From Actinoplanes oblitus (GTDB taxonomy: Bacteria > Actinomycetota > Actinomycetes > Mycobacteriales > Micromonosporaceae): 64,000 nt of DNA. Where the stretch lies: contig NZ_CP126980.1 of assembly GCF_030252345.1 (NCBI RefSeq), positions 7,393,501 to 7,457,500 on the forward strand. Reading direction: 5' to 3'. A program made the translations under genes and the position numbers. Shown here in pieces: positions 1 through 64,000 of the stretch. The notes below the pieces were generated by a model. The model saw only the letters and a list, made by a program, of their open reading frames with translations, made no database searches and was not told the DNA's origin. Within the stretch, counting starts at the first letter, position 1, and every line of letters starts with the position of its first letter.

Positions 1-1307
1 GCTCGCTGCGCTACGCCGCGAACACCGCGTTCGCCGCGCTGGTCTACAGCGGGGTCACCACCGACCAGACCCGCAAGGCCCGCTACCACGACTTCGCGGT
101 CCGGCAGATCGACTACGCGCTGGGCGACAACCCGCGCAAGGCCAGCTACGTGATCGGGTTCGGCGTGAACCCGCCGAAGAACCCGCATCACCGCACCGCG
201 CACGGCTCCTGGTGGGACAGCCAGCAGGTGCCGGAGCAGACCCGGCACACCCTGTACGGCGCGCTGGTCGGCGGCCCGTCGGCGCCGGACGACAAGTACA
301 CCGACAGCCGCGGCGACTACGTGATGAACGAGGTCGCCGACGATTACAACGCCGGGTTCACCTCGGCGCTGGTGGCACTCTACGGCGAGTTCGGCGGCAC
401 CCCGCTGGCCGGTTTCCCGCAGGCGGAGAAGCCGGACCTGGCCGAGCTGTCGGTGGAGACCACGGTGATGCAGAACGAGACGCGCGACACCGTGGTCAAG
501 GCGGTCGTCTACAACAAGTCGGCGTTCCCGGCGCGGGCGCTGACCCACGCGCGGTTCCGCTACTACTTCACCCGCGACGACGACTCCGCGGTGACCGTCT
601 CGTCGCCGTACACCCAGGGTTGTCCCGGACCGACAGCGGCCAGGCAGGCGTCCGGATCGCTGTGGTTCGTCGAGGTGGACTGCACCGGCTACACCATCGC
701 GCCGGCCGGCCAGTCCGCGCACCGGATGGAGGTCCAGCTCAAGATCGGCGTGGGTGAGGGCGGCACCTGGAACCCGGCCAACGACCCCTCCTTCCAGGCG
801 GCGGCCGGTCCGAACAGCCACATCCCGCTCTACGAGGGAACCGCGCTGGTCTGGGGCGCCGAGCCGGGCGCGACCCCGAGCCCGACACCGAGCGTCTCGG
901 ACAGTTCCAGCCCCAGTCCCAGCCCGAGCACCAGCCCGAGCAGCAGCCCCAGCCCGAGCAGCAGCCCGAGCACCAGCCCGGCCCCGGCCGGCCCGTGCCG
1001 CGTCGGCTACAGCACCAACGACTGGGGCAGCGGGTTCACCGCCACCGTCACGATCACCAACACCAGCCAGACGACGATCAACACCTGGAAACTGCTTTTC
1101 GCGTACGACGCGGGCCAGCGTGTCTCGCAAGCCTGGTCGGCGACCGTCACCCAGTCCGGGACGCAGGTCACCGCCACTGACCTCGGCTACAACGGCACGC
1201 TGGCGCCGGGAGCGTCCACCAGCTTCGGCTTCAACGGCACCGCCACCGGCACGAACCCGCGCCCGGCGGCCTTCACCCTCAATGGAGCCGCCTGCGCGAT
1301 TCTTTGA
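1..1307 (+). CDS. GH9 endoglucanase with CBM3c and CBM2 modules (5' end outside window)
   Basis: The reading frame is open from base 3, so the gene starts before the window. The first 140 visible residues are the C-terminal part of a glycoside hydrolase family 9 catalytic domain: both family signatures are present, the NPPKNPHHRTAHGSW block near base 165 and GDYVMNEVADDYNAGF near 313-360, which carries the catalytic acid region. A CBM3c-like module follows (about 440-850, with the ALxYNKSAxPAR-type core), then a Pro/Ser/Thr linker (880-985) and a C-terminal CBM2 (990-1304). GH9 plus CBM3c is the known layout of processive endoglucanases. The protein is expected to be secreted and to cleave cellulose beta-1,4 bonds. 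The signal peptide and the upstream regulatory site are not visible. Confidence 0.93.
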   Translation, partial: SLRYAANTAFAALVYSGVTTDQTRKARYHDFAVRQIDYALGDNPRKASYVIGFGVNPPKNPHHRTAHGSWWDSQQVPEQTRHTLYGALVGGPSAPDDKYTDSRGDYVMNEVADDYNAGFTSALVALYGEFGGTPLAGFPQAEKPDLAELSVETTVMQNETRDTVVKAVVYNKSAFPARALTHARFRYYFTRDDDSAVTVSSPYTQGCPGPTAARQASGSLWFVEVDCTGYTIAPAGQSAHRMEVQLKIGVGEGGTWNPANDPSFQAAAGPNSHIPLYEGTALVWGAEPGATPSPTPSVSDSSSPSPSPSTSPSSSPSPSSSPSTSPAPAGPCRVGYSTNDWGSGFTATVTITNTSQTTINTWKLLFAYDAGQRVSQAWSATVTQSGTQVTATDLGYNGTLAPGASTSFGFNGTATGTNPRPAAFTLNGAACAIL

Positions 1308-1453
1308 TGAACACCTGGTGGCCGGCGTTCGAGGAGAACCTGAACCGCCCTGCCCACCACCCGGTTGACGTGCGGATTCGCCGCCGATCGCGGGAAATCG
1401 ACGGCCGGTGCGGTCGGTTAGATTGCTCGGCGGCGATGCGTCACGGGGGATGA

Positions 1454-3064
1454 ATGGCAACGACGAACACCGTCACCGAGCGCGCGTCCACCGAGGACGC
1501 GTCCGCCGCTGAACGGGCGAGGGAACGCCGTCCATGGCTCGGCCTGACGCTGATCATGGTGCTGGCGGCGGGCGTGCGGCTCTACCGGTTTCCGGACGTG
1601 CCGCGCGGGTTGAACCAGGACGAGGTGTCGGCGGGGTACGAGACGCTCTCGCTGCTCACCGCCGGCACCGACCGCTGGGGCACCCGGTGGCCGGTCTACT
1701 TCACCGCGTTCGGCAGCGGGCAGAACGTGCTGCTGTCGTACCTGAACATGCCGTTCGTCGCGATCCTCGGGCCCACCCCGCTGGGCCTGCGGCTGCTGCC
1801 GGCGCTGCTCGGGGTGCTCACTGTAGCGGTCACCTACGCGCTCACCGCCCGGCTGGCTGGGCGCCGGGCCGGCCTGCTGGCGGCGCTGCTGCTGGCGGCC
1901 TGCCCGTGGCACGTGATGATGTCGCGCTGGTCGCTGGAGTCCAACCTGCTGCCGCCGGTCATGGTGATCGCGGTTTGGGTGCTGGTGGTGGCCTACCAGT
2001 CGCCGCGGCGGTGGCTGCTGCCGGTGTCGCTGATGCCGATGGCGCTGGTCTTCTACGCGTACGCGGCGGCGACTCTGGTGGTGTTGCTGTTCGTCGCGGC
2101 GTTCCTGGCCACCCGGTGGCGCACGGTGCGCCGGCGGCCGGTCGCCGCGGCGGCCAGCCTCGGACTGTTCGGCCTGGTGGCTCTGCCGTACGGAATATTT
2201 CTGCTGGTCAACCAGGTGCTGCACCGGGCGCCGGGCTGGCTGTCGGCGCTGCCGTTCGGGGTGCAGCTGCTGCCCGGCAGCCGGGTGCAGGAGATCAACA
2301 CGGACGGCCTGGTCGCCGGCAACCTGCGGTTCGCCGTGCAGGGCTTCAGCGACAACCTGCCGTGGAACGTGATGTCGCCCTACCTGCCGTTCGGACTGGT
2401 GATCGTGCCGCTCGCGGCGGTCGGGGGGTATTTCGCGGTGCGCGACCGGGCGTACCCTCCGGTCCTCTGGCTGGCCGCGACCCTGCCGATGTTCTTCCTG
2501 GTGCGGCTGAACGTCAACCGGATCAACGCGCTGTTCCTGCCGCTGATCATCCTGGCCGCGCTGGGCCTGGACGGGATCGCCAGGTCGATCGCCGAGGCGC
2601 GCACCGGCCGCGCGGTGATCGCGGCGTTCCTGTCGGTGGGGCTGCTCTACAACGCGGCGTTCGTCCAGGACTACTTCACCGGTTACAACGACGTGATCCG
2701 TACCCGGTTCGCCGACGGTCTCGACCGGGCGCTGACGGTCGCCGAACGGCGGTCCGCGCCGGGTGCGCCGATCTATGTCTCGGACCGGGTGCCACTCAAC
2801 TACCTGTACGTGTTGTTCTACCGGAAGGTGGACCCGCGGGAGTTCCGGGCCAACGCGGCGTTCGAGGTCCGCAACACCGTCTACTTCGTCCGCGACTACC
2901 GGTCGTTCTACTTCCACCAGGACGATCCGGCGCTGGTCGCCGCGCCGGAATATCTCGGCGTGTTCCGCGTCGACGAGCCGCGGAAATGCGCCGGGACCAC
3001 GCCGGCGACCCCGCGGCGGGTGGCGTCGGTGGGCGCGTTCCGGATCGTCAGCTGCCGCCGTTAA
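1454..3064 (+). CDS. Polytopic membrane glycosyltransferase, GT39/PMT_2-like (GT-C fold)
   Basis: 536 residues with about ten hydrophobic segments. The first periplasm-facing loop carries the motif PRGLNQDEVSAGYE, typical of GT-C enzymes that use polyprenyl-phosphate sugars, with the acidic pair as the probable catalytic site. The family (ArnT, PMT and actinobacterial relatives) transfers a sugar from a lipid-phosphate donor to protein, lipid or glycan; the acceptor cannot be read from the sequence. ATG 1454 is chosen because a GGGGGA box sits just upstream; an ATG four bases earlier is out of frame. The gene converges on the LacI gene, and the two stop codons overlap in TTAA. It stands alone, so the pathway is unknown. 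Confidence 0.85.
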   Translation: MATTNTVTERASTEDASAAERARERRPWLGLTLIMVLAAGVRLYRFPDVPRGLNQDEVSAGYETLSLLTAGTDRWGTRWPVYFTAFGSGQNVLLSYLNMPFVAILGPTPLGLRLLPALLGVLTVAVTYALTARLAGRRAGLLAALLLAACPWHVMMSRWSLESNLLPPVMVIAVWVLVVAYQSPRRWLLPVSLMPMALVFYAYAAATLVVLLFVAAFLATRWRTVRRRPVAAAASLGLFGLVALPYGIFLLVNQVLHRAPGWLSALPFGVQLLPGSRVQEINTDGLVAGNLRFAVQGFSDNLPWNVMSPYLPFGLVIVPLAAVGGYFAVRDRAYPPVLWLAATLPMFFLVRLNVNRINALFLPLIILAALGLDGIARSIAEARTGRAVIAAFLSVGLLYNAAFVQDYFTGYNDVIRTRFADGLDRALTVAERRSAPGAPIYVSDRVPLNYLYVLFYRKVDPREFRANAAFEVRNTVYFVRDYRSFYFHQDDPALVAAPEYLGVFRVDEPRKCAGTTPATPRRVASVGAFRIVSCRR

Positions 3065-4053
3065 CGCCTGCTGCTCTCGCGGACCTTCAGCTCGGTCCGC
3101 AGGGTGATCGTCGACGGTGGCCGGTCCGGCTCGGCGATCCGCTCGGCCAGCAGCGTCGCGGCGGTCCGGCCCAGTTCGTAGGTGGGCTGGGCGACGGTGG
3201 TGAGCGACGGGCGGAACAGGCGCGCGCCGGGGACCTCGTCGAAACCGACCACGCCGATCCGGTCCGGGATGCCGATGCCGCGGTCGACCAGGCACTCGAC
3301 GGCCCCGACGGTCATCAGGTTGTTGGCGGCGAAGACCGCGTCCGGGGGGTCGGCGGCGTCGAGCAGTGACGCCATCGCGGCGTAGCCGCCCTCCTCGCGG
3401 AAGTCGGCGTGCCGGACCAGGCAGGCCGGCGCCGCGAGCCCGTTCGCCGCCAGTGCCCGCTGGTAGCCACGCAGGCGCTGCGCGGCGGTGGAGAGCTTGC
3501 GGGGGCCGGTGATGCAGGCGATCCGCCGGTAGCCGTGGGCGGCCAGGTGCGCGGTGGCCAGCTCGGCGCCGTGCTCGTTGTCGACCAGGACGCTGTCCAC
3601 CCGGGTACCGCTGATCTGCCGGTCGATGGCGACCACCGGGGTGCCGGCCTCGATCAGCCGGTTGACGTTCGCCGAGCGCCCCGAGCTGGAGATGATCACG
3701 CCGGCCATCCGGTCCTCGAGGGCCGCGGTGACGTACCGCGCCTCCTTGGCCGGGTCCTCGTCGCTGTTGCAGAGCACCACCGAGTAGCCGGCGCGCTGAC
3801 CGACGTCCTCGACGCCGCGGACCAGCGCGGTGAAGAACGGGTTGCCGACGTCCGAGATGATCACCGCCCACAGCGTGGTGCGGCTGCGGCGCAGGCTGCG
3901 GGCCACGCTGTTGGGGCGGTAGTTCAGGTCGCGGACCGCCGTGCGCACCCGGGCGGCCAGCCCGGGATCCACGGTGGCCTGACCGTTGAGCACGCGGGAG
4001 ACGGTGGCCGGGGAGACCCGCGCGCGCTGCGCGACGTCATAGATGGTCGCCAT
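3061..4053 (-). CDS. LacI/GalR-family transcriptional repressor
   Basis: 330 residues. An N-terminal LacI helix-turn-helix (IYDVAQRARVSPATVSRVLNG) and a YRPNSVARSLR hinge helix are followed by a periplasmic-binding-protein-like effector domain with the usual WAVIISDVGNPFF and GVVGFDE segments. The family represses sugar-utilisation genes and releases DNA on sugar binding. ATG 4053 is preferred over one 18 bases upstream because AGAAGGA lies 8 bases before it and the protein then begins in the usual LacI way. It lies close to the GH9 cellulase and could control glycan genes. A CelR/CebR-type box exists in this window only before the GH5 gene at 32.4 kb, so the target is not established. Confidence 0.92.
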   Translation of the reverse strand: MATIYDVAQRARVSPATVSRVLNGQATVDPGLAARVRTAVRDLNYRPNSVARSLRRSRTTLWAVIISDVGNPFFTALVRGVEDVGQRAGYSVVLCNSDEDPAKEARYVTAALEDRMAGVIISSSGRSANVNRLIEAGTPVVAIDRQISGTRVDSVLVDNEHGAELATAHLAAHGYRRIACITGPRKLSTAAQRLRGYQRALAANGLAAPACLVRHADFREEGGYAAMASLLDAADPPDAVFAANNLMTVGAVECLVDRGIGIPDRIGVVGFDEVPGARLFRPSLTTVAQPTYELGRTAATLLAERIAEPDRPPSTITLRTELKVRESSRR

Positions 4054-4112
4054 GATCTCATCCTTCTGCACCGGCCGGGGCGACCGGCGTGCGGGCCGCC
4101 CCGGGCATCGAC

Positions 4113-4130
4113 GGCCGGCGCCCGCCGGCC
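4113..4130. terminator. GC-rich hairpin between nucleotidyltransferase and lacI genes
   Basis: GGCCGGCG (4113-4120) pairs with CGCCGGCC (4123-4130) just downstream of the nucleotidyltransferase stop on the minus strand. There is no T-run. It is a terminator-like hairpin without further support. Confidence 0.35.
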
Positions 4131-4152
4131 GGTACGGCGCCGGGTCCGCGTC

Positions 4153-4809
4153 CTACGCGCGGTAGCCGTCGAACAGCGGACCACCCGCGCCGTCCAGCAC
4201 CTCGGCGGCGATCGCGGCCGGGTCGTCGCGGGACGCCAGCCAGCGTTCGGCGAAGGCCGGGTCGTACTCGCGCAGGTTCCGCAGCAGCCACTTGCCGCCG
4301 CTGAGCCAGCGCCCGGCCGCCGCGAGGTACGCCTCGGCGGCGCCGGTCCACAGCGTCGCGGCGATCACGACGCGTTCCCCGGGGTCGGTGGCGTGCCGGA
4401 GGTCGTCGAGACCGTCGGTGAGGCCGTACCGAAGCCACTCCCGCTCGGCGGCGGTCAGCGGGGCCGGGCCGTCGGCGAGCACCCTGGCGCACCGGGCCGG
4501 CAGGTCGCCGGGGTCGCCGAGCAGCACCACGCCGTCGGCGAGCATGCGGTGGGTGCTCGGCTTGCGCTGGGCCAGCTCGCTCGCCAAAAACCCGGCGAGC
4601 CGCGCCCGGGTGTGCACGAAGAACTCCACCGGCCAGCCCCGGTGGTGCAGGCTCTCCCGGTGGCCCGGGTCGGTCTCGTCGAGCACGACGATGTCCAGGT
4701 CGGAGCCGGCCGTGCGGTGCGGGCCGACCACGCTGCCGGTCAGCAGCGCCCACTCGGCATCCGGAAAACGATCGAGGACGAGTTCGCGGGCGACATCCAC
4801 CGGATCCAC
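4153..4809 (-). CDS. Nucleotidyltransferase-domain protein (MNT-HEPN-like layout)
   Basis: 218 residues. The N-terminus has the polymerase-beta-type nucleotidyltransferase signature: LLTGSVVGPH followed by SDLDIVVLD, the GS...DxD metal-binding pattern. The C-terminal 110 residues are predicted helical (TAAEREWLRYGLTDGLDDLRH), resembling the helical partner domain found in aminoglycoside nucleotidyltransferases and MNT-HEPN proteins. Members of the superfamily transfer NMP groups to small molecules, proteins or RNA; the substrate here is unknown. No HEPN RX4-6H motif was identified with confidence, so toxin-antitoxin function is not claimed. It is transcribed divergently from the secreted repeat protein at 5056. 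Confidence 0.8.
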   Translation of the reverse strand: MDPVDVARELVLDRFPDAEWALLTGSVVGPHRTAGSDLDIVVLDETDPGHRESLHHRGWPVEFFVHTRARLAGFLASELAQRKPSTHRMLADGVVLLGDPGDLPARCARVLADGPAPLTAAEREWLRYGLTDGLDDLRHATDPGERVVIAATLWTGAAEAYLAAAGRWLSGGKWLLRNLREYDPAFAERWLASRDDPAAIAAEVLDGAGGPLFDGYRA

Positions 4810-4983
4810 TGATTGCTTCCCCTCTGACCGCTCTCGGTCACGCTGAGTGGAACGTTCGATCGATGATCACCCGTTCGCTGGAAATCGGCAAACTTTTTCA
4901 AAATTCCTGGAAGGCGTTACTGACCTGCGATTTCCCGGGTCTTGACGGGCCTTTCGGGACGGCTGCCGGGTGAGTGGCATTGA

Positions 4984-5000
4984 ACCGCCCGCCGGGCGGT
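4984..5000 (+). other. Hairpin in the leader of the secreted repeat gene
   Basis: ACCGCCC and GGGCGGT form a 7-bp stem with a 3-base loop, 56 bases before the ATG at 5056. The surrounding 4860-4960 stretch is unusually AT-rich for this genome and probably contains the promoter. No known riboswitch consensus was recognised. Confidence 0.35.
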
Positions 5001-5055
5001 CCCCGTATCGCCCCCCAACCGGTGAACATCGACGCTCAACGACGAGGAGTGCTTC

Positions 5056-5931
5056 ATGAGGTCGCGCGCGTACCGACGTATCCAGGGCAACCAGGGGAAC
5101 CGGCGCAAGGCGATCGGCGCGGCGGTGATCGCCGGCGTGCTGGTGGCCACCGGCGTGGCCGGAGTTCAGCTGGCGAACGCGAGCACCCAGCCCAAGGCCG
5201 CCGATCTGGTGAGCGTGGACGGACAGCAATTCGACGTGTCTCAATGCAAGGACCTGCAGGTGAACGCGGGCAGCGTGGTCTGCGACGGCGAGGAGTTGCA
5301 GCCGGTGGCGGCGCAGGACGCGGGCGCGGCGGCGGTCGCGTCGGCGCAGGCGCTGGAGGCGGCGTGCGACCAGTTCGCGACGGACGCCGCCGCGGCGTCC
5401 GGTGAGCAGGCCGGGCAGGCGGCGGACCAGAGCGCGGCGGAGAACAAGGCGGCGAACAAGAAGCTGGCCAAGAAGTACGTGAAGTCGCTGAAGCGGAAGA
5501 AGGCGAACGGCAAGGGCGCGGAGAACGGTAAGGGCGCGGAGAAGGGCAAGGGCGCCGCGAACGGCAAGGGCGCGGAGAACGGCAAGGGCGCGGCTGGGGA
5601 GCAGGGCGGCGCCGCTGACAACCAGGGTGCGGCCGGCGAGCAGGGCGCTGCGGGTAACGGCGCGGCGGCTCAGGCGGTCACCTCGGCGCAGGCCACGCTG
5701 CTGCAGGCCTGCCTGGCGCTCGCCGACGCCAAGGCGGTGGCCGGTGCGGGTGCCGGTGACGCCGGTGCCGGTGACGCGGGCGCCGGTGACGCGGGCGCGG
5801 GCGACGCGGGCGCGGGCGACGCCGGTGCCGCTGATGACCAGGGCGCCGCTGGGGATCAGGGTGCCGCCGGCGACCAGGGTGCGGCGGACGACGCCGGGGA
5901 CGCGAGTGCGGCGCCGGCCGCGAAGAAGTGA
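5056..5931 (+). CDS. Secreted or membrane-anchored Ala/Gly-rich low-complexity protein
   Basis: 291 residues. Basic N-terminus, then a hydrophobic segment (residues 18-35, AIGAAVIAGVLVATGVAG) ending near an Ala-x-Ala-like site (LANAS), so it is probably exported. A short folded-looking part with two cysteines (SQCKDLQ and VVCDGEE) follows. The remainder is low complexity: a Lys-rich NGKGAE-type array (about residues 150-185), an EQGAAG/DNQGAAG array, then a pentapeptide array AGAGD repeated about seven times and DQGAAG repeats to the end. It ends in Lys-Lys. Start chosen for the GAGGAGTG box before ATG 5056. No family was recognised and no function is assigned. A strong terminator follows. 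Confidence 0.8.
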   Translation: MRSRAYRRIQGNQGNRRKAIGAAVIAGVLVATGVAGVQLANASTQPKAADLVSVDGQQFDVSQCKDLQVNAGSVVCDGEELQPVAAQDAGAAAVASAQALEAACDQFATDAAAASGEQAGQAADQSAAENKAANKKLAKKYVKSLKRKKANGKGAENGKGAEKGKGAANGKGAENGKGAAGEQGGAADNQGAAGEQGAAGNGAAAQAVTSAQATLLQACLALADAKAVAGAGAGDAGAGDAGAGDAGAGDAGAGDAGAADDQGAAGDQGAAGDQGAADDAGDASAAPAAKK

Positions 5932-5950
5932 CCTTCTGAACGTACCGAAA

Positions 5951-5978
5951 ACGGGGTGGGCTCTGATGCCCACCCCGT
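5951..5978 (+). terminator. Intrinsic terminator after the secreted repeat gene
   Basis: ACGGGGTGGGC (5951-5961) pairs perfectly with GCCCACCCCGT (5968-5978) across a 6-base loop, 20 bases after the stop codon. A few T residues follow. Confidence 0.75.
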
Positions 5979-6017
5979 CCGTTCTCCTGCGGCCTCGCAC
6001 CGGGATTCCTACAGTGA

Positions 6018-6464
6018 ATGCCTATGCGCCGCATCACCCGGGCAATCGCCACGCTCACCGCCGGCTTCGCGGCCGCCGCGCCCCTGCCGGCGCCACCGCC
6101 GCTGCATCAGGGCTGGATCATGACGAGGGCGGACGGCACGCGATGCCTGACCGGCGGCGCCGTCGGCAGCATCCTGAGCACGCGGCCCTGTTCTCCGGAG
6201 ACGCCCGGCCAGGACTGGTTCCAGGCGAGCACCGGCGCGTTCTACAACGGGCCGAACTGCATCCGGGCGGAGGGCACCGTGGTACGCGTCGCGGCCTGCG
6301 ACGGAGCCGATCCGGCGCAGGACTGGTGGTTCGTCTCGGTGATCCGCAGCGGGCGATACGGTCCCTGCCTCACCGAGGAGACCATCGATCGGTCCGGCAC
6401 CGGCGTCGTCCGCCTCCGGACCTGCACCTGGCGGCGCGACCAGAAGTGGCGGTCCGCCTCCTAG
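6018..6464 (+). CDS. Small secreted ricin-B-lectin-like protein
   Basis: 148 residues. There is a signal-peptide-like N-terminus (MRRITRAIATLTAGFAAAAP). The mature part has regularly spaced cysteines (RCLTGG, RPCSPE, NCIRAE, ACDGAD, PCLTEE, RTCTW) and three QxW-type motifs (QDWF, QDWWF, QKW). This repeated Cys/QxW arrangement is that of beta-trefoil ricin-B carbohydrate-binding domains, although overall similarity is weak. A sugar-binding extracellular role is inferred. The second ATG (6024) is an equally plausible start. It is probably a single-gene unit downstream of the terminator at 5951. Confidence 0.65.
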   Translation: MPMRRITRAIATLTAGFAAAAPLPAPPPLHQGWIMTRADGTRCLTGGAVGSILSTRPCSPETPGQDWFQASTGAFYNGPNCIRAEGTVVRVAACDGADPAQDWWFVSVIRSGRYGPCLTEETIDRSGTGVVRLRTCTWRRDQKWRSAS

Positions 6465-6622
6465 GGGCGTGTCGACCAGCAGGACGTTCCGGTTCCCGGT
6501 TCGGGGTCACCGGGCCGGCACGATCTGCGGCAGCCGTCACCACGGAAGGGTTCTCCGGCACGAAGACCGACGCGGCGGCGTGGATAGCATCGGCGGGCAC
6601 CGAACCACCGGAGAGGACGACC

Positions 6623-6952
6623 GTGAGCGAGTACGGATATCTGCTCTGCGTGGACTGCCGCATCTACATCTGGCTCGGCAAGGCGATCAAGCACGACGAC
6701 GATCGGATCGCCTATTTCGCGGTGGGAAGCCAGGAGCCGAACTGGCGCCAGCCGGGTCTGGCCCGCTCGATCTGGAAGTTCCTGGCCGAGCACGTCGGCC
6801 ACCACCTGGAGTCCGTCCGGGAGTTCAGCGAACGGTACGGCCAGATGGTCGCCGACGACCCGCCGGAGGGCGACTATGTCGAAATTGGCGATTTGTCGAA
6901 TACGGGCCCCACCTTCGACGAGTATCTGAGCGGATGGCCGGGCGCCGGCTGA
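6623..6952 (+). CDS. Hypothetical small cytoplasmic protein
   Basis: 109 residues. GTG 6623 is preceded by GGAGAGGACGA, a good ribosome binding site, although the frame remains open far upstream. The sequence begins MSEYGYLLCVDCRIYIWLGKA, has a CxxC pair near the N-terminus, aromatic-rich middle segments (PNWRQPGL, SIWKFLAEHVGHH) and an acidic end. There is no signal peptide or membrane segment. I recognise it as resembling conserved actinobacterial hypothetical proteins but cannot name a domain or function. Confidence 0.7.
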   Translation: MSEYGYLLCVDCRIYIWLGKAIKHDDDRIAYFAVGSQEPNWRQPGLARSIWKFLAEHVGHHLESVREFSERYGQMVADDPPEGDYVEIGDLSNTGPTFDEYLSGWPGAG

Positions 6953-7652
6953 ACCGCCGGTGACCACGGGACCCGGCAGTACTGGACGTGACCCCGATCG
7001 TGCCGTTCCCCTTGTCACCGCCGCCACTCGACCTCTCTTGGTTGTCATCCGGGCATGCTGAGTGTTCGGCGGCTTTGGCGGGTGGCGGGCCGGCCGCGGT
7101 CGAGGCGGCGAACCATGGTCTTGACAGCGGCCCAGCGGATCGCCGGTGCGCGGTCAGCCAGGCGAGGCCGCGTTCAACCACCCATCGCGGCTCACGAAAC
7201 GGCAGACCGGCCGGAGCCGCCGGCAGGACCTGTGCGAAGCCGCCGCTTGTCACATCGCGACCAACCGGGCCCGCGACCTGGCTCGCCCGTCCTGACCCAG
7301 GCACATGCAACGGGTGGCCGCGCTGCTCGCCGTCCTCGCCCTGGCCACCACCATGCACATCCCGGAGGCGCTGTCCAGCCTGCTCAGCGCGTTCAGCACG
7401 GCCCTGGGGACCCGGCTGGCCGGGCCGCGGGGTAGGCCTCGTCGGGGACGAGATCGTCGTCCGGGGCCGGCGGATGCGGAAGGGCTGGACCTGGAAGAGC
7501 GCCGGCGAGAACGACCGCCGGCTGGTGCTCGCCGGCGTCTCCGAGGATGTCGACTCCGACATGAACACCACGTTGTGCCTCAATAGGAAGTAGGCCGGCC
7601 CGGATCGGCGGGCCGCTCCGCCGATCCGCATCCGTCCCCGCGACGGATCACC
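6953..7652. other. 700-base stretch without an intact gene; holds a transposase remnant
   Basis: The only recognisable content is the minus-strand transposase relic at 7045-7270. Several short open frames exist, for example one from 7305 on the plus strand with a hydrophobic start and one ending in LNRK at 7593. None has a ribosome binding site together with a plausible protein. The region looks like decayed DNA. Confidence 0.6.
7045..7270 (-). pseudogene. IS5-type transposase C-terminal remnant, deleted and frameshifted
   Basis: Read on the minus strand, 7270 to 7150 encodes PRWVVERGLAWLTAHRR, the conserved C-terminal DDE-domain block of IS5-family (IS4/IS5 type) transposases. The frame then jumps directly to IRWAAVKTMVRRLDRGRPA and a stop at 7045, which matches the usual last segment. 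The intervening Leu-Ala-Arg-Asp-Tyr-Glu-Arg-type stretch expected between the two blocks is missing, and the two parts are in different frames. The N-terminal two thirds and the inverted terminal repeats are not seen. It is an inactive relic of an insertion sequence. Confidence 0.65.
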
Positions 7653-8885
7653 TCAGCGGGACCCGGCGAGCTGGCTGAACCACGCCGCGATCCGGGGCAC
7701 GGCCAGCAGTTCGGATCCCTCGTGGACCAGGCCGCTGTAGGACCGGTCGACACCGACGTCGACGGCCGGCACCCGGACGCCACGGGCGGCGAACGACGAC
7801 CGGCACGCCGTGGTGTTGGCGTTGACCGCCTGCTCGTCGCCGGGGCTGAAGTAGAGCCGCACCGGCACCGCGGGCGTCCACTCGCAGACGCTGTCCGCCT
7901 CCCGCAAAGCCGCGGCGAACCGCGCGTTCGGGTGCAACAGCAACTTCCGGCCGCGGGCGGTGAGCAGACCGTCGATCGAGTCCGGCAGGGCGGCGAGGAC
8001 CTCCGGGCCGGGGTGACTGGCGTCGAACAGCTCGCCCATCCCGGTGTATCCGGGCGCGAACACGTCGCTCGGGTCCCGGTAGATGTCGTGCGAACGGTCG
8101 TACGCCGTCAGCAGGTACGCCATGTACGCCGCCCCCAGCCTCGGCGTCACCTCGGGTGTGAACGCGGCCGGGATCTCCACCCTCCGCATCGCGTAGGCCC
8201 CGCTGATCGGGGCGACCGCGGCCGGGCGGAACCACGGGTCGGCTCCGTCCCGCAGGGCGCGGGACAGACCGAGCGCCGCCGACGCGCCCTGCGAGAACCC
8301 GGCCGCGTACACCTCGCGGTCCAGCGCGCGGCCCCGCTCGGCGACGAACGTGCGGGCGGCCCGGAGCAGGTCGAGCGAGGCGCTGGTCTCGGTCGGTACG
8401 TCCATCCACGGGTGCGGGCCGGTGCCGGCGCCCAGCCCCAGGTAGTCGGGGGCGACAGCGGCGAACCCGGCGGAGGCGAAAGTGATCGCGGGACCGGTCA
8501 GGAAGGTGTCGTCCGGGGCGACCGACGGGGCGTCGCCGCGGTACACCGAGGTGCCATGGCCGAACGAGACCGTCCGCAGGTGCCGGCCGCCGTCGCGGGG
8601 CAGGGCGAGCAGGCCGCTGGCCGTGGTCGGGCGGCCGTGCCCGTCGACGGTGCGGTAGACGAGTTGGTGCAGGCTGACGCCGTACCGGGAAGTGGTGGGG
8701 TGGAAACCCGCGGCCGTGAGCAACGAGTCGACCTCGGCCCGGGAATCGTAGGTGGCGATCGGGTGCCGCGCGAGCAGCGCGCCCCGATCGGCGCCGGGTG
8801 GGGCGGCGGCGGCCGGTGTGCCGACGGCGGCCGCCGCGACGGCCGTGAGCAGGAGCGCCGCGCTGATGCGTCGAAGTTTTCGCAT
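7653..8885 (-). CDS. Secreted alpha/beta hydrolase, secretory-lipase family
   Basis: 410 residues with a clear Sec signal peptide (RRISAALLLTAVAAAAVGTPAAA, cleavage after about residue 29). The mature protein has an alpha/beta-hydrolase fold: FGHGTSVY as oxyanion region, PDYLGLG, and the nucleophile elbow AGFSQGASAA near residue 200. Late Asp and His candidates lie in YFSPGDEQAVN and LVHEGSE. This is the LIP/secretory-lipase layout (esterases or lipases active outside the cell). The natural ester substrate is unknown. It begins with ATG 8885 and is followed upstream by the truncated LysR fragment. It is probably monocistronic. Confidence 0.85.
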   Translation of the reverse strand: MRKLRRISAALLLTAVAAAAVGTPAAAAPPGADRGALLARHPIATYDSRAEVDSLLTAAGFHPTTSRYGVSLHQLVYRTVDGHGRPTTASGLLALPRDGGRHLRTVSFGHGTSVYRGDAPSVAPDDTFLTGPAITFASAGFAAVAPDYLGLGAGTGPHPWMDVPTETSASLDLLRAARTFVAERGRALDREVYAAGFSQGASAALGLSRALRDGADPWFRPAAVAPISGAYAMRRVEIPAAFTPEVTPRLGAAYMAYLLTAYDRSHDIYRDPSDVFAPGYTGMGELFDASHPGPEVLAALPDSIDGLLTARGRKLLLHPNARFAAALREADSVCEWTPAVPVRLYFSPGDEQAVNANTTACRSSFAARGVRVPAVDVGVDRSYSGLVHEGSELLAVPRIAAWFSQLAGSR

Positions 8886-8967
8886 GTCCTCGACGCTAGG
8901 CAGCGCGCCGGCCCGGATCGATCCTGCTGGCCGCAGTCCCGGGGTAGGGAAAAGTCCCCGGCCGGAC

Positions 8968-9163
8968 TCAGCCAGGAGCCGGCAGCAGGGTGATCAGGGC
9001 GCGGGTGGCGGCGCCCGGCGCGCGGTCGGCGGCTATCGCCAGCGACAGCGGCCAGCACAGGTCCGCGCCGGTCACCGGCAGCACCGTGACCCCGGTGACG
9101 CCGTCCAGCACGAACCGGGGCAGCAGCGCGACCCCGGGCTGCACGGTCGGCTCGCTGAGCATC
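8968..9163 (-). pseudogene. Truncated LysR-family regulator (C-terminal fragment only)
   Basis: About 60 residues are recognisable (PGVALLPRFVLDGVTGVTVLP ... RALITLLPAPG, stop at 8968). They match the last part of a LysR substrate-binding domain, where the consensus is GxGVALLPRF. Upstream of about 9163 the similarity stops, and there is no room for the rest of the domain or the helix-turn-helix before the divergent SDR gene at 9238. LysR genes usually sit divergent to a target oxidoreductase, so this is probably the stump of the former regulator of the SDR gene. Confidence 0.6.
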
Positions 9164-9237
9164 CGGCGGTGAACCCGCCGAATGCCAGGTCCGATCACCG
9201 CCAGACCGGAAAGCGTTCTTTCGGCACGCTCATCGGC

Positions 9238-9981
9238 ATGGGAAACACTATCGAGGGCAAGGTGGCATTCGTCAGCGGCGGCAGCCGGGGAATCGGCGCC
9301 GCCGTCGCCTCGCGGCTCGCCGCGGACGGCGCCGATGTGGCCATCACCTTCCAGCAGGACAAATCACGGGCCGACGACATCGTCGAGCGGATCCGATGGC
9401 AGGGCCGGCGTGCCATCGCCATTCAGGCCGACAGCGCCGACCCGGACGCGGTAATGGACGCGCTGAACGGCACGGTCGCCGAATTCGGCCGCCTCGACAT
9501 TCTGGTGAACAATGCCGCGGCGTTCCAGGCCGGTCCGATCGAGCAGGTCAGCCCGGCGGAGCTGGAGCGGGTCATCGCCGTCAACATCCAGGCCCCGTTC
9601 GTCGCGTCGCAGGCCGCGCTGCGGCACCTGACCGCCGGTGGGCGCATCATCAACATCGGCAGCAACGTGGCGGTGCGGGCCGCCTTCCCGGGCTTCGCGC
9701 TCTACTCGATGAGCAAGACCGCCCTGATCGGCCTGACCAAGGCCCTCGGCCGCGAACTCGGCCCCCGCGCCATCACCGTCAACCTGGTCCACCCCGGCGC
9801 CACCAACACCGAGATGAACCCGGCGGACGGCCCGATGGCGTCGGCCATCAAGGATCTCACCGCCCTGGGTCACTATGCGGAACCGTCCGACATCGCCGCG
9901 GTGGTCGCCTTTCTGGCATCCCCGGAAGCCCGATACCTGACCGGCGCCAGCATCAACGCCGACGGCGGTTTCACCGCCTGA
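9238..9981 (+). CDS. Short-chain dehydrogenase/reductase (SDR)
   Basis: 247 residues, a typical classical SDR length. It has the Rossmann nucleotide-binding motif SGGSRGIGAA (residues 11-20), the LVNNAA motif, the catalytic serine region IINIGSN, the active-site YSMSK (Tyr-x-x-x-Lys), and the C-terminal LTGASINADGG typical of FabG-like members. An NADP preference is suggested by Gly-x-x-x-Gly-x-Gly with a nearby basic residue. It reduces or oxidises an unknown carbonyl or alcohol. The start is ATG 9238. No in-frame start with a better ribosome binding site was found, and the one used is weak. The adjacent regulator is truncated. Confidence 0.92.
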   Translation: MGNTIEGKVAFVSGGSRGIGAAVASRLAADGADVAITFQQDKSRADDIVERIRWQGRRAIAIQADSADPDAVMDALNGTVAEFGRLDILVNNAAAFQAGPIEQVSPAELERVIAVNIQAPFVASQAALRHLTAGGRIINIGSNVAVRAAFPGFALYSMSKTALIGLTKALGRELGPRAITVNLVHPGATNTEMNPADGPMASAIKDLTALGHYAEPSDIAAVVAFLASPEARYLTGASINADGGFTA

Positions 9982-10281
9982 GGTTCTCGTCGGCGGGGTC
10001 CGCCCCATGAACGCCGTTCCGGAATTCACCTCCCTGGAGGCGAAGAACCGGTCCGCCGGTATCTTCCGGAACGGCGAACATGCCTTCCCGACGATCAGAC
10101 AAGGCTTTCCGGTACGCCGGTCGGCTCCGATCATCGGCGCCGGCGTGAACACGCGAATATCGGCAACCCTCGCCAAAGGGGTGGTGATTCCGCCACAGGG
10201 CCTGCCGAAGGGAGTCGTCGTTCTCGGTCACTCCGGGTTCGCGAGGGCCCGCTGAATCGGTGGGTGCGGCCGGCTGGGCGG
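9982..10281. other. 300-base intergenic stretch, no supported gene
   Basis: It is between convergent genes. Open frames exist on both strands (plus 10007-10255, minus 9971-10231), but neither has a ribosome binding site, recognisable domain or convincing codon pattern. The DNA is noticeably less GC-rich than its surroundings. Confidence 0.5.
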
Positions 10282-11178
10282 TCAGGAGTCCGGGCCGGAC
10301 GGGGTGAGGATCATCAGGCTGGCCGACGGGTTGACGGTGACCAGGCCGAAGAGGCCGAGCAGGGCGGCCCGCTGGTCGGTGAGGCCGTCGGCGTACCCCA
10401 GCAGGTTTTCGCCGGTGGTGCCGGCGGCGAAGGCGATCAGGTCGCCGAGGAAGCCGGCCAGCGCCGCCGGGTCGTCCGGGGCCCCGGAGACCAGCTCGAC
10501 ATACTGCCGGGCCAGTTCCTCGTCGTCGGCGAGCAGGGCGCCGGCCGGCAGGACGGTGCGCTCCAGGACGAAGCGGGAGTCGAGCCGGGTCAGGGCGTCG
10601 TCGCCGAGCATCACCATCTCGGCCTGGTGAACCGAGGTGGCGCAGGTGGCGGCGGCGTCGCTGTCGACCTGGTCGGCCAGGGCGGCACGCAGGACCCGGA
10701 CGACGCCGGAGTTGTCCTGGCCGAGTTTGGCCCAGCCGATGATCTGCCGGATCCGGTCCGAGCGCAGCGGATCGTCCCAGGACAGCTCGGCCCGGCGCAG
10801 GTGCACGTGGTCGGCGCTGGTGAGCGGGCAGTCGTCGCCGGCCGAGGTCGAGTCGGGGGCGTGCACGGTGTGCGGCGGGAACATCAGGCCCAGCCCGGAG
10901 GCCTGGAGCCGGGGCTGGAGCCGGCCGGCGGTGGCCTGCACGACGGTGTGGTACTCCGGCCGGATCGAGCCGGCGCTGGAATGCCGCAGCGGGTAGGAGC
11001 GCAGCGGCCGGGCCTCGACCTCGAAGCCCCAGCGTTCCAGGTCGTCCTGCCGCAGCGGCTGGGGCAGTCCGAAGAGCCGCAGGTCGGGCACGAGTGGCTG
11101 GTCGATCGGCTCCCGGGCGCGGGGGATCGTCGCGGGTTCGGCGGCGGTCGGGTAGATCAAGAATTCAATCGAGGACAT
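10282..11178 (-). CDS. Hypothetical protein, no recognised domain
   Basis: 298 residues from ATG 11178, which has GGGAGGAAG ideally placed before it; the frame continues upstream but without a better start. The sequence begins MSSIEFLIYPTAAEPATI and lacks signal peptide, membrane segments or known catalytic motifs. The last third (SGAPDDPAALAGFLGDLIAF ... TDQRAALLGLFGLVTVNPS) is helical-looking. Motifs such as RRAELSWDDPLR and HQAEMVMLGDDALTRLD do not identify a family for me. Neighbours on both sides are unrelated. Function unknown. Confidence 0.75.
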   Translation of the reverse strand: MSSIEFLIYPTAAEPATIPRAREPIDQPLVPDLRLFGLPQPLRQDDLERWGFEVEARPLRSYPLRHSSAGSIRPEYHTVVQATAGRLQPRLQASGLGLMFPPHTVHAPDSTSAGDDCPLTSADHVHLRRAELSWDDPLRSDRIRQIIGWAKLGQDNSGVVRVLRAALADQVDSDAAATCATSVHQAEMVMLGDDALTRLDSRFVLERTVLPAGALLADDEELARQYVELVSGAPDDPAALAGFLGDLIAFAAGTTGENLLGYADGLTDQRAALLGLFGLVTVNPSASLMILTPSGPDS

Positions 11179-11387
11179 GGACGCTTCCTCCCGACGACCC
11201 CGGCTCGGCGTGGCGAACTGATCGGCCGGCGTCGTCCCTGACGCCTCCGGTCCCTCTCCCGGGCGAGGGAACTCGACCAACGGGCACCCCCAGGCTCCGC
11301 GAACCCATCGAGCCTGACAGATCGGCGGCGGCACCGACAGGGGCGGCGCCACGCCACTTGGCCGGAATGTGATCAGCCGGACGGCGG

Positions 11388-12482
11388 TCATCGCCGCCCC
11401 CGGGCCCGGTCGGCGGTCTTGTAGGTGACCACCGGCACCGTGCTCGCCACCCTGGTCGCGAGGCCGTGCTCGACCAGGTCACCGACCACCTGCTCGATCC
11501 GCTTGTACGCGGTGGGCGCCTCCTCGAACAGCAGCTGCCGGTCACCGCAGACGACGAGCGAGCCGACCGGCGTACGCCGAAGCTCCTCGACGGTGTGCTT
11601 GGCCTTGCCGCGCCGCAGGGCGTCGGCCCGCGACATCTTGCGTCCCGCGCCGTGCGCGACGGACCAGCCGGCGTCCGCGCCGGCGTGCCCGGCCACCAGG
11701 AACGACGGCGTGCCGCGGGTCCCGGCGATCAGCACGTCCCGGCCGTCGCCGTTGGCCGCGCCCTTGCGATGCAGGTAGAACCCGTCGCGCGGCTCCACCG
11801 CGTTGTGGCACTCGTCGACGATCGGCGGCTGGTACGAGGCGCCGAGCGCCTCGGCGACCCGGGCCGCCATCACCCGCCGGTTGAGCGAAGCCCAGCGCAC
11901 CGCCTCGTCGTGCGCGGCGAGGTAGGCCGCCGGGTCGGCGGCCGGGCCCGCGCCGTGCACCTCGGTGTGCGCCCGCAGGATCCGCTCGCCGAGCCCGCGC
12001 GAGCCGCTGTGCACGATCAGCACCAGGTCGCCGGCGGCGAGACCGAGCCGGGTGGCGTGCTCAGCGTCGGCAACGGTACCGACGCGGGCCAATTCGACGA
12101 AGTGGTTGCCGCGGCCGACGGTACCCAGGCTCTCGGTGTCGCCGCCCGGGACGTCGGCCGCGTGGAAAAAAGAGTGGTCCGGCACGTCCAGGTCGGGGAA
12201 CCGGGCGGCGAGCCGCTCCGGCACCACCCGTTTGAGCGTGATCGGGAAGACCGCGATGCCGCAGCCGATGTCCGAGCCGACCAGGAACGGGTAGAGCACC
12301 GACGAGGTCATCGCGGCGCCGATCGGGGCGCCCTTGCCGGGGTGCAGATCCGGCATGCCGGCGACGTGCCGCATGCCGGGCAGCGCGGCGACCTGGTGGC
12401 ACTGGTCGAGCGCGCTGGACTCGATCCAGCTGGACGGGGACGCGAAAATGGAGACGCTAGCTGACAAAACAGACACAACCAT
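11388..12482 (-). CDS. rtcB: RtcB-family RNA 3'-phosphate ligase (RtcB2-like)
   Basis: 364 residues, shorter than classical RtcB and like the RtcB2 group that often sits beside peptide release factor H. Metal-ligand and guanylylation motifs are in order: GMPDLHPGKGAPIGAA, GSDIGCGIAV, VGRGNHFVEL, VHSGSRGLGERI, AGTRGTPSFLV and HGAGRKMSRADA, the last containing the histidine that is guanylylated in the family. The enzyme joins RNA ends carrying 2',3'-cyclic or 3'-phosphate to 5'-OH, using GTP and manganese, in RNA repair. No release-factor gene is adjacent. The start ATG 12482 has only a weak ribosome binding site, and the first codons are unusually AT-rich. Confidence 0.88.
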   Translation of the reverse strand: MVVSVLSASVSIFASPSSWIESSALDQCHQVAALPGMRHVAGMPDLHPGKGAPIGAAMTSSVLYPFLVGSDIGCGIAVFPITLKRVVPERLAARFPDLDVPDHSFFHAADVPGGDTESLGTVGRGNHFVELARVGTVADAEHATRLGLAAGDLVLIVHSGSRGLGERILRAHTEVHGAGPAADPAAYLAAHDEAVRWASLNRRVMAARVAEALGASYQPPIVDECHNAVEPRDGFYLHRKGAANGDGRDVLIAGTRGTPSFLVAGHAGADAGWSVAHGAGRKMSRADALRRGKAKHTVEELRRTPVGSLVVCGDRQLLFEEAPTAYKRIEQVVGDLVEHGLATRVASTVPVVTYKTADRARGRR

Positions 12483-12602
12483 TCCAGGGAAGGGTGAGAA
12501 GAGGACCCGGGGTGGAGGCGTCAGTACGTCATGCGCGACAGCCTTCCGGACGGCGAAATGCCGGGCAACCGAATATCCCCGGCCGGCTGGCATGATCACG
12601 TC

Positions 12603-13949
12603 ATGCCTCTGCTCGCCGCACTGCTGCAGGACGCCGACGTCGCCGATTTCGTCGTCACCCCGGATCAGCGGGTCAGCAGCCACGAGCTGCTCGCCCGGGC
12701 GGCCGGGCTGGCCCGGGAGATCGCCGGGCGGCGCATCGTCGCGGTGAACGCGACGCCGGGGCTGGACACGATCGTCGCGGTCACCGCCGCGCTGCTGGCC
12801 GGGGTGCCGATCGTGCCGATCCCGCCGGATGCCGGCGACGTCGAGCGGGCGCACATCCTGACCGACTCCGGCGCCGAGCTGATCGACGTCGTACCGACAA
12901 GAGCCGGCAGCGTGCCGCCGGAACCCGACCCGGACCGGCCCGGCCTCGTCCTCTACACCAGTGGCACGACCGGCGCCCCGAAGGGCGTCGTGCTCTCCCG
13001 CGCCGCGATCGCCGCCGACCTGGACGCGCTCGCCGCCGCGTGGCAGTGGACCGCCGGCGACACCCTGGTGCACGGCCTGCCGCTCTACCACGTGCACGGC
13101 CTGGTCCTCGGCGTGCTCGGCCCGCTGCGGATCGGCTCGAAACTGCGGCACACCGGACGACCAACCCCTTCGGCGTACGCCGAAACGCCCGGTTCCATGT
13201 ACTTCGGCGTCCCGACGGTCTGGTCCCGGATCGCGAACGCCCCGGCGGCGGCGCGTGCGCTGAGCGAGGCCCGGCTGCTCGTCTCCGGCAGCGCTCCCCT
13301 GCCCGTCCCGGTCTTCGACGCGCTCGCCGGGCTGACCGGCCAGGCCCCTGTCGAGCGGTACGGCATGACCGAGACCCTGATCACGGTCAGCGCCCGCGCC
13401 GACGGGGAACGCCGCCCCGGCCACGTCGGCCTGCCGCTGACCGGCGTGCACACCCGGCTGGTCGACGAGGCCGGCAACCCGCTGCCGGACGACGGGGTGA
13501 GCATCGGCCACCTGCAGGTCTGCGGGCCCACCCTGCTCGACGGGTACCTGCGCGGCGACGGCGTACGCCCGGCCGAGCTGGTCGACGGCTGGTTCCCGAC
13601 CGGTGACGTGGCCACCATCGGCCCGGACGGCTGGCACCGCATCGTCGGCCGCGCCTCCACCGACCTGATCAAGAGCGGCGGCTACCGGATCGGCGCCGGC
13701 GAGGTCGAGGACGCGTTGCTGCTGCACCCGGCGGTGCACGAGGCGGCCGTGGTGGGCACCCCGCACCTCGATCTGGGCGAGCAGGTGACCGCGTTCGTGG
13801 TGGCCGACCCGGTCACCCCGGAGGAGTTGATCGCGTTCGTCGCCGAGCGCCTGGCCGCCCACAAGCGGCCGCGGGCGGTGCACCTGGTGCCGAGCTTGCC
13901 GCGGAACGCGATGGGCAAGGTCCAGAAAAAGCAGCTCGTCGCCGGTTAG
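12603..13949 (+). CDS. matB: Acyl-CoA synthetase, MatB (malonyl-CoA synthetase)-like
   Basis: 448 residues. ANL-superfamily motifs are present: P-loop LYTSGTTGAPKGVVLS, RYGMTETLITVSARADGE, GWFPTGDVATIG, the hinge GRASTDLIKSGGYRIGAGEVE and the late catalytic lysine in PRNAMGKVQKK. The segment HGLPLYHVHGLVLGVLGPL and the short length closely resemble Streptomyces MatB, which makes malonyl- or methylmalonyl-CoA from the diacid, ATP and CoA. That would provide extender units for fatty acid or polyketide synthesis. ATG 12603 is chosen over an upstream in-frame ATG by protein alignment with that family. It is followed after one base by the metallophosphatase start, so the two are probably cotranscribed. 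Confidence 0.85.
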   Translation: MPLLAALLQDADVADFVVTPDQRVSSHELLARAAGLAREIAGRRIVAVNATPGLDTIVAVTAALLAGVPIVPIPPDAGDVERAHILTDSGAELIDVVPTRAGSVPPEPDPDRPGLVLYTSGTTGAPKGVVLSRAAIAADLDALAAAWQWTAGDTLVHGLPLYHVHGLVLGVLGPLRIGSKLRHTGRPTPSAYAETPGSMYFGVPTVWSRIANAPAAARALSEARLLVSGSAPLPVPVFDALAGLTGQAPVERYGMTETLITVSARADGERRPGHVGLPLTGVHTRLVDEAGNPLPDDGVSIGHLQVCGPTLLDGYLRGDGVRPAELVDGWFPTGDVATIGPDGWHRIVGRASTDLIKSGGYRIGAGEVEDALLLHPAVHEAAVVGTPHLDLGEQVTAFVVADPVTPEELIAFVAERLAAHKRPRAVHLVPSLPRNAMGKVQKKQLVAG

Positions 13950-13950
13950 C

Positions 13951-15855
13951 GTGGGGCATGTGAGTCTCACGGTCGACGAGTTCAGCGAGTGGAACCAGCA
14001 GCAGCTCGACCGGCAGCCGGTGACCCGGCGGTCGCTGCTGCTGGCGGCGATGGCAGCCGGGCTGGGCGGGTGCGCCCACGACCAGTTCCACCTGGCCGCG
14101 CGGGCGTTCGCGGCCGGCGGCGGCACCACCGGCGCGGCCGGGGTGGTGATCTCCGGCCGGCACCTGTCCTTCGTGCCGGGCGCCGGTGACATACCCCGCG
14201 ACGCGATGGCGGTGACGGCGCAGCTGGTCAGCAAGACCGGCTCGCTGCCCGGCAAGCTGCGCGCCTTCGTCGACGTCGGCGACGCGCCCGGCGTGTACGG
14301 CACCCGGGTCGAGGCCGGGATCAAGCACCTGGTCGGGCAGTACGCCATCCCCGGCGGCCCGATCGGCAGCCAGTTCTACGCCAAGGCGCGGATCGGCGGG
14401 CTCAAGCCGAACACCGTCTACCACTACCGGGTGCGGCTCTCCGACGGCACGGTCAGCGGCGACGCGCACTTCACCACCGCGCCGGAGTCGGCGGTGCCGT
14501 TCACCTTCACCGCGTTCGCCGACGTCGGCACGAACACCGCGCCGAAGGACCCGGCGTACGCCTGGAAGAAGAGCCACCCCGGCTGGCCGAAGGGCATCTT
14601 CGACGACAACGCGTACGGGGCGGTCGACCCGATCGCCGGCAAGTACCCCACCGACAAGACGCCGGCCGCCACGATCACCAAGCTGATGGGCACCCAGAAG
14701 CCCGCGTTCACCCTGCTGGCCGGGGACATCTGCTACGCCAACCCGTCCGGGACCGGGCTGCCGGCCGACGACACCACGGCGCTGACCGGCAAGGCCCCGG
14801 CCGGGAAGAACCTGTTCGACCCGTACGTCTGGGATGTCTTCCTGAACCAGATCGAACCGCAGGCCGCCTACACGCCGTGGATGTTCGCCACCGGCAACCA
14901 CGACATGGAACCGGTCTACGGCAACACCACCTACCTGGGCGGCAGCCCGACGCACGGGTACGGGGGGCACGTGCAGCGCCTGGACATGCCGGCCACCGGG
15001 CCGAAGGGCTGCCCGTCGGTCTACCGGTTCGTCTACGGCAACGTCGGGGTGATCTCGCTGGACGCCAACGAGCTGTCCTGGGAGTTGCAGTCGAACACCG
15101 GCTACTCCGGCGGCGACCAGGTGAAGTGGCTGACCGCGACGCTCCAGGCGTGGCGGGCGGCCGGGTCCGGGGTGGACTTCATCGTCGCGTTCTTCCACCA
15201 CTGCGCGTTCTCCACGGCGCACAACCACGCCTCGGACGGCGGGGTGCGCGCCGTGGTCGACCCGCTGTTCACGAAATACCAGGTGGACCTGGCCGTGCAG
15301 GGGCACAACCACCTGTTCGAGCGGACCGACCCGATCCGGCACGGCAAGCGGACCAAGGCCGCCCCGGACGGCGCGACGGTGCATCCGGCGCAGGACGGGG
15401 TGACGTACGTCTGTGTCGGCTCCGGCGGCCGGCCGCGCTACCCGTTCCGCCCGGCGCCGGGCCCGGACGCGCCGCCGCCGGCCGGGGTCACCCCGAAGGA
15501 CGAGCGGAAACTGCCCGAGGGGCAGCGCTATCGCGGGCACCGGCCGAGCGGCCGGGAGAACACCTCCTCGACGGTGGACAACAGCTACTTCTGGACCAAG
15601 GAGAAGGGCAAGCCGAAGAAGGGCAAGGGCGCGCCGACCGGGGCCCGGGTGCCGGAGTCGGTGGACTGGTCGCAGGTCCGCTACGACGGTTACGCCTTCA
15701 TCGCCGTCGACGTGGCACCGCCCGCGGCGACCGGCGGCAGCACCACGATGACGGTGCGCACCCTCGCGGACGCCCTGCCCGGCAGCGGGAAGCCGTACAC
15801 CGAAATCGATCGGATCGTGCTGAAGCGGACGTCCGGGCTGGTCATCGCCCGGTGA
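13951..15855 (+). CDS. Tat-exported metallophosphoesterase (purple-acid-phosphatase-like)
   Basis: 634 residues. The N-terminus has twin arginines followed by a hydrophobic stretch and Cys (TRRSLLLAAMAAGLGGC): a Tat signal, possibly a lipoprotein with LGGC as lipobox. A fibronectin-like domain (about residues 60-175, ending VYHYRVRLSDG) precedes a calcineurin-like metallophosphatase with FADVGT, LLAGDICYANP, ATGNHDMEP, AFFHHCAF and the final GHNHLFERTD, supplying the expected Asp, Asn and His metal ligands. It should hydrolyse phosphate esters outside the membrane. The start is GTG 13951 or GTG 13960. It lies one base after the matB-like gene. Confidence 0.87.
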   Translation: MGHVSLTVDEFSEWNQQQLDRQPVTRRSLLLAAMAAGLGGCAHDQFHLAARAFAAGGGTTGAAGVVISGRHLSFVPGAGDIPRDAMAVTAQLVSKTGSLPGKLRAFVDVGDAPGVYGTRVEAGIKHLVGQYAIPGGPIGSQFYAKARIGGLKPNTVYHYRVRLSDGTVSGDAHFTTAPESAVPFTFTAFADVGTNTAPKDPAYAWKKSHPGWPKGIFDDNAYGAVDPIAGKYPTDKTPAATITKLMGTQKPAFTLLAGDICYANPSGTGLPADDTTALTGKAPAGKNLFDPYVWDVFLNQIEPQAAYTPWMFATGNHDMEPVYGNTTYLGGSPTHGYGGHVQRLDMPATGPKGCPSVYRFVYGNVGVISLDANELSWELQSNTGYSGGDQVKWLTATLQAWRAAGSGVDFIVAFFHHCAFSTAHNHASDGGVRAVVDPLFTKYQVDLAVQGHNHLFERTDPIRHGKRTKAAPDGATVHPAQDGVTYVCVGSGGRPRYPFRPAPGPDAPPPAGVTPKDERKLPEGQRYRGHRPSGRENTSSTVDNSYFWTKEKGKPKKGKGAPTGARVPESVDWSQVRYDGYAFIAVDVAPPAATGGSTTMTVRTLADALPGSGKPYTEIDRIVLKRTSGLVIAR

Positions 15856-15926
15856 CCCGTCCGCCACAGCCACCGCGCCGATATTGGATCTTCCCAAGGC
15901 GGGGTGCGGATTCCTAGCGTGTGGCC

Positions 15927-16721
15927 ATGACACGCACGGCAGAGGTCAACGGGATCACGGTCAGCTTCGGCGAGGCGGGCATCGGCCCCGCGTTCGTCCT
16001 GGTCCACGGGCACCCGTTCGACCGCTCGATGTGGCGGCCGCAGGTGGCCTCCCTGACCGCCGCCGGCTACCGGGTGATCACCGCCGACCTGCGCGGATAC
16101 GGCCGATCCACAGTGGTGCCCGGGCTGACCACGCTGGAGACGTTCGCCCGGGACACCTTCGCGCTGGTCGACCACCTCGGCGTCGACGAGGTGGTGCTGG
16201 CCGGCCTGTCGATGGGCGGGCAGATCGCGATGGAGTGCTACCGGCTCTTCCCGGAACGCATCCGCGGCCTGGTACTGGCCGACACGTTCGCGCAGGGCGA
16301 GACGCCGGAGGGGCACGCGTACCGCAACCGGGTTGCCGACCGGCTGCTGGCCGAGGGGATGGCCGGCTACGTCGCCGAGAACCTGTCGAAGATGCTTGCC
16401 GCCTACAACGTCGAGGCGATGCCCGACGTCGCGGCCCACGTCCGCACCATGATGCTGAACGCCCCACCGGCCGGCGCCGCCGCGGCGCTGCGCGGCCGCG
16501 CCGAACGCCGGGACTACCAGGAGCTGCTCACCAAGGTGTCGGTCCCGGCCCTGGTCGTGGTCGGCCGCGACGACGAGTTCACCCCGGTCGCCGACGCCGA
16601 GCTCATGCACCGGCTCATCCCGGACGCGACCCTGGCCGTCATCGACGGCGCCGGCCACCTGCCCAACCTGGAACAGCCGGCCGCCTTCAACGCCGCCCTG
16701 CACCACTTCCTCGACCGGTAG
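15927..16721 (+). CDS. Alpha/beta hydrolase
   Basis: 264 residues. Small alpha/beta hydrolase of the haloperoxidase/esterase type: oxyanion motif VHGHPFDRSMW, nucleophile elbow GLSMGGQIA (Ser near residue 92), acid in VVVGRDDEFTP and histidine in IDGAGHLPNLEQP. The catalytic triad is complete, and there is no signal peptide, so it is cytoplasmic. The substrate is not predictable. ATG 15927 is preferred over GTG 15921. A hairpin follows immediately after the stop. Confidence 0.88.
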   Translation: MTRTAEVNGITVSFGEAGIGPAFVLVHGHPFDRSMWRPQVASLTAAGYRVITADLRGYGRSTVVPGLTTLETFARDTFALVDHLGVDEVVLAGLSMGGQIAMECYRLFPERIRGLVLADTFAQGETPEGHAYRNRVADRLLAEGMAGYVAENLSKMLAAYNVEAMPDVAAHVRTMMLNAPPAGAAAALRGRAERRDYQELLTKVSVPALVVVGRDDEFTPVADAELMHRLIPDATLAVIDGAGHLPNLEQPAAFNAALHHFLDR

Positions 16722-16722
16722 C

Positions 16723-16743
16723 GTCCCGGCCGGTGCCCGGGAC
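16723..16743 (+). terminator. Terminator-like hairpin after the alpha/beta hydrolase
   Basis: GTCCCGG (16723-16729) pairs with CCGGGAC (16737-16743), starting two bases after the stop codon. No T-run follows, so its efficiency is uncertain. Confidence 0.5.
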
Positions 16744-16803
16744 ACCACCGAAATGCGCTCCCGGCTCCCGCGGGACCGGCCGGGCCGGTAAGGTTCCGCG
16801 ATC

Positions 16804-17355
16804 GTGAGTGATGTTTCCGCGCAGCCGGGCGAACCGGTCGAGACGCCAGCGCCGAAGACCCCGTCCGGCCGCTTCGCGGCACCGGTTCCGGAGCCGCGAC
16901 CGAGCCGCGGGTGGCTGGTGCCGGCGTTGATCGCGCTGGTCGTCGGGGCCGGGGCGACCTTCGGCGGGCTGTGGCTGGCCGGGTGGCGGCCGGCCGGCGA
17001 CCAGCCGGCTGCCGAGCGCGAGTACAGCGTGCTCGTCGTGCTGAAGCAGGACGCCACCCCGGAGCAGAAGGACGCCGTCAAGGCGACCCTGACCGGGCTG
17101 CCCGGCCGCGACGGCGACGCCCGGCTGGTCAGCAAGGCCGAGGCGTACGCCGAGGCGCAGAAGGCCTACCAGGGCACCGACATGCTCAAGGACATCACCG
17201 AGGCGAAGATGCCGGAGTCGTTCCGGGTGGTCAGCAAGAGCGTGTCGTTCTCCTGCACGCCGCTCAAGCCGCTGGCCGACAACAAGGGCGTCTCCAAGCT
17301 GTCGGTCGTCGTGCGCGCCACCGAGGACCAGCCCGGCGCGACGATCAACTGCTGA
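16804..17355 (+). CDS. Single-pass membrane protein with FtsX-extracellular-domain-like region
   Basis: 183 residues from GTG 16804. The N-terminal 38 residues are Pro-rich and cytoplasmic, one membrane helix follows (LVPALIALVVGAGATFGGLWLAG without its ends), and the remaining 120 residues are extracellular. That part (LVVLKQDATPEQKDAVKATL ... DARLVSKAEAYAEAQKAY ... MPESFRVVSKSV) follows the pattern of the extracellular domain of cell-division protein FtsX, in which the consensus is a short ferredoxin-like fold after the first membrane helix. The transporter part of FtsX is absent. Two cysteines (FSCTPL and the final C) could form a disulfide. The function is inferred only: perhaps a regulator of a cell-wall hydrolase. 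Confidence 0.75.
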   Translation: MSDVSAQPGEPVETPAPKTPSGRFAAPVPEPRPSRGWLVPALIALVVGAGATFGGLWLAGWRPAGDQPAAEREYSVLVVLKQDATPEQKDAVKATLTGLPGRDGDARLVSKAEAYAEAQKAYQGTDMLKDITEAKMPESFRVVSKSVSFSCTPLKPLADNKGVSKLSVVVRATEDQPGATINC

Positions 17356-17384
17356 CCGGCGCTCCCTGAGGCGCGCCGGTCAGC
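17351..17384 (+). terminator. Intrinsic terminator overlapping the stop of the FtsX-like gene
   Basis: GCTGACCGGCGC (17351-17362) and GCGCCGGTCAGC (17373-17384) form a perfect 12-bp stem with a 10-base loop. The TGA stop codon lies in the first arm. Confidence 0.7.
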
Positions 17385-17400
17385 GCACGAACCACGCCGG

Positions 17401-17517
17401 CCACCCCGAGCGGGTGACGCCGCGCCGGTCGGCGGCGGCCACCCCGGGCGGGGTGACACCGCGCCGATCGGCGCCGGCCACTGCGGGCGGGGTTACACCG
17501 CGCCGATCGGCGGCCGG
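17401..17517. repeat. Three imperfect 38-39-bp tandem repeats with an internal palindrome
   Basis: Units start at 17401, 17439 and 17478 with CCAC. Each contains GTGAC or GTTAC followed by CCGCGCCGATCGGCG or a one-base variant. CGCCGATCGGCG is a perfect 12-bp palindrome in units 2 and 3. The array lies between the convergent FtsX-like and rluB genes and could act on transcript ends from both sides. Confidence 0.7.
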
Positions 17518-17527
17518 CGCATGCCGG

Positions 17528-18271
17528 TCAGGCTTCGTCGCCGACGGCCTTGAACAGGGCGGCGACCTCGGCGTTCGACAGGTGGCGGAAACCGCCCGGA
17601 CGCAGGTCACCGAGCCGGATCGGGCCGACAGCGGTCCGGATCAGTCGGGTCACCGGGTGACCGACCTCGTCCATCATCCGCCGGACGATGTGCTTGCGGC
17701 CCTCGTGCAGCGTCAGCTCCACCTGCGCGGTCTTGCCGATCGCGTCGACCAGCCGGAACGCGTCGACCTTGGCCGGGCCGTCCTCGAGCACCACGCCGGC
17801 CTGCAGCGCGCGGCCGACGCTGCGCGGCAGCGGACCCATCACCTCGGCCAGGTAGGTCTTGGACACCCCGAACGACGGGTGCATCAGCTTGTGCGCCAGC
17901 CCGCCGTCGTTGGTGAGCAGCAGCAGGCCCTCCGAGTCGGCGTCGAGCCGGCCGACGTGGAACAACCGCTGCTCGAAGTTGCCCTGCAGGAAGTCGGCGA
18001 GCTCGGTGCGGCCCTTCTCGTCGTCCAGGCTGGCCACCACGCCGCGCGGCTTGTTCAGCGCGACGTAGACCAGCTTGGTGTTGGTGATCACGCGAGCGCC
18101 GTCGACGTAGATCTCGGCGGTGGCCGCATCGACCTTGTCGCCGAGCTTGGCGACCCGGCCGTTGACCGTGACGCGGCGCCGGAAGATCAGGTCTTCGCAG
18201 GCGCGGCGGGATCCAACACCGGCCGCGGCCAGGACTTTCTGAAGGCGTTCGGCGGTGTCAGCCTGAGGCAT
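17528..18271 (-). CDS. rluB: 23S rRNA pseudouridine synthase RluB-type
   Basis: 247 residues. An N-terminal S4 RNA-binding domain (RLQKVLAAAGVGSRRACEDLI) is followed by the RsuA/RluB/E/F catalytic domain with LFHVGRLDADSEGLLLLTND, which includes the catalytic aspartate in GRLDADSEG, and later the GRKHIVRRMMDEVGHPV segment. The family isomerises a uridine in the peptidyl-transferase-centre region of 23S rRNA. ATG 18271 is preferred over an ATG 18 bases upstream, with GAAGAAG before it. The start lies inside the end of scpB (14-base overlap), pointing to translational coupling. The gene order scpA-scpB-rluB is conserved in actinobacteria. Confidence 0.93.
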   Translation of the reverse strand: MPQADTAERLQKVLAAAGVGSRRACEDLIFRRRVTVNGRVAKLGDKVDAATAEIYVDGARVITNTKLVYVALNKPRGVVASLDDEKGRTELADFLQGNFEQRLFHVGRLDADSEGLLLLTNDGGLAHKLMHPSFGVSKTYLAEVMGPLPRSVGRALQAGVVLEDGPAKVDAFRLVDAIGKTAQVELTLHEGRKHIVRRMMDEVGHPVTRLIRTAVGPIRLGDLRPGGFRHLSNAEVAALFKAVGDEA

Positions 18272-19292
18272 CGAGCACTTCTTCCACATCGTCGGGCAGG
18301 AACGGAGCGAGCGGCGGCAGCTGATCGACCGAGTTCAGGCCGAGCTTCTCCAGGAACAGAGCGGTCGTCCGGTACAGGTATGCCCCGGTTTCCGGCTCGG
18401 TGCCGCACTCCTCGATCAGGCCGCGAGTGACCAGCGTACGCATCACCCCGTCACAGTTCACACCGCGGATGGCCGAGATGCGCGACCTGGTCACCGGCTG
18501 TTTGTAGGCGACCACGGCGAGTGTCTCCAGGGCCGCCTGGGTCAGCCGCACGGACTGACCGTCCAGCACGAACCGCTCCACGTACGGGGCGTACTCCGGA
18601 CGGGTGTACAGCCGCCAGCCGCCGGCCACCCGGCGCAGGTCGAACCCGTGCCCGGCCGCGGTGTAACGCGCCGAGATGTCGTCGAGCGCCCGCGCGACCC
18701 GCTCGACCGGCTGCTCCAGGACCTCGGCCAGCTTCAGCTCACCGGTCGGCTCGTCGACCACGAGCAGGATCGCTTCCAGGGTCGCGGCCAGCTCGGCGTC
18801 ATCCAGGACCCGTTCGGTACGGTCGTCGCCGCCCGTGACGGCCACGTCCTCCCGGGGTCCGGTCGCCTGCGCCGGCACGGCGGGAACCGGAGCCGTGACG
18901 TCGGCGACATCCCCGGCGAGGCGCTCCGCGGTGTCGTGATATCCGGCCAGATATCCGATAGCGGCGGCCTGGTCGGCCGGCGCGCTCTCCGGCTCGTCGT
19001 CCGGTCCCTCGACGGTCTCCGGGCGGGCGGGCGCGTCAACCGGCACGCTCTCCTCCGGCTCGTCGTCCGCCTGCTCGGCCGCCTCCTCCACCGAGTCGGG
19101 CAGCGGGAGCTCCGGCCCCACCTCGACCTCGGTGGGCTCGGGTCCGTCGTCGTCCGGCACCATCTGCGGTGCGTCGACAGCCTCCGGCCGGCCGGCCTGG
19201 AACTCCCGGTCCGGCTCATCCTGCTTGCGCTCCCACGGTGGCACCCACGCGCCCATCTGCGCGGCCAGGGAGTCGGGACGCTCGTCGCTCAC
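18258..19292 (-). CDS. scpB: Segregation and condensation protein ScpB with long acidic N-terminal extension
   Basis: 344 residues, against about 200 for a typical ScpB. The winged-helix pair that defines ScpB is in the C-terminal half (ELAATLEAILLVVDEPTG ... ALETLAVVAYKQPVTRSRIS ... VNCDGVMRTLVTRGLIEE), from about residue 165 to 335. The first 160 residues are acidic, Pro/Glu/Asp-rich and low complexity (for example PEESVPVDAPARPE) and are predicted disordered. ScpB joins ScpA and SMC in the condensin that organises chromosomes. The GTG start overlaps the scpA stop (GTGA). Confidence 0.93.
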   Translation of the reverse strand: MSDERPDSLAAQMGAWVPPWERKQDEPDREFQAGRPEAVDAPQMVPDDDGPEPTEVEVGPELPLPDSVEEAAEQADDEPEESVPVDAPARPETVEGPDDEPESAPADQAAAIGYLAGYHDTAERLAGDVADVTAPVPAVPAQATGPREDVAVTGGDDRTERVLDDAELAATLEAILLVVDEPTGELKLAEVLEQPVERVARALDDISARYTAAGHGFDLRRVAGGWRLYTRPEYAPYVERFVLDGQSVRLTQAALETLAVVAYKQPVTRSRISAIRGVNCDGVMRTLVTRGLIEECGTEPETGAYLYRTTALFLEKLGLNSVDQLPPLAPFLPDDVEEVLDASG

Positions 19293-20572
19293 TGTTGTTT
19301 CTCCTCCAGGACCGCCTCGCCGCCCCCGCCAAGATCGCTAGCCGGGGCCGTCACGTCAAGTGCGCTCGCGGGCGAATCGTCCGAACCGGTGTCGTTGTCA
19401 CTGCCAGCATCGGACCTGGCACCCTCCGGACGGTCCGGTTTGTCAGTAATCTTTTCCGGGCTGCCCTCGTAGTCGTCGACGGTCAGCTCGGCCTCCTGGT
19501 CACCACCGATCCAGCGAACGGTCAACTCGTCCAGCGACACCGGCTGCTCGAAGTCGATGAGATTCTGCCGGTACAGCTCCAGCAGGGCGAGGAAGCGGGC
19601 CACCACCTCGAGCGTGGTGTCACAGTCGGCCACGAGCAGGCCGAAGGTGGCCACGCCGGCCCGGCGCAGCCGGTCACGCAGCAGCTCGGCGTGCTCCCGG
19701 ACGCTGACCCGGACCTGATGGATGTGCGCGATCGACACCTGCGGCGGCCCGGGTTTCGGGGTGAACTGCTTGAGCGCCAGCTTGAACAGCCGCTGCGCGC
19801 CGATGCCGAGAACCAGCTCGGGCAGCGCCTCCGCGTAGCGCGGCTCCAGGGTGACCAGCCGGGGCCAGCGCTTGGCACCGGCCGCCTCCAGCTCGGCGAG
19901 GTGGGCGGCGGCCTCCTTGTACGCCTTGTACTGCAGGAGCCGGGCGAAGAGCAGGTCGCGCGCCTCCAGCAGCGCCAGGTCCTCCTCGTCCTCGACCTCG
20001 GCGGAGGGCAGCAGGCGAGCCGCCTTCAGATCCAGCAGGGTCGCCGCCACCAGCAGGAACTCGCTCGCCTCGTCGAGATCCCAGTCGTCGCCCATGCCCC
20101 TGATGTAGGCGATGAACTCGTCGGTCACCCGGTGCAGCGCCACCTCGGTGACGTCCAGCTTGTGCTTGCCGATCAGCTGGAGCAGCAGGTCGAACGGCCC
20201 CTCGAAGTTCGCCAGCCGCACCCGGAACTTGCCGTCGTCGGGCACCTCGCCGCCCGTGGCGGCCTCTCCCCCGGTGACCTCGCCGTCCGTGATGGTCTCG
20301 CCCGCGGTCGCCCCGCCGCCCGCAATCGCCTCGCCACCCGTGATGGTCTCGCCCGCAGTCGCTCCGGCACCCGCGATGGCCTCGCCCGCGATGGCCGCGT
20401 CGGACCCGCCGGGCGCTCCCGGGGCGGGCCGCTCGGCGGAGTTTCCGCGATCGGCCTCCGTGGCCACGGCGAACGCCGCATCATCGGATGCGGTGGGCTC
20501 CAGGTCGGGCTGGAGGGCGGCGCCGGACAGCGGCTGGGCAGGCTCTTCAAGCACGTGCCGACCGTAGACCAT
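19289..20572 (-). CDS. scpA: Segregation and condensation protein ScpA (kleisin) with repeat-rich N-terminus
   Basis: About 427 residues. The kleisin core begins at FRVRLANFEGPFDLLLQLIG (nucleotides about 20230 downward) and continues with DWDLDEASEFLLVAATLLDL and the C-terminal winged helix RFLALLELYRQNLIDFEQP. It bridges the SMC heads and binds ScpB. Preceding the core are about 110 extra residues including near repeats of AGETITGGEAIAGGGAT; the last 60 residues are Ser/Asp/Gly-rich. ATG 20572 is used; GTG 20554 is an alternative, because the true start is unclear in this divergent extension. It is the first gene of the scpA-scpB-rluB operon. Confidence 0.9.
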   Translation of the reverse strand: MVYGRHVLEEPAQPLSGAALQPDLEPTASDDAAFAVATEADRGNSAERPAPGAPGGSDAAIAGEAIAGAGATAGETITGGEAIAGGGATAGETITDGEVTGGEAATGGEVPDDGKFRVRLANFEGPFDLLLQLIGKHKLDVTEVALHRVTDEFIAYIRGMGDDWDLDEASEFLLVAATLLDLKAARLLPSAEVEDEEDLALLEARDLLFARLLQYKAYKEAAAHLAELEAAGAKRWPRLVTLEPRYAEALPELVLGIGAQRLFKLALKQFTPKPGPPQVSIAHIHQVRVSVREHAELLRDRLRRAGVATFGLLVADCDTTLEVVARFLALLELYRQNLIDFEQPVSLDELTVRWIGGDQEAELTVDDYEGSPEKITDKPDRPEGARSDAGSDNDTGSDDSPASALDVTAPASDLGGGGEAVLEEKQQ

Positions 20573-20702
20573 GCCTGTGACAACGTGCTCCGGGCTCACG
20601 CCGGTACCAACGCCACAACCGGTGCCCGGTTGCTGGCCAGCCGATCTTCGCAATCACCCGGACCGGCTGCGCGCTCACCCATCGCCACCGGACAACGCCA
20701 TC

Positions 20703-20781
20703 ACCGGCCCGCCGAAGCACCTCCCGGCCCGCACCTGACAATGTCGCAACCGGCCCGCCGAAGCACCTCCCGGCCCGCACC
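20703..20781. repeat. Pair of 33-bp direct repeats before acyP
   Basis: ACCGGCCCGCCGAAGCACC followed by TCCCGGCCCGCACC occurs exactly at 20703 and again at 20749, 46 bases apart. The repeats fill the divergent space between scpA and acyP. No promoter or protein-binding consensus was recognised in them. Confidence 0.65.
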
Positions 20782-20825
20782 CGGCAACGCCGCGCCGAAG
20801 CGTCGAGGCGCCGTAGAGTGAACCG

Positions 20826-21092
20826 ATGATCCGCACCCGGGTTCTTGCCTCCGGCACGGTGCAGGGCGTCTTCTTCCGCGACAGCTGCCGCCGGGTCGCC
20901 CGCGAGCACGGCGTGGCCGGCTGGGTCAGGAATCTGCCGGACGGCCGCGTCGAAGCGGTGTTCGAGGGCCCGGCCGACGCGGTCGCCCACCTGGTGACCT
21001 GGGCGCAGTCAGGCCCCTCCGGCGCCGAAGTCACCGGGCTGGAAGCCCGCGACGAGCCGCTCGAAGGCCTCACCACCTTCGAAATCCACTGA
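20826..21092 (+). CDS. acyP: Acylphosphatase
   Basis: 88 residues, normal for the family. The N-terminal signature VLASGTVQGVFFRDSCRRVA carries the catalytic arginine, and GWVRNLPDGRVEAVFEG with its catalytic asparagine follows. The enzyme hydrolyses the acyl-phosphate bond of small metabolites such as acetyl- or carbamoyl-phosphate in the cytoplasm. The start ATG 20826 is fixed by the family length. It stands alone between scpA and a membrane-protein pair; in other actinobacteria acyP often precedes smc, so this may be a moved or second copy. Confidence 0.93.
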   Translation: MIRTRVLASGTVQGVFFRDSCRRVAREHGVAGWVRNLPDGRVEAVFEGPADAVAHLVTWAQSGPSGAEVTGLEARDEPLEGLTTFEIH

Positions 21093-21174
21093 TTCGTGGC
21101 CCCATCCGCTCCAGCTCACCGCCTGGAGCATCCTAGGAGGATAGGTAACCCGCCGTGGCGGCATCGGGTACTCC

Positions 21175-22395
21175 TCAGACCGGAGGTGTGGAGTCGCCCC
21201 GCTTGTCAGCCGGTGATGCTTGCTCCGCGGCGGACCCGGTATGAACCTCACCGGAGGCAGGTCCGTCCGGGTCAGGAGAGCCGGAAGCAGGAACGCCGGA
21301 CACTGGGGAGCCGATGGAAACAGCGCTGAAAGCAGGCGTGCCGGACGTTGGAGAGCCGCTGACATCAGGCGTGCCGGACTCCGGGGAACCGGCCGGAGGG
21401 GCGACAGAAGCAGGAACGCCGGGCCCTGGAGAGCCGCTGAAAGCGGGCGTGCCGGAAGCGGGCGCGGTGGGCGGCGGGGTCGGTGAGGTGGCCGGCGGGG
21501 CGAAGGCGTCCGGCGGGTAGGTGCCCGGGGCGTACCCCGAAGGCATCGGCCCCGACTGGGGCGGCCCGTAAGCGGACGGCGGGCCGTAAGCCGGCGGTGT
21601 GGCCCGGGTCCGCAGGTCGCACACCGGGACCTCGGCCCCGAAGGCCGGCGCCAGCGGCACCACCGCGCCCTGCGCCGCCGCCTCCGCGCCCTCCCGGACC
21701 GCCGCGTGGACCGCCTCGCGCAGCGCCCGCGCCCGCTCGGTGCGCAGCATCCGGCCGATCGGCACGCACCTGCCGAACATGCCGCCGGCCAGGTCTTTCA
21801 GGAAGTGCCCGAGCAGCGTGGCGCCGCGCCCGCCGCGCCACGTGGTCCAGCCGAGATAGAGGCTGCTGCCGTAGGGGAAGACCGTGACGTTCACCCGGTA
21901 GGCGCGATCGGTGATCTCCAGGCGGTTGTTCAGCACCTCCGGGGCGAGCAGGTCGCTGCGGACCCGGACCGCGTTCGCCGCCACCGGGATACCGCGCCGG
22001 CGCAGGGTGCCGTAGATCGCCGCGTACGCCGAGTCGGCACCCTGCCACCGGTCCTCAAGCAGCGTCTTCCACTCGGCGATCGGCTCGTCGACCCGGGCCG
22101 CCAGCAGCACCGTCCAGAAGAGGAGGAAGGCGAGCATCGACCCGGCCGAGAACAATCCGTCCCCCGGCGTGCCGGAATCGAACACGCTCGGCTCGGAGGC
22201 GGCGAAGACCAGCAGCGCCAGGAAGGAGAAGACCGCCCAGACGACGAACGCCGGTACGGCCGCCAGCAGCCAGAGCCGGAGCAGCGTCCCGGCCGGCACC
22301 GACTCGTCCAGCGCGATCTCCACCGGGGTGTGCCGCAGCCCCTGCATCCGATAGGCGACGTCACCGTTGCCCGGGCCGAGAGCCGGCATGCTCAT
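21175..22395 (-). CDS. Membrane protein with two transmembrane helices and Pro/Gly/Ser repeat tail
   Basis: 406 residues. ATG 22395 follows GGAGGAG. Two adjacent membrane helices (LWLLAAVPAFVVWAVFSFLA and SMLAFLLFWTVLLAA) are followed by a soluble domain of about 150 residues (EWKTLLEDRW ... LEITDRAYRVNVTVFPYGSS ... WTTWRGGRG). The last 150 residues are Pro-rich, then degenerate repeats of the type SGTPAFSGSPGPGVPAS. I do not recognise the domain. It is followed, or preceded in transcription, by the zinc-ribbon protein on the same strand with a 21-base gap, so the two probably act together. Confidence 0.75.
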   Translation of the reverse strand: MSMPALGPGNGDVAYRMQGLRHTPVEIALDESVPAGTLLRLWLLAAVPAFVVWAVFSFLALLVFAASEPSVFDSGTPGDGLFSAGSMLAFLLFWTVLLAARVDEPIAEWKTLLEDRWQGADSAYAAIYGTLRRRGIPVAANAVRVRSDLLAPEVLNNRLEITDRAYRVNVTVFPYGSSLYLGWTTWRGGRGATLLGHFLKDLAGGMFGRCVPIGRMLRTERARALREAVHAAVREGAEAAAQGAVVPLAPAFGAEVPVCDLRTRATPPAYGPPSAYGPPQSGPMPSGYAPGTYPPDAFAPPATSPTPPPTAPASGTPAFSGSPGPGVPASVAPPAGSPESGTPDVSGSPTSGTPAFSAVSIGSPVSGVPASGSPDPDGPASGEVHTGSAAEQASPADKRGDSTPPV

Positions 22396-22416
22396 AACTC
22401 CTCCATGAGTCGGGAA

Positions 22417-23577
22417 TCAGGTGAGGGCGACCTGGATGCCGTTCGGTGTCGCCTGGGCGCTCCCGTAGATCCGGAAGGTGCTGTCGCCGCTCTGGGACTT
22501 GTGGGCGCCCTGGTAATCGGTGTAGGTCGCGCTCCAGTGCACCCGGCCGGTGCCGTCGTCGGCCAGCTGCACCGACGACGTGGCGTACCAGAACGCGCTG
22601 TCGCCGCGCACGCTGACCGCCGGGTACGCGGTGATCGACCACCGTACGGTCGCGCCGGTGCCGGGGATGTTCAGTCCGAACGGGCATCCGGCCGGCTGCG
22701 CCAGGGTGCTGGTCGCGCACTCGTCGAGCGTGGCCCTGACCTGAGCCTGGATGCTCTCCCGCGCACCGGCGGCGAGCTCCGGCACGTCGAATCGGGCCGC
22801 TGCCAGGTAGACCGCCCGCCCGGTGGCCGCGACGCCGGCGCGCCGCGGGACCGTGGTCACCCTGCTCCCGGCCAGCAGCGTGTTGCCGGCCGCGACCACC
22901 TCGTACGCCCCGGGGAAGACGTAGGCCTCGCGGGTCCCGCCGAGCGCCACCCCGTTCACCGTCACCGCGCGGCCCCGCTCGCCGTCGACGCCGAGCAGGA
23001 CCAGCGGGGACTCCAGCCGGTAGCCGGCCGCCGAGTCGACCACCGTCAGGTTCTGGCTGATCGTCCGGTCGGCGGCCCGGTAGGTGACCGGGACCTGCCA
23101 GCCCCGGCCGGTGAGCGGGAGGTCCGACGCGGTGGCGTCACCCACCTCGGCGTCCCGGGGCCGGTAGCGGTCCTCGGCCAGGGCGGCGCCGGTGAGCAGC
23201 GGGTACCTGGTGGTGTCCTGGAACGAGTCGGCGGCCGCCAGCAGGTTCAGCGCCGCGCCGGCGTCACCGTCGGCGAGGGCGTCGAAGTAGTCGGCGGCGA
23301 CGTCCTCCGGGCCGTTCCGGGCCAGCCGGACCGCCCCGAGCGCCAGCCCGCCGGCCACCAGCAGCAGGACGGCCACCGCCGCGACGATCGGGACGGCCCG
23401 CCGTGGGCGTACCGGAAGAGGACCGGGACCGAGGGTGAGCGACGGACCCGGGAGATGCGCGGCGGGCGCCGCGGGCGCCGGGGCGGGGACGGCGACAACC
23501 GGCGCGGCGCAGTAGCCACACCACTGCTGGTCCACCGGCACGTCACCGCCGCAGCGGAAGCAGAGGACGCTCTCCAT
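22417..23577 (-). CDS. Zinc-ribbon membrane protein with extracellular domain
   Basis: 386 residues. N-terminal zinc ribbon with two Cys pairs (LCFRCGG and WCGYCAAP), a Pro/Ala linker, one membrane helix (AVPIVAAVAVLLLVAGGLALG) and a large extracellular part. That part begins with an NTF2-like stretch (EDVAADYFDALADGDAGAALNLL) and ends with domains like those of actinobacterial zinc-ribbon/TM-anchored proteins. ATG 23577 is preceded by CCGAGGAG. Function unknown; an envelope-sensing or lipoprotein-like role is inference from the topology. Confidence 0.8.
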   Translation of the reverse strand: MESVLCFRCGGDVPVDQQWCGYCAAPVVAVPAPAPAAPAAHLPGPSLTLGPGPLPVRPRRAVPIVAAVAVLLLVAGGLALGAVRLARNGPEDVAADYFDALADGDAGAALNLLAAADSFQDTTRYPLLTGAALAEDRYRPRDAEVGDATASDLPLTGRGWQVPVTYRAADRTISQNLTVVDSAAGYRLESPLVLLGVDGERGRAVTVNGVALGGTREAYVFPGAYEVVAAGNTLLAGSRVTTVPRRAGVAATGRAVYLAAARFDVPELAAGARESIQAQVRATLDECATSTLAQPAGCPFGLNIPGTGATVRWSITAYPAVSVRGDSAFWYATSSVQLADDGTGRVHWSATYTDYQGAHKSQSGDSTFRIYGSAQATPNGIQVALT

Positions 23578-23689
23578 GTCCGCACTCCTCGGACAGTCAC
23601 CGCAAGTCACCGGAACCGTACACGAACCACCGCGTATCGGATACCTGGTTGGAGAACGGTCAGCCGACCGGCTTCCTAGACTGGCCGGC

Positions 23690-24682
23690 ATGCCGGAACG
23701 CGTGGTCGTGGTCGTCGCCTACGACGGGGCGGAACTGCTCGACATCGCCTGCGTCACGTCCGCCCTCGACATCGCCAACCGGATCGGCGCCGACCCGCCG
23801 TACCGGACGGTGCTGGCCACCCTCGGCCGCCGCCCGGTCGCCTGTGACTCCGGCCTGCGCCTGGACGCCGGCGCCGCGCTGGAGCGGATCAACGAGCCGC
23901 TCGACACGCTGCTGGTCACCGGCGGCAACGGACATGAGCGTGCCGCCGCCAGTCCACTGCTGGTCGGGCACGTACGCCGGCTGGCAGCGCTGTCCCGCCG
24001 GGTCGCCTCGGTCTGCACCGGCTCCACCGTGCTGGCCGAGGCCGGCCTGCTCGACGGCCGCCGCGCGACCACCCACTGGCGGTACGCCGCGACGCTGGCC
24101 GCCCGCTACCCGGACGTGCTGGTCGACGCCGAGCCGGTGTGGATCCGGGACGGGCGGGTGGCCACCTCGGGCGGGGTGACCAGCGCGCTCGACCTGACCC
24201 TCGCCTTCATCGAGGAGGACCACGGGCCGGCCGTCGCGCGCGGCGTGGCCCTGGGCACCGTCGCCTACCTGCAACGGCCGGGCGGGCAGGCGCAGATCAG
24301 CATGTTCCTGGCCCGGCGCGGCACCGACGACTACGTGGTCCGCCGCGCCACCGACCACATCGCCGGGCATCTCACCGACGACCTGAGCGGCGGCGCCCTG
24401 GCCCACCGGTTCGGCGTCAGTGAGCGGCACCTGGCCCGGCTCTTCCAGGCCTACGTGCAGCTCACCCCGGCCCAGTACGTGCGCCGGGCCCGCACCGAGG
24501 CGGCCGCGCACCTGCTCACCGCGACCGCGCTGCCGCTGTCGGCGGTGGCCAGGCGCTGCGGTTTCGGCTCCACGGAGTCGCTGCGGCAGGCCTTCGCCGA
24601 CCGGTACGGCATGCCGCCGTCCCGCTATCGGTCGCAGAAATCCGGCACAGGTGCCCACGGATCCGGACCGCACCCGGCCTGA
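23690..24682 (+). CDS. GlxA-type transcriptional regulator (DJ-1/PfpI domain plus AraC helix-turn-helix)
   Basis: 330 residues. The N-terminal DJ-1/PfpI-like domain contains the nucleophile-elbow cysteine in SVCTGSTVLAEAGLLDGR, and the C-terminal AraC-type DNA-binding domain contains both helix-turn-helices (LAHRFGVSERHLARLFQAY and LSAVARRCGFGSTESLRQAF). Members sense a metabolite and control nearby genes. ATG 23690 fits the family start (ERVVVVVAYDGAELLDIAC). The next gene downstream, 39 bases away on the same strand, is a separate DJ-1/PfpI protein, a likely target or functional partner. Confidence 0.92.
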   Translation: MPERVVVVVAYDGAELLDIACVTSALDIANRIGADPPYRTVLATLGRRPVACDSGLRLDAGAALERINEPLDTLLVTGGNGHERAAASPLLVGHVRRLAALSRRVASVCTGSTVLAEAGLLDGRRATTHWRYAATLAARYPDVLVDAEPVWIRDGRVATSGGVTSALDLTLAFIEEDHGPAVARGVALGTVAYLQRPGGQAQISMFLARRGTDDYVVRRATDHIAGHLTDDLSGGALAHRFGVSERHLARLFQAYVQLTPAQYVRRARTEAAAHLLTATALPLSAVARRCGFGSTESLRQAFADRYGMPPSRYRSQKSGTGAHGSGPHPA

Positions 24683-24721
24683 TCGCGGTGCCCGGCGCGG
24701 GCGCCCAGCAGCATCGGTCCC

Positions 24722-25426
24722 ATGCAGATCGCCATCGTGCTCTATCCCGGGATGACCGCCCTGGACGCCATCGGTCCCTACGAGATCCTGCGCTTTTTGC
24801 CGGACGCCGAGCTCCGCCTGGTCGGCACCGAGACCGGCCCGCTGATGACCGACAGCGGCGTGCTGGCCCTCGGCGTCACACACAGCTTCGCCGAGACGCC
24901 CCGCCCGGACCTGGTCCTGGTGCCCGGTTCCGGCCCGAACACCGCCACCGCGATGGCCGACAAGCAGCTCACCGACTGGCTGCGCCGGGTGCACGAGACC
25001 ACCACCTGGACCACGTCGGTCTGCTCCGGGGCGCTGATCCTGGCCGCCGCCGGCCTGCTCGACGGCCGCCCGGCCACCACCCACTGGATCGCCCAGAGCG
25101 CCCTGCCGGCCTTCGGCGCCGAGCCGCGCCGCGACGACCGCATCGTCCGCTCCGGCAAGATCGTCACCGCTGCCGGTGTCTCGGCCGGCCTCGACCTCGC
25201 TCTCTGGCTCACCGGTGAGATCGCCGGCCGCGACCACGCCGAGCTGGTCCAGCTCTACATCGAGTACGACCCGCGGCCCCCGTTCGACGCCGGCCACCCG
25301 AGCAAGGCCCGCAAGGAGATCTTCGACCGCGCCAACCGCCTGGGCCGCCAGATCGCCCTGAGCCCCGGTGAGTTCAAGGCCGCCGCCACCGTGGCCTGGC
25401 GCCGCGTCCTGACCCGACGGTCCTGA
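24722..25426 (+). CDS. DJ-1/PfpI family protein
   Basis: 234 residues. It opens with the family start QIAIVLYPGMTALDAIGPYE, contains the cysteine elbow TSVCSGALILAAAGLLDGR near residue 100 and THWIAQ after it, as in isonitrile-hydratase- and GATase1-like DJ-1 proteins. No helix-turn-helix is present. The C-terminal 60 residues are helical (SKARKEIFDRANRLG). The enzyme activity is unproven. It is 39 bases after the GlxA-type regulator and probably in the same transcript. Confidence 0.9.
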   Translation: MQIAIVLYPGMTALDAIGPYEILRFLPDAELRLVGTETGPLMTDSGVLALGVTHSFAETPRPDLVLVPGSGPNTATAMADKQLTDWLRRVHETTTWTTSVCSGALILAAAGLLDGRPATTHWIAQSALPAFGAEPRRDDRIVRSGKIVTAAGVSAGLDLALWLTGEIAGRDHAELVQLYIEYDPRPPFDAGHPSKARKEIFDRANRLGRQIALSPGEFKAAATVAWRRVLTRRS

Positions 25427-25541
25427 GAAAGGGTCACACACCGGCCGCCGAAGACACCCACCTGAACCCCGATGCGATCGGGAGCCGAGACGTCCCCGGC
25501 AGTCCCGCACGGGGTTTCGGTGACCACCCGCGGACAATGAA

Positions 25542-25588
25542 GAGTGGGCTGATCGTCCTGGACGCGCAGCGGCCAGATCAGCCCACTC
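25542..25588. terminator. 13-bp inverted repeat between convergent genes, likely bidirectional terminator
   Basis: GAGTGGGCTGATC (25542-25554) and GATCAGCCCACTC (25576-25588) match perfectly around a 21-base loop. The site lies between the DJ-1 gene stop (25426) and the M50-like gene stop (25692). The surrounding 265 bases hold no gene and end in an AT-rich stretch with the tandem hexamer TTGATC. Confidence 0.6.
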
Positions 25589-25691
25589 GGCCCGCGCGGG
25601 AGCATGCGATCCGCACCACAGCGGACGCGCGTACCTGAAGAATTTGATCTTGATCTTCTACCGCAGACACGCGGCGGCGGTCGTCGAAGCG

Positions 25692-26363
25692 CTATCCCCA
25701 GACGCGCAGGAACAGGTTGCCGAGGATGTCCAGGATGCGCAGGACCAGTGGGTAGCCGCCGGGGAAGAGGCTGAAGATCAGCAGCAGCAGGATGCCGATG
25801 TTCTTGTCCTCCAGCCACAGGCGCATCCACTGCATGCTGTGGCCGGGGTGCGGCAGCGCGTAATACAGGATGCCGAAACCGTCCAGCGGCGGGATCGGGA
25901 TCAGCGCCAGCAGGCCGAAGGCGAGCAGGCCACCGCCCAGGGAGAGCATGATCTGCTCGGTCCAGGTGCTGCCGGCGCCGTGCAGGACCGCCGCGACGCT
26001 GAGGTCGTGGAAGGTGCTCGCGTCCGGAGTGGCGAGGGCGAAACCAGCCAGGACCAGCTCCCCGGCGAGGATGCAGGCGACCGGGCCGGCGGCGAAGACG
26101 GCGGCGGCCCGGCCCCGGCCGCGCCAGCGGGGCACGTCGTCGACGGTGAGCTGGCGGCCCCAGCCCATCCCGCCGAGGGCCGCGCCGACGGCGCCGAACG
26201 GGTCGATGTCGCGGCGCGGGCTGGGGGTCATCGTGTCACCGCGCTCGGCCAGGCCGACGGTACGCGCGGTGAACCGGATGGCGAATGCGCGCAGCATCAA
26301 GCCACAGAGAAACGAGACGACCAGTGCGGCGAACGCGACCGGTGTCCCGAGCGCGAAAAGCAC
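25692..26363 (-). CDS. Membrane protein, site-2-protease (M50)-like but lacking the HExxH motif
   Basis: 223 residues, GTG start, with five or six hydrophobic segments. The layout is that of small M50 metalloproteases: the first helix (FAALVVSFLCGLMLRAFAI) occupies the place of HExxH, and LALIPIPPLDGFGILYYAL supplies the usual C-terminal Pro-x-x-Asp-Gly metal-ligand motif. The zinc-binding histidines and glutamate are absent from the first helix, so it is probably not an active protease. The gene ends 12 bases upstream of nothing else and follows parA (13-base gap on the same strand), an arrangement also seen in other actinobacteria. Confidence 0.8.
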   Translation of the reverse strand: MLFALGTPVAFAALVVSFLCGLMLRAFAIRFTARTVGLAERGDTMTPSPRRDIDPFGAVGAALGGMGWGRQLTVDDVPRWRGRGRAAAVFAAGPVACILAGELVLAGFALATPDASTFHDLSVAAVLHGAGSTWTEQIMLSLGGGLLAFGLLALIPIPPLDGFGILYYALPHPGHSMQWMRLWLEDKNIGILLLLIFSLFPGGYPLVLRILDILGNLFLRVWG

Positions 26364-26375
26364 GGGGCCTGGACC

Positions 26376-27308
26376 CTACCCTCGTTCTGCCTTGGCGGCG
26401 ATGACCTCACGAGCGAGCTGACGATAGTTGCGGGCGCCCGAGGACGCCGGATCCAGACTAGTGATCGGAGCGCCGGCCACGGTCGACTCCGGGAACTTCA
26501 CCGTCTTGGTGATCACCGTCTGGTACACCTTGTCGCCGAACGCCTCGACCACCCGCTGCAGCACCTGCCGGCAGTGCGTGGTGCGGGAGTCGTACATGGT
26601 GGCGAGGATGCCCTCGAGCTCCAGGTCGAAGTTGAGCCGCTCGCGGACCTTGTCGATCGTGTCGAGCAGCAGGGCGACACCGCGCAGCGAGAAGAACTCG
26701 CACTCCAGCGGGATGAGCACGCCGTGCGCGATGGTCAGCGCGTTGATCGCCAGCAGGCCCAGGGAGGGCTGGCAGTCGATCAGGATGAAGTCGTACTCCT
26801 TGCGGACCGAGCGCAGCGCCCGGGCCAGGGCCATCTCCCGGGCCACCTCGTTGACCAGCTGGATCTCGGCCGCGGAGAGGTCGATGTTGGCCGGGAGCAG
26901 GTGCAGCCCGGCGACATCGGTCTTGATGATGACGTCCTCGGTGGTGACGTCGTCCTGCATGAGCAGGTTGTAGATGCTCAGGTCGAGGTTGTGCGGGTTG
27001 ACGCCGAGACCGACCGAGCAGGCGCCCTGCGGGTCGAAGTCGACGAGCAGCACCTTGCGGCCGTACTCCGCGAGCGCGGCACCCAGGTTGATGGTGGTCG
27101 TCGTCTTTCCGACGCCACCCTTCTGGTTCGCCAGCGCGATGATCCGGGCCGGACCGTGCCGATCGGTGGGCATCGGCTCCGGGATCGGCCGGCGCATCGT
27201 GTACGCCGTGGGGTCGGCAGGACCGAGGTCGGCACCCAGATCCAGGGAATTCTGCTGATCGCGGAGCGCGGTGGTCCAGGCCTCCGCACGGTCGCCGCTC
27301 CCTGACAT
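26376..27308 (-). CDS. parA: ParA/Soj-family ATPase
   Basis: 310 residues. Deviant Walker A (ANQKGGVGKTTTTINLG), VLLVDFDPQGACSVGLG, and YDFILIDCQPSLGLLAINAL (Walker B) are all present; the C-terminus follows the Soj pattern. About 65 residues before the ATPase core are an extra hydrophilic N-terminus (DQQNSLDLGADLGPADPTAY). This is the paralogue encoded beside scpA/scpB in actinobacteria, not the origin-linked parA, and no parB follows it. It probably takes part in chromosome or complex positioning. ATG 27308 is used. Confidence 0.9.
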   Translation of the reverse strand: MSGSGDRAEAWTTALRDQQNSLDLGADLGPADPTAYTMRRPIPEPMPTDRHGPARIIALANQKGGVGKTTTTINLGAALAEYGRKVLLVDFDPQGACSVGLGVNPHNLDLSIYNLLMQDDVTTEDVIIKTDVAGLHLLPANIDLSAAEIQLVNEVAREMALARALRSVRKEYDFILIDCQPSLGLLAINALTIAHGVLIPLECEFFSLRGVALLLDTIDKVRERLNFDLELEGILATMYDSRTTHCRQVLQRVVEAFGDKVYQTVITKTVKFPESTVAGAPITSLDPASSGARNYRQLAREVIAAKAERG

Positions 27309-27408
27309 CGCCCTCGCCCCCTCCCGACTCGATGCCCGACTGTACGCCACGCGAGCCGCCCCATCGGGGTCAGCCGTTCGGCGTGTCGCACCTATGGGTG
27401 CGTAGCTT

Positions 27409-28323
27409 CTAACGAGCGCGAGGGTGAGAGGTCGCGTAGACCTCCCGCAAGCGTTCGACGGTCACCAGGGTATACACCTGCGTCGTGGTGACCGAGGCGT
27501 GTCCCAGCAGTTCCTGAACGACGCGCACATCGGCGCCGCCGTCGAGCAGATGTGTGGCGTAGGAATGGCGCAGGGTGTGCGGGCTCACCGCGTACGGGCC
27601 GTCGACCGGGAGGCCGGCCGCGGTGGCGCAGCGGTGCAGCACGGTCCAGGCGCTCTGCCGGGAGAGCCGGCCGCCGCGGGCGTTCAGGAAGACCGCCGGG
27701 GTGCCCCGACCGGCGTCGGCCAGCGTGGGGCGGGCCCGGACGAGATAGGCCTGCAGCGCGTTCTTGGCGTAGCCGCCGACCGGGACGAGCCGGGTGCGCC
27801 CGCCCTTGCCGCGCAGGACCGCCGCGTTGTCGTTGGTCAGATCGAGGTCGTCGATGTCCGCGCCGACCGCCTCGGAGATCCGCGCCCCGGTGCCGTAGAG
27901 GAACTCCAGCAGGGCCCGGTCGCGCAGCCCCAGCGGGGTGTCGGCGGCCGGCACCGCGAGCAGCCGGTTCACCTGGTCGACGTCGAGGGCCTTGGGCAGG
28001 CGTTTCGGCGGGGCCGGCGGGTGCACGCCGGCGGCCACGTCGTGCCCGACCAGGCGTTCGCGGACCGCGAACCGGTGCAGGCCACGGACCGCGCTGATCG
28101 CCCGCGCCGCCGACGACGAGGCCAGCCCGCCCTCCCGGAGCGTCGCCAGGTGCCTGGTGACGTCGGCCGGGCGGACCTGGTCGAGATCCTCGATGCCGGC
28201 GGCGGTCAGCTGCTCGGCGTACCGGTGCAGGTCGCGGCGGTAGGAGGCGAGCGTGTTGCGGGACAGTCCGCGCTCCACGCCGAGGTGGTCGAGGTATGCC
28301 GCGATCGCCCGGTCGGGAGTCAG
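27409..28323 (-). CDS. xerD: Tyrosine recombinase XerD
   Basis: 304 residues. The core-binding domain ([20 protein letters not shown]) precedes the catalytic domain with [11 protein letters not shown] (first Arg), [17 protein letters not shown] (His-x-x-Arg) and [14 protein letters not shown] (His and nucleophilic Tyr), so it is complete. XerD with XerC resolves chromosome dimers at dif. No ATG, GTG or TTG lies where the family begins; the frame instead overlaps the ald stop as CTGA, so CTG 28323 may be the start. An internal GTG would cut into the first helix. Confidence 0.92.
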
Positions 28324-29435
28324 CTCAGCACCTCCGTGAGCGGTGTGGTCGCCATGCCGTGCGCCTCGGCCACCGGGCCGTAGACCACGTGACCGTCGTG
28401 GGTGTTCAGGCCGGCCGCGAGCGCCGGATCGCGCCGCAGGGCGTCGCGCCAGCCACGGTTGGCCAGTTCCAGAGCGTACGGGAGGGTCACGTTGGTCAGT
28501 GCGTAGGTGCTGGTGTGCGGCACCGCCCCGGGCATGTTCGCCACGCAGTAGAACATCGAGCCGTGCACCCGGTAGGTCGGCTCGTCGTGCGTGGTCGGCC
28601 GGGACGCCTCGAAACACCCGCCCTGGTCGATCGAGATGTCGACCAGCACGCTGCCCGGCTTCATCCGTTCCACCAGGTCGTTGGAGATCAGCGTGGGCGC
28701 CTTCGCGCCCGGGACCAGGACCGCGCCGACGACCAGGTCCGCGTCGAGGACGGCGCGTTCGATCTCGTACGCGTTGGAGGCGATCGTCTGCAGATGGCCC
28801 CGGTAGTCGGCGTCGGCGGCGCGCAACCGGGCGATGTTGCGGTCCAGCAGCATCACCTCGGCCTGCATCCCGAGCGCTATCGCCGCCGCGTTCATCCCGG
28901 ACACGCCGGCGCCGATCACCACCACCTTGGCCGCGTAGACGCCGGGCACCCCGCCCATCAGCACCCCGCGGCCGCCGCCCTGCCGCATCAGGTGGTACGC
29001 GCCGACCTGCGGGGCGAGCCGCCCGGCCACCTCGGACATCGGGGCGAGCAGCGGCAGCGACCGGTCCGGCAGTTCCACCGTCTCGTACGCGATCCCGGTC
29101 ACCCCCCGGTCGATCAGCGCGTCGGTGCACTCCTTGGACGCCGCCAGGTGCAGGTAGGTGAAGAGCACCTGGCCCGGCCGCATCCGGTGGTACTCGCTGG
29201 CCACCGGCTCCTTGACCTTGAGGATCAGCTCGCCCTGCTCCCACACCGCGTCGGCGTCCGGCAGGATCGTGGCGCCGGCGTCCCGGTAGTCGGCGTCGGT
29301 GATCGACGAGCCGAGCCCGGCGGCGCTCTGCACGAACACCTCGTGCCCGGCCCGGCTGAACTCGAACACCCCGGCCGGGGTGATCGCCACCCGGAACTCG
29401 TTGTTCTTGACCTCGCTGGGAATACCTACCTTCAC
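28320..29435 (-). CDS. ald: Alanine dehydrogenase
   Basis: 371 residues, the exact usual length. It starts [20 protein letters not shown], with substrate-binding Arg and Lys ([10 protein letters not shown]), the NAD-binding Rossmann segment [20 protein letters not shown] and the signature near [19 protein letters not shown]. It interconverts alanine with pyruvate and ammonia using NAD. The start is GTG 29435, with GAGGGGG upstream. The end overlaps the start of xerD by four bases. Confidence 0.96.
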
Positions 29436-29510
29436 CGTGATTACCCCCTCTATCCGGCACGCTACCCACTCGGTATCCCCGCAAGAGAGACTTACCGGTA
29501 CGGTCGCCCG

Positions 29511-30719
29511 ATGAGTGGCGGCTTTCCCTGGCTTCTCGTCGACCAGAACATCGACGACGGCGACGCGGTGGTGGCGGCCTGCGCCGACATCGACGGTCTC
29601 TTCGCCGACCCCGCGGAGCCGCCGGTCGAGAGATACACGCTGCTGGGCTGCGCGCCGGCCGGCCGGCTGCGCGCGGCGTGCGACGGCTACGGCCCCGCCT
29701 GGCTGGGCAATATCGGTCTCGAAACTATCCACAGGCCCGATTCGAAGCACCCTCGCGAGTGCTGGGAGTGCACCGAGGAACTGCTCGACCTGACAGTGGT
29801 GTCGGCCCACCCGGCCGGTTTCGGAGTGTTCGACGTGGTCCTGGAGGGCCGTCTGCGGATCGACCCGGAGCAGCGCAAGCGGCGGCGCGGGCCGGACCGG
29901 GCACCGGAGGCCGACGGGTACGTGCTGACCGGCATCACCGGCGAGGGCGAGGAGAAGTTCGGCACCTGCCAGGACGTGTCCGGGGTGTTCCGGCCGAGGC
30001 CCGAGCCGCTGCCGAAACCGGCGACGCTGATCGGCTGCCGGCCCGAGCCGCGGCTGCGACGGGCCATCGAGGCACAGCAGCGGGGCGCCGCCCGGCACCG
30101 CCGGATGATCATCGCGTCGATCTACAGCGTGGCCGACGACGGGACCGCCACGCACATGCTGGACAGTGGACTGGGCGCCGAGGTGGCCGGGACACGCCCG
30201 TCGGTGCTGGGCGACGGCCTGGTCGACGTGACGTTCGAGAGCTCGTACGGGGATGCGATCAAAGGCGGTCGCCCCACCGGCGCCCGGGAGATCTGGGAGC
30301 TGTGGCGGCGCGGGCGGCCGGAGAAACCGGGGCTGTGGGCCGGGTTCCCGTCGGCGCTGCGCCACGAGTGGGCCGGCGCGGCACTCGCCCATCACCGGCC
30401 GGCGCCCGACAAGCGGTCCGGCCGGACGTACCACCTGGACGGCCGGCACATCACCGACGAGGACGGGTTCTACTGCGCGATCGGCGAGGCGATCAACGGG
30501 CCGGGCGGCTACTTCGGGTGGAACGCCGGGGCGCTGCACGACTGCCTGCTCGGCGACTGGGGCGCGTCGCCCGGGTTCCGGCTGATCTGGCACGACGCGG
30601 ACGTGGCGCGGCGGCACCTGGTGCCGGGGTACGACCGGCGGGACTGGTGCCCGGCGGTGACCATGGACCACCTGCTGGCCTGGCTGGCCGAGGACGGCGT
30701 CGAGGTCGAGCTGCGCTGA
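29511..30719 (+). CDS. Hypothetical protein with C-terminal barstar-like domain
   Basis: 402 residues. The C-terminal part (about residues 302-375) is a barstar-family ribonuclease-inhibitor domain: [39 protein letters not shown] and [15 protein letters not shown] correspond to the beta-alpha-alpha pattern and the loop containing the inhibitory Asp of barstar. The first 300 residues contain three Cys-containing segments ([25 protein letters not shown]) and no recognised domain. No barnase-type gene is adjacent. Barstar proteins neutralise RNases, for example as immunity proteins. ATG 29511 is 75 bases from the divergent ald start. Confidence 0.82.
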
Positions 30720-30799
30720 CGTGTCCGGCACCGGGAGGCGGGGATCCGCCGGCTTCTCGCGAGGTGCGCCGGTGACCGCACCATGGCACAGCCGTGAGA

Positions 30800-30835
30800 A
30801 CCGGCCGCGGGGGTGCCGTCTCCCCCGCGGCCGGT
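30800..30835. terminator. Strong hairpin between convergent barstar-domain gene and GH5 cellulase
   Basis: ACCGGCCGCGGGGG (30800-30813) pairs with CCCCCGCGGCCGGT (30822-30835), a perfect 14-bp stem with an 8-base loop. It lies between the two convergent stop codons and can serve both. Confidence 0.75.
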
Positions 30836-30850
30836 CGCTTCTCCCCCTAC

Positions 30851-32374
30851 CTAGTTGGACACCTTCGCCAGCCGGTCCTTGAGGCCCTGGCCGAACGCGG
30901 TGGCCGTCCCGTTGTGGTTGCTGATCAGCGACGGCCCGGTCGAGCAGTCCCAGGTGTTCCAGGTCCAGCCGAGGTAGCCGACCCTGTTCGCGTCGGCCCA
31001 GTCCATCAGGCCGTCGATGAAGCCGTGCGCGCAGTCGTTCTCGCCGATCTCGCTGAGCGTGAGCGGCACCTGCGCGGCCACCGGGGCCAGCTGGCTGTTC
31101 CAGCAGCTGGTGTTCGCGCAGGAGTTGAAGTTGTAGATGTGCGCGAACGCGGCCAGGTTGTTCAGCGGGTCACTCGGCTTGTAGGTCAGCCACTGGCTCA
31201 GGTCGTTCGAGTAGGCCAGGCCGCCGATCAGGATGACGTTGGTGGCGCCGGTGGCCCGGACCGTGTTCACCAGGCTCTGGAAGCCGGCCACCTGGTAACC
31301 GATGCCGGCGCAGGTGCCGCCGTCGCGCCAGCACTTCCAGCCGCTGGTGGCGTCGCCGGTGGCCCGCTCCGGGTACGGCTCGTTGAACAGGTCGAGGACC
31401 ACCGCGTCGTTGCCCTTGAACGCGGTGGCCACGCCGGTCCAGAACGCCGGGGCGTACTGGGCGTCGGGCATCGGCTTCTGGCAGGTGGCCTTGACGTCGG
31501 AGCAGCCGGACGAGGTGCCGGTGTACAGGCCGTAGTTCCAGTGCATCTCGACGATCGGCGTGATGCCGTTCTGGACCAGCAGGTTCACGTAGTTCTTGAC
31601 GGCGGTCTGGTAGGTGGCGCCGCCGTACCCGGCCGGGACGTCCGGGGTGCCCAGCCAGCATTCCTCGTTGAGCGGCACCCGGACGGTACGGATCTTCCAG
31701 GACCGCATGGCGTCGATCGAGGACTGGTCCATCGGGCCGTCCCAGATGCCGTTGCCCTGGATGCAGGCGAACTCGCCGCCGGAACGGTTGACGCCGTAGA
31801 GCCGGTGCTCGGCGCCGGCGCCGGTGACGAACTTGTTGCCGCTCACCTTGAGGGCGGGAGCGGCGCCGGTGGGCGACGGCGGGCTGGTGGACGGGCTGAC
31901 CGACGGACTGACCGACGGGCTGGTGGACGGGCTGATCGACGGGCTGGTGGACGGCGTCACCACGCCGCCGGTGCAGGCCACGCCGTTCACCGTGAAGGCG
32001 GTGGGTACCGGGTTGCCGCCGGTCCAGGTGCCGGTGAAGCCGAGGCCGACCGAGGCACCGGTGCCGAGCGAGCCGTTCCAGCCCATGCTCGCGGCGGTGA
32101 CGTGCGCGCCGGACTGGCTCCAGGTGGCGCTCCAGCCCTGGGTCACCTTCTGCCCGGGATCCGGGAAGTCGAAGCCCAGGGACCAGGAGCTGAGCGGGTC
32201 GCCGAGGTTCTTGACGGTGACGTCGCCCTGGAAGCCGCCCGGCCACGAGCTGGCGATCTTGTAGGTGACGGCGCAGCCGGCGCCCGCCGCGGACGCCGGG
32301 GGCAGCGCCGCGACCAGCGTGCCCGCGGTGACCAGGGCGCCGGCCGCGAGCAACGCCAACGTACGGATCTTCAT
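30851..32374 (-). CDS. Secreted GH5 endoglucanase with N-terminal CBM2
   Basis: 507 residues. A signal peptide (cleaved near ASA, residue 29) precedes a CBM2 (about 30-135, with SSWPGGFQGDVTVKN and SQWxxxW-type tryptophans), a Ser/Pro/Thr linker with SPSTSPSVS repeats (140-168), and a GH5 catalytic domain. The acid/base is in VLDLFNEPYPE and the nucleophile in LTLSEIGEND. It hydrolyses cellulose or related beta-glucans outside the cell. A CebR/CelR-type operator overlaps its promoter (32404-32445), so cellobiose induction is likely. It is one of two cellulases in the window, with a GH9 enzyme at the left edge. Confidence 0.95.
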   Translation of the reverse strand: MKIRTLALLAAGALVTAGTLVAALPPASAAGAGCAVTYKIASSWPGGFQGDVTVKNLGDPLSSWSLGFDFPDPGQKVTQGWSATWSQSGAHVTAASMGWNGSLGTGASVGLGFTGTWTGGNPVPTAFTVNGVACTGGVVTPSTSPSISPSTSPSVSPSVSPSTSPPSPTGAAPALKVSGNKFVTGAGAEHRLYGVNRSGGEFACIQGNGIWDGPMDQSSIDAMRSWKIRTVRVPLNEECWLGTPDVPAGYGGATYQTAVKNYVNLLVQNGITPIVEMHWNYGLYTGTSSGCSDVKATCQKPMPDAQYAPAFWTGVATAFKGNDAVVLDLFNEPYPERATGDATSGWKCWRDGGTCAGIGYQVAGFQSLVNTVRATGATNVILIGGLAYSNDLSQWLTYKPSDPLNNLAAFAHIYNFNSCANTSCWNSQLAPVAAQVPLTLSEIGENDCAHGFIDGLMDWADANRVGYLGWTWNTWDCSTGPSLISNHNGTATAFGQGLKDRLAKVSN

Positions 32375-32403
32375 GGGGATGCCGATCTATCATGGGGACG
32401 TGT

Positions 32404-32445
32404 TGGGAGCGCTCCCATTGTGTCGATCCGCAACATCGCTGTAAA
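32404..32445 (-). promoter_or_regulatory. Promoter with overlapping CebR/CelR-type operator for the GH5 cellulase
   Basis: On the minus strand TTTACA (32445-32440) and CACAAT (32422-32417) are spaced by 17 bases, a reasonable -35/-10 pair. The perfect palindrome TGGGAGCGCTCCCA (32404-32417) begins on the last base of the -10 box, 30 bases before ATG 32374. This 14-bp sequence is the known operator of LacI-family cellulose regulators (CelR of Thermobifida, CebR of Streptomyces). Confidence 0.85.
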
Positions 32446-32448
32446 GAC

Positions 32449-33261
32449 TTACCGGAACGCGTGCCCGTTGCGGTCCAGCCAGTCCGCGAACCCGCGGGCC
32501 GGCCGCCCCAGCACGCGCTCGACGTCCGGGCTGATCCGCAGCTCCGCCGGGATCGGCGAGCCGAGAATCCGCAGGGTGCCATCGGCCACCGGCGCCGGCA
32601 TGAAGGTCAGCATCTGCTCGCGGGCCTCCTCCGGCGTCTGCTCGGTGAACGTCACCGGCTCGCCCAGCATCCGGGCGATCTCCGCGGCCCGCTGCCGCGG
32701 CGTGCTCAGCTCCGGCCCGGTCAGCTCGTAGACGCGCCCGGCGTGCGCCGGATCGCGCAGCGCCGCCGCTGCCACGCCGGCGATGTCCGCCGGGTCGACC
32801 AGCGGCAGCCCGACGTCGCCGAACGGGGCGGCCACCGCCCGGTGCGCCCGGACCGGCTCGGCCCAGGCGAACGTGTTGGACATGAACCCGCCCGGCCGCA
32901 GCACCGTCCAGTCCATGCCGGACTCGCGCACGGTGCGCTCCCACTCCCGCAACGGCGCGTGCGACGCCGCGTCCGGCCGGGTACCGGCGGCCTGCGAGGA
33001 GAGCAGCACCACCCGCCGCACCCCGCCGGCCTTCACCACGTCCACGATCGCCGGGCCGTCCAGGTGCGCGCCCGCCCCCGAGACCAGCAGGAAGAACGCC
33101 TCGGCGCCGGCCACCACCGGGCGCAGGCTCTCCGGATCGGCCAGGTCGGCGCGCCACCGCGCGGCGTTGCGGGACACCGCCCGCACCTCGGCGCCGGCTT
33201 CGGTCAAGGCCGCCACCAGCGGAGTTCCGACGTTGCCGGTCGCACCCGTCACCACGTACAT
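32449..33261 (-). CDS. NmrA-like NAD(P)-binding oxidoreductase (QOR2-like)
   Basis: 270 residues. It starts with the dinucleotide-binding motif YVVTGATGNVGTPLVAAL and continues with VVLLSSQAAG and the WTVLRPGGFMSNTFAWAE region typical of NmrA/quinone-reductase-2-like atypical SDR proteins. The classical Tyr-x-x-x-Lys is missing, as usual in this group. It probably reduces a quinone or senses NADP(H). It is transcribed divergently from an HxlR-family regulator, the common arrangement for redox-controlled quinone reductases. Its end nearly touches the promoter of the GH5 gene. Confidence 0.88.
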   Translation of the reverse strand: MYVVTGATGNVGTPLVAALTEAGAEVRAVSRNAARWRADLADPESLRPVVAGAEAFFLLVSGAGAHLDGPAIVDVVKAGGVRRVVLLSSQAAGTRPDAASHAPLREWERTVRESGMDWTVLRPGGFMSNTFAWAEPVRAHRAVAAPFGDVGLPLVDPADIAGVAAAALRDPAHAGRVYELTGPELSTPRQRAAEIARMLGEPVTFTEQTPEEAREQMLTFMPAPVADGTLRILGSPIPAELRISPDVERVLGRPARGFADWLDRNGHAFR

Positions 33262-33309
33262 GTCGACTCCCTCACGGGTCCGTTGTGGACCACTCGGGAC
33301 GTACGCTAA

Positions 33310-33340
33310 TTTCCTGATGACAGTAGGTACCTAGAGGAAA
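33310..33340. promoter_or_regulatory. Candidate operator in the divergent NmrA/HxlR spacer
   Basis: TTTCCT (33310-33315) and AGGAAA (33335-33340) form an outer inverted repeat around the perfect 10-bp palindrome TAGGTACCTA (33324-33333). Both lie in the 90-base space between divergent starts, where an HxlR-type regulator would be expected to bind its own and its neighbour's promoter. Confidence 0.55.
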
Positions 33341-33351
33341 GTAATGGGTTT

Positions 33352-33732
33352 GTGAGGAGCACCACGAGAACCGGGCCCGAGCAGGCCTGCCCGATCGCGC
33401 CGGTGGTCGACATCGTGTTCAGCAGGTGGACGACGCCGATCCTCTGGGCGCTGCACGAGTTCGGCAGGCAGCGGTTCGTCGAGCTGGAGCGCCGGCTGCC
33501 CAGCATCACGCCCAAGGTGCTCACCCAGCGGCTGCGCCAGCTGGAGCGCGACGGGCTGCTGACCCGCACGTACCACCCGGAGGTCCCGCCCCGGGTGGAG
33601 TACGAGATCAGCGACCTGGGCCGCAGCCTGTCCCCGGTCTTCGCCCAGCTGGCCACCTGGGCCGGCGACCACCTGGGCGACGTGGCGACCGCGCGCGAGG
33701 CCTACGACGCGACGAAGACGCAGAACATGTGA
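33352..33732 (+). CDS. HxlR-family transcriptional regulator
   Basis: 126 residues. Winged-helix HxlR family: the conserved N-terminal cysteine (EQACPIAPVVDIV), RWTTPILWALHEFGRQRFVELERRL without its ends, the recognition region SITPKVLTQRLRQLERDGLL, and the wing YHPEVPPRVEYEIS. The family senses aldehydes, quinones or other electrophiles through the cysteine. The start is GTG 33352. It is divergent from the NmrA-like gene, which it probably controls. Its 3' end overlaps the convergent VOC gene by 31 bases. Confidence 0.93.
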   Translation: MRSTTRTGPEQACPIAPVVDIVFSRWTTPILWALHEFGRQRFVELERRLPSITPKVLTQRLRQLERDGLLTRTYHPEVPPRVEYEISDLGRSLSPVFAQLATWAGDHLGDVATAREAYDATKTQNM

Positions 33733-34118
33733 CCGGCCGGGTCGGCGTAAACCCGCAGCGGCTCCTCCGGGTCGTCACTGCGGTCGAACCGCAGCGTGGC
33801 GCCCAGGCTCAGGGCCCGCTCGTGCTGCCGGTTCAGCTCCTCGACCGACGGCACCGAGGTGTCCAGGTGCATCTGCTGCGGGACCGCCTGGTCCGGCCAG
33901 GTGGTCGGCTTCAGGTCCGGCTCCTGCTGGAACGCCAGCCGCACCCCGCCGTCCCCGACCAGCACCAGCCAGTCACGGCCCTTCTCGTCGTCCTCGCCCG
34001 GTGCCGGCGGCTCGTCGCCGGGCCGGTACGTCATCCCGAGCAGGCGCCGATAGAACTCGGCGAGCCCGCGCGCATCCGGAGTGTCCAGCACTATCGATCG
34101 CAGTCGCGGAAAACCCAT
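33702..34118 (-). CDS. VOC-superfamily (glyoxalase-like) protein
   Basis: 138 residues, one VOC unit pair: RSIVLDTPDARGLAEFYRRL at the start, QQMHLDTSVPSVEEL in the middle and VYADPAGHMFCVF at the end, supplying the His/Glu-type metal-ligand positions. These small proteins act in lyase, dioxygenase or antibiotic-binding roles; which one applies here cannot be read. Start ATG 34118. It is convergent and overlapping with the HxlR gene. Confidence 0.9.
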   Translation of the reverse strand: MGFPRLRSIVLDTPDARGLAEFYRRLLGMTYRPGDEPPAPGEDDEKGRDWLVLVGDGGVRLAFQQEPDLKPTTWPDQAVPQQMHLDTSVPSVEELNRQHERALSLGATLRFDRSDDPEEPLRVYADPAGHMFCVFVAS

Positions 34119-34182
34119 GGCCCCCTTCTACCCCGGCCCGGCCGGATGACGCCGGTTGCGAGCCGTCCATACCGTCGGCCAC

Positions 34183-35160
34183 ATGAGAGCTGTCCTTCAG
34201 GACGTCTACGGCGATGCCGGCGTGCTCCAGGTTCGCGACGTCGACCGCCCCGTACCCAAGCCCGGTGAGGTGCTCGTCCGGGTGGTCGCGGCCGGGGTCG
34301 ACCCCGGCGTGTGGCACATGATGACCGGCCGGCCGTGGGCGATGCGCCCGGTCACCGGCATCCGCACCCCGAAAATCCAGATCCGCGGCCGGGACCTGGC
34401 CGGCGTCGTCGAGGCCGTCGGCAGCGACGGCACCGGCTTCCACCCCGGCGACGAGGTCTACGGCACCACCTCGACCGGCTCGTTCGCCGAGTTCGCCACC
34501 GCGTCCGCCGACCGGCTCGCCGCCAAACCGGCGAACCTCTCCTTCGAGCAGGCAGCCGTCGTCCCGGTCTCCGGCACCACGGCGCTGCAGGCGATCCGGG
34601 ACACCGCGCGGGTCCGGGCCGGCCAGCGGGTCCTGGTGGTCGGCGCCGGCGGTGGCATCGGCAGCTTCGCGGTCCAGCTCGCCTTCGCGGCCGGCGCCGA
34701 CGTCACCGGCGTCTGCAGCGCCGGCAAGGCGGAGCTGGTCCGCTCGTTCGGCGCCACCGACGTGCTCGACTACCGCACCGAGGAGGTGGACGCCCGCGGC
34801 CCGGTCTTCGACGTGATCATCGACATCGCCGGCAACCGCCCGCTGTCCCTGCTGCGCCGCGCCCTCACCCCGCGCGGCACCCTGGTCCTGATCGGCGGCG
34901 AGGCGCGCGGCACCGCCCTGCTCGGCGGGATGAGCCGCCCGTGGATCGCCGCCCCGCTCAACTCCCTGGTCAGCCGCCAGCGCCTGGTCGGCATGATCAC
35001 CAAGGAGAACGCCGACGACCTGCGCGCCCTAGCCGAACTCCTGGAGAACGGGACACTCCGCGCGGCAGTGGAGCGCGCCTTCCCGCTGTCCCACGCGGCG
35101 GACGCCATCCGGCTGATCGGTTCCGGCCACAGCCGCGGCAAGCTGGTGATCACCGTCTGA
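34183..35160 (+). CDS. MDR-family NAD(P)-dependent alcohol dehydrogenase/quinone oxidoreductase
   Basis: 325 residues. Medium-chain dehydrogenase/reductase: VPKPGEVLVRVVAAGVDPG, the GDEVYGTTSTGSFAEF loop, VPVSGTTALQAI, and the nucleotide-binding VLVVGAGGGIGSFAVQLAFA. No structural-zinc cysteines are present, so it belongs to the quinone-oxidoreductase-like branch. ATG 34183 is used. Its C-terminal codons (RGKLVITV) are the source of short duplicated copies just downstream (see the repeat at 35134). Confidence 0.92.
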   Translation: MRAVLQDVYGDAGVLQVRDVDRPVPKPGEVLVRVVAAGVDPGVWHMMTGRPWAMRPVTGIRTPKIQIRGRDLAGVVEAVGSDGTGFHPGDEVYGTTSTGSFAEFATASADRLAAKPANLSFEQAAVVPVSGTTALQAIRDTARVRAGQRVLVVGAGGGIGSFAVQLAFAAGADVTGVCSAGKAELVRSFGATDVLDYRTEEVDARGPVFDVIIDIAGNRPLSLLRRALTPRGTLVLIGGEARGTALLGGMSRPWIAAPLNSLVSRQRLVGMITKENADDLRALAELLENGTLRAAVERAFPLSHAADAIRLIGSGHSRGKLVITV

Positions 35161-35250
35161 CCCGCCACCCCGCACGGTCCGCCGACAAGCTGCTGGTCAC
35201 CGTCCGACCCCGCACGGTCCGCCGGCAAGCTGCTGGTCACCGTCTGACCC
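35134..35250. repeat. Duplicated copies of the 3' end of the MDR gene
   Basis: The end of the gene reads CGGCAAGCTGGTGATCACC plus GTCTGA. Two close copies follow in the non-coding DNA: a GACAAGCTGCTGGTCACCGT copy near 35184 and a GGCAAGCTGCTGGTCACCGT copy near 35224, each flanked by CCGCACGGTCCGCC. The second copy even preserves the TGA. Confidence 0.7.
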
Positions 35251-35410
35251 CGCCACCCCGCACGGTCCGTCGATCCGCGACGGTCCGCTCCGGCTTGCGG
35301 TCACCGCTTTCCGGTACGCCCGAAGCACCCGCCCGCCCCTCGCTCTCCCGCCCTGCCCGACGCCTCGCCCGGCGCCCGCCCCGGCTGGCACTCACGGCCC
35401 TATCCCGGCC

Positions 35411-35600
35411 CCCGACACCACCACCACAACCAGCCCAGCACCACCGGCTGGCACCCACGACCCCATCCCAGCCCCCGACACCACCACCACAACCAGCCCA
35501 GCACCACCGACTGGCACCCACGACCCCATCCCAGCCCCCGACACCACCACCACAACCAGCCCAGCACCACCGGCTGGCACCCATGGCCCTCTCCCTGGTC
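35411..35600. repeat. 63-bp tandem repeat, three copies
   Basis: Copies begin at 35411, 35474 and 35537 with CCCGACACCACCACCACAAC. They are almost identical; differences such as GGCTGG versus GACTGG mark the units. The unit contains CACCACCACAACCAGCCCAG and ACCCCATCCCAGC. One plus-strand frame reads the array as a Pro/Gln/His 21-residue repeat and a minus frame as GLVVVVVSGAG-type repeats. Confidence 0.9.
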
Positions 35601-35756
35601 CGGACAGGCCCATGAGGATCAGCCGGGCGGTGTGCGGCGGGACAGGCCGCGGTGACCGAGGCGGGCGTACCGGAAATGTCGGACGGGATCGGTAAGTGGG
35701 CCACGGACCGCAAGCCGTTGCGTATCAGGTATGACCAGGTCATGCAGGGGCGGCAA

Positions 35757-35965
35757 GGGGCGGCCGAGACCGCGACCAGCGGCCCCCCGGCCTGGCAACC
35801 AGACCGCGACCAACCACGGACCGCAAACGGCGGCCGCAACCGCGACCAGCAGTCCCCCGGCCTGGCAACCAGACCGCAACCAATCACGGACCACAACCGG
35901 CGGCCGCAACCGCGACCAGCAGCCCCCGGCCTGGCAACCAAACCGCAACGGGCGGCCGCGACCGT
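35757..35965. repeat. About 70-bp tandem repeat, three copies
   Basis: CCCGGCCTGGCAACCA recurs with its CGGCCTGG at 35788, 35858 and 35927 (periods 70 and 69). Each copy also contains GGCGGCCGCAACCGCGACCA. Its sequence is unrelated to that of the adjacent 63-bp array. Confidence 0.88.
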
Positions 35966-36033
35966 GACCACACCGCGGACCGCGCCGGGTAGTGACCGGG
36001 CCCGGCGAGACGACGGTGCGGGACGAGACGGTG

Positions 36034-37305
36034 TCAGGGGCTGGCGACCGGAGCCGGATCGCGGGCGGTGGCGGTGACCCAGGCGAGCACCGGCCGCACC
36101 CCGATCCCGCAGCCGGCGAAGAGGCCGGCGATGACCCACCAGCCCCACCCGCCGGTCTGGATGGCCAGGTAGGTCAGGCCGGCCGGACCCAGCATCCGCC
36201 CGAGGCCCTGCACGGACTTGTCGAGGCCGATGTACACCCCGCGCTGGGCGGCCGGCGGGATCTCCGTCTGGACGAACCACTGGGCGGCGGAGACCCAGAG
36301 TTCGGCACCGGTGAAGAGGGCGACGATCAGGGTCAGCAGGGCGATGGTGAGCCAGCCGTGGGTACGGCCGGTGAGGGCGGCGAGGGGGCTGCCGACGGCG
36401 GCGGCCCAGGCGGCCCAGCGGGCCAGGCGGATGACGCCGGGCAGGGTGTCGGCACCCCGGGTGGCGCGGACCTGCAGGGTGACGGCCAGGACGGTGTTCA
36501 GGGCGACCAGGCCGCCGAGGACCGGCTTCGGCACGTCGGTGAAGGTGATCGCCCAGAGCGGCAGGACCTCGGCCCAGACGAGGCTGTGCAGCCACAGGAC
36601 ACCGAAGAGCAGGGACATCGCGGCGTACGGGCGGTCGCGCAGGACGGTCCACGGACTGGGGTGCCCGGCGTCGCCGGTGGTCGGCCCGGCCGGGGTGGCG
36701 GGTGGCATCCGGAGCACCGCCACGCCGTTGAGGCCGATGCCGGCGGCCGCGGTGTACACCAGGACGAGCAGGCCGGCGCGGGAGTCGAGGGCGAGGGCAG
36801 CGGCGCCCAGCCCGGCGCCGACGGTCCAGCCGGCGTTGAGGTAGGCGCGACTGAACGCCATCGCCCGGACCCGGGACTCGGCCGGAAGCGCGGCGGCCAT
36901 GTAGACCACCCGGCCCGCGGTGGCCAGCGTGTCGGCCGTCGTCTGCACGCAGATCACCAGCAGGAACAGCCAGAAGGTGCGGGCCAGTGGGTAGGTGGCG
37001 AAGGCGGCCGCCTGCACCAGCGCGCCGGTCGCCCAGGCGCGTTGCCCGCCGATCCGGTCGGCGAGGTGGCCGAACGGCATCGAGCCGAGCACGGCGAGCA
37101 GCCCGCCGAGGGAGAGGCCGATGCCGATCTGTACCGGGGTGAGGCCGACGTACCGGGTGAAGAAGACCACACTGCCGGTCAGGAAGGTGCCGATGCCGAG
37201 GCCCCACAGGGCGTTCTGGAAGGACATCTTCCGCGGCAGGCCGGGCGGCGGCAGGATCTTCTGGAGCGGAGCCGGTAAATCGATCATCGTGGGACATCGG
37301 ATCAT
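36034..37305 (-). CDS. Major facilitator superfamily transporter
   Basis: 423 residues, about 12 hydrophobic helices in two halves. The conserved loop between helices 2 and 3 reads GHLADRIGGQRAW, the MFS motif A. The central loop (PATPAGPTTGDAGHPSPWTV) separates the halves. The substrate is unknown; drug-efflux-like members have this form. The start is at 37305 or, leaving out six residues, ATG 37287. The gene ends at the repeat-filled intergenic region and is divergent from the HEAT-repeat gene. Confidence 0.9.
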   Translation of the reverse strand: MIRCPTMIDLPAPLQKILPPPGLPRKMSFQNALWGLGIGTFLTGSVVFFTRYVGLTPVQIGIGLSLGGLLAVLGSMPFGHLADRIGGQRAWATGALVQAAAFATYPLARTFWLFLLVICVQTTADTLATAGRVVYMAAALPAESRVRAMAFSRAYLNAGWTVGAGLGAAALALDSRAGLLVLVYTAAAGIGLNGVAVLRMPPATPAGPTTGDAGHPSPWTVLRDRPYAAMSLLFGVLWLHSLVWAEVLPLWAITFTDVPKPVLGGLVALNTVLAVTLQVRATRGADTLPGVIRLARWAAWAAAVGSPLAALTGRTHGWLTIALLTLIVALFTGAELWVSAAQWFVQTEIPPAAQRGVYIGLDKSVQGLGRMLGPAGLTYLAIQTGGWGWWVIAGLFAGCGIGVRPVLAWVTATARDPAPVASP

Positions 37306-37428
37306 TTACCGGTGGGAAACCACAAGGTCATATCCTCGCGGCGAGGATCACCCCCGGCGGGGCGGCGCGGCGGCCCGGGACCGGTGTATCCGGCCGTTCC
37401 GTCATATCCGCCTTGTACCTTCATTCCT

Positions 37429-38388
37429 GTGTTGGACGATCTTGCAGCAGTGGACTGGGCGGCGCTGACCCACCGGCACGGCCCGGCGGCGGACGTGCCC
37501 GATCTGCTGCGGGCGGTCGCCGAGGGTGACTCCGACGCGCTCGACGCCCTGGAGGAGGACCTGGTCTGTGCCGCCGACGGGGTCTACCCGGCCACCACCC
37601 AGGCGGTGCCGTTCCTGATCCGGATCCTGGACGTGGCGGCCGCCGAGACCGGGGCGGTGCTCGGGACGCTGTCCCGGATGCTGAGCGGCGGCCGGCACGC
37701 GCACGAGCCGGACGCCGCGCCGGCCACCCGGGCCGCCGTCGTCGCCGGCCTGCCCAGCTACCTGCGACTGCTCGCCGCGCACCCGGACGAGCAGGTGCGC
37801 AGCGCCGCGGCGTACCTGATCGGCGAGCTCGGCCCGGACGTGGCCGGCGGCGCGTCGGCGACGCTGCGGCAGGCCTCCGTGGTGGACCGCGCCGAGGTGG
37901 TCCGGGCCGCTGCCGTGCGGGCGCTCGCCAGTCGGGGGGAGACCGCCGACGACCGGCTCGCCGACCCGTCGCCGATGGTCCGGCTGGTCGCCGCGATGGC
38001 GCTGTCCGGCGCGGACCCGGCCGCGCCGCTGCCCGGCCCGGTGGTGCAGATCCTGGAGCGGGACGCGCTTGCCGCGCGCGACGTGATCGCGCGCACGCAG
38101 GATGCCGACCGGCCGCTCACCTGGGTGCTGGAGGAGCTGGCCCCCCGCTACGACCTGCAGGTCCGGTTGGTCACCGGGTGGCTGCGGCACCCGTCGGCGG
38201 AGGTCCGCCGGGCGGCCGGGTCGGCGGTGTCCACGCCGTTGCGGGCCTGGCCACCGGCCGCGGCCCTGCTGGCCGGCCCGCTCGCCGAGGCGCTCGACGA
38301 CCCGGACGAGCAGGTCCGCGCGGAGGCAGCGGACCGGCTGGCGTCGGCCGGCGCGGCAGCCGGACTGACGGCCGAGCCCTCCCCGTAG
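37429..38388 (+). CDS. HEAT-repeat protein
   Basis: 319 residues from GTG 37429. It is all-helical, with repeated HEAT-like units, for example AHPDEQVRSAAAYLIGELG, VRAAAVRALASRGETADDRL and the C-terminal DDPDEQVRAEAADRLASAG. Such proteins are scaffolds for protein-protein binding. No catalytic domain is attached, and partners are unknown. The upstream frame is open, but the GTG and the sequence LDDLAAVDW fit similar actinobacterial proteins. The gene is divergent from the MFS gene and followed by the secreted hydrolase. Confidence 0.82.
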   Translation: MLDDLAAVDWAALTHRHGPAADVPDLLRAVAEGDSDALDALEEDLVCAADGVYPATTQAVPFLIRILDVAAAETGAVLGTLSRMLSGGRHAHEPDAAPATRAAVVAGLPSYLRLLAAHPDEQVRSAAAYLIGELGPDVAGGASATLRQASVVDRAEVVRAAAVRALASRGETADDRLADPSPMVRLVAAMALSGADPAAPLPGPVVQILERDALAARDVIARTQDADRPLTWVLEELAPRYDLQVRLVTGWLRHPSAEVRRAAGSAVSTPLRAWPPAAALLAGPLAEALDDPDEQVRAEAADRLASAGAAAGLTAEPSP

Positions 38389-38478
38389 GGGATCAGATGG
38401 GTCCGATTCCGGATATGTCGGTGGCCACGGCGACGAAACGATGTATCGGCCACCGTCGCTGAGCCCCGAGGAGGCGTC

Positions 38479-39870
38479 ATGCGCCTGGTCCCGCTCATCA
38501 CCGCCGTGCTGGTCGCGGCGGCACCGGCAGTCGCGCACGCCGAGCCCGCCCGGCCGGCCCTGGACTGGGGCGAGTGCACCGAGGTCATCCCGGACATCAC
38601 GCCTGACAAGTCGGTCACCTGCGGATGGCTGACGCTGCCGGTGGACTGGGCGCGCCCGCACGGGGCGACGTTCCGGATGGCGGTGGCCAAGCGGGCCGCG
38701 CCGGATCCGGAGCGCCGGGTGGGAACGCTGGTGTTCGGGCCGGGCGGGCCGGGGGACTCGGGCGTCTACCGGGTCCGGCAGGGCACCCGGTTCAGCCCGG
38801 AGCAGCTGGCCCGGTTCGACATCGTGAGCTTCGACCCGCGTACCGTCGCCCGGTCGGCCGCCCCCACCTGCGCGCCGGAAGCGGACCGCCCACCGGTGAT
38901 CCTCAGCGGTCAGGCCGCCTTCGACCGGGCGGTAGCGACCAACCGCGCCTACTGGGCGCGGTGCCGGGCGAGCAGCCCGGCCTTCGGCAACGCGGACTCG
39001 GTGACCGTCGCGCGGGACCTGGACGCGCTGCGCCGGGCGCTGGGCGAGCCGCGGCTGACCTTCCACGGCAGCTCCTACGGCACGCTGCTGGGCCAGATGT
39101 ACGCCGAGCGGTTCCCCGGCCGGGTGCGCGCCATCGTGCTGGAGAGCCCGTTCGACCACGATCTGCCGCTGACCGAGTTCGTCCGGTCCGAGGCGGCCGC
39201 CTCGCAGGACGCCTTCGACCAGTTCGTGGCCTGGTGCGACCGGGTCACCACGGCCGAGTGCGTGCTGCACGGCACCGACATCCGAGCCACCTGGCACGCG
39301 ATCCTCGAGCGCGCCGGCAACGACGGTTACCGGCCGCTGACCACGTTCGAGATCGCGGCCTTCCCGATGGCGCTGACCCCGCAGTGGCCCCGGCTGGCCG
39401 ACCTGATCAGCAAGCTCGCCGGGGGCTACGTGCCGCCGCGGCCGCCACTGGACGTGGCGCCCGGGGTGTTCTGCGCGGACTTCCCGGCGAACGTGCGGGA
39501 TTTCCGGGCGTACCGAAAATTGGTGGAGATCGCGGCGAAGGCCGCGCCGGACGTGCCCTACGGCGCCGGGATGCTCGCGATCCGGACCTGTCTGGGCTGG
39601 CCGCGGCCGCTGGCGAATCCGCCGCACCGGCTGAGCGTGCGCACCCGCACCCCGCTGCTGGTGTTCGACGCGGTGCACGACCCGCGGACGCCCTACGGGT
39701 GGGCCCGGCACGTGACGGCCGAGCTCGGCACCAGCGGGCGGCTGGTCACCTACCTGGGCGCCGGGCACGGGCAGTACCGGGCGACCGCGTGCACCACCGC
39801 CGTGATCGACAGGTACCTGATCGACCTGACGGTCCCGCCGCCGGGCACCACGTGCCCGGCGGCGGACTGA
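38479..39870 (+). CDS. Secreted alpha/beta-hydrolase, tripeptidyl-aminopeptidase-like
   Basis: 463 residues. A Sec signal peptide (LITAVLVAAAPAVAHA) is followed by an alpha/beta hydrolase of the proteinase/TAP type: VFGPGGPGDSGV oxyanion loop, FHGSSYGTLLGQMYAERFPG nucleophile elbow, and the late acid and His (FDAVHDPRTP and LGAGHGQY). Members cleave short N-terminal peptides or esters outside the cell. ATG 38479 is preceded by GAGGAGGCGTC. The last codons form a strong hairpin. It converges on the NUDIX gene with a 6-base gap. Confidence 0.9.
   Translation: MRLVPLITAVLVAAAPAVAHAEPARPALDWGECTEVIPDITPDKSVTCGWLTLPVDWARPHGATFRMAVAKRAAPDPERRVGTLVFGPGGPGDSGVYRVRQGTRFSPEQLARFDIVSFDPRTVARSAAPTCAPEADRPPVILSGQAAFDRAVATNRAYWARCRASSPAFGNADSVTVARDLDALRRALGEPRLTFHGSSYGTLLGQMYAERFPGRVRAIVLESPFDHDLPLTEFVRSEAAASQDAFDQFVAWCDRVTTAECVLHGTDIRATWHAILERAGNDGYRPLTTFEIAAFPMALTPQWPRLADLISKLAGGYVPPRPPLDVAPGVFCADFPANVRDFRAYRKLVEIAAKAAPDVPYGAGMLAIRTCLGWPRPLANPPHRLSVRTRTPLLVFDAVHDPRTPYGWARHVTAELGTSGRLVTYLGAGHGQYRATACTTAVIDRYLIDLTVPPPGTTCPAAD
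39835..39865. terminator. Hairpin inside the 3' end of the secreted hydrolase gene
   Basis: CCGCCGCCGGGCA (39835-39847) and TGCCCGGCGGCGG (39853-39865) form a 13-bp stem around a 5-base loop, just before the stop codon. With only 6 bases between the convergent genes, it is the only terminator candidate. Confidence 0.6.
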
Positions 39871-39876
39871 AACCGA

Positions 39877-40424
39877 TCAGCGGACCCGGGCTGCGGCCAG
39901 CAGCCCGGCCACCGCTGCCGCATTGGTGATCTCGCCGCGCAGCACCATGGCGACCGCCTCGTCCAGGTCGACCCGGACCACCTCCAGGTCGGCCTCCTCC
40001 TCGGCGCGCGCGTGCCGCTCCCCCGCCGGCACCTCGGCCAGGTCCCGGGCCAGGAAGACCAGCACGTGCTCGTTGCTGAACCCGGGCGAGGTGTGCAGCT
40101 CGACCAACCGGTCGAACCGGCCGGCCGTCAGGTCCACCTCCTCGGCCAGCTCGCGGGCCGCGGTCAGCTCCGGCTCCTCGCCGTCGACGTCGCGCAGCCC
40201 GGCCGGCAGCTCCCAGATCCGGGCGCCGAGCGCGTGCCGGTACTGCTTGATCAGCACCACCCGGTCCTGCTCGTCGAGGGCGACCACGACGACCGCGCCC
40301 TTGTTGCGCACCACGTCCCGCTTGGCGGTGCCGCCGTCGGACATGGTCACCTCGTCGGTGAACACGTCGAAGATCGCGCCGCGGTAGCGCTCGACGCGGG
40401 TCACCGTCTCGTGCTCGAAGGCCA

Positions 40425-40425
<1 letters not shown>
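39877..40425 (-). CDS. NUDIX hydrolase, ADP-ribose pyrophosphatase-type
   Basis: 182 residues. The NUDIX box is in AARELAEEVDL with the preceding glycine in PAGLRDVDGEEP (Gly-x5-Glu-x7-Arg-Glu-x-x-Glu-Glu pattern), flanked by IKQYRHALGARIWELPAG typical of ADP-ribose pyrophosphatases. It clears nucleoside diphosphate compounds. Its ATG overlaps the pyrG stop in TGATG, so it is translationally coupled to pyrG. This pair is conserved in actinobacteria. Confidence 0.93.
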
Positions 40426-42179
<1,754 letters not shown>

Positions 42180-42233
42180 TCACCGTAACACTCATTGCTG
42201 GACTCGCCACGTTCGGGCTGGTGGACGTGCGTG

Positions 42234-44474
42234 TCAACCAGTCGGCTCGGTTACCGAGAGTTGATCACCGTCGGCTTTGCGCAACAACGGGCCGCCCGGG
42301 CCGTCGGTCTCCCCGGGCGGCGGCGTGCGGTCCGCGGCGTGCAACAGGACCCGCAGCGCGGTCAGCACCGCGACCGGCACCGCCGTCGCGGCCGCCGCGC
42401 CGGCCACCCCGAGCGCGGTACCGCCCAGGATCCCGGCCGTGATGGTCGCCACCACCGTCCCGGCGATCGCGCCGCGGACGGCCGGGTGCAAGCCGTACAC
42501 CCGGTTCAGCCCGCCCCACGGGGAGAACTGGCAGAACGCCAGCATCAGCGCGCCGGCCAGGGCCAGCAGGCTGAGCGGGCTGTCCAGCAGCGCCTGGCCG
42601 TTCGCCGCGGCGGCCCGCTGCATCGCCGGGCCGGCCGTGCCGCTGCCCAGCGCGCTCAGGAACCGGCCCAGGGTGCCCTGCTCCAGCGGCGCCCGGTGCA
42701 GGTCGAAGGCGGCGAACCCGACGGTCACCGCGATCGCCCCCACGGTCGCCCAGGCCACCCGCGGGAAGGTGAGCCAGCCGCCGGAGCTGAGCGCGGCGGC
42801 CACGCACACCCCGGCCGTCACGGCGATCGCACCGACCGGGTCGGCGCCCAGGTAGGGGCTGCCGACCATGACCACGCCGAGGCCGCCGAACAGCACCATC
42901 ACCACCGGGCGCCAGGTGCGGCCCACCCACTGGGCGGAACAGCCGGCCGCCAGCAGCAGCCCGGCGACGAACACGCCCAGCCCGACGCTGCCCAGGCCGG
43001 CGTACCGGACGCCGTGCGTGGCGGAGTAACCGGCCACCCCGTTGAGTTGCAGGCGGGCGCCGGTGAGCAGGTCGACCACGACGACGATGGCGCTCAGCAC
43101 GGCCGCCGCGCCCATCGGCCACAGGGTCATCCGGTAGCGCGGGGCCAGGCGTACCGCGAGGGTGCCGGCGGCCATCAGCAGCAGGGTGGCGCCGCCGAAC
43201 ATCCAGGCCGGGTGGGCACTGGACCACCACGGCGCCACATCGGCCACCAGGGCCGCCGGGATCGCCAGCGAGGCGGCGACCAGGGCCGCCTCCAGCACCG
43301 CCACCAGCCGGGGCGGGGGCAGCGGCGGGGCGACCGGGCCGGCGTGCCGCCGGGCCCGCACCAGCACCGGCACGACGGCGAGGAACAGCACCAGCTGCAG
43401 GGCGGCCAGCACCCCGAAGAAGATCGACGCCACCCCGCGCTGGGCGATCGCCCGCTGGTCGGCGTTGTGGTGCCCCTGCATCGCGGCGGCCACGTCGTCC
43501 GGGCGGCCGGTGGCGACGGTGGCGGCGTACCCGGCGAACAGTTTCTCCGGGGCCGGCCGGCCGAGCGCGGCCAGCACCGTCGGGGCCAGGTCGACCAGCT
43601 GCAGGTAGCCGTCCCGGCCGGTGCCGGCCGAGGTGAGCCAGCCGCCCCGCCAGCCGTCGCCCTCGGCGATCGCCACGTGCAGCCGGGAGGTGGCGTCGGT
43701 GTCGGCGATCCCGGCGATCAGCATCAGCGACCGGTCCGGGCGGGCTGCCAGGATCCGGGCCAGGGTGGCGTCGGCGGCGGCCACCGCCGCCTTGCGCTCC
43801 GCGCCGGTGCCGGTGATCGTGCCCAGGTCGACGATGCTCAGCACGCAGTCGGAGAGCAGTTTCGCCGGGTTGGCGGGCAGCGTGTCGGCGTACTGGTCGA
43901 CGCGGCCGAACGGCCGGGCGGCGGCGACCGCGGCGTTCGGGCCGATCGCCACGGTGCAGCGCACCGACTCGGCCAGCGCGCCCGGGGTGGTGCCGTAAGG
44001 CAGCCGCTCCTGGTTGTTGCGGACCACGGTGTTCTGCGCTGTCACGCTCGCGCCGATGGCGTCCGGGCGGGTCAGCTCCGGCACGGCCACCGGGCACCTG
44101 CCGTGGACCGGCCGGACGGTGTCCCAAGCCGCGTAGTTGCCCGCGCCCAGGGTCAGCCAGCCGTCCGCCGGGCAGGTGGTCTGCCGGGCCGAGCGCACCG
44201 ACAGCCAGCCGGTCGAGCCCCGGGTCGCCTCCTGCCACAGGGCCGGGGTGCGCCGCGGGTCGAGGTCGTCCCAGCGCAGGCCGGCCGCGGCGGCGACCAC
44301 CACGTAGTCGGCCGCGCCGCGCCGCGCCTCACCGGCCGGGCGGATGGTCAGGCCGACCAGGCTGGCCACCCCGATCAGCATGACCAGCAGATAAGGGACC
44401 CAGGCCGCGGCACGCCGGCCGCGCGGGGTGCCCGGCGGGCGCACCCGCCGGATGCGGTCGAGCCGGCCGGTCAC
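42234..44474 (-). CDS. Large polytopic membrane protein with N-terminal extracytoplasmic alkaline-phosphatase-like part
   Basis: 746 residues. One membrane helix near residue 30 is followed by about 290 extracytoplasmic residues resembling the alkaline-phosphatase-like fold seen in conserved actinobacterial membrane proteins (DYVVVAAAAGLRWDDLDP, WLTLGAGNYAA, LMLIAGIADTD). About eleven further helices occupy residues 330-715. The metal ligands of a true phosphatase are not evident. The gene overlaps the upstream glycosyltransferase stop (GTGA), which implies coupled expression and a role in the same envelope pathway. Specific function unknown. Confidence 0.82.
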   Translation of the reverse strand: MTGRLDRIRRVRPPGTPRGRRAAAWVPYLLVMLIGVASLVGLTIRPAGEARRGAADYVVVAAAAGLRWDDLDPRRTPALWQEATRGSTGWLSVRSARQTTCPADGWLTLGAGNYAAWDTVRPVHGRCPVAVPELTRPDAIGASVTAQNTVVRNNQERLPYGTTPGALAESVRCTVAIGPNAAVAAARPFGRVDQYADTLPANPAKLLSDCVLSIVDLGTITGTGAERKAAVAAADATLARILAARPDRSLMLIAGIADTDATSRLHVAIAEGDGWRGGWLTSAGTGRDGYLQLVDLAPTVLAALGRPAPEKLFAGYAATVATGRPDDVAAAMQGHHNADQRAIAQRGVASIFFGVLAALQLVLFLAVVPVLVRARRHAGPVAPPLPPPRLVAVLEAALVAASLAIPAALVADVAPWWSSAHPAWMFGGATLLLMAAGTLAVRLAPRYRMTLWPMGAAAVLSAIVVVVDLLTGARLQLNGVAGYSATHGVRYAGLGSVGLGVFVAGLLLAAGCSAQWVGRTWRPVVMVLFGGLGVVMVGSPYLGADPVGAIAVTAGVCVAAALSSGGWLTFPRVAWATVGAIAVTVGFAAFDLHRAPLEQGTLGRFLSALGSGTAGPAMQRAAAANGQALLDSPLSLLALAGALMLAFCQFSPWGGLNRVYGLHPAVRGAIAGTVVATITAGILGGTALGVAGAAAATAVPVAVLTALRVLLHAADRTPPPGETDGPGGPLLRKADGDQLSVTEPTG

Positions 44475-45580
44475 GCGGCGCTCACCTCGGCATAGGCCGC
44501 CCGGACCGCTTCCACCACGGCTTTCTCGTCGGGCCAGGTCGCGGCCCGCACCGGACCGCGGGCGGCCAGGTCCGCGCGCCGCCGCGGATCGTTCAGGAGT
44601 TCGCGTACGGCCTGGTCCAGCGCGTCCAGGTCGCCGGGCGGGATCAGCACCGCCGCGTCGCCGACCAGCCCGGGCAGCCCGCCCACCGCCGTGGTGACCA
44701 GCGGAACGCCGGCTCGCAGTGCCTCCTGGGCGAACAGCTGCCGGGCCTCCCAGTCGCTGGTGACCACCGCGAGGTCGGCCCCGAGCAGCAGGTCGGGCAC
44801 GTCGCCCCGGTGCCCGAGCAGGTGGAACGGGGCGTGCTCGCGAGACGCCCGCTGCGCCAGGGACATGTAGCTGGGCCCGGAGCCGGCCACCACGACCACC
44901 GGAGCCGGGTCCAGATCACGCCGCCACCGCGCGGACGCGTCGACCAGCAGGTCGTAGTGCTTCTGCGGGTGCAGCCGGCCGACCGACAGGATCAGCGGCG
45001 TGTCGCCCTTGAGCCCGAACTCGGCGCGGACCGCCTTGCGGCTGCGTTTCGGGGCCCGCATCTCCGGGGCGGCGACCGGGCCGAGCCGGGCCTTCCGCGC
45101 GCCCAGCGCCACCGCCCGCTCCACCAGGTCCTCCGAGGCGCCCAGGTTGAGCGCGGCGTTGCGGGCCACGATCCGCTCGACGAGCGCACCGGCCTGGCCG
45201 CGCAGGCCCTTGGCGAGCACCGCGTTGTGCCAGGTGACGACGAGCGGCACCCCGGTGCGGGCGAGCGCCACCACGAACGCGGCTCGCAGCCCGTGCGCGT
45301 GGATCACCTGCGCGTCCCGGCCGGCGATGGCGCGGCGCAGCGCCCGGATCGCGCCGGAGTCCTGCGGGCCGGGGTCGGCCGGGATCTCCACCGGCGCGTA
45401 GTCGACGCCGGCGGCGGTGAACCCGTAGTGCCCGTCGTTGGCGGCCGGACCGCAGACCAGCACCCGGCAGCCGGCCGCGACCAGCCCGCGGGCCAGCGAG
45501 AGGACGTGCCCGCCGGTGCCGCCGGTGGCCGAGCCGAGCACCAGCACGACCGATCCGTGCCAACCGTCGTCGCTGCTCAC
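44471..45580 (-). CDS. GT4-family glycosyltransferase
   Basis: 369 residues. Two-domain GT-B fold: VLVLGSATGGTGGHVLSLA near the N-terminus, and in the C-terminal donor domain ILSVGRLHPQKHYDLLVDA, LLGHRGDVPDLL and EARQLFAQEALRAGVPLVTT, the GT4 E-x7-E-type segment. It transfers a sugar from a nucleotide donor to an unknown lipid or glycan acceptor in the cytoplasm. GTG 45580 is used. Downstream it is coupled to the polytopic membrane protein, and upstream lies a MurJ-like flippase. Confidence 0.9.
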   Translation of the reverse strand: MSSDDGWHGSVVLVLGSATGGTGGHVLSLARGLVAAGCRVLVCGPAANDGHYGFTAAGVDYAPVEIPADPGPQDSGAIRALRRAIAGRDAQVIHAHGLRAAFVVALARTGVPLVVTWHNAVLAKGLRGQAGALVERIVARNAALNLGASEDLVERAVALGARKARLGPVAAPEMRAPKRSRKAVRAEFGLKGDTPLILSVGRLHPQKHYDLLVDASARWRRDLDPAPVVVVAGSGPSYMSLAQRASREHAPFHLLGHRGDVPDLLLGADLAVVTSDWEARQLFAQEALRAGVPLVTTAVGGLPGLVGDAAVLIPPGDLDALDQAVRELLNDPRRRADLAARGPVRAATWPDEKAVVEAVRAAYAEVSAA

Positions 45581-45716
45581 GAGCGGTCTACCCCTCTCCG
45601 TGCGGACACCCGCGCCACATTCTCCACCGGCTGCCTGGAGCCCGGTGGCTTGCAGACATGGTGTCATCGCCCGACCGGCCGGGCCGCGACGCCCTCGACG
45701 ACAGTGACTCAGGCCG

Positions 45717-47369
45717 TCATCGCCGCAGCCGGCGCCGCAGCATCCCGGCCACCGGGCGCAGATCCCGCCGATCCAGCACGAACGCCACCGCCAGGAAGAC
45801 CACCAGCACCGTGATCCCGCCCAGCACGCCCGCCAGCAGGCTGCCCAGCACGCCGGACCGGAGCCCGTCCAGGCCGCGGACCACGCCCCAGCCGGCGAGC
45901 CCGGCCAGCCCGGCCGCCACCACCGCCGCGCCGGCCGCCCGGGGCAGGCCGGCCAGTGCCGCCGCCCCGGCATGCCGCCGCACCCCCACGATCAGCAGGA
46001 CGGCGAGCACCGTCATCCCGGCGGAGTTGGCCAGGCCCAGCCCGAGCAGCTGCCGGTCCGCGCCGGGCTGGGCGAACAGCAACGCGCCCAGCGCCGCCAC
46101 CGACCAGCCCACCGCCGTGGAGAACGCCGCCGAGGCGGTCGCGCCGCGGGCGTAGAGCGCCCGGGACAGGAGCGCGAACAGCGCGTATCCGAACAGGCCG
46201 GGCGCGAACCCGGCGATCCCGGAAGCCGCCGGCTCGGCGCCGATCAGCAGGGCGGCCGGCCGGGCCAGCGCGGCCAGCGCGGCGGCGCCGAGACCGGCCA
46301 GCAGCAGGACGGTCCGCGCGGTACCGGACAGCGCGGTGGCGAAGGCCGCCTCGTCGCCCTGCGCGGCGGCAGCCGACAGCCGGGGGTAGACCGCGGTCGC
46401 CAGCGGCACCGCGAGCACCGCCCAGGGCAGCAGGAACACGGTCTGCGCGGCGGTGTAGTCGGTGAGCGCCGCGCTCGCCGTCAGCAGCACCACCACCAGG
46501 GTCATCAGCTGCTGCGAGCCGACCGTGACCGCGCCCGCCCAGCCCAGCCGGACCGCCTGCCGGCCCTCGTCGCCGGGGAAGCGCAGCGCGGGCCGCAGCC
46601 GCAGGCCCAGCTTGCGCAGCGGGATCACCAGGCACAGCGAGAGCACCACCACACCGAGCGTGGTGCCGACCGACAGGATCAGCTCACCGGCGGTGCTCAG
46701 CCCGCCGATGTCGGACTTGGCGCCGTCGACCACCGCGTAGGACAGGTAGGCGCCCATCACGGTGACGCTGGACAGCAGCGGCGCGATCACCGGCCAGGCG
46801 AACCGGCGATGGGCCTGCAGCACCCCGGTGAGCACGATGCCGAGGCCGTAGAGCGGCAGCTGGGGCGCGAACACCCGCAGCATGCTCGCCGCCACCTGCT
46901 GATGGTCCGGCGGTACCCGGGGCAGCAGCCCGGCGATCGGGCCGGCCAGCAGCGCGACCAGGACCGCGATCGGGACCATCAGCGCCAGCACCCAGGTGAG
47001 CAGGGCGGAGGCGACGGCGTCCACCCGGCGCCGGTCGCCGGTGGCGACGTGCCCGGCCAGCAGCGGCACCACCAGGCTGGCCAGGGCGCCGCCGGCGACC
47101 AGCTCGAACACGATGTTCGGGATGGTGTTGGCGGCGTTGTAGATGTTGCCCAGGCTCTGGTTGCCGACGGTGTGCAGGAAGACGAAGGTACGGCCGAACC
47201 CGGCGATCCGCGCGACGACGGTCAGGATCGTGATCAGCGCGGCGGCGCCGGCCACCTTGGCAGCCGTTCCGGTCCCGGCCGGGCCCGCTGGATCGGCCGG
47301 AGACCCCGACCGGCTCGCTGGCTCGGCCGGCGTCGCGGACGCGGCGCCGGTGTCGTTCGCCGAGGTCAC
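45717..47369 (-). CDS. murJ: MurJ/MviN-family lipid flippase
   Basis: 550 residues. MATE-like fold with about 14 helices: RIAGFGRTFVFLHTVG, NIYNAANTIPNIVFELVAGG and LLAGHVATGDRRRV agree with the MurJ family, which moves lipid-linked precursors across the membrane. It has an N-terminal Ala/Pro/Ser-rich tail of about 35 residues. GTG 47369 overlaps the stop of the sugar-phosphate transferase gene (GTGA). Because it is linked to a WecA-like enzyme and a glycosyltransferase, it may flip a glycan intermediate other than lipid II; the symbol reflects family only. Confidence 0.88.
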   Translation of the reverse strand: MTSANDTGAASATPAEPASRSGSPADPAGPAGTGTAAKVAGAAALITILTVVARIAGFGRTFVFLHTVGNQSLGNIYNAANTIPNIVFELVAGGALASLVVPLLAGHVATGDRRRVDAVASALLTWVLALMVPIAVLVALLAGPIAGLLPRVPPDHQQVAASMLRVFAPQLPLYGLGIVLTGVLQAHRRFAWPVIAPLLSSVTVMGAYLSYAVVDGAKSDIGGLSTAGELILSVGTTLGVVVLSLCLVIPLRKLGLRLRPALRFPGDEGRQAVRLGWAGAVTVGSQQLMTLVVVLLTASAALTDYTAAQTVFLLPWAVLAVPLATAVYPRLSAAAAQGDEAAFATALSGTARTVLLLAGLGAAALAALARPAALLIGAEPAASGIAGFAPGLFGYALFALLSRALYARGATASAAFSTAVGWSVAALGALLFAQPGADRQLLGLGLANSAGMTVLAVLLIVGVRRHAGAAALAGLPRAAGAAVVAAGLAGLAGWGVVRGLDGLRSGVLGSLLAGVLGGITVLVVFLAVAFVLDRRDLRPVAGMLRRRLRR

Positions 47370-48193
47370 GCCGGCCGGCGGCCGAGCTCGTCGAGGCGCC
47401 GCAGCCACGGCGTGTCCTGGATGACCCTGGTGAAGCTGACCTTCTCGCTGGCCGCGGTGAGCGACGCGAGCGCGGCCAGCGCGGTGAGCCGGCCCAGCGT
47501 GCCGGTCCGGGCGGTGAACGCGACACCGAGCAGCGCGCCGAGGGCGTTGGCCCCGGAGTCGCCGAGCATGATCTCTTCGTTCAGGTCGGCCGGCAGCAGG
47601 GCGGCGCTCGCCCCGAGCGTTCCGGCGGCCATCGACGCGGTGCGTCCGGCCACGAGCGGCGCGCCCAGGACCATCCCCGCTTTCAACGCGCGGCCGGGAC
47701 GCAGGTCCAGCAGGTTCAGCAGGTTCGCCGTCCCGGCGATCACGCCGGCGCCGAGCAGCACGTCGGCGCCGCGGCCGAACCGGCCGGCCCGGCGGCTGCC
47801 GATCAGCGCCGAGGCGACCAGGCCTGCCGCGCCCACCCCGCCGATCTTGACGAGGCCGCTGGTGACCCGGCCCTCGCGGAGCGCGCCGAGGTGGCCGGCG
47901 AAGCCTTTCGCGGTCTTCTGCTCGGGGCGGTTGCCGACGATGTCGTCGTAGAGCCCGACCGCGCCACTGACCGCGCCGGCGGTGACCGCGGCGGCCGCGA
48001 GCCGTCCGGTGGGCGCCCCGGTGACCGCGCCGATCGTGGCGCCGGCGGCCAGCGCGGGGCCCCCGGCCAGGGTCACCGTGCGGCCGTGGAAGTTGGTCCG
48101 GCGTAGGTCGCCCGCGTGCGGGTCGCGGCGCACCCAGCCGAGCACGGCCCGGGCGACCAGCGCGCCGGTGCCGAGGGAGCGGAGGAAGGCCAT
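47366..48193 (-). CDS. MraY/WecA-like polyprenyl-phosphate sugar-phosphate transferase
   Basis: 275 residues, shorter than MraY (about 360). Membrane protein with the key family blocks: AVGLYDDIVGNRPEQKTAKG (Asp-Asp metal site and substrate lysine), NLLNLLDLRPGRALKAG (Asn-x-x-Asn-x-x-Asp) and EEIMLGDSGANALGALLG (Gly-Asp-Ser-Gly). It would attach a sugar-1-phosphate to undecaprenyl phosphate, the first step of a cell-envelope glycan. It is coupled to the MurJ-like gene by a 4-base overlap. It follows mctB by 16 bases on the same strand. Confidence 0.88.
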   Translation of the reverse strand: MAFLRSLGTGALVARAVLGWVRRDPHAGDLRRTNFHGRTVTLAGGPALAAGATIGAVTGAPTGRLAAAAVTAGAVSGAVGLYDDIVGNRPEQKTAKGFAGHLGALREGRVTSGLVKIGGVGAAGLVASALIGSRRAGRFGRGADVLLGAGVIAGTANLLNLLDLRPGRALKAGMVLGAPLVAGRTASMAAGTLGASAALLPADLNEEIMLGDSGANALGALLGVAFTARTGTLGRLTALAALASLTAASEKVSFTRVIQDTPWLRRLDELGRRPA

Positions 48194-48209
48194 GGCTGGA
48201 GAGTCTGCC

Positions 48210-49139
48210 TTACGGCGCCGCCGACGGCACCATCGAGGTGGCGCCGGCGCCCAGGCCGTACTGACCGACCCGGCCCAGCACCAGGCGCTCCCAGCTGGCC
48301 ATCGCGGTGGACACCTGGCCCTGCACCGTGCTCACGTTGTCCACCGTGGAGATCTGCTTGACCAGCGTGGGGTCGCTGCGCAGGTCGGAGATCAGGTTGT
48401 TGTCACCGGCGCTGTCCCCGCCCACCACCAGCGGCTTGTTCTTGTAGAACTGGTTGGCCATGGTGACCTTGTTCCGCGCCTTCTGGGTGGCGTCCTTGTC
48501 GGTGGCCGGCGCACCGGCGACCAGCACGATCGCCTCGGCGCCGCCGCTGGCCTTCTCGGCCACCGAGATGTAGCCGGGCTTGGCCAGCGCGGTCAGCACC
48601 GCCGTCACGTCGTCCGGGTTCACCACCGTGGCGCCCTGCTCCAGGGTGTGGGCGAGCAGCGCGCTGGCGGTCTCCACCCCGTCGCTGTTCGACGGGAGGC
48701 CGGCCGCCGAGATGGTCGGCTGCGACGACTGGTCGGCCAGGTCGAGCAGCTGGTTGGTGAAGTTCGGGTCGAAGAACTTGTCCTCGATCGTGACGTGCGC
48801 GGTGATCGTCGCACCGGCCACGCCCAGCATCTTGATCACGCCGTCGGCGGAGTCCTTGCCGCCGGGCAGCGCCACCACGGCGACCTTGCGGGTGGCCAGC
48901 TTGCCGGCCAGCACGTACGGCGCGGTCTCGGTGGCGAAGTCCTGGTTGCGGGTCAGCTCCTCCTTGTACTGGTTGACCTGGTCCCGCTTGACGTTGTTGT
49001 CCTTGTTCAGATTGGCCAGCTGCTCCTTGAGGTTCTCCGAGACCGGGCCGTTGAGCGCGGCGGTGCCGACCACCAGGCCGATCGCCAGCGCGAGGAAGAC
49101 CGCGGTGAGCGACACCACGTGGTACCTGAAGTTGATCAC
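48210..49139 (-). CDS. mctB: MctB/SteB-family envelope protein (copper transporter family)
   Basis: 309 residues from GTG 49139. One N-terminal membrane helix (YHVVSLTAVFLALAIGLVVG) is followed by a coiled-coil-like stretch (ENLKEQLANLNKDNNVKRDQ) and an extracellular domain of about 230 residues (VAVVALPGGKDSADGVIKML and later ADLGDN-like repeats). This matches M. tuberculosis MctB (copper export) and C. glutamicum SteB, which works with SteA in cell separation. It is 7 bases after steA, as in those organisms. A cytokinesis role seems more likely than copper transport. Confidence 0.9.
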   Translation of the reverse strand: MINFRYHVVSLTAVFLALAIGLVVGTAALNGPVSENLKEQLANLNKDNNVKRDQVNQYKEELTRNQDFATETAPYVLAGKLATRKVAVVALPGGKDSADGVIKMLGVAGATITAHVTIEDKFFDPNFTNQLLDLADQSSQPTISAAGLPSNSDGVETASALLAHTLEQGATVVNPDDVTAVLTALAKPGYISVAEKASGGAEAIVLVAGAPATDKDATQKARNKVTMANQFYKNKPLVVGGDSAGDNNLISDLRSDPTLVKQISTVDNVSTVQGQVSTAMASWERLVLGRVGQYGLGAGATSMVPSAAP

Positions 49140-49146
49140 GACGCCC

Positions 49147-50325
49147 TCAGAAAAGATTGCCGAGCTGGAAGACAAAATTGTCCCACCACTCGGACACCAC
49201 GGTCAGATAGGCCTTGCCCACCGTGGAGACCGCCACCGCGGCGGCCATCGCGGCGAGCGCCGAGAGAATCAGCAGCAGCAGCGCCGAGCCGGAGATGTTC
49301 TGCCGGTAGAGCCGGCTGACGCCCTTGGCGTCGACCAGCTTGCCGCCGACCTTGAGCCGGGTGAGGAACGTCGAGGCCATTCCGCCCCGGCCCTTGTCCA
49401 GGAACTCCACCAGGTTGGCGTGCGTGCCGACGGCCACGATCAGCGAGGCGCCCTTCTCGTCGGCGAGCAGCATCGCGAGGTCCTCGCTGGTGGCCGCGGC
49501 GGGGAAGGTGAGCGCGTCGACGCCCAGGTTGCTGACCCGCTCCAGGCCCGGCGCGCGACCGTCGGGGTACGCGTGCACGACCACCTCGGCGCCGCACCGC
49601 AGCACGTCGTCGGTGACCGAGTCCATGTCCCCGATGATCATGTCGGGGGTGTAGCCGTTCTCCACCAGGGCGTCGGCGCCGCCGTCGACCCCGATCAGGA
49701 CCGGCTTGTACTCCCGGATGTAGGGGCGGAGGACGTCGAGGTCCTCCTTGTAGTCGTAGCCGCGGACCACGATCAGCACGTGCCGGCCGGCGATCGAGGT
49801 CTGCACGTCCGGCACGCCGACGCCGTCGAGCAGCAGGTCGCGCTCCTGCTTGAGGTAGTCCATGGTGTTCGCGGCGAACGCCTCGAGCTGCACCGAGAGG
49901 CCCTCGCGGGCGTCGGCCATGGATTTCGCCACGCTCTCCGCGTCCTGCCGGGTGCCGGTGGCCACCGGGGTGCCGTCGACCAGCACCTGGTCACCCTCGA
50001 TGCTGACCGTCTGCCCCTCGCGCAGGCCGGAGAAGACCTCCTCGCCCAGGTTGTCGACGAGCACCACGCCGCCCTGGATCAGCACCTCGGGACCCAGGTT
50101 CGGATAGCGGCCGGAGATCGACGGCTTGGCGTTGAGCACCGCGGTGACGCCGGAGGCGACCAGCGAGTCGGCAGCGACCCGGTCCAGGTCGACGTGGTCG
50201 ATCACGGCGATCTCGCCGGGCCGCAGCCGGCCGGTCAGCCTCTTGGTGCGCCGGTCCAGCCGGGCCACCCCGGAAACCGGGCCCGGTTCGGTGGTGCGCA
50301 CACGGCGCAAGGTGGGAAGTCGCAT
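49147..50325 (-). CDS. steA: SteA-family cytokinesis protein
   Basis: 392 residues. The central part is the SteA/thiamin-pyrophosphokinase-like fold (GEIAVIDHVDLDRVAADSLV, PVLIGVDGGADALVENGYTP, DMIIGDMDSVTDDVL), and a membrane helix lies near the C-terminus (ALLLLILSALAAMAAAVAVS). In Corynebacterium SteA and SteB associate at the septum and control the cell-wall hydrolase RipA. ATG 50325 gives the length of the M. tuberculosis homologue; ATG 50370 would add 15 residues. Next gene upstream is recN. Confidence 0.9.
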   Translation of the reverse strand: MRLPTLRRVRTTEPGPVSGVARLDRRTKRLTGRLRPGEIAVIDHVDLDRVAADSLVASGVTAVLNAKPSISGRYPNLGPEVLIQGGVVLVDNLGEEVFSGLREGQTVSIEGDQVLVDGTPVATGTRQDAESVAKSMADAREGLSVQLEAFAANTMDYLKQERDLLLDGVGVPDVQTSIAGRHVLIVVRGYDYKEDLDVLRPYIREYKPVLIGVDGGADALVENGYTPDMIIGDMDSVTDDVLRCGAEVVVHAYPDGRAPGLERVSNLGVDALTFPAAATSEDLAMLLADEKGASLIVAVGTHANLVEFLDKGRGGMASTFLTRLKVGGKLVDAKGVSRLYRQNISGSALLLLILSALAAMAAAVAVSTVGKAYLTVVSEWWDNFVFQLGNLF

Positions 50326-50487
50326 CCCGGCCATCCTGACACGCCGCTTCACGCGGCCCCCGTTAGACATGCTCTAGCTCATCGACAAAACGGACTTTTC
50401 ATCCGCTCGTCCCTCGACCCGTCGTGCTGCGGCCATGCTTCTCCCGGCCTGTCCTCTTTCCGCCTCGCATTCCTCATCCGCCGTATC

Positions 50488-52245
50488 TCAACCGCGCTTC
50501 TCCCGGCCGGCCACGGCCAGCAATTCCTCCGCGTGGGCGATACCCAAGTCCGAATCCGGCAGGCCGGCCAGCATCCGGGAGAGCTCCCGGGCCCGCTCGG
50601 TCTCCTCCACGATCCGGACGCCGCTCGTGGTGATCGCGCCGCCGGTGTCTTTCGCCACCACGAGGTGCCGATCGGCGAACGCGGCGACCTGCGGCAGGTG
50701 CGTGACGACCAGCACCTGATGGGTACGCGCGAGCCGGGCCAGCCGCCGGCCGATCTCCACCGCCGCCGTGCCGCCGACACCGGAGTCCACCTCGTCGAAG
50801 ACCAGCGTGGGCGGGCCACCCGCCCCGGCGAAGACCACCTCGATGGCGAGCATCACCCGGGACAGCTCACCGCCGGAGGCGCCTTTCTGCAGGGGCAGCG
50901 ACGGGGCGCCCGGATGGGCCAGCAGCCGCAGCTCCACCTCGTCGGCACCGTCCGGCCCGGCACCCAGCTCGGCGCCGTCGACGGTCACCGCCGGCTCGTC
51001 CTTGGACGGGGCGTGGGTGAGCACCGCCACCTCGACCCGGGCGTGCGGCATCGCCAGCCCGGCCAGCTCCACGCTGACCGCCTCGGAGAACCGGGTCGCG
51101 GCCTCGCGCCGGGCCGCGGTCAGCCGCCCGGCCAGCTCGCCCACCGTGGCGGCCAGCCGCTGCCGCTCCCGGTCCAGCTCGTCGAGCAGCTCGTCGGAGG
51201 AGTCCAGCTCGCCGAGCCGGGATTTCGCGTTCTCCGCCCAGGCGATCACGCCGTCGATGTCGTCGGCGTACTTCCGGGTGAGGCCGCGCAGCGCGGCCCG
51301 CCGCTCGTAGATCGCCTCCAACCGGGCCGGATCGGCGTCCAGCTCGCTCAGGTAGGCCGAGAGCTCCGAGGAGACGTCACCGACCAGGGTGGCCGCCTCC
51401 TCGATCCGCAGCGCCAGGTCACCCAGCTTGGCATCCACTCCGGCCTGCCCCTCCAGGGTGCGCCGGGCGGTGCCGAGCAGGGTCGTCGCGTCCGGCGTCT
51501 CGTCGCTCGTCTCCACGCCACCGGCCAGCGCCTGCGCCGCGATGGCCGCGGCCACCCGCAACCCCTCGGCGTGCTCCAGCCGCTGCACCTCGGCGCGCAA
51601 CTCCTCGTCCTCGTTCGGCTGGGGGTCGACCCGGGTGATCTCGTCGAGGCCGAGCTTGAGCAGGTCGGCCTCCTGCGAGCGCTGACGCGCGTTGCGCCGG
51701 CGGTCGGCCAGGTCGTCGACCACCCGGCGCCACCGGGTGAACGCCTCGCGATAGCTGTCCAGAAGTTTCTCGTGCCCGGGGCCGGCGAACCGGTCCAGCG
51801 CGGAGCGCTGCTCACTGGGCCGCAGCAGGCGCAGCTGGTCGGACTGGCCGTGCACGGCCAGGACCTGCTCGCCCAGCTCGCTGAGCGTGGACACCGGCAT
51901 GCTGCGGCCGCCGACGTGCGCCCGGGACCGGCCCTCGGCGGTCACCGTGCGGCTGAGCAGCAGCGAACCGTCCTCGTCGGTCTCGCCGCCGGCGTCGGCG
52001 ATCCGGGTGCGGACCGCGTCACCGAGGGTGCCGTTGAGCCGCAGGCGCCCCTCGACCACCGCCCGGCCCGGGTCGGCCCGGACCCGGCCGGCGTCGGCCC
52101 GGCCACCGAAGAGAAGTCCGAGACCGGTCACGACCATCGTCTTCCCGGCACCGGTCTCACCGGTGATCACGTTCATCCCGCCCGACAGCCGCAGCGTCGT
52201 GTCGTCGATGACGCCGAGCCCGGTGATGCGCAGTTCCTCCAGCAC
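50488..52245 (-). CDS. recN: DNA repair protein RecN
   Basis: 585 residues from GTG 52245. SMC-like ATPase: N-terminal Walker A GGMNVITGETGAGKTMVV, a coiled-coil middle (WRRVVDDLADRRRNARQRSQ), the C-terminal signature LQKGASGGELSRVMLAIEVV and Walker B PTLVFDEVDSGVGG. RecN holds broken DNA ends together in double-strand-break repair. It is downstream of nadK and upstream of steA, the usual actinobacterial order. No clear SOS box was found in the 170-base spacer. Confidence 0.95.
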   Translation of the reverse strand: MLEELRITGLGVIDDTTLRLSGGMNVITGETGAGKTMVVTGLGLLFGGRADAGRVRADPGRAVVEGRLRLNGTLGDAVRTRIADAGGETDEDGSLLLSRTVTAEGRSRAHVGGRSMPVSTLSELGEQVLAVHGQSDQLRLLRPSEQRSALDRFAGPGHEKLLDSYREAFTRWRRVVDDLADRRRNARQRSQEADLLKLGLDEITRVDPQPNEDEELRAEVQRLEHAEGLRVAAAIAAQALAGGVETSDETPDATTLLGTARRTLEGQAGVDAKLGDLALRIEEAATLVGDVSSELSAYLSELDADPARLEAIYERRAALRGLTRKYADDIDGVIAWAENAKSRLGELDSSDELLDELDRERQRLAATVGELAGRLTAARREAATRFSEAVSVELAGLAMPHARVEVAVLTHAPSKDEPAVTVDGAELGAGPDGADEVELRLLAHPGAPSLPLQKGASGGELSRVMLAIEVVFAGAGGPPTLVFDEVDSGVGGTAAVEIGRRLARLARTHQVLVVTHLPQVAAFADRHLVVAKDTGGAITTSGVRIVEETERARELSRMLAGLPDSDLGIAHAEELLAVAGREKRG

Positions 52246-52417
52246 ACGGCAGAGGGTAGTGGGACCCCCCGACAAATGCCCAGCGCGGGTGTTTCTGATC
52301 AGCGTCAATCAGCGATACATCCGCGCGCCCCGGCTGACGGCCGCGCTGCTCACGGCCACATCCGCGCTGACGGCCGCCCAGCTGACCGCCGCGCCCGGCC
52401 GACACGGATCGCCGTGG

Positions 52418-53305
52418 TCAGCGCCGGTTGCCGCGCCAGCCGACCACCGGAAGCTCGAATTTCGCCACCAGGGTGTCGGTGAACGGCCGTGGGGCCAGCC
52501 GGACCAGCCGGACGGGGAGTTGTCCCCGCTCGACGGTCACCCTCGACCCCGGCGGCAGGTCCCAGGTGCGGCGTCCGTCACAGCAGAGCACCGCGAACGA
52601 GGTGTACGGATCCACCGTCAGCACGAACGTCGACGTCGGCGCGGTCACCAGCGGCTTGCTGAACAGCGCGTGCGCACTGATCGGCACCAGCAGCAGCGCC
52701 TCCACCTCCGGCCAGACCACCGGGCCGCCGGCCGAGAACGCGTACGCCGTGGAGCCGGTCGGTGTGGCGCACACCACACCGTCGCAGCCGTAGCGGGACA
52801 GCGGCCGGCCGTCCACGTCCACCATCAGCTCGAGCATCTGGGCCCGCTGGCCCTTCTCCACCGTCACCTCGTTGAGCGCCCAGGACTCGGCGATCAGGCG
52901 GCCGTCGTACTCCGCGCGCACTTCGAGGGTCAGCCGCTCGTCGACGGTGTACCCGCCCGCGACGATGTCCGCCACCACCTGGTCGATGTGCTCGACCTCG
53001 GCCTCCGCCAGGAAGCCGACCTTGCCCAGGTTGATGCCGAGCAGCGGCGCCTTCACTGGCCGGGCCAGCTCGGCGGCGCGCAGGAAGGTGCCGTCGCCGC
53101 CGAGGGCCAGCACGATCTCGGCGCCCTCGGCGGCCTCCGGGCCGTCGACCGCCTGTGCCTCGGGCGGCAGGTCCAGGTCGGCCACCTCGTCGGCGATCAC
53201 CCGCACCTCGAAGCCCGCCGCGATCAGGTCCAGCGCGACCGTCCGGGCGTGCTGCGTACTCTGCCGGCGCCCGGTGTGCGTCACCAGCAAAGCCGAGCGA
53301 GTCAT
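52418..53305 (-). CDS. nadK: NAD kinase
   Basis: 295 residues. It has the kinase motif IVLALGGDGTFLRAAELA, the GINLGKVGFLAEAE block, ALNEVTVEKG and the CDGVVCATPTGSTAYAFSAG segment of the ATP-NAD kinase family. It makes NADP from NAD and ATP or polyphosphate. Its ATG overlaps the stop of tlyA (ATGA). The 172 bases before recN contain repeated GCTGACGGCCGC-like motifs but no gene. Confidence 0.96.
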   Translation of the reverse strand: MTRSALLVTHTGRRQSTQHARTVALDLIAAGFEVRVIADEVADLDLPPEAQAVDGPEAAEGAEIVLALGGDGTFLRAAELARPVKAPLLGINLGKVGFLAEAEVEHIDQVVADIVAGGYTVDERLTLEVRAEYDGRLIAESWALNEVTVEKGQRAQMLELMVDVDGRPLSRYGCDGVVCATPTGSTAYAFSAGGPVVWPEVEALLLVPISAHALFSKPLVTAPTSTFVLTVDPYTSFAVLCCDGRRTWDLPPGSRVTVERGQLPVRLVRLAPRPFTDTLVAKFELPVVGWRGNRR

Positions 53306-54306
53306 TTGTCCTCCAGATTGGCCACCGGCTGATCTCCGAACTTCCCCGCCACGGCCCCTGGCTCCGCCACGAGTTCCTCCCGCACCGCGGGTCCCGGCGC
53401 CGCCACGAGTCCCGGCTCGCCCACGGGCGCCGGGTCAGCCACGGGCGCCGCATCCGCCACGAAGCCAGGCTCCGCCGCGAGCCCGGCCGGCAGCGACTTC
53501 CCGGACGGCCCGGCCGCGACCACCGCCTCCACCCGCTCCCGGTCCGCGGCGGGCGCGCCCCGCCGGAACCAGACGAAGAACTCGACGTTGCCACTCGGCC
53601 CGGGCAGCGGGCTCGCCGTCACGTCCACCACGCCCAGGCCCAGCTCCGCCGCGGCCGCCGCGACGTCCAGCACCGCCTCGGCGCGCAGCCGCCAGTCGCG
53701 CACCACACCACCCGCGCCGACCCGCTCCTTGCCCACCTCGAACTGCGGTTTCACCATCAGCGCCAGGTCGCCCTCCGGCCCGGTGCAGGCGGCCAGGGCG
53801 GGCAGCACCAGGCGCAGCGAGATGAACGACAGGTCGGCCACCACCAGGTCGACCGTCCCGCCGATCTGCTCCGGGGTGAGGGTGCGCACGTTGGTCCGCT
53901 CGTGCACGTCGACCCGTTCGTCGGTGCGGATCGGCCAGGCGAGCTGCCCGTATCCGACATCCACGGCGACCACCCGGCTCGCCCCGGCGCGCAGCAGCAC
54001 GTCGGTGAACCCGCCGGTGGACGCGCCCGCGTCGAGGCAGCGCCGCCCCTCGACGGCCAGGCCTTTCGGGCCGAACGCGGCGAGCGCCCCGGCCAGCTTG
54101 TGACCTCCCCGCGAGACGTACTCGGTCTGCGGGTCCTCGCCCGTGACCAGCACCGGGTCGGCCGGGTCGACCATGGCCGCCACCTTGTGGGCCACGGTCC
54201 CCCGGACCTGAACCCGGCCGGCCGCGACCAGTTGGGCGGCCTGTTCCCGGGAACGGGCGAGCTTACGGCGGACGAGCTCGGCGTCGAGACGCGCACGGCG
54301 GGCCAT
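53302..54306 (-). CDS. tlyA: TlyA-family rRNA 2'-O-methyltransferase with low-complexity C-terminal extension
   Basis: 334 residues. An N-terminal S4 domain (ARRARLDAELVRRKLARSRE) is joined to an FtsJ/RlmE-like methyltransferase with CLDAGASTGGFTDVLLRAGA as SAM site and LVVADLSFISLRLVLPAL. TlyA methylates 16S C1409 and 23S C1920 ribose in mycobacteria, which confers capreomycin sensitivity. The usual protein ends near residue 260; here about 70 residues rich in Ala, Pro, Val and Glu follow (AAPVADPAPVGEPGLV). ATG 54306 is preceded by AAAGGA. Confidence 0.94.
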   Translation of the reverse strand: MARRARLDAELVRRKLARSREQAAQLVAAGRVQVRGTVAHKVAAMVDPADPVLVTGEDPQTEYVSRGGHKLAGALAAFGPKGLAVEGRRCLDAGASTGGFTDVLLRAGASRVVAVDVGYGQLAWPIRTDERVDVHERTNVRTLTPEQIGGTVDLVVADLSFISLRLVLPALAACTGPEGDLALMVKPQFEVGKERVGAGGVVRDWRLRAEAVLDVAAAAAELGLGVVDVTASPLPGPSGNVEFFVWFRRGAPAADRERVEAVVAAGPSGKSLPAGLAAEPGFVADAAPVADPAPVGEPGLVAAPGPAVREELVAEPGAVAGKFGDQPVANLEDK

Positions 54307-54328
54307 CAAAATCCTTTTTGTACGTCGG

Positions 54329-54709
54329 TCAGCGATCGATGCCGGCCAGAGTCTCCTGGAGCACCTGGTGCGCGGCCTCGTACTCGGCGATCTGCTCGGC
54401 CGGGGCCAGCCGCGCGGCGTTGGCGAGGGAACTTAGCACCGCGTCCACCGCCGGGTGACCGGTCTCCACCACCATCCCGTCCTCGTCGGTGCGGTAATGC
54501 GCCGCCGCCGGCACCGGCTCGCCCGGCGCCCCCGCGGGACGCGACCCACCCGGCGGCGGGCCGGGCCGGAACCCACCGGCCGGCGGCGCGGGCCGGAAGC
54601 CGCCCGGTGTCGCCCCCGGACGTGGCCCGCCGGGCAGCGGGCCGGGACGCTGGCCACCCTGGGGCGGGCCGGGGCGTGGACCGCCCAGTGCGGGGTTCGG
54701 GAACGTCAC
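54329..54709 (-). CDS. Small conserved protein with Pro/Gly-rich N-terminus
   Basis: 126 residues. The first 60 are repeats of the type GGPRPGPPQGGQRPG and GGFRPGPPPGG, predicted disordered. The last 60 (HPAVDAVLSSLANAARLAPA, EYEAAHQVLQETLAGID) form an amphipathic helical domain resembling the small protein encoded next to tlyA in other actinobacteria. Function unknown. It is 22 bases upstream of tlyA and 4 bases after the next gene, so it belongs to this operon. Confidence 0.78.
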   Translation of the reverse strand: MTFPNPALGGPRPGPPQGGQRPGPLPGGPRPGATPGGFRPAPPAGGFRPGPPPGGSRPAGAPGEPVPAAAHYRTDEDGMVVETGHPAVDAVLSSLANAARLAPAEQIAEYEAAHQVLQETLAGIDR

Positions 54710-54713
54710 GGAA

Positions 54714-55814
54714 TCACGCCTCCGGGGTCTCGGTCCGGCCGGTGCTCTCCGCCACCGGCTGCGACTTCTCGGGTTGAGCCTGACTCGGCACCTGCGCCGT
54801 CTTCTTCGCCGCCCGCTTGGCCGGCGCGCGCTTGGCCGGCGTCGTAGGTGGCAGCTCAGTCGCGGCCGCCGCCTCCTTCACCGCGCTGACCGGCGACGCC
54901 GCCGTCCCCTCCGGGGTCCCGACAGCCGGTGCGACGTCGTTTCCAGCGGCCGGAGCCCCCGCCTTGCGCGGCGCTCGCTTGGCCGGCGCCTTCTTGGCCG
55001 CGGCCTTCTTCGCCGCGGCCTTCCTGGCCGCCGCCTTCCGAGCCGGGCCGCTCGCCGCAGTGGTGGCCCCCGGACTCTCGACCGGCTGCCCCTCCGCCAC
55101 CGCCGCCGCGACCGCGTCCGCGGCCAGCTCGGCCGGCACCGTCCCGTTCACCCCGGCGGCCGGACCCGCCGAAGTGGATTTCCGCGCCGCCTTCTTGGCC
55201 GCCGGCGCCGTCTTGGCCGCCGGCGCCCCGGGTGCGGGCGCGTTACCGGGTGGGGTAGCCGGGGCAGTGCCCGCCGACGGCATCGCGTTCGGGGTGGCCT
55301 TCTTCACCGCTTTCTTGGCCAGAGCCTTCTTCGCCACAGCCTTCTTGGCCGGCGCCGAAGCCGCCCGCGCGGCAACCCCGGGCGCGCCGGCCCCTGGGGC
55401 GGCAGCGCTGGAAGCAGAAGCGCTGGAAGCAGAAGCGTCGGCAGTCCCCGGCCCGGAAGCCCCGGACCTGGCGGTAACCGCCCCCGGACCCCCCTCGGCC
55501 GCGTCCGCCCGAGCCTGCGCCTCCCGCAGCCTCTTCTCCAGATCGTGCACGCGCGTGGTCAACTCGGACACCTCGTCGGCGGTGGCCAGCCCGACCCGCC
55601 CGAGCGCGCGATCCACCTCGTAACGAACGATGTTGGTCAGCGCCTCACGGTTGGCGATGCCCGCCGAGAGCAGGTCCTCGACCAGCCCCTGCACCTGCGC
55701 CGCCGTCGCACCACCCCGGTTGAGCAGCTCACCGGCGACCTTCTGCGCCTTTTTCCGGGGCGTCTCGGTCAGCCCGAGCGCCAGGTCAAGATAAGCCCGC
55801 CATGCATCCGGCAT
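54714..55814 (-). CDS. Phasin-like protein with Lys/Ala histone-H1-like tail
   Basis: 366 residues. The N-terminal 110 residues are helical (YLDLALGLTETPRKKAQKVA, LLNRGGATAAQVQGLVEDLL, VSELTTRVHDLEKRLREAQA), like polyhydroxyalkanoate-granule regulator/phasin-family proteins of actinobacteria. The remaining 250 residues are Ala/Pro/Lys-rich with KKAVAKKALAKKAVKKA, RKAAARKAAAKKAAAKKAP and PAKRAPAKRAAKK blocks, the style of histone-H1-like DNA-binding tails. ATG 55814 follows GAGGAGGAGG. Binding to DNA, RNA or granules is inferred only. It is the first gene of the minus-strand operon leading to tlyA and nadK. Confidence 0.8.
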   Translation of the reverse strand: MPDAWRAYLDLALGLTETPRKKAQKVAGELLNRGGATAAQVQGLVEDLLSAGIANREALTNIVRYEVDRALGRVGLATADEVSELTTRVHDLEKRLREAQARADAAEGGPGAVTARSGASGPGTADASASSASASSAAAPGAGAPGVAARAASAPAKKAVAKKALAKKAVKKATPNAMPSAGTAPATPPGNAPAPGAPAAKTAPAAKKAARKSTSAGPAAGVNGTVPAELAADAVAAAVAEGQPVESPGATTAASGPARKAAARKAAAKKAAAKKAPAKRAPRKAGAPAAGNDVAPAVGTPEGTAASPVSAVKEAAAATELPPTTPAKRAPAKRAAKKTAQVPSQAQPEKSQPVAESTGRTETPEA

Positions 55815-55909
55815 GATCCCTCCTCCTCTCGCCGCGTCGGGTGCCACGCTACCGGCAGCCCCCGACAACTTCCTGAGGTACGGTGCTGGTGTCGCGAGGG
55901 GGGACGCCG

Positions 55910-56245
55910 ATGGCCACCGTGGACGAGTGCCGCACAGCCTTGCACGACCTGGCCGCGAAGCTCGCGGCGAACGCGGAGGCGCGCGGCAAGCTCGACCTCG
56001 ATCGGACGCTCGCCTGCCGGATCACCGACCTGGAGACCGCCTTCCACGGGCGGATCACCGGCGGCCTGCTGACCGACATCGCGGACGGCGACGACCCGAA
56101 GGCGAAAATCGCCCTGATCACCACCAGCGACAACCTGATCGCGCTGATCAACGGCCGGCTGGACATCACCCGCGCGATGGCGTCCCGCCAGATCGCCATC
56201 AAGGCGAACCCGTTCGACCTGCTCAAGCTCCGCAAACTCCTCTGA
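55910..56245 (+). CDS. SCP2 sterol-carrier-like domain protein
   Basis: 111 residues. The pattern ALHDLAAKLAANAEARGK, DRTLACRITDLETAFHGRI and DDPKAKIALITTSDNLIALI, ending MASRQIAIKANPFDLLKLRK, is that of small SCP2-type lipid-binding proteins. Such proteins bind lipids or acyl-CoA in the cytoplasm. ATG 55910 has GAGGGGGG upstream; a start 36 bases earlier is weaker. It is divergent from the phasin-like gene, with 95 bases between starts. Confidence 0.82.
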   Translation: MATVDECRTALHDLAAKLAANAEARGKLDLDRTLACRITDLETAFHGRITGGLLTDIADGDDPKAKIALITTSDNLIALINGRLDITRAMASRQIAIKANPFDLLKLRKLL

Positions 56246-56704
56246 TCACGCCGGGTGATACGCCCCGGGCGCCCCAATCGTTCAAGCCCGCCCGGCAGCG
56301 ACGGATCAGGAACGGTCACCATCGCCAAGTGAAGCGGAAATTCGGCCGCTCTCCCACCCGCCGCGCACTGGCGTCGCCGAGATGCGGATCCGCACCGCCA
56401 CTCGGCCCAGCCGCTCGGCCCGTTGGTGACAGCTTCCGGACGCCCCCTCGCAGGTCGTGCCGCTCGCCTGTGGATCACCAGCGTCTTGATCCACACCTGC
56501 CCACCTTCCCGGGCCTCGGCCGCGTCGGACTCCGCTGATCCGCTTGGGGCACCGACGGCGCGGGCGGCCGCTGCCACCCCACCGGCTTGAATCCCCTCGC
56601 ACCAAAGGGCATTTCGCTGGCCGCCCGCCGATTCCCGGTGGGACGATGAAGGCGAAGTGAGCGACCGCCGGACGACGGCCGCCCCGGGCAACTCGGAGGC
56701 GATC
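56246..56704. other. 460-base intergenic region, no supported gene
   Basis: No convincing reading frame is present. One 9-bp inverted repeat, TGTGGATCA (56469-56477) and TGATCCACA (56487-56495) with a 9-base loop, is the only clear structure. Confidence 0.55.
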
Positions 56705-56917
56705 ATGAACCACGTCCGTCCCGACGTTCCGTGCATCGACGGCACGTGCAACGCGGAAAACGTGCACCAGCGCGCCGAAAAGGTGGCCGTGCCCGATTTT
56801 GACTATATGAGCTCGCCGATGGTGGCCATGGTCGACGGCATCTTCCACATCGACCCCGAGGCCCCTCCGCTCCCCCGCCGCCGGCACCGCCCTCGCCCCG
56901 AGCAGTACCACCACTGA
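56705..56917 (+). CDS. Small hypothetical protein (70 residues)
   Basis: ATG 56705 follows GGAGGCGATC, a good ribosome binding site. The protein has a CIDGTC motif near the N-terminus, a hydrophobic centre (SSPMVAMVDGIFHID) and a basic Arg/His-rich end (RRRHRPRPEQYHH). There is no signal peptide. The pair of cysteines and final histidines could bind a metal. No family recognised. It stands alone between an empty region and a minus-strand repeat. Confidence 0.6.
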   Translation: MNHVRPDVPCIDGTCNAENVHQRAEKVAVPDFDYMSSPMVAMVDGIFHIDPEAPPLPRRRHRPRPEQYHH

Positions 56918-56968
56918 CAATTCAGATCAAAACCCGCTTACGGTACGCCCTGAGCCGTCCCGCCCGCA

Positions 56969-57094
56969 CCCCAGTCCCGCCCGTGGTGCTCCCGCGAGGC
57001 CGCCGCCACCCGGGCCCGTGACGCGCCCCCACCCCAGTCCCGCCCATGGTGCTCCCGCGAAGCCGCCGCCACCCCGGCCCGTGACGCGCCCCCA
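56969..57094. repeat. 63-bp tandem repeat, two copies
   Basis: CCCCAGTCCCGCCC begins at 56969 and 57032. Each copy continues with GTGGTGCTCCCGCGA (or ATGGTGC) and CCCGTGACGCGCCCCC. The period is 63 bases, the same as the array at 35411 although the sequence differs. It lies between the small hypothetical gene and the HAD gene terminator. Confidence 0.8.
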
Positions 57095-57136
57095 GCCCGG
57101 GCTGGTCGTGGGAGTGGTGTCCCGAGCCCGGATACA

Positions 57137-57178
57137 ACGATGAGGGCCAGCCGAGAGAACTCGGCTGACCCTCATCGT
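57137..57178 (-). terminator. Intrinsic terminator after the HAD phosphatase
   Basis: Arms ACGATGAGGG plus CAGCCGAG (57137-57155) and CTCGGCTG plus CCCTCATCGT (57160-57178) pair over 18 positions with one internal C-A mismatch and a 4-base AGAA loop. It lies 19 bases after the minus-strand stop. Confidence 0.8.
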
Positions 57179-57196
57179 CAGGACAAGCAGCGCGGG

Positions 57197-58195
57197 TCAG
57201 AGACCCCAGTCGCGCAGGACTCCGGTGGCCGCATCCGAGCCGGCCTTGACGGCGGTGGCCGGGACCCCGTTCCAGGTGACGCCGCAGAGCAGGCGGAGGG
57301 CGTCGACCGCGTCGCCGGAACCGGACAGGGTCGCCCGGTCGCCGTCGTGGGTGAGGTGCCAGCCGTCGACCTCGGTTGCCGGGACCCGGGCCTGGTCCGC
57401 GGGGCGGAACAGGCCGGAGAGGTCGGCCGCGACGAAGGTCGGACGTCGCTCGGCGGGAGCGGACAGCAGATCGGCCGGTCCGCTGACGCCGGTGAGAACC
57501 AGCAAGCTGTCCATGCCCGCGGTCACCGCGCCCTGGATGTCGGTGTCCAGGCGGTCGCCGATCGCCAGCGGACGCTCCGCACCGGCCAGCGAGGCCGCGG
57601 TCCGGAACAGGGCCGGCTGCGGCTTGCCCACCACCACGTCCGGTTCGCGGTCCAGGGCGGTACGGATCACCGCGACCAGCGAGCCGTTGCCCGGCAGCGG
57701 GCCACGCGGGCTGGGCAGGGTGCGGTCGGTGTTGGTCGCGTACCAGGTGGCACCCGCACGGATGGCGAGCGCCGCCTCGGCGAGGACCTTCCAGCCGACC
57801 TCGGGACCGTACCCCTGAACCACAGCGACCGGGTTGTCCCCGGCCGACTCGACAGGGGTGAGCCCGGCGTCCCGCACCTCGCCGCGCAGCGCCTCCGCGC
57901 CCACCACCAGCACCGGCGAACCGGCCGGCACGTGCTCGGCGATCAGCGCGGCGGCCGCGCCGGCCGAGGTGAGCACCTCGGCCGGTGCGGCGCTGACACC
58001 CATGCCGGTGAGCAGGGCGGCCACCTCGCCGGCGCGACGGGACGCGTTGTTCGTCGCGTACGCGACAGCGGTCCCGTCCGCACGCAGCCGCTCGACCGCC
58101 TCGGCCGCGCCCGGGATCGGTTTGTCGATCAGGAAGACGACGCCGTCCAGGTCGAAGACGGCCAGGTCGTAGCCGCCGGCGAGGTGATCACTCAT
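57197..58195 (-). CDS. HAD-superfamily IIA hydrolase
   Basis: 332 residues. HAD motif I is [20 protein letters not shown], motif [12 protein letters not shown], motif [14 protein letters not shown] and motif [22 protein letters not shown]. The cap insertion between motifs II and III is type IIA, as in NagD and pyridoxal/phosphoglycolate phosphatases. It has about 70 extra C-terminal residues ([20 protein letters not shown]) that are not part of the core. It should hydrolyse a small phosphate ester. ATG 58195 overlaps the upstream TPR/RGG gene stop by four bases. Confidence 0.93.
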
Positions 58196-61041
58196 GCCTG
58201 CGACTGGTCGTCCGCCCGACCGGTGAACTCGTCGCCGGCCTTCTCGTACTTCTCGGTCTTCGGCTTCGCGGACTTCGCCTCGGCCGCCGGGACCTCGTCC
58301 CGCTCGGCGGTCAGGGCGTCGGTGTTGACGTCGGTGTCGGCCACCCGGGCCTCCGCCGCCTCGTCCTCGTCCTCGAAGTCCTCGTCGTCCTCGTCGTCGT
58401 CCTGGTCGGCGAGGTCGTCCTCCTCGAGGTCGTCCTCGTCGAGGTCGCCAACGCTGTCGACGTCGTCCTCGTCGTGCTCCGCCTCGGGCCGGCCGTCCGC
58501 GTCGCGGTCGTCGTCCTCGTCACGGTCGTCCCCGGCACGGTCGTCGTGCTGGGCACGCGCCTCGTCGTCGAGGTCCTCGTCGTCCTCGTCGTCGTCACCT
58601 TCGATGGTGACCCCGTCGAGCTCGAGGATCCGCTCCGCGGCGTCGGTGAGCTGCTCCTCGTCGACCGCGGCGGCCCGCCCGAACCACTCCCGAGCCTCGT
58701 CACGACGACCGGCTGCCAGCAGGGCATCCGCGTAGGCGTAGCGCAGGCGCGCCGCCCAGTCCGCGGTCTCCTCGCCGGTCAGCTCCTTGACCTGGAGCAT
58801 CGCCACGGCCGCGTCGTGCTGGCCGAGGTCACCACGGGCGCCGGCCGCCACGATCAGCAGCTCGATCGCCCCGGACTTCTCCAGGTTCGCCATGTCGGCA
58901 CCGCGGTACAGGTCGATCGCCCGCTCCGGCCGGCCCAGCGCCCGCTCGCAGTCGGCCAGCTCGGCCAGGTGGGTCTGCTTGCCGGTCATCCGGTGGTAGG
59001 TGCGCAGCTCGGCGATCGCCGTGGTCCAGTCCCCCGCCGCGTACGCCGCCAGGCCGACCGCCTCGCGCACCACGGCGATCCGGGAGGCCAGCCGCCGCGC
59101 CGCGATCGCGTGCTGCAGCGCCAGCTCGGAGTCCTCGTCGATGACGGTGCCGGCCGCCACCAGGTGCCGCGAGACCGTGTCGGCGACCTCCCGGGCCAGG
59201 CTCACCAGCTCCGCGCGGACCTCCTGGTCCAGGTCGGCCGCGTTGATCTCCTCGGGGATCTCCGGGGCCTGGAAGACGGCCTGGCCGTCCTCGGTGGTCT
59301 CCGGCTGGTCGCCGCGGAAGCCGCCCCGGTCCCGGTCGCCGCCGCGGAACCCGCCACGGTCGCCGTCCCGGTCACCACGGAATCCACCGCGGTCCCGGTC
59401 GCCACCCTGGTAGCCGCCCCGGTCCTGGGAGCCACCGCGATCGCGGTCGCCGCCACGGAACCCACCGCGGTCGCCACCACCCTGGTAGCCACCCCGGTCG
59501 CCGCCACGGTCACGGTCGCCGCCCCGGAAGCCGCCACGGTCGCCACCGCCCTGGTAGCCACCGCGGTCCCGGTCGCCGCCACGGAACCCGCCGCCCTGCG
59601 GCCGGTCACCCTGCGGCCGGTCACCGCGATATCCGCCGCCACCCTGGAAGCTCTCCCGGGTGCCACCGGTCCGGTCGCGGTCACCGCCCCGGAAGCCGCC
59701 ACGGTCGCCACCGCCCTGGAAGCCGCCACGGTCCCCGCCACGGTCACGGTCGCCGCCGCGGAACCCACCGCGGTCCCCGCCACCCTGGAAGCCGCCACGG
59801 TCACGGTCGCCGCCACGGAACCCGCCACGGTCGCCGCCACCCTGGTAACCCGGACGGTCGCCACCACGGAAGCCGCCCTGCGAACCACCACGGTCGTCAC
59901 GGTTGAACGGCCGGCGCTCGCCACCGCCCTGGAAGCCACCACGGTCGCCACCACGGTCACGGTCGCCACCACGGAAGCCGCCGCGGTCGCCACCACCCTG
60001 GAAGCCGCCACGGTCACGGTCGCCACCACGGAACCCGCCACGGTCGCCGCCACCCTGGTAGCCCGGACGGTCACCGCCACGGAAGCCGCCACGGTCGCCG
60101 CCACCCTGGTAACCCGGACGGTCGCCACCGCGGAAGCCACCGCGGTCGCCGCCACCCTGGTAGCCCGGACGGTCGCCACCGCGGAAGCCGCCCTGCGAAC
60201 CACCACGGTCGTCACGGTTGAACGGCCGGCGCTCGCCACCGCCCTGGAAGCCGCCACGGTCACGGTCGCCACCACGGAAGCCACCGCGGTCGCCGCCACC
60301 CTGGAAGCCGCCACGGTCACGGTCGCCACCGCGGAAGCCGCCACGGTCCCCGCCACCCTGGAAGCCGCCACGGTCACGGTCGCCACCGCGGAACCCGCCA
60401 CGGTCGCCACCACCCTGGTAGCCCGGACGGTCGCCACCGCGGAAGCCACCGCGGTCGCCGCCACCCTGGTAACCCGGACGGTCGCCACCGCGGAACCCGC
60501 CACGGTCGCCACCGCTCACGGAACGGTCGCCACCACGGAAGCCGCCCTGCGAACCACCACGGTCGTCACGGTTGAACGGCCGGCGCTCGCCACCGCCCTG
60601 GAAGCCACCGCGATCGCGGTCGCCACCACGGAAGCCGCCACGGTCGCCACCACCCTGGAAACCACCACGGTCGCCGCCACGGTCACGGTCACCGCCGCGG
60701 AAGCCACCACGGTCGCCACCACCCTGGTAGCCACCACGGTCACCGCCACGGAAGCCACCACGGTCGCCACCACCCTGGTAACCACCACGGTCACGGTCGC
60801 CACCACGGAACCCACCGCGGTCGCCACCGCCCTGGTATCCGCCGCGGTCGCGGTCACCGCCGCGGAAGCCGCCGCGGTCGCGGTCGCCACCCCGGAAGCC
60901 GGCCCGGTCGCGGTCACCCGACCGGTTGCCGCCCTGGTATCCGCCTCCATCGCCGCGGCGAGCGTCGCCGCCATCGCGACCGCGGCCCTCCCGGGCCTCG
61001 TCACGGTTGCTGGAGCCGCCGTCCTGCGGTCCTGTAGTCAC
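58192..61041 (-). CDS. Giant RGG-repeat protein with TPR-like domain and acidic tail
   Basis: 949 residues from GTG 61041 (GGAAGGA upstream). Residues about 25-572 are nearly pure Gly/Arg/Asp repeats: [23 protein letters not shown] and [11 protein letters not shown] units, several dozen copies. A higher-order unit including [13 protein letters not shown] occurs three times, near 59891, 60206 and 60560. Residues about 600-790 are helical TPR-like ([56 protein letters not shown]). The last 150 are Asp/Glu-rich. Conserved TPR proteins sit beside this HAD gene in actinobacteria; the RGG expansion is the unusual part. RGG tracts bind RNA and phase-separate in other organisms; that is inference here. 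Confidence 0.88.
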
Positions 61042-61132
61042 GGATCAGTCCTTCCAAGTACGGCGGCGGGCCCTCGGTGCGGGCGGCCTGGCGTCAAACA
61101 CAAAGTTACTAGGGAACGAAGTCATAAACGCA

Positions 61133-61167
61133 GTCGAGGGCCGACCCCAGGTGGGGCGGCCCTCGAC
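61133..61167 (-). terminator. rRNA operon terminator
   Basis: GTCGAGGGCC (61133-61142) and GGCCCTCGAC (61158-61167) form a 10-bp stem, with a second inner CCCC/GGGG pairing. It lies just after the 5S gene, in the direction of the minus strand. Confidence 0.8.
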
Positions 61168-61179
61168 CGTTACGTTGAG

Positions 61180-61297
61180 TCCGGCGGCGTCCTACTCTCC
61201 CACACCCTCCCGAGTGCAGTACCATCGGCGCTGGAGGGCTTAGCTACCGGGTTCGGAATGTAACCGGGCGTTTCCCCTCCGCTATGACCACCGAAAC
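61180..61297 (-). rRNA. rrf: 5S ribosomal RNA
   Basis: About 117 bases on the minus strand, from GTTTCGGTGGTCATAGCGGA (5' end, 61297) through the conserved CGCCCGGTTACATTCCGAAC and TAAGCCCTCCAGCGCCGATG to GCCGCCGGACT. The ends pair as in 5S helix I. This is a complete gene. Ends may be off by one or two bases. Confidence 0.95.
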
Positions 61298-61453
61298 AGC
61301 TATCAGCGCGGAACCAACCAGCAACCCGTATCCCTCTCCGGCACCCCAGCCGGCCCCGACATCATCGGAAGCCAACCAGAATCCCTGAGAAGAAACAGGG
61401 TGGTTGTTCGTTTGCTGTGAATCACACAGTGGACGCAAGCAGAAAATTTAGGG
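61298..61453 (-). other. 23S-5S spacer
   Basis: About 155 bases between 23S and 5S. They include TTGTTCGTTTGCTGTGAATC-type AT-richer stretches and no tRNA fold. Confidence 0.75.

Positions 61454-64000
<2,547 letters not shown>

Follow-up and report, generated by a model that had tools for sequence, protein, structure and literature searches.

A TPR protein with a long RG/RGG-type tract encoded directly behind an rRNA operon in Actinoplanes oblitus and related Actinomycetes

Long RGG-type disordered domains are, to our knowledge, usually treated as a eukaryotic feature. The RG/RGG domains of nucleolin, fibrillarin, DDX4/Vasa and proteins of the LAF-1 type combine glycine and arginine with aromatic residues, and some of these proteins also carry acidic stretches. 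The TPR fold, by comparison, is a general peptide-binding superhelix.

The closest described bacterial proteins are the mycobacterial Rv1691 and MSMEG_3754, the latter being the presumed orthologue of the protein analysed here. MSMEG_3754 was present in a crosslinked RNA-polymerase pull-down in a study whose DNA association test was negative (PMC7092591), and it also appears in the ClpC1 interactome (PMC10433963). Rv1692, the presumed neighbour in Mycobacterium tuberculosis, is a glycerol-3-phosphate phosphatase (PMC12722247), and a gene order of rrnB followed by tyrS has been described for mycobacteria (PMC10218544). More generally, prokaryotic RNA-binding proteins have low-complexity regions enriched in arginine (PMC6821194).

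The window, a stretch of 64,000 nt from the genome of Actinoplanes oblitus, contains a 949-aa coding sequence with a GTG start (58192..61041, − strand), preceded by an AAGGA ribosome-binding site (61049..61053, − strand) that also precedes the start in most of the family loci. The protein consists of an RG/RGG tract (residues 25–578; 59308..60969, − strand), a TPR core (residues 579–810; 58612..59307, − strand) and an acidic tail (residues 814–949, net charge −54; 58195..58602, − strand). The initial annotation had described just such an unusual protein, with a Gly/Arg/Asp/aromatic tract, a TPR part and an Asp/Glu-rich C-terminus, and our analysis confirms this anatomy. A 929-aa ORF on the + strand opposite the gene is probably a mirror image of the repeat.

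The tract spans 554 aa (G 43 %, R 21 %, D 15 %, F 7 %, Q 5 % and Y 2.5 %) and has no lysine and no tryptophan. It holds 70 RGG motifs, compared with a mean of 22 and a maximum of 37 in 1000 shuffles, and its commonest 12-mer occurs 18 times, compared with at most three times in 200 shuffles. Several RGG motifs follow one another at spacings of a few residues, for example within a single 13-residue segment, which is the pattern of RG/RGG-type domains. The short-repeat region had been placed at residues of about 25–572, and composition and shuffles support it with limits of 25–578. The three-fold higher-order repeat proposed for it also holds: three copies of a 14-residue long unit (60547..60588, 60193..60234 and 59878..59919, all − strand) follow one another, in translation order, at spacings of 354 and then 315 bases, and adjoining copies are identical at 68/75 and 73/75 bases. 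The likeness to the eukaryotic domains lies in the close spacing of RGG motifs and in glycine and arginine accompanied by aromatic residues; unlike them, the protein is bacterial, is fused to a TPR core and has no RNA-recognition or helicase domain, and we claim no homology. With 117 positive and 87 negative residues the tract is weakly basic, 76 D-R steps covering most of its 83 Asp. The proposal of opposite charges at the two ends thus stands for the acidic tail, whereas strongly opposite-charged ends can be rejected. A protein-level search for a similar tract elsewhere in the same genome gave one weak match (E 0.007; C1, about 5880960–5881262), consisting of GGDAERGGSQ repeats before an apparent membrane protein, and another at E 0.7; the former was the only other RG-like repeat match above that level, and we rejected a second tract of this kind in the genome.

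The TPR assignment of the initial annotation is upheld by the predicted fold, and not by the family models. The predicted core (pLDDT 96.7, 13 helices listed) is a tandem helix-turn-helix superhelix, and TPR proteins occupy the top rows when it is compared with the PDB, placing it by modelled fold in the TPR superfamily. No Pfam TPR family (TPR_19, TPR_2, TPR_14 and others) reached its cut-off, the best being TPR_19 with 22.6 of 25 bits, and no Pfam or NCBIfam family covered the core above cut-off. Searches for a specific PDB relative returned only designed and general TPRs by sequence and fold among the matches listed; the bacterial TPR proteins of known structure TTC0263, YrrB and MamA reached 12–20 % identity in the best rows, with no shared function shown. 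A phage origin of the core was rejected, there being no match among 50,697 phage records.

The core is widespread. It was found in 144/150 genomes of the family, in 280/295 Actinomycetes genomes in a search of the class (8 of the 15 misses belonging to one family, f87, with genomes of 1.2–1.8 Mb) and in 115/296 genomes of the phylum. Relatives with the core include Actinoplanes, Micromonospora, Phytohabitans, Dactylosporangium, Amycolatopsis, Saccharothrix, Streptomyces and Mycolicibacterium; 37 of 80 named loci were examined, and these were kept out of the statistics. Three genomes of one genus in the class (G362, G504 and G658; genus g54) each carry two copies of the core with equal or near-equal scores, perhaps duplicated together with the rRNA operon.

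The gene begins 138 bp downstream of a 5S rRNA (61179..61295, − strand) on the same strand, with the 23S rRNA (61453..64000, − strand, cut by the window end) further upstream. The initial annotation had let the gene end near the rRNA operon, which is the wrong direction, because it is the gene start that adjoins it. The rRNA neighbourhood itself proved broader than the window suggested. We compared 80 of the 144 family matches plus the window, 60 further loci of the class and 14 from other classes, these last picked without a rule, and counted a locus as informative if it showed rRNA or included at least 1 kb of upstream sequence (16 family, 11 other class and one outside locus were uninformative). 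Same-strand rRNA lay within 1 kb upstream of the open frame in 61/65 family and 45/49 other class loci (106/114 informative Actinomycetes loci), and in 8/13 informative loci of other Actinomycetota classes. The 5S strand matched the gene strand in all 108 loci in which a 5S was found, and the median distance from 5S to start was 100 bp (91 loci with a good start call). Two loci with a tract (L094 and L097) had no rRNA in view.

A strong terminator-like hairpin (61132..61168, − strand; z −2.8 for the whole intergenic stretch) separates 5S and gene in the window, and a GC-rich hairpin follows the 5S in nearly all of the intergenic regions read, among those listed. Streptomyces-like loci have a U-rich stretch after the hairpin and more room before the gene. 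In genus g31 (four loci) the 5S and the GTG are only 61 bp apart and the hairpin stops a few bases short of the ribosome-binding site, which suggests expression through the hairpin or from an overlapping promoter; these 61-bp cases were read by eye, automatic gap values having been left out as they mix branched structures.

Most of the mycobacterial loci share this neighbourhood. Five (L118, L121, L295, L304 and L311) lie beside 5S and two (L112 and L119) do not, and in a further one (L222) tyrS (TIGR00234) lies beyond the rRNA operon, in agreement with the described gene order. The Rv1691/MSMEG_3754 group thus resembles the window protein in its TPR annotation, in rRNA upstream and in a HAD phosphatase at the next gene number (Rv1692). 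It differs in having only about 30–100 aa before the core (start calls are uncertain) in place of the tract, and no acidic tail; the orthology of Rv1691 is presumed.

Elsewhere the tract is long and its repeats differ between the species compared. All 15 sampled genus genomes carry it (503–640 aa), and it measures 341–652 aa in 60 clean family sequences and 231–491 aa in 19 sequences with the inferred label Streptomyces-like, the loci from the rest of the class having been picked mostly for long open frames, which biases their lengths upwards. The comparison among relatives that the initial annotation suggested is thus answered in the affirmative for the sampled genomes of the genus. A short tract of 145 aa was found in Actinopolyspora (L298); three tracts (L086, L129 and L130) look broken or hold N, reflecting either biology or assembly error, and a Streptosporangium locus (L285) had an uninterpretable frame. 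The charge statistics leave out 21/81 family rows, 1/20 Streptomyces-like rows and 17/40 other rows, owing to contig truncation, N, or the want of a start with a ribosome-binding site; 7 of the 23 remaining other rows are shorter than 200 aa and were kept out of the basic-segment, tree and charge-pairing analyses.

Across these varied sequences the net charge is steady. The tract carried +29.6 (sd 1.9) in the 15 genus members and, as a raw value, +31.1 (sd 4.2) in the 60 family sequences, compared with an sd of 14.8 if signs were random. The basic segment carried +34.6 (sd 2.8) in the family, +30.7 (sd 2.6) in the 19 Streptomyces-like sequences and +37.4 (sd 5.5) in 16 other tracts, with 59/60, 18/19 and 13/16 values between 25 and 40. 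Outliers were L095 (+45) and L088 (+10, with its acidic block before the TPR) and, among the named loci, Pseudonocardia L271 (+50) and Actinoplanes xinjiangensis (+21 on 456 aa). Along a tree of 95 taxa, positive and negative counts change together (slope 1.08, r 0.977), because Asp sits in D-R steps beside Arg. Acidic residues touch a basic one in 83 % of cases in the 95 tracts, compared with 44 % in shuffles. Charge is also spread more evenly than in shuffled sequences: the evenness measure fell below all 30 shuffles in 92/95 tracts, and the median variance of net charge in 50-aa windows was 1.1 rather than 19.2. The C-tails, taken as a control, lacked acidic–basic pairing of this kind. Lysine makes up 0.9 % of K+R in family tracts, 12.6 % in the TPR and 27.7 % in the tail of the same genes.

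Part of this constancy is built into the Asp-Arg unit. As tracts lengthen, charge increases about half as fast as strict proportionality would give, and in tracts of at least 300 aa the coefficient of variation was 0.16 for net charge, 0.24 for charge per residue and 0.13 for the positive/negative ratio; charge per residue was accordingly rejected as the conserved quantity. The ratio is tighter still in the family set (0.05), and its smaller spread, together with the A. xinjiangensis outlier, weakens the case for selection on net charge itself. A bootstrap from each tract's own sequence, in blocks of 50–100 aa, was exceeded in the genus and Streptomyces-like sets and not in the family set. What relatives in many families keep is the bulk chemistry and not the order of residues: a weak, even positive charge, Asp beside Arg, surplus Arg in RGG, and aromatics.

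The tandem structure and fast turnover of the tract would suit a highly soluble spacer, or entropic bristle, with no specific RNA role, in which duplication of an Asp-Arg-Gly unit varies the length under mild selection against strong charge or aggregation. Asp-Arg pairing alone couples the positive and negative counts, and mycobacteria nearly lack the tract. However, a spacer has no need of lysine exclusion or aromatic residues, families that differ in unit and length have similar mean charges, and a costly segment of 300–650 aa has been retained. We regard a pure spacer as unlikely.

The acidic block is also recurrent, and it is movable. It was present in 60/60 clean family sequences, weak in 6/19 Streptomyces-like loci and missing in four loci of family f84 and in L271 and L274. 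Among 12 relatives picked mainly for a short tail or odd charge, eight had the block between tract and TPR and four (L183, L184, L271 and L274) had no such moved block; this intermediate position is seen in Saccharothrix, Lentzea, Actinosynnema, Kibdelosporangium, Stackebrandtia and L110, where the C-tail is reduced or absent. The idea of a self-associating polyampholyte accordingly keeps its acidic partner throughout the family, and loses a fixed terminal position and, outside the family, a constant presence.

Glycine codons in the tract (GGC/GGT/GGG/GGA.59/.34/.05/.02) resemble those of ten ribosomal and translation genes of the same genome (.61/.32/.04/.03), whereas four neighbouring genes differ (GGG.12–.37 versus.05 in the tract). 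Arg CGT reaches 53 % in the tract versus 26 % in the ribosomal and translation set, and across relatives the tract exceeds the remainder of the gene in CGT at 113/117 loci and in GGT at 98/117. The resemblance is suggestive of high expression; GC3, at.72 in the tract, is low beside the.91 of the ribosomal set, so part of the codon pattern may stem from mRNA structure or from the history of the repeat.

Our best reading, held tentatively and with somewhat less than even confidence, is that the gene encodes an abundant, rRNA-operon-linked disordered scaffold that would contact RNA and carries a TPR adaptor. The tract may engage structured RNA at numerous points, each contact being weak; nascent rRNA, pre-ribosomes or transcribing polymerase would be the simplest targets. 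Within the molecule, the acidic block would compete with RNA and so tune binding, the TPR may recruit a folded partner, and the place behind the 5S would tie dosage to rRNA transcription; condensate formation would be a further step beyond RNA contact. We count in its favour the rRNA adjacency inside and outside the class with the invariant strand of the 5S, the steady basic-segment charge, acidic–basic pairing, lysine exclusion and ribosomal-like glycine codons, as well as the polymerase pull-down of MSMEG_3754 and the arginine-rich low-complexity regions of prokaryotic RNA binders. The MSMEG_3754 data say little about the tract, since mycobacterial loci have short N-terminal extensions. Several observations count against it: mycobacteria keep the core and its rRNA linkage without a long tract, so the core does not need the tract; L094 and L097 have a tract and no rRNA in view; and the Asp-Arg unit effect, the scaling with length, the tight ratio, the family bootstrap and the A. 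xinjiangensis value all bear on the charge argument. The coupling to a HAD gene, with occasional fusions to it, also points away from a scaffold for RNA.

That coupling, which the initial annotation had noted, is close in the family. The downstream gene (57197..58195, − strand) overlaps the stop of the TPR gene in an ATGA and encodes a HAD-IIA phosphatase (TIGR01460, 128.3 bits versus a cut-off of 100.15), and the HAD gene is overlapping, fused or within 400 bp in 76/81 family loci. TPR and HAD share one open frame in L102, whose HAD part was confirmed and which keeps a 341-aa tract of net +29, in L124, and in five database proteins (P0012, P0017, P0032, P0040 and P0047); TIGR01460 describes the neighbour or fusion partner and not the TPR protein itself. 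The main rival reading is built on these data: the TPR would hold a phosphatase of the glycerol-3-phosphate type, as the presumed neighbour Rv1692 is described (PMC12722247), the tract would cluster or solubilise the enzyme, and the rRNA position would be inherited. Beyond the family, however, where rRNA adjacency persists, HAD lay overlapping or within 400 bp in just 14/60 other class loci and 0/14 loci outside the class (tblastn with the window's HAD on limited downstream sequence), and the arginine-only RGG chemistry and ribosomal-like codons are left unexplained. We consider this partnership a doubtful explanation of the whole locus, and one compatible with an RNA-contacting scaffold.

Given its general peptide-binding character, the TPR fold could also suit an adaptor role in proteostasis, serving ClpC1 or chaperones, in which the tract would act as a tail for delivery or recognition. 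The listing of MSMEG_3754 in the ClpC1 interactome agrees with this; in that study, however, only one candidate was degraded though 5/6 of those tested bound, and MSMEG_3754 is not among the named tested ones (PMC10433963). Such an adaptor would leave the rRNA linkage unexplained, and we judge it very improbable.

The scaffold reading also has a bolder form, which we think rather unlikely as a whole. Read-through of the rrn operon would make a charge-balanced RGG scaffold in proportion to rRNA synthesis, and this scaffold would gather nascent rRNA and transcribing polymerase in a nucleolus-like assembly; the acidic block, on either side of the TPR, would imitate RNA from within the protein and so keep the assembly fluid, and selection would act on a net charge near +30. 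If so, the last gene of the rRNA operon would in effect be a protein gene.

Our work places an RGG-type domain in a near-universal Actinomycetes gene directly behind the rRNA operon. Singly, TPR proteins and RGG domains are familiar; in a word-match search of open-licence papers, no title or abstract start described the tract or the rRNA linkage, and within that scope we found neither an experiment on a long-tract member nor a description of their union, with a charge-buffered tract, in an rRNA-linked gene. Among the relatives, tract length (231 to 652 aa) and repeat order vary and net charge and evenness stay similar, a natural data set on which bulk properties of a disordered region are visible to selection. 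Should the protein act on rRNA or polymerase, RNA–protein assemblies in bacterial ribosome synthesis would become testable through a single gene deletion in a laboratory Streptomyces.

Three nearby ORFs complete the view of the window. A 126-aa ORF (54329–54709, − strand) between tlyA-like and phasin-like genes has Gly/Pro/Arg repeats in its N-terminal half and had no NCBIfam match. The 384-aa neighbour (54714–55868, − strand) has a phasin-like stretch (PF05597, 24.2 of 28.8 bits) and a long Lys/Ala-rich tail of the AKKA type. We take this tail to recall histone H1-like bacterial proteins. On the opposite strand, a 120-aa ORF (55883–56245, + strand) may encode an SCP2-type sterol-carrier domain.
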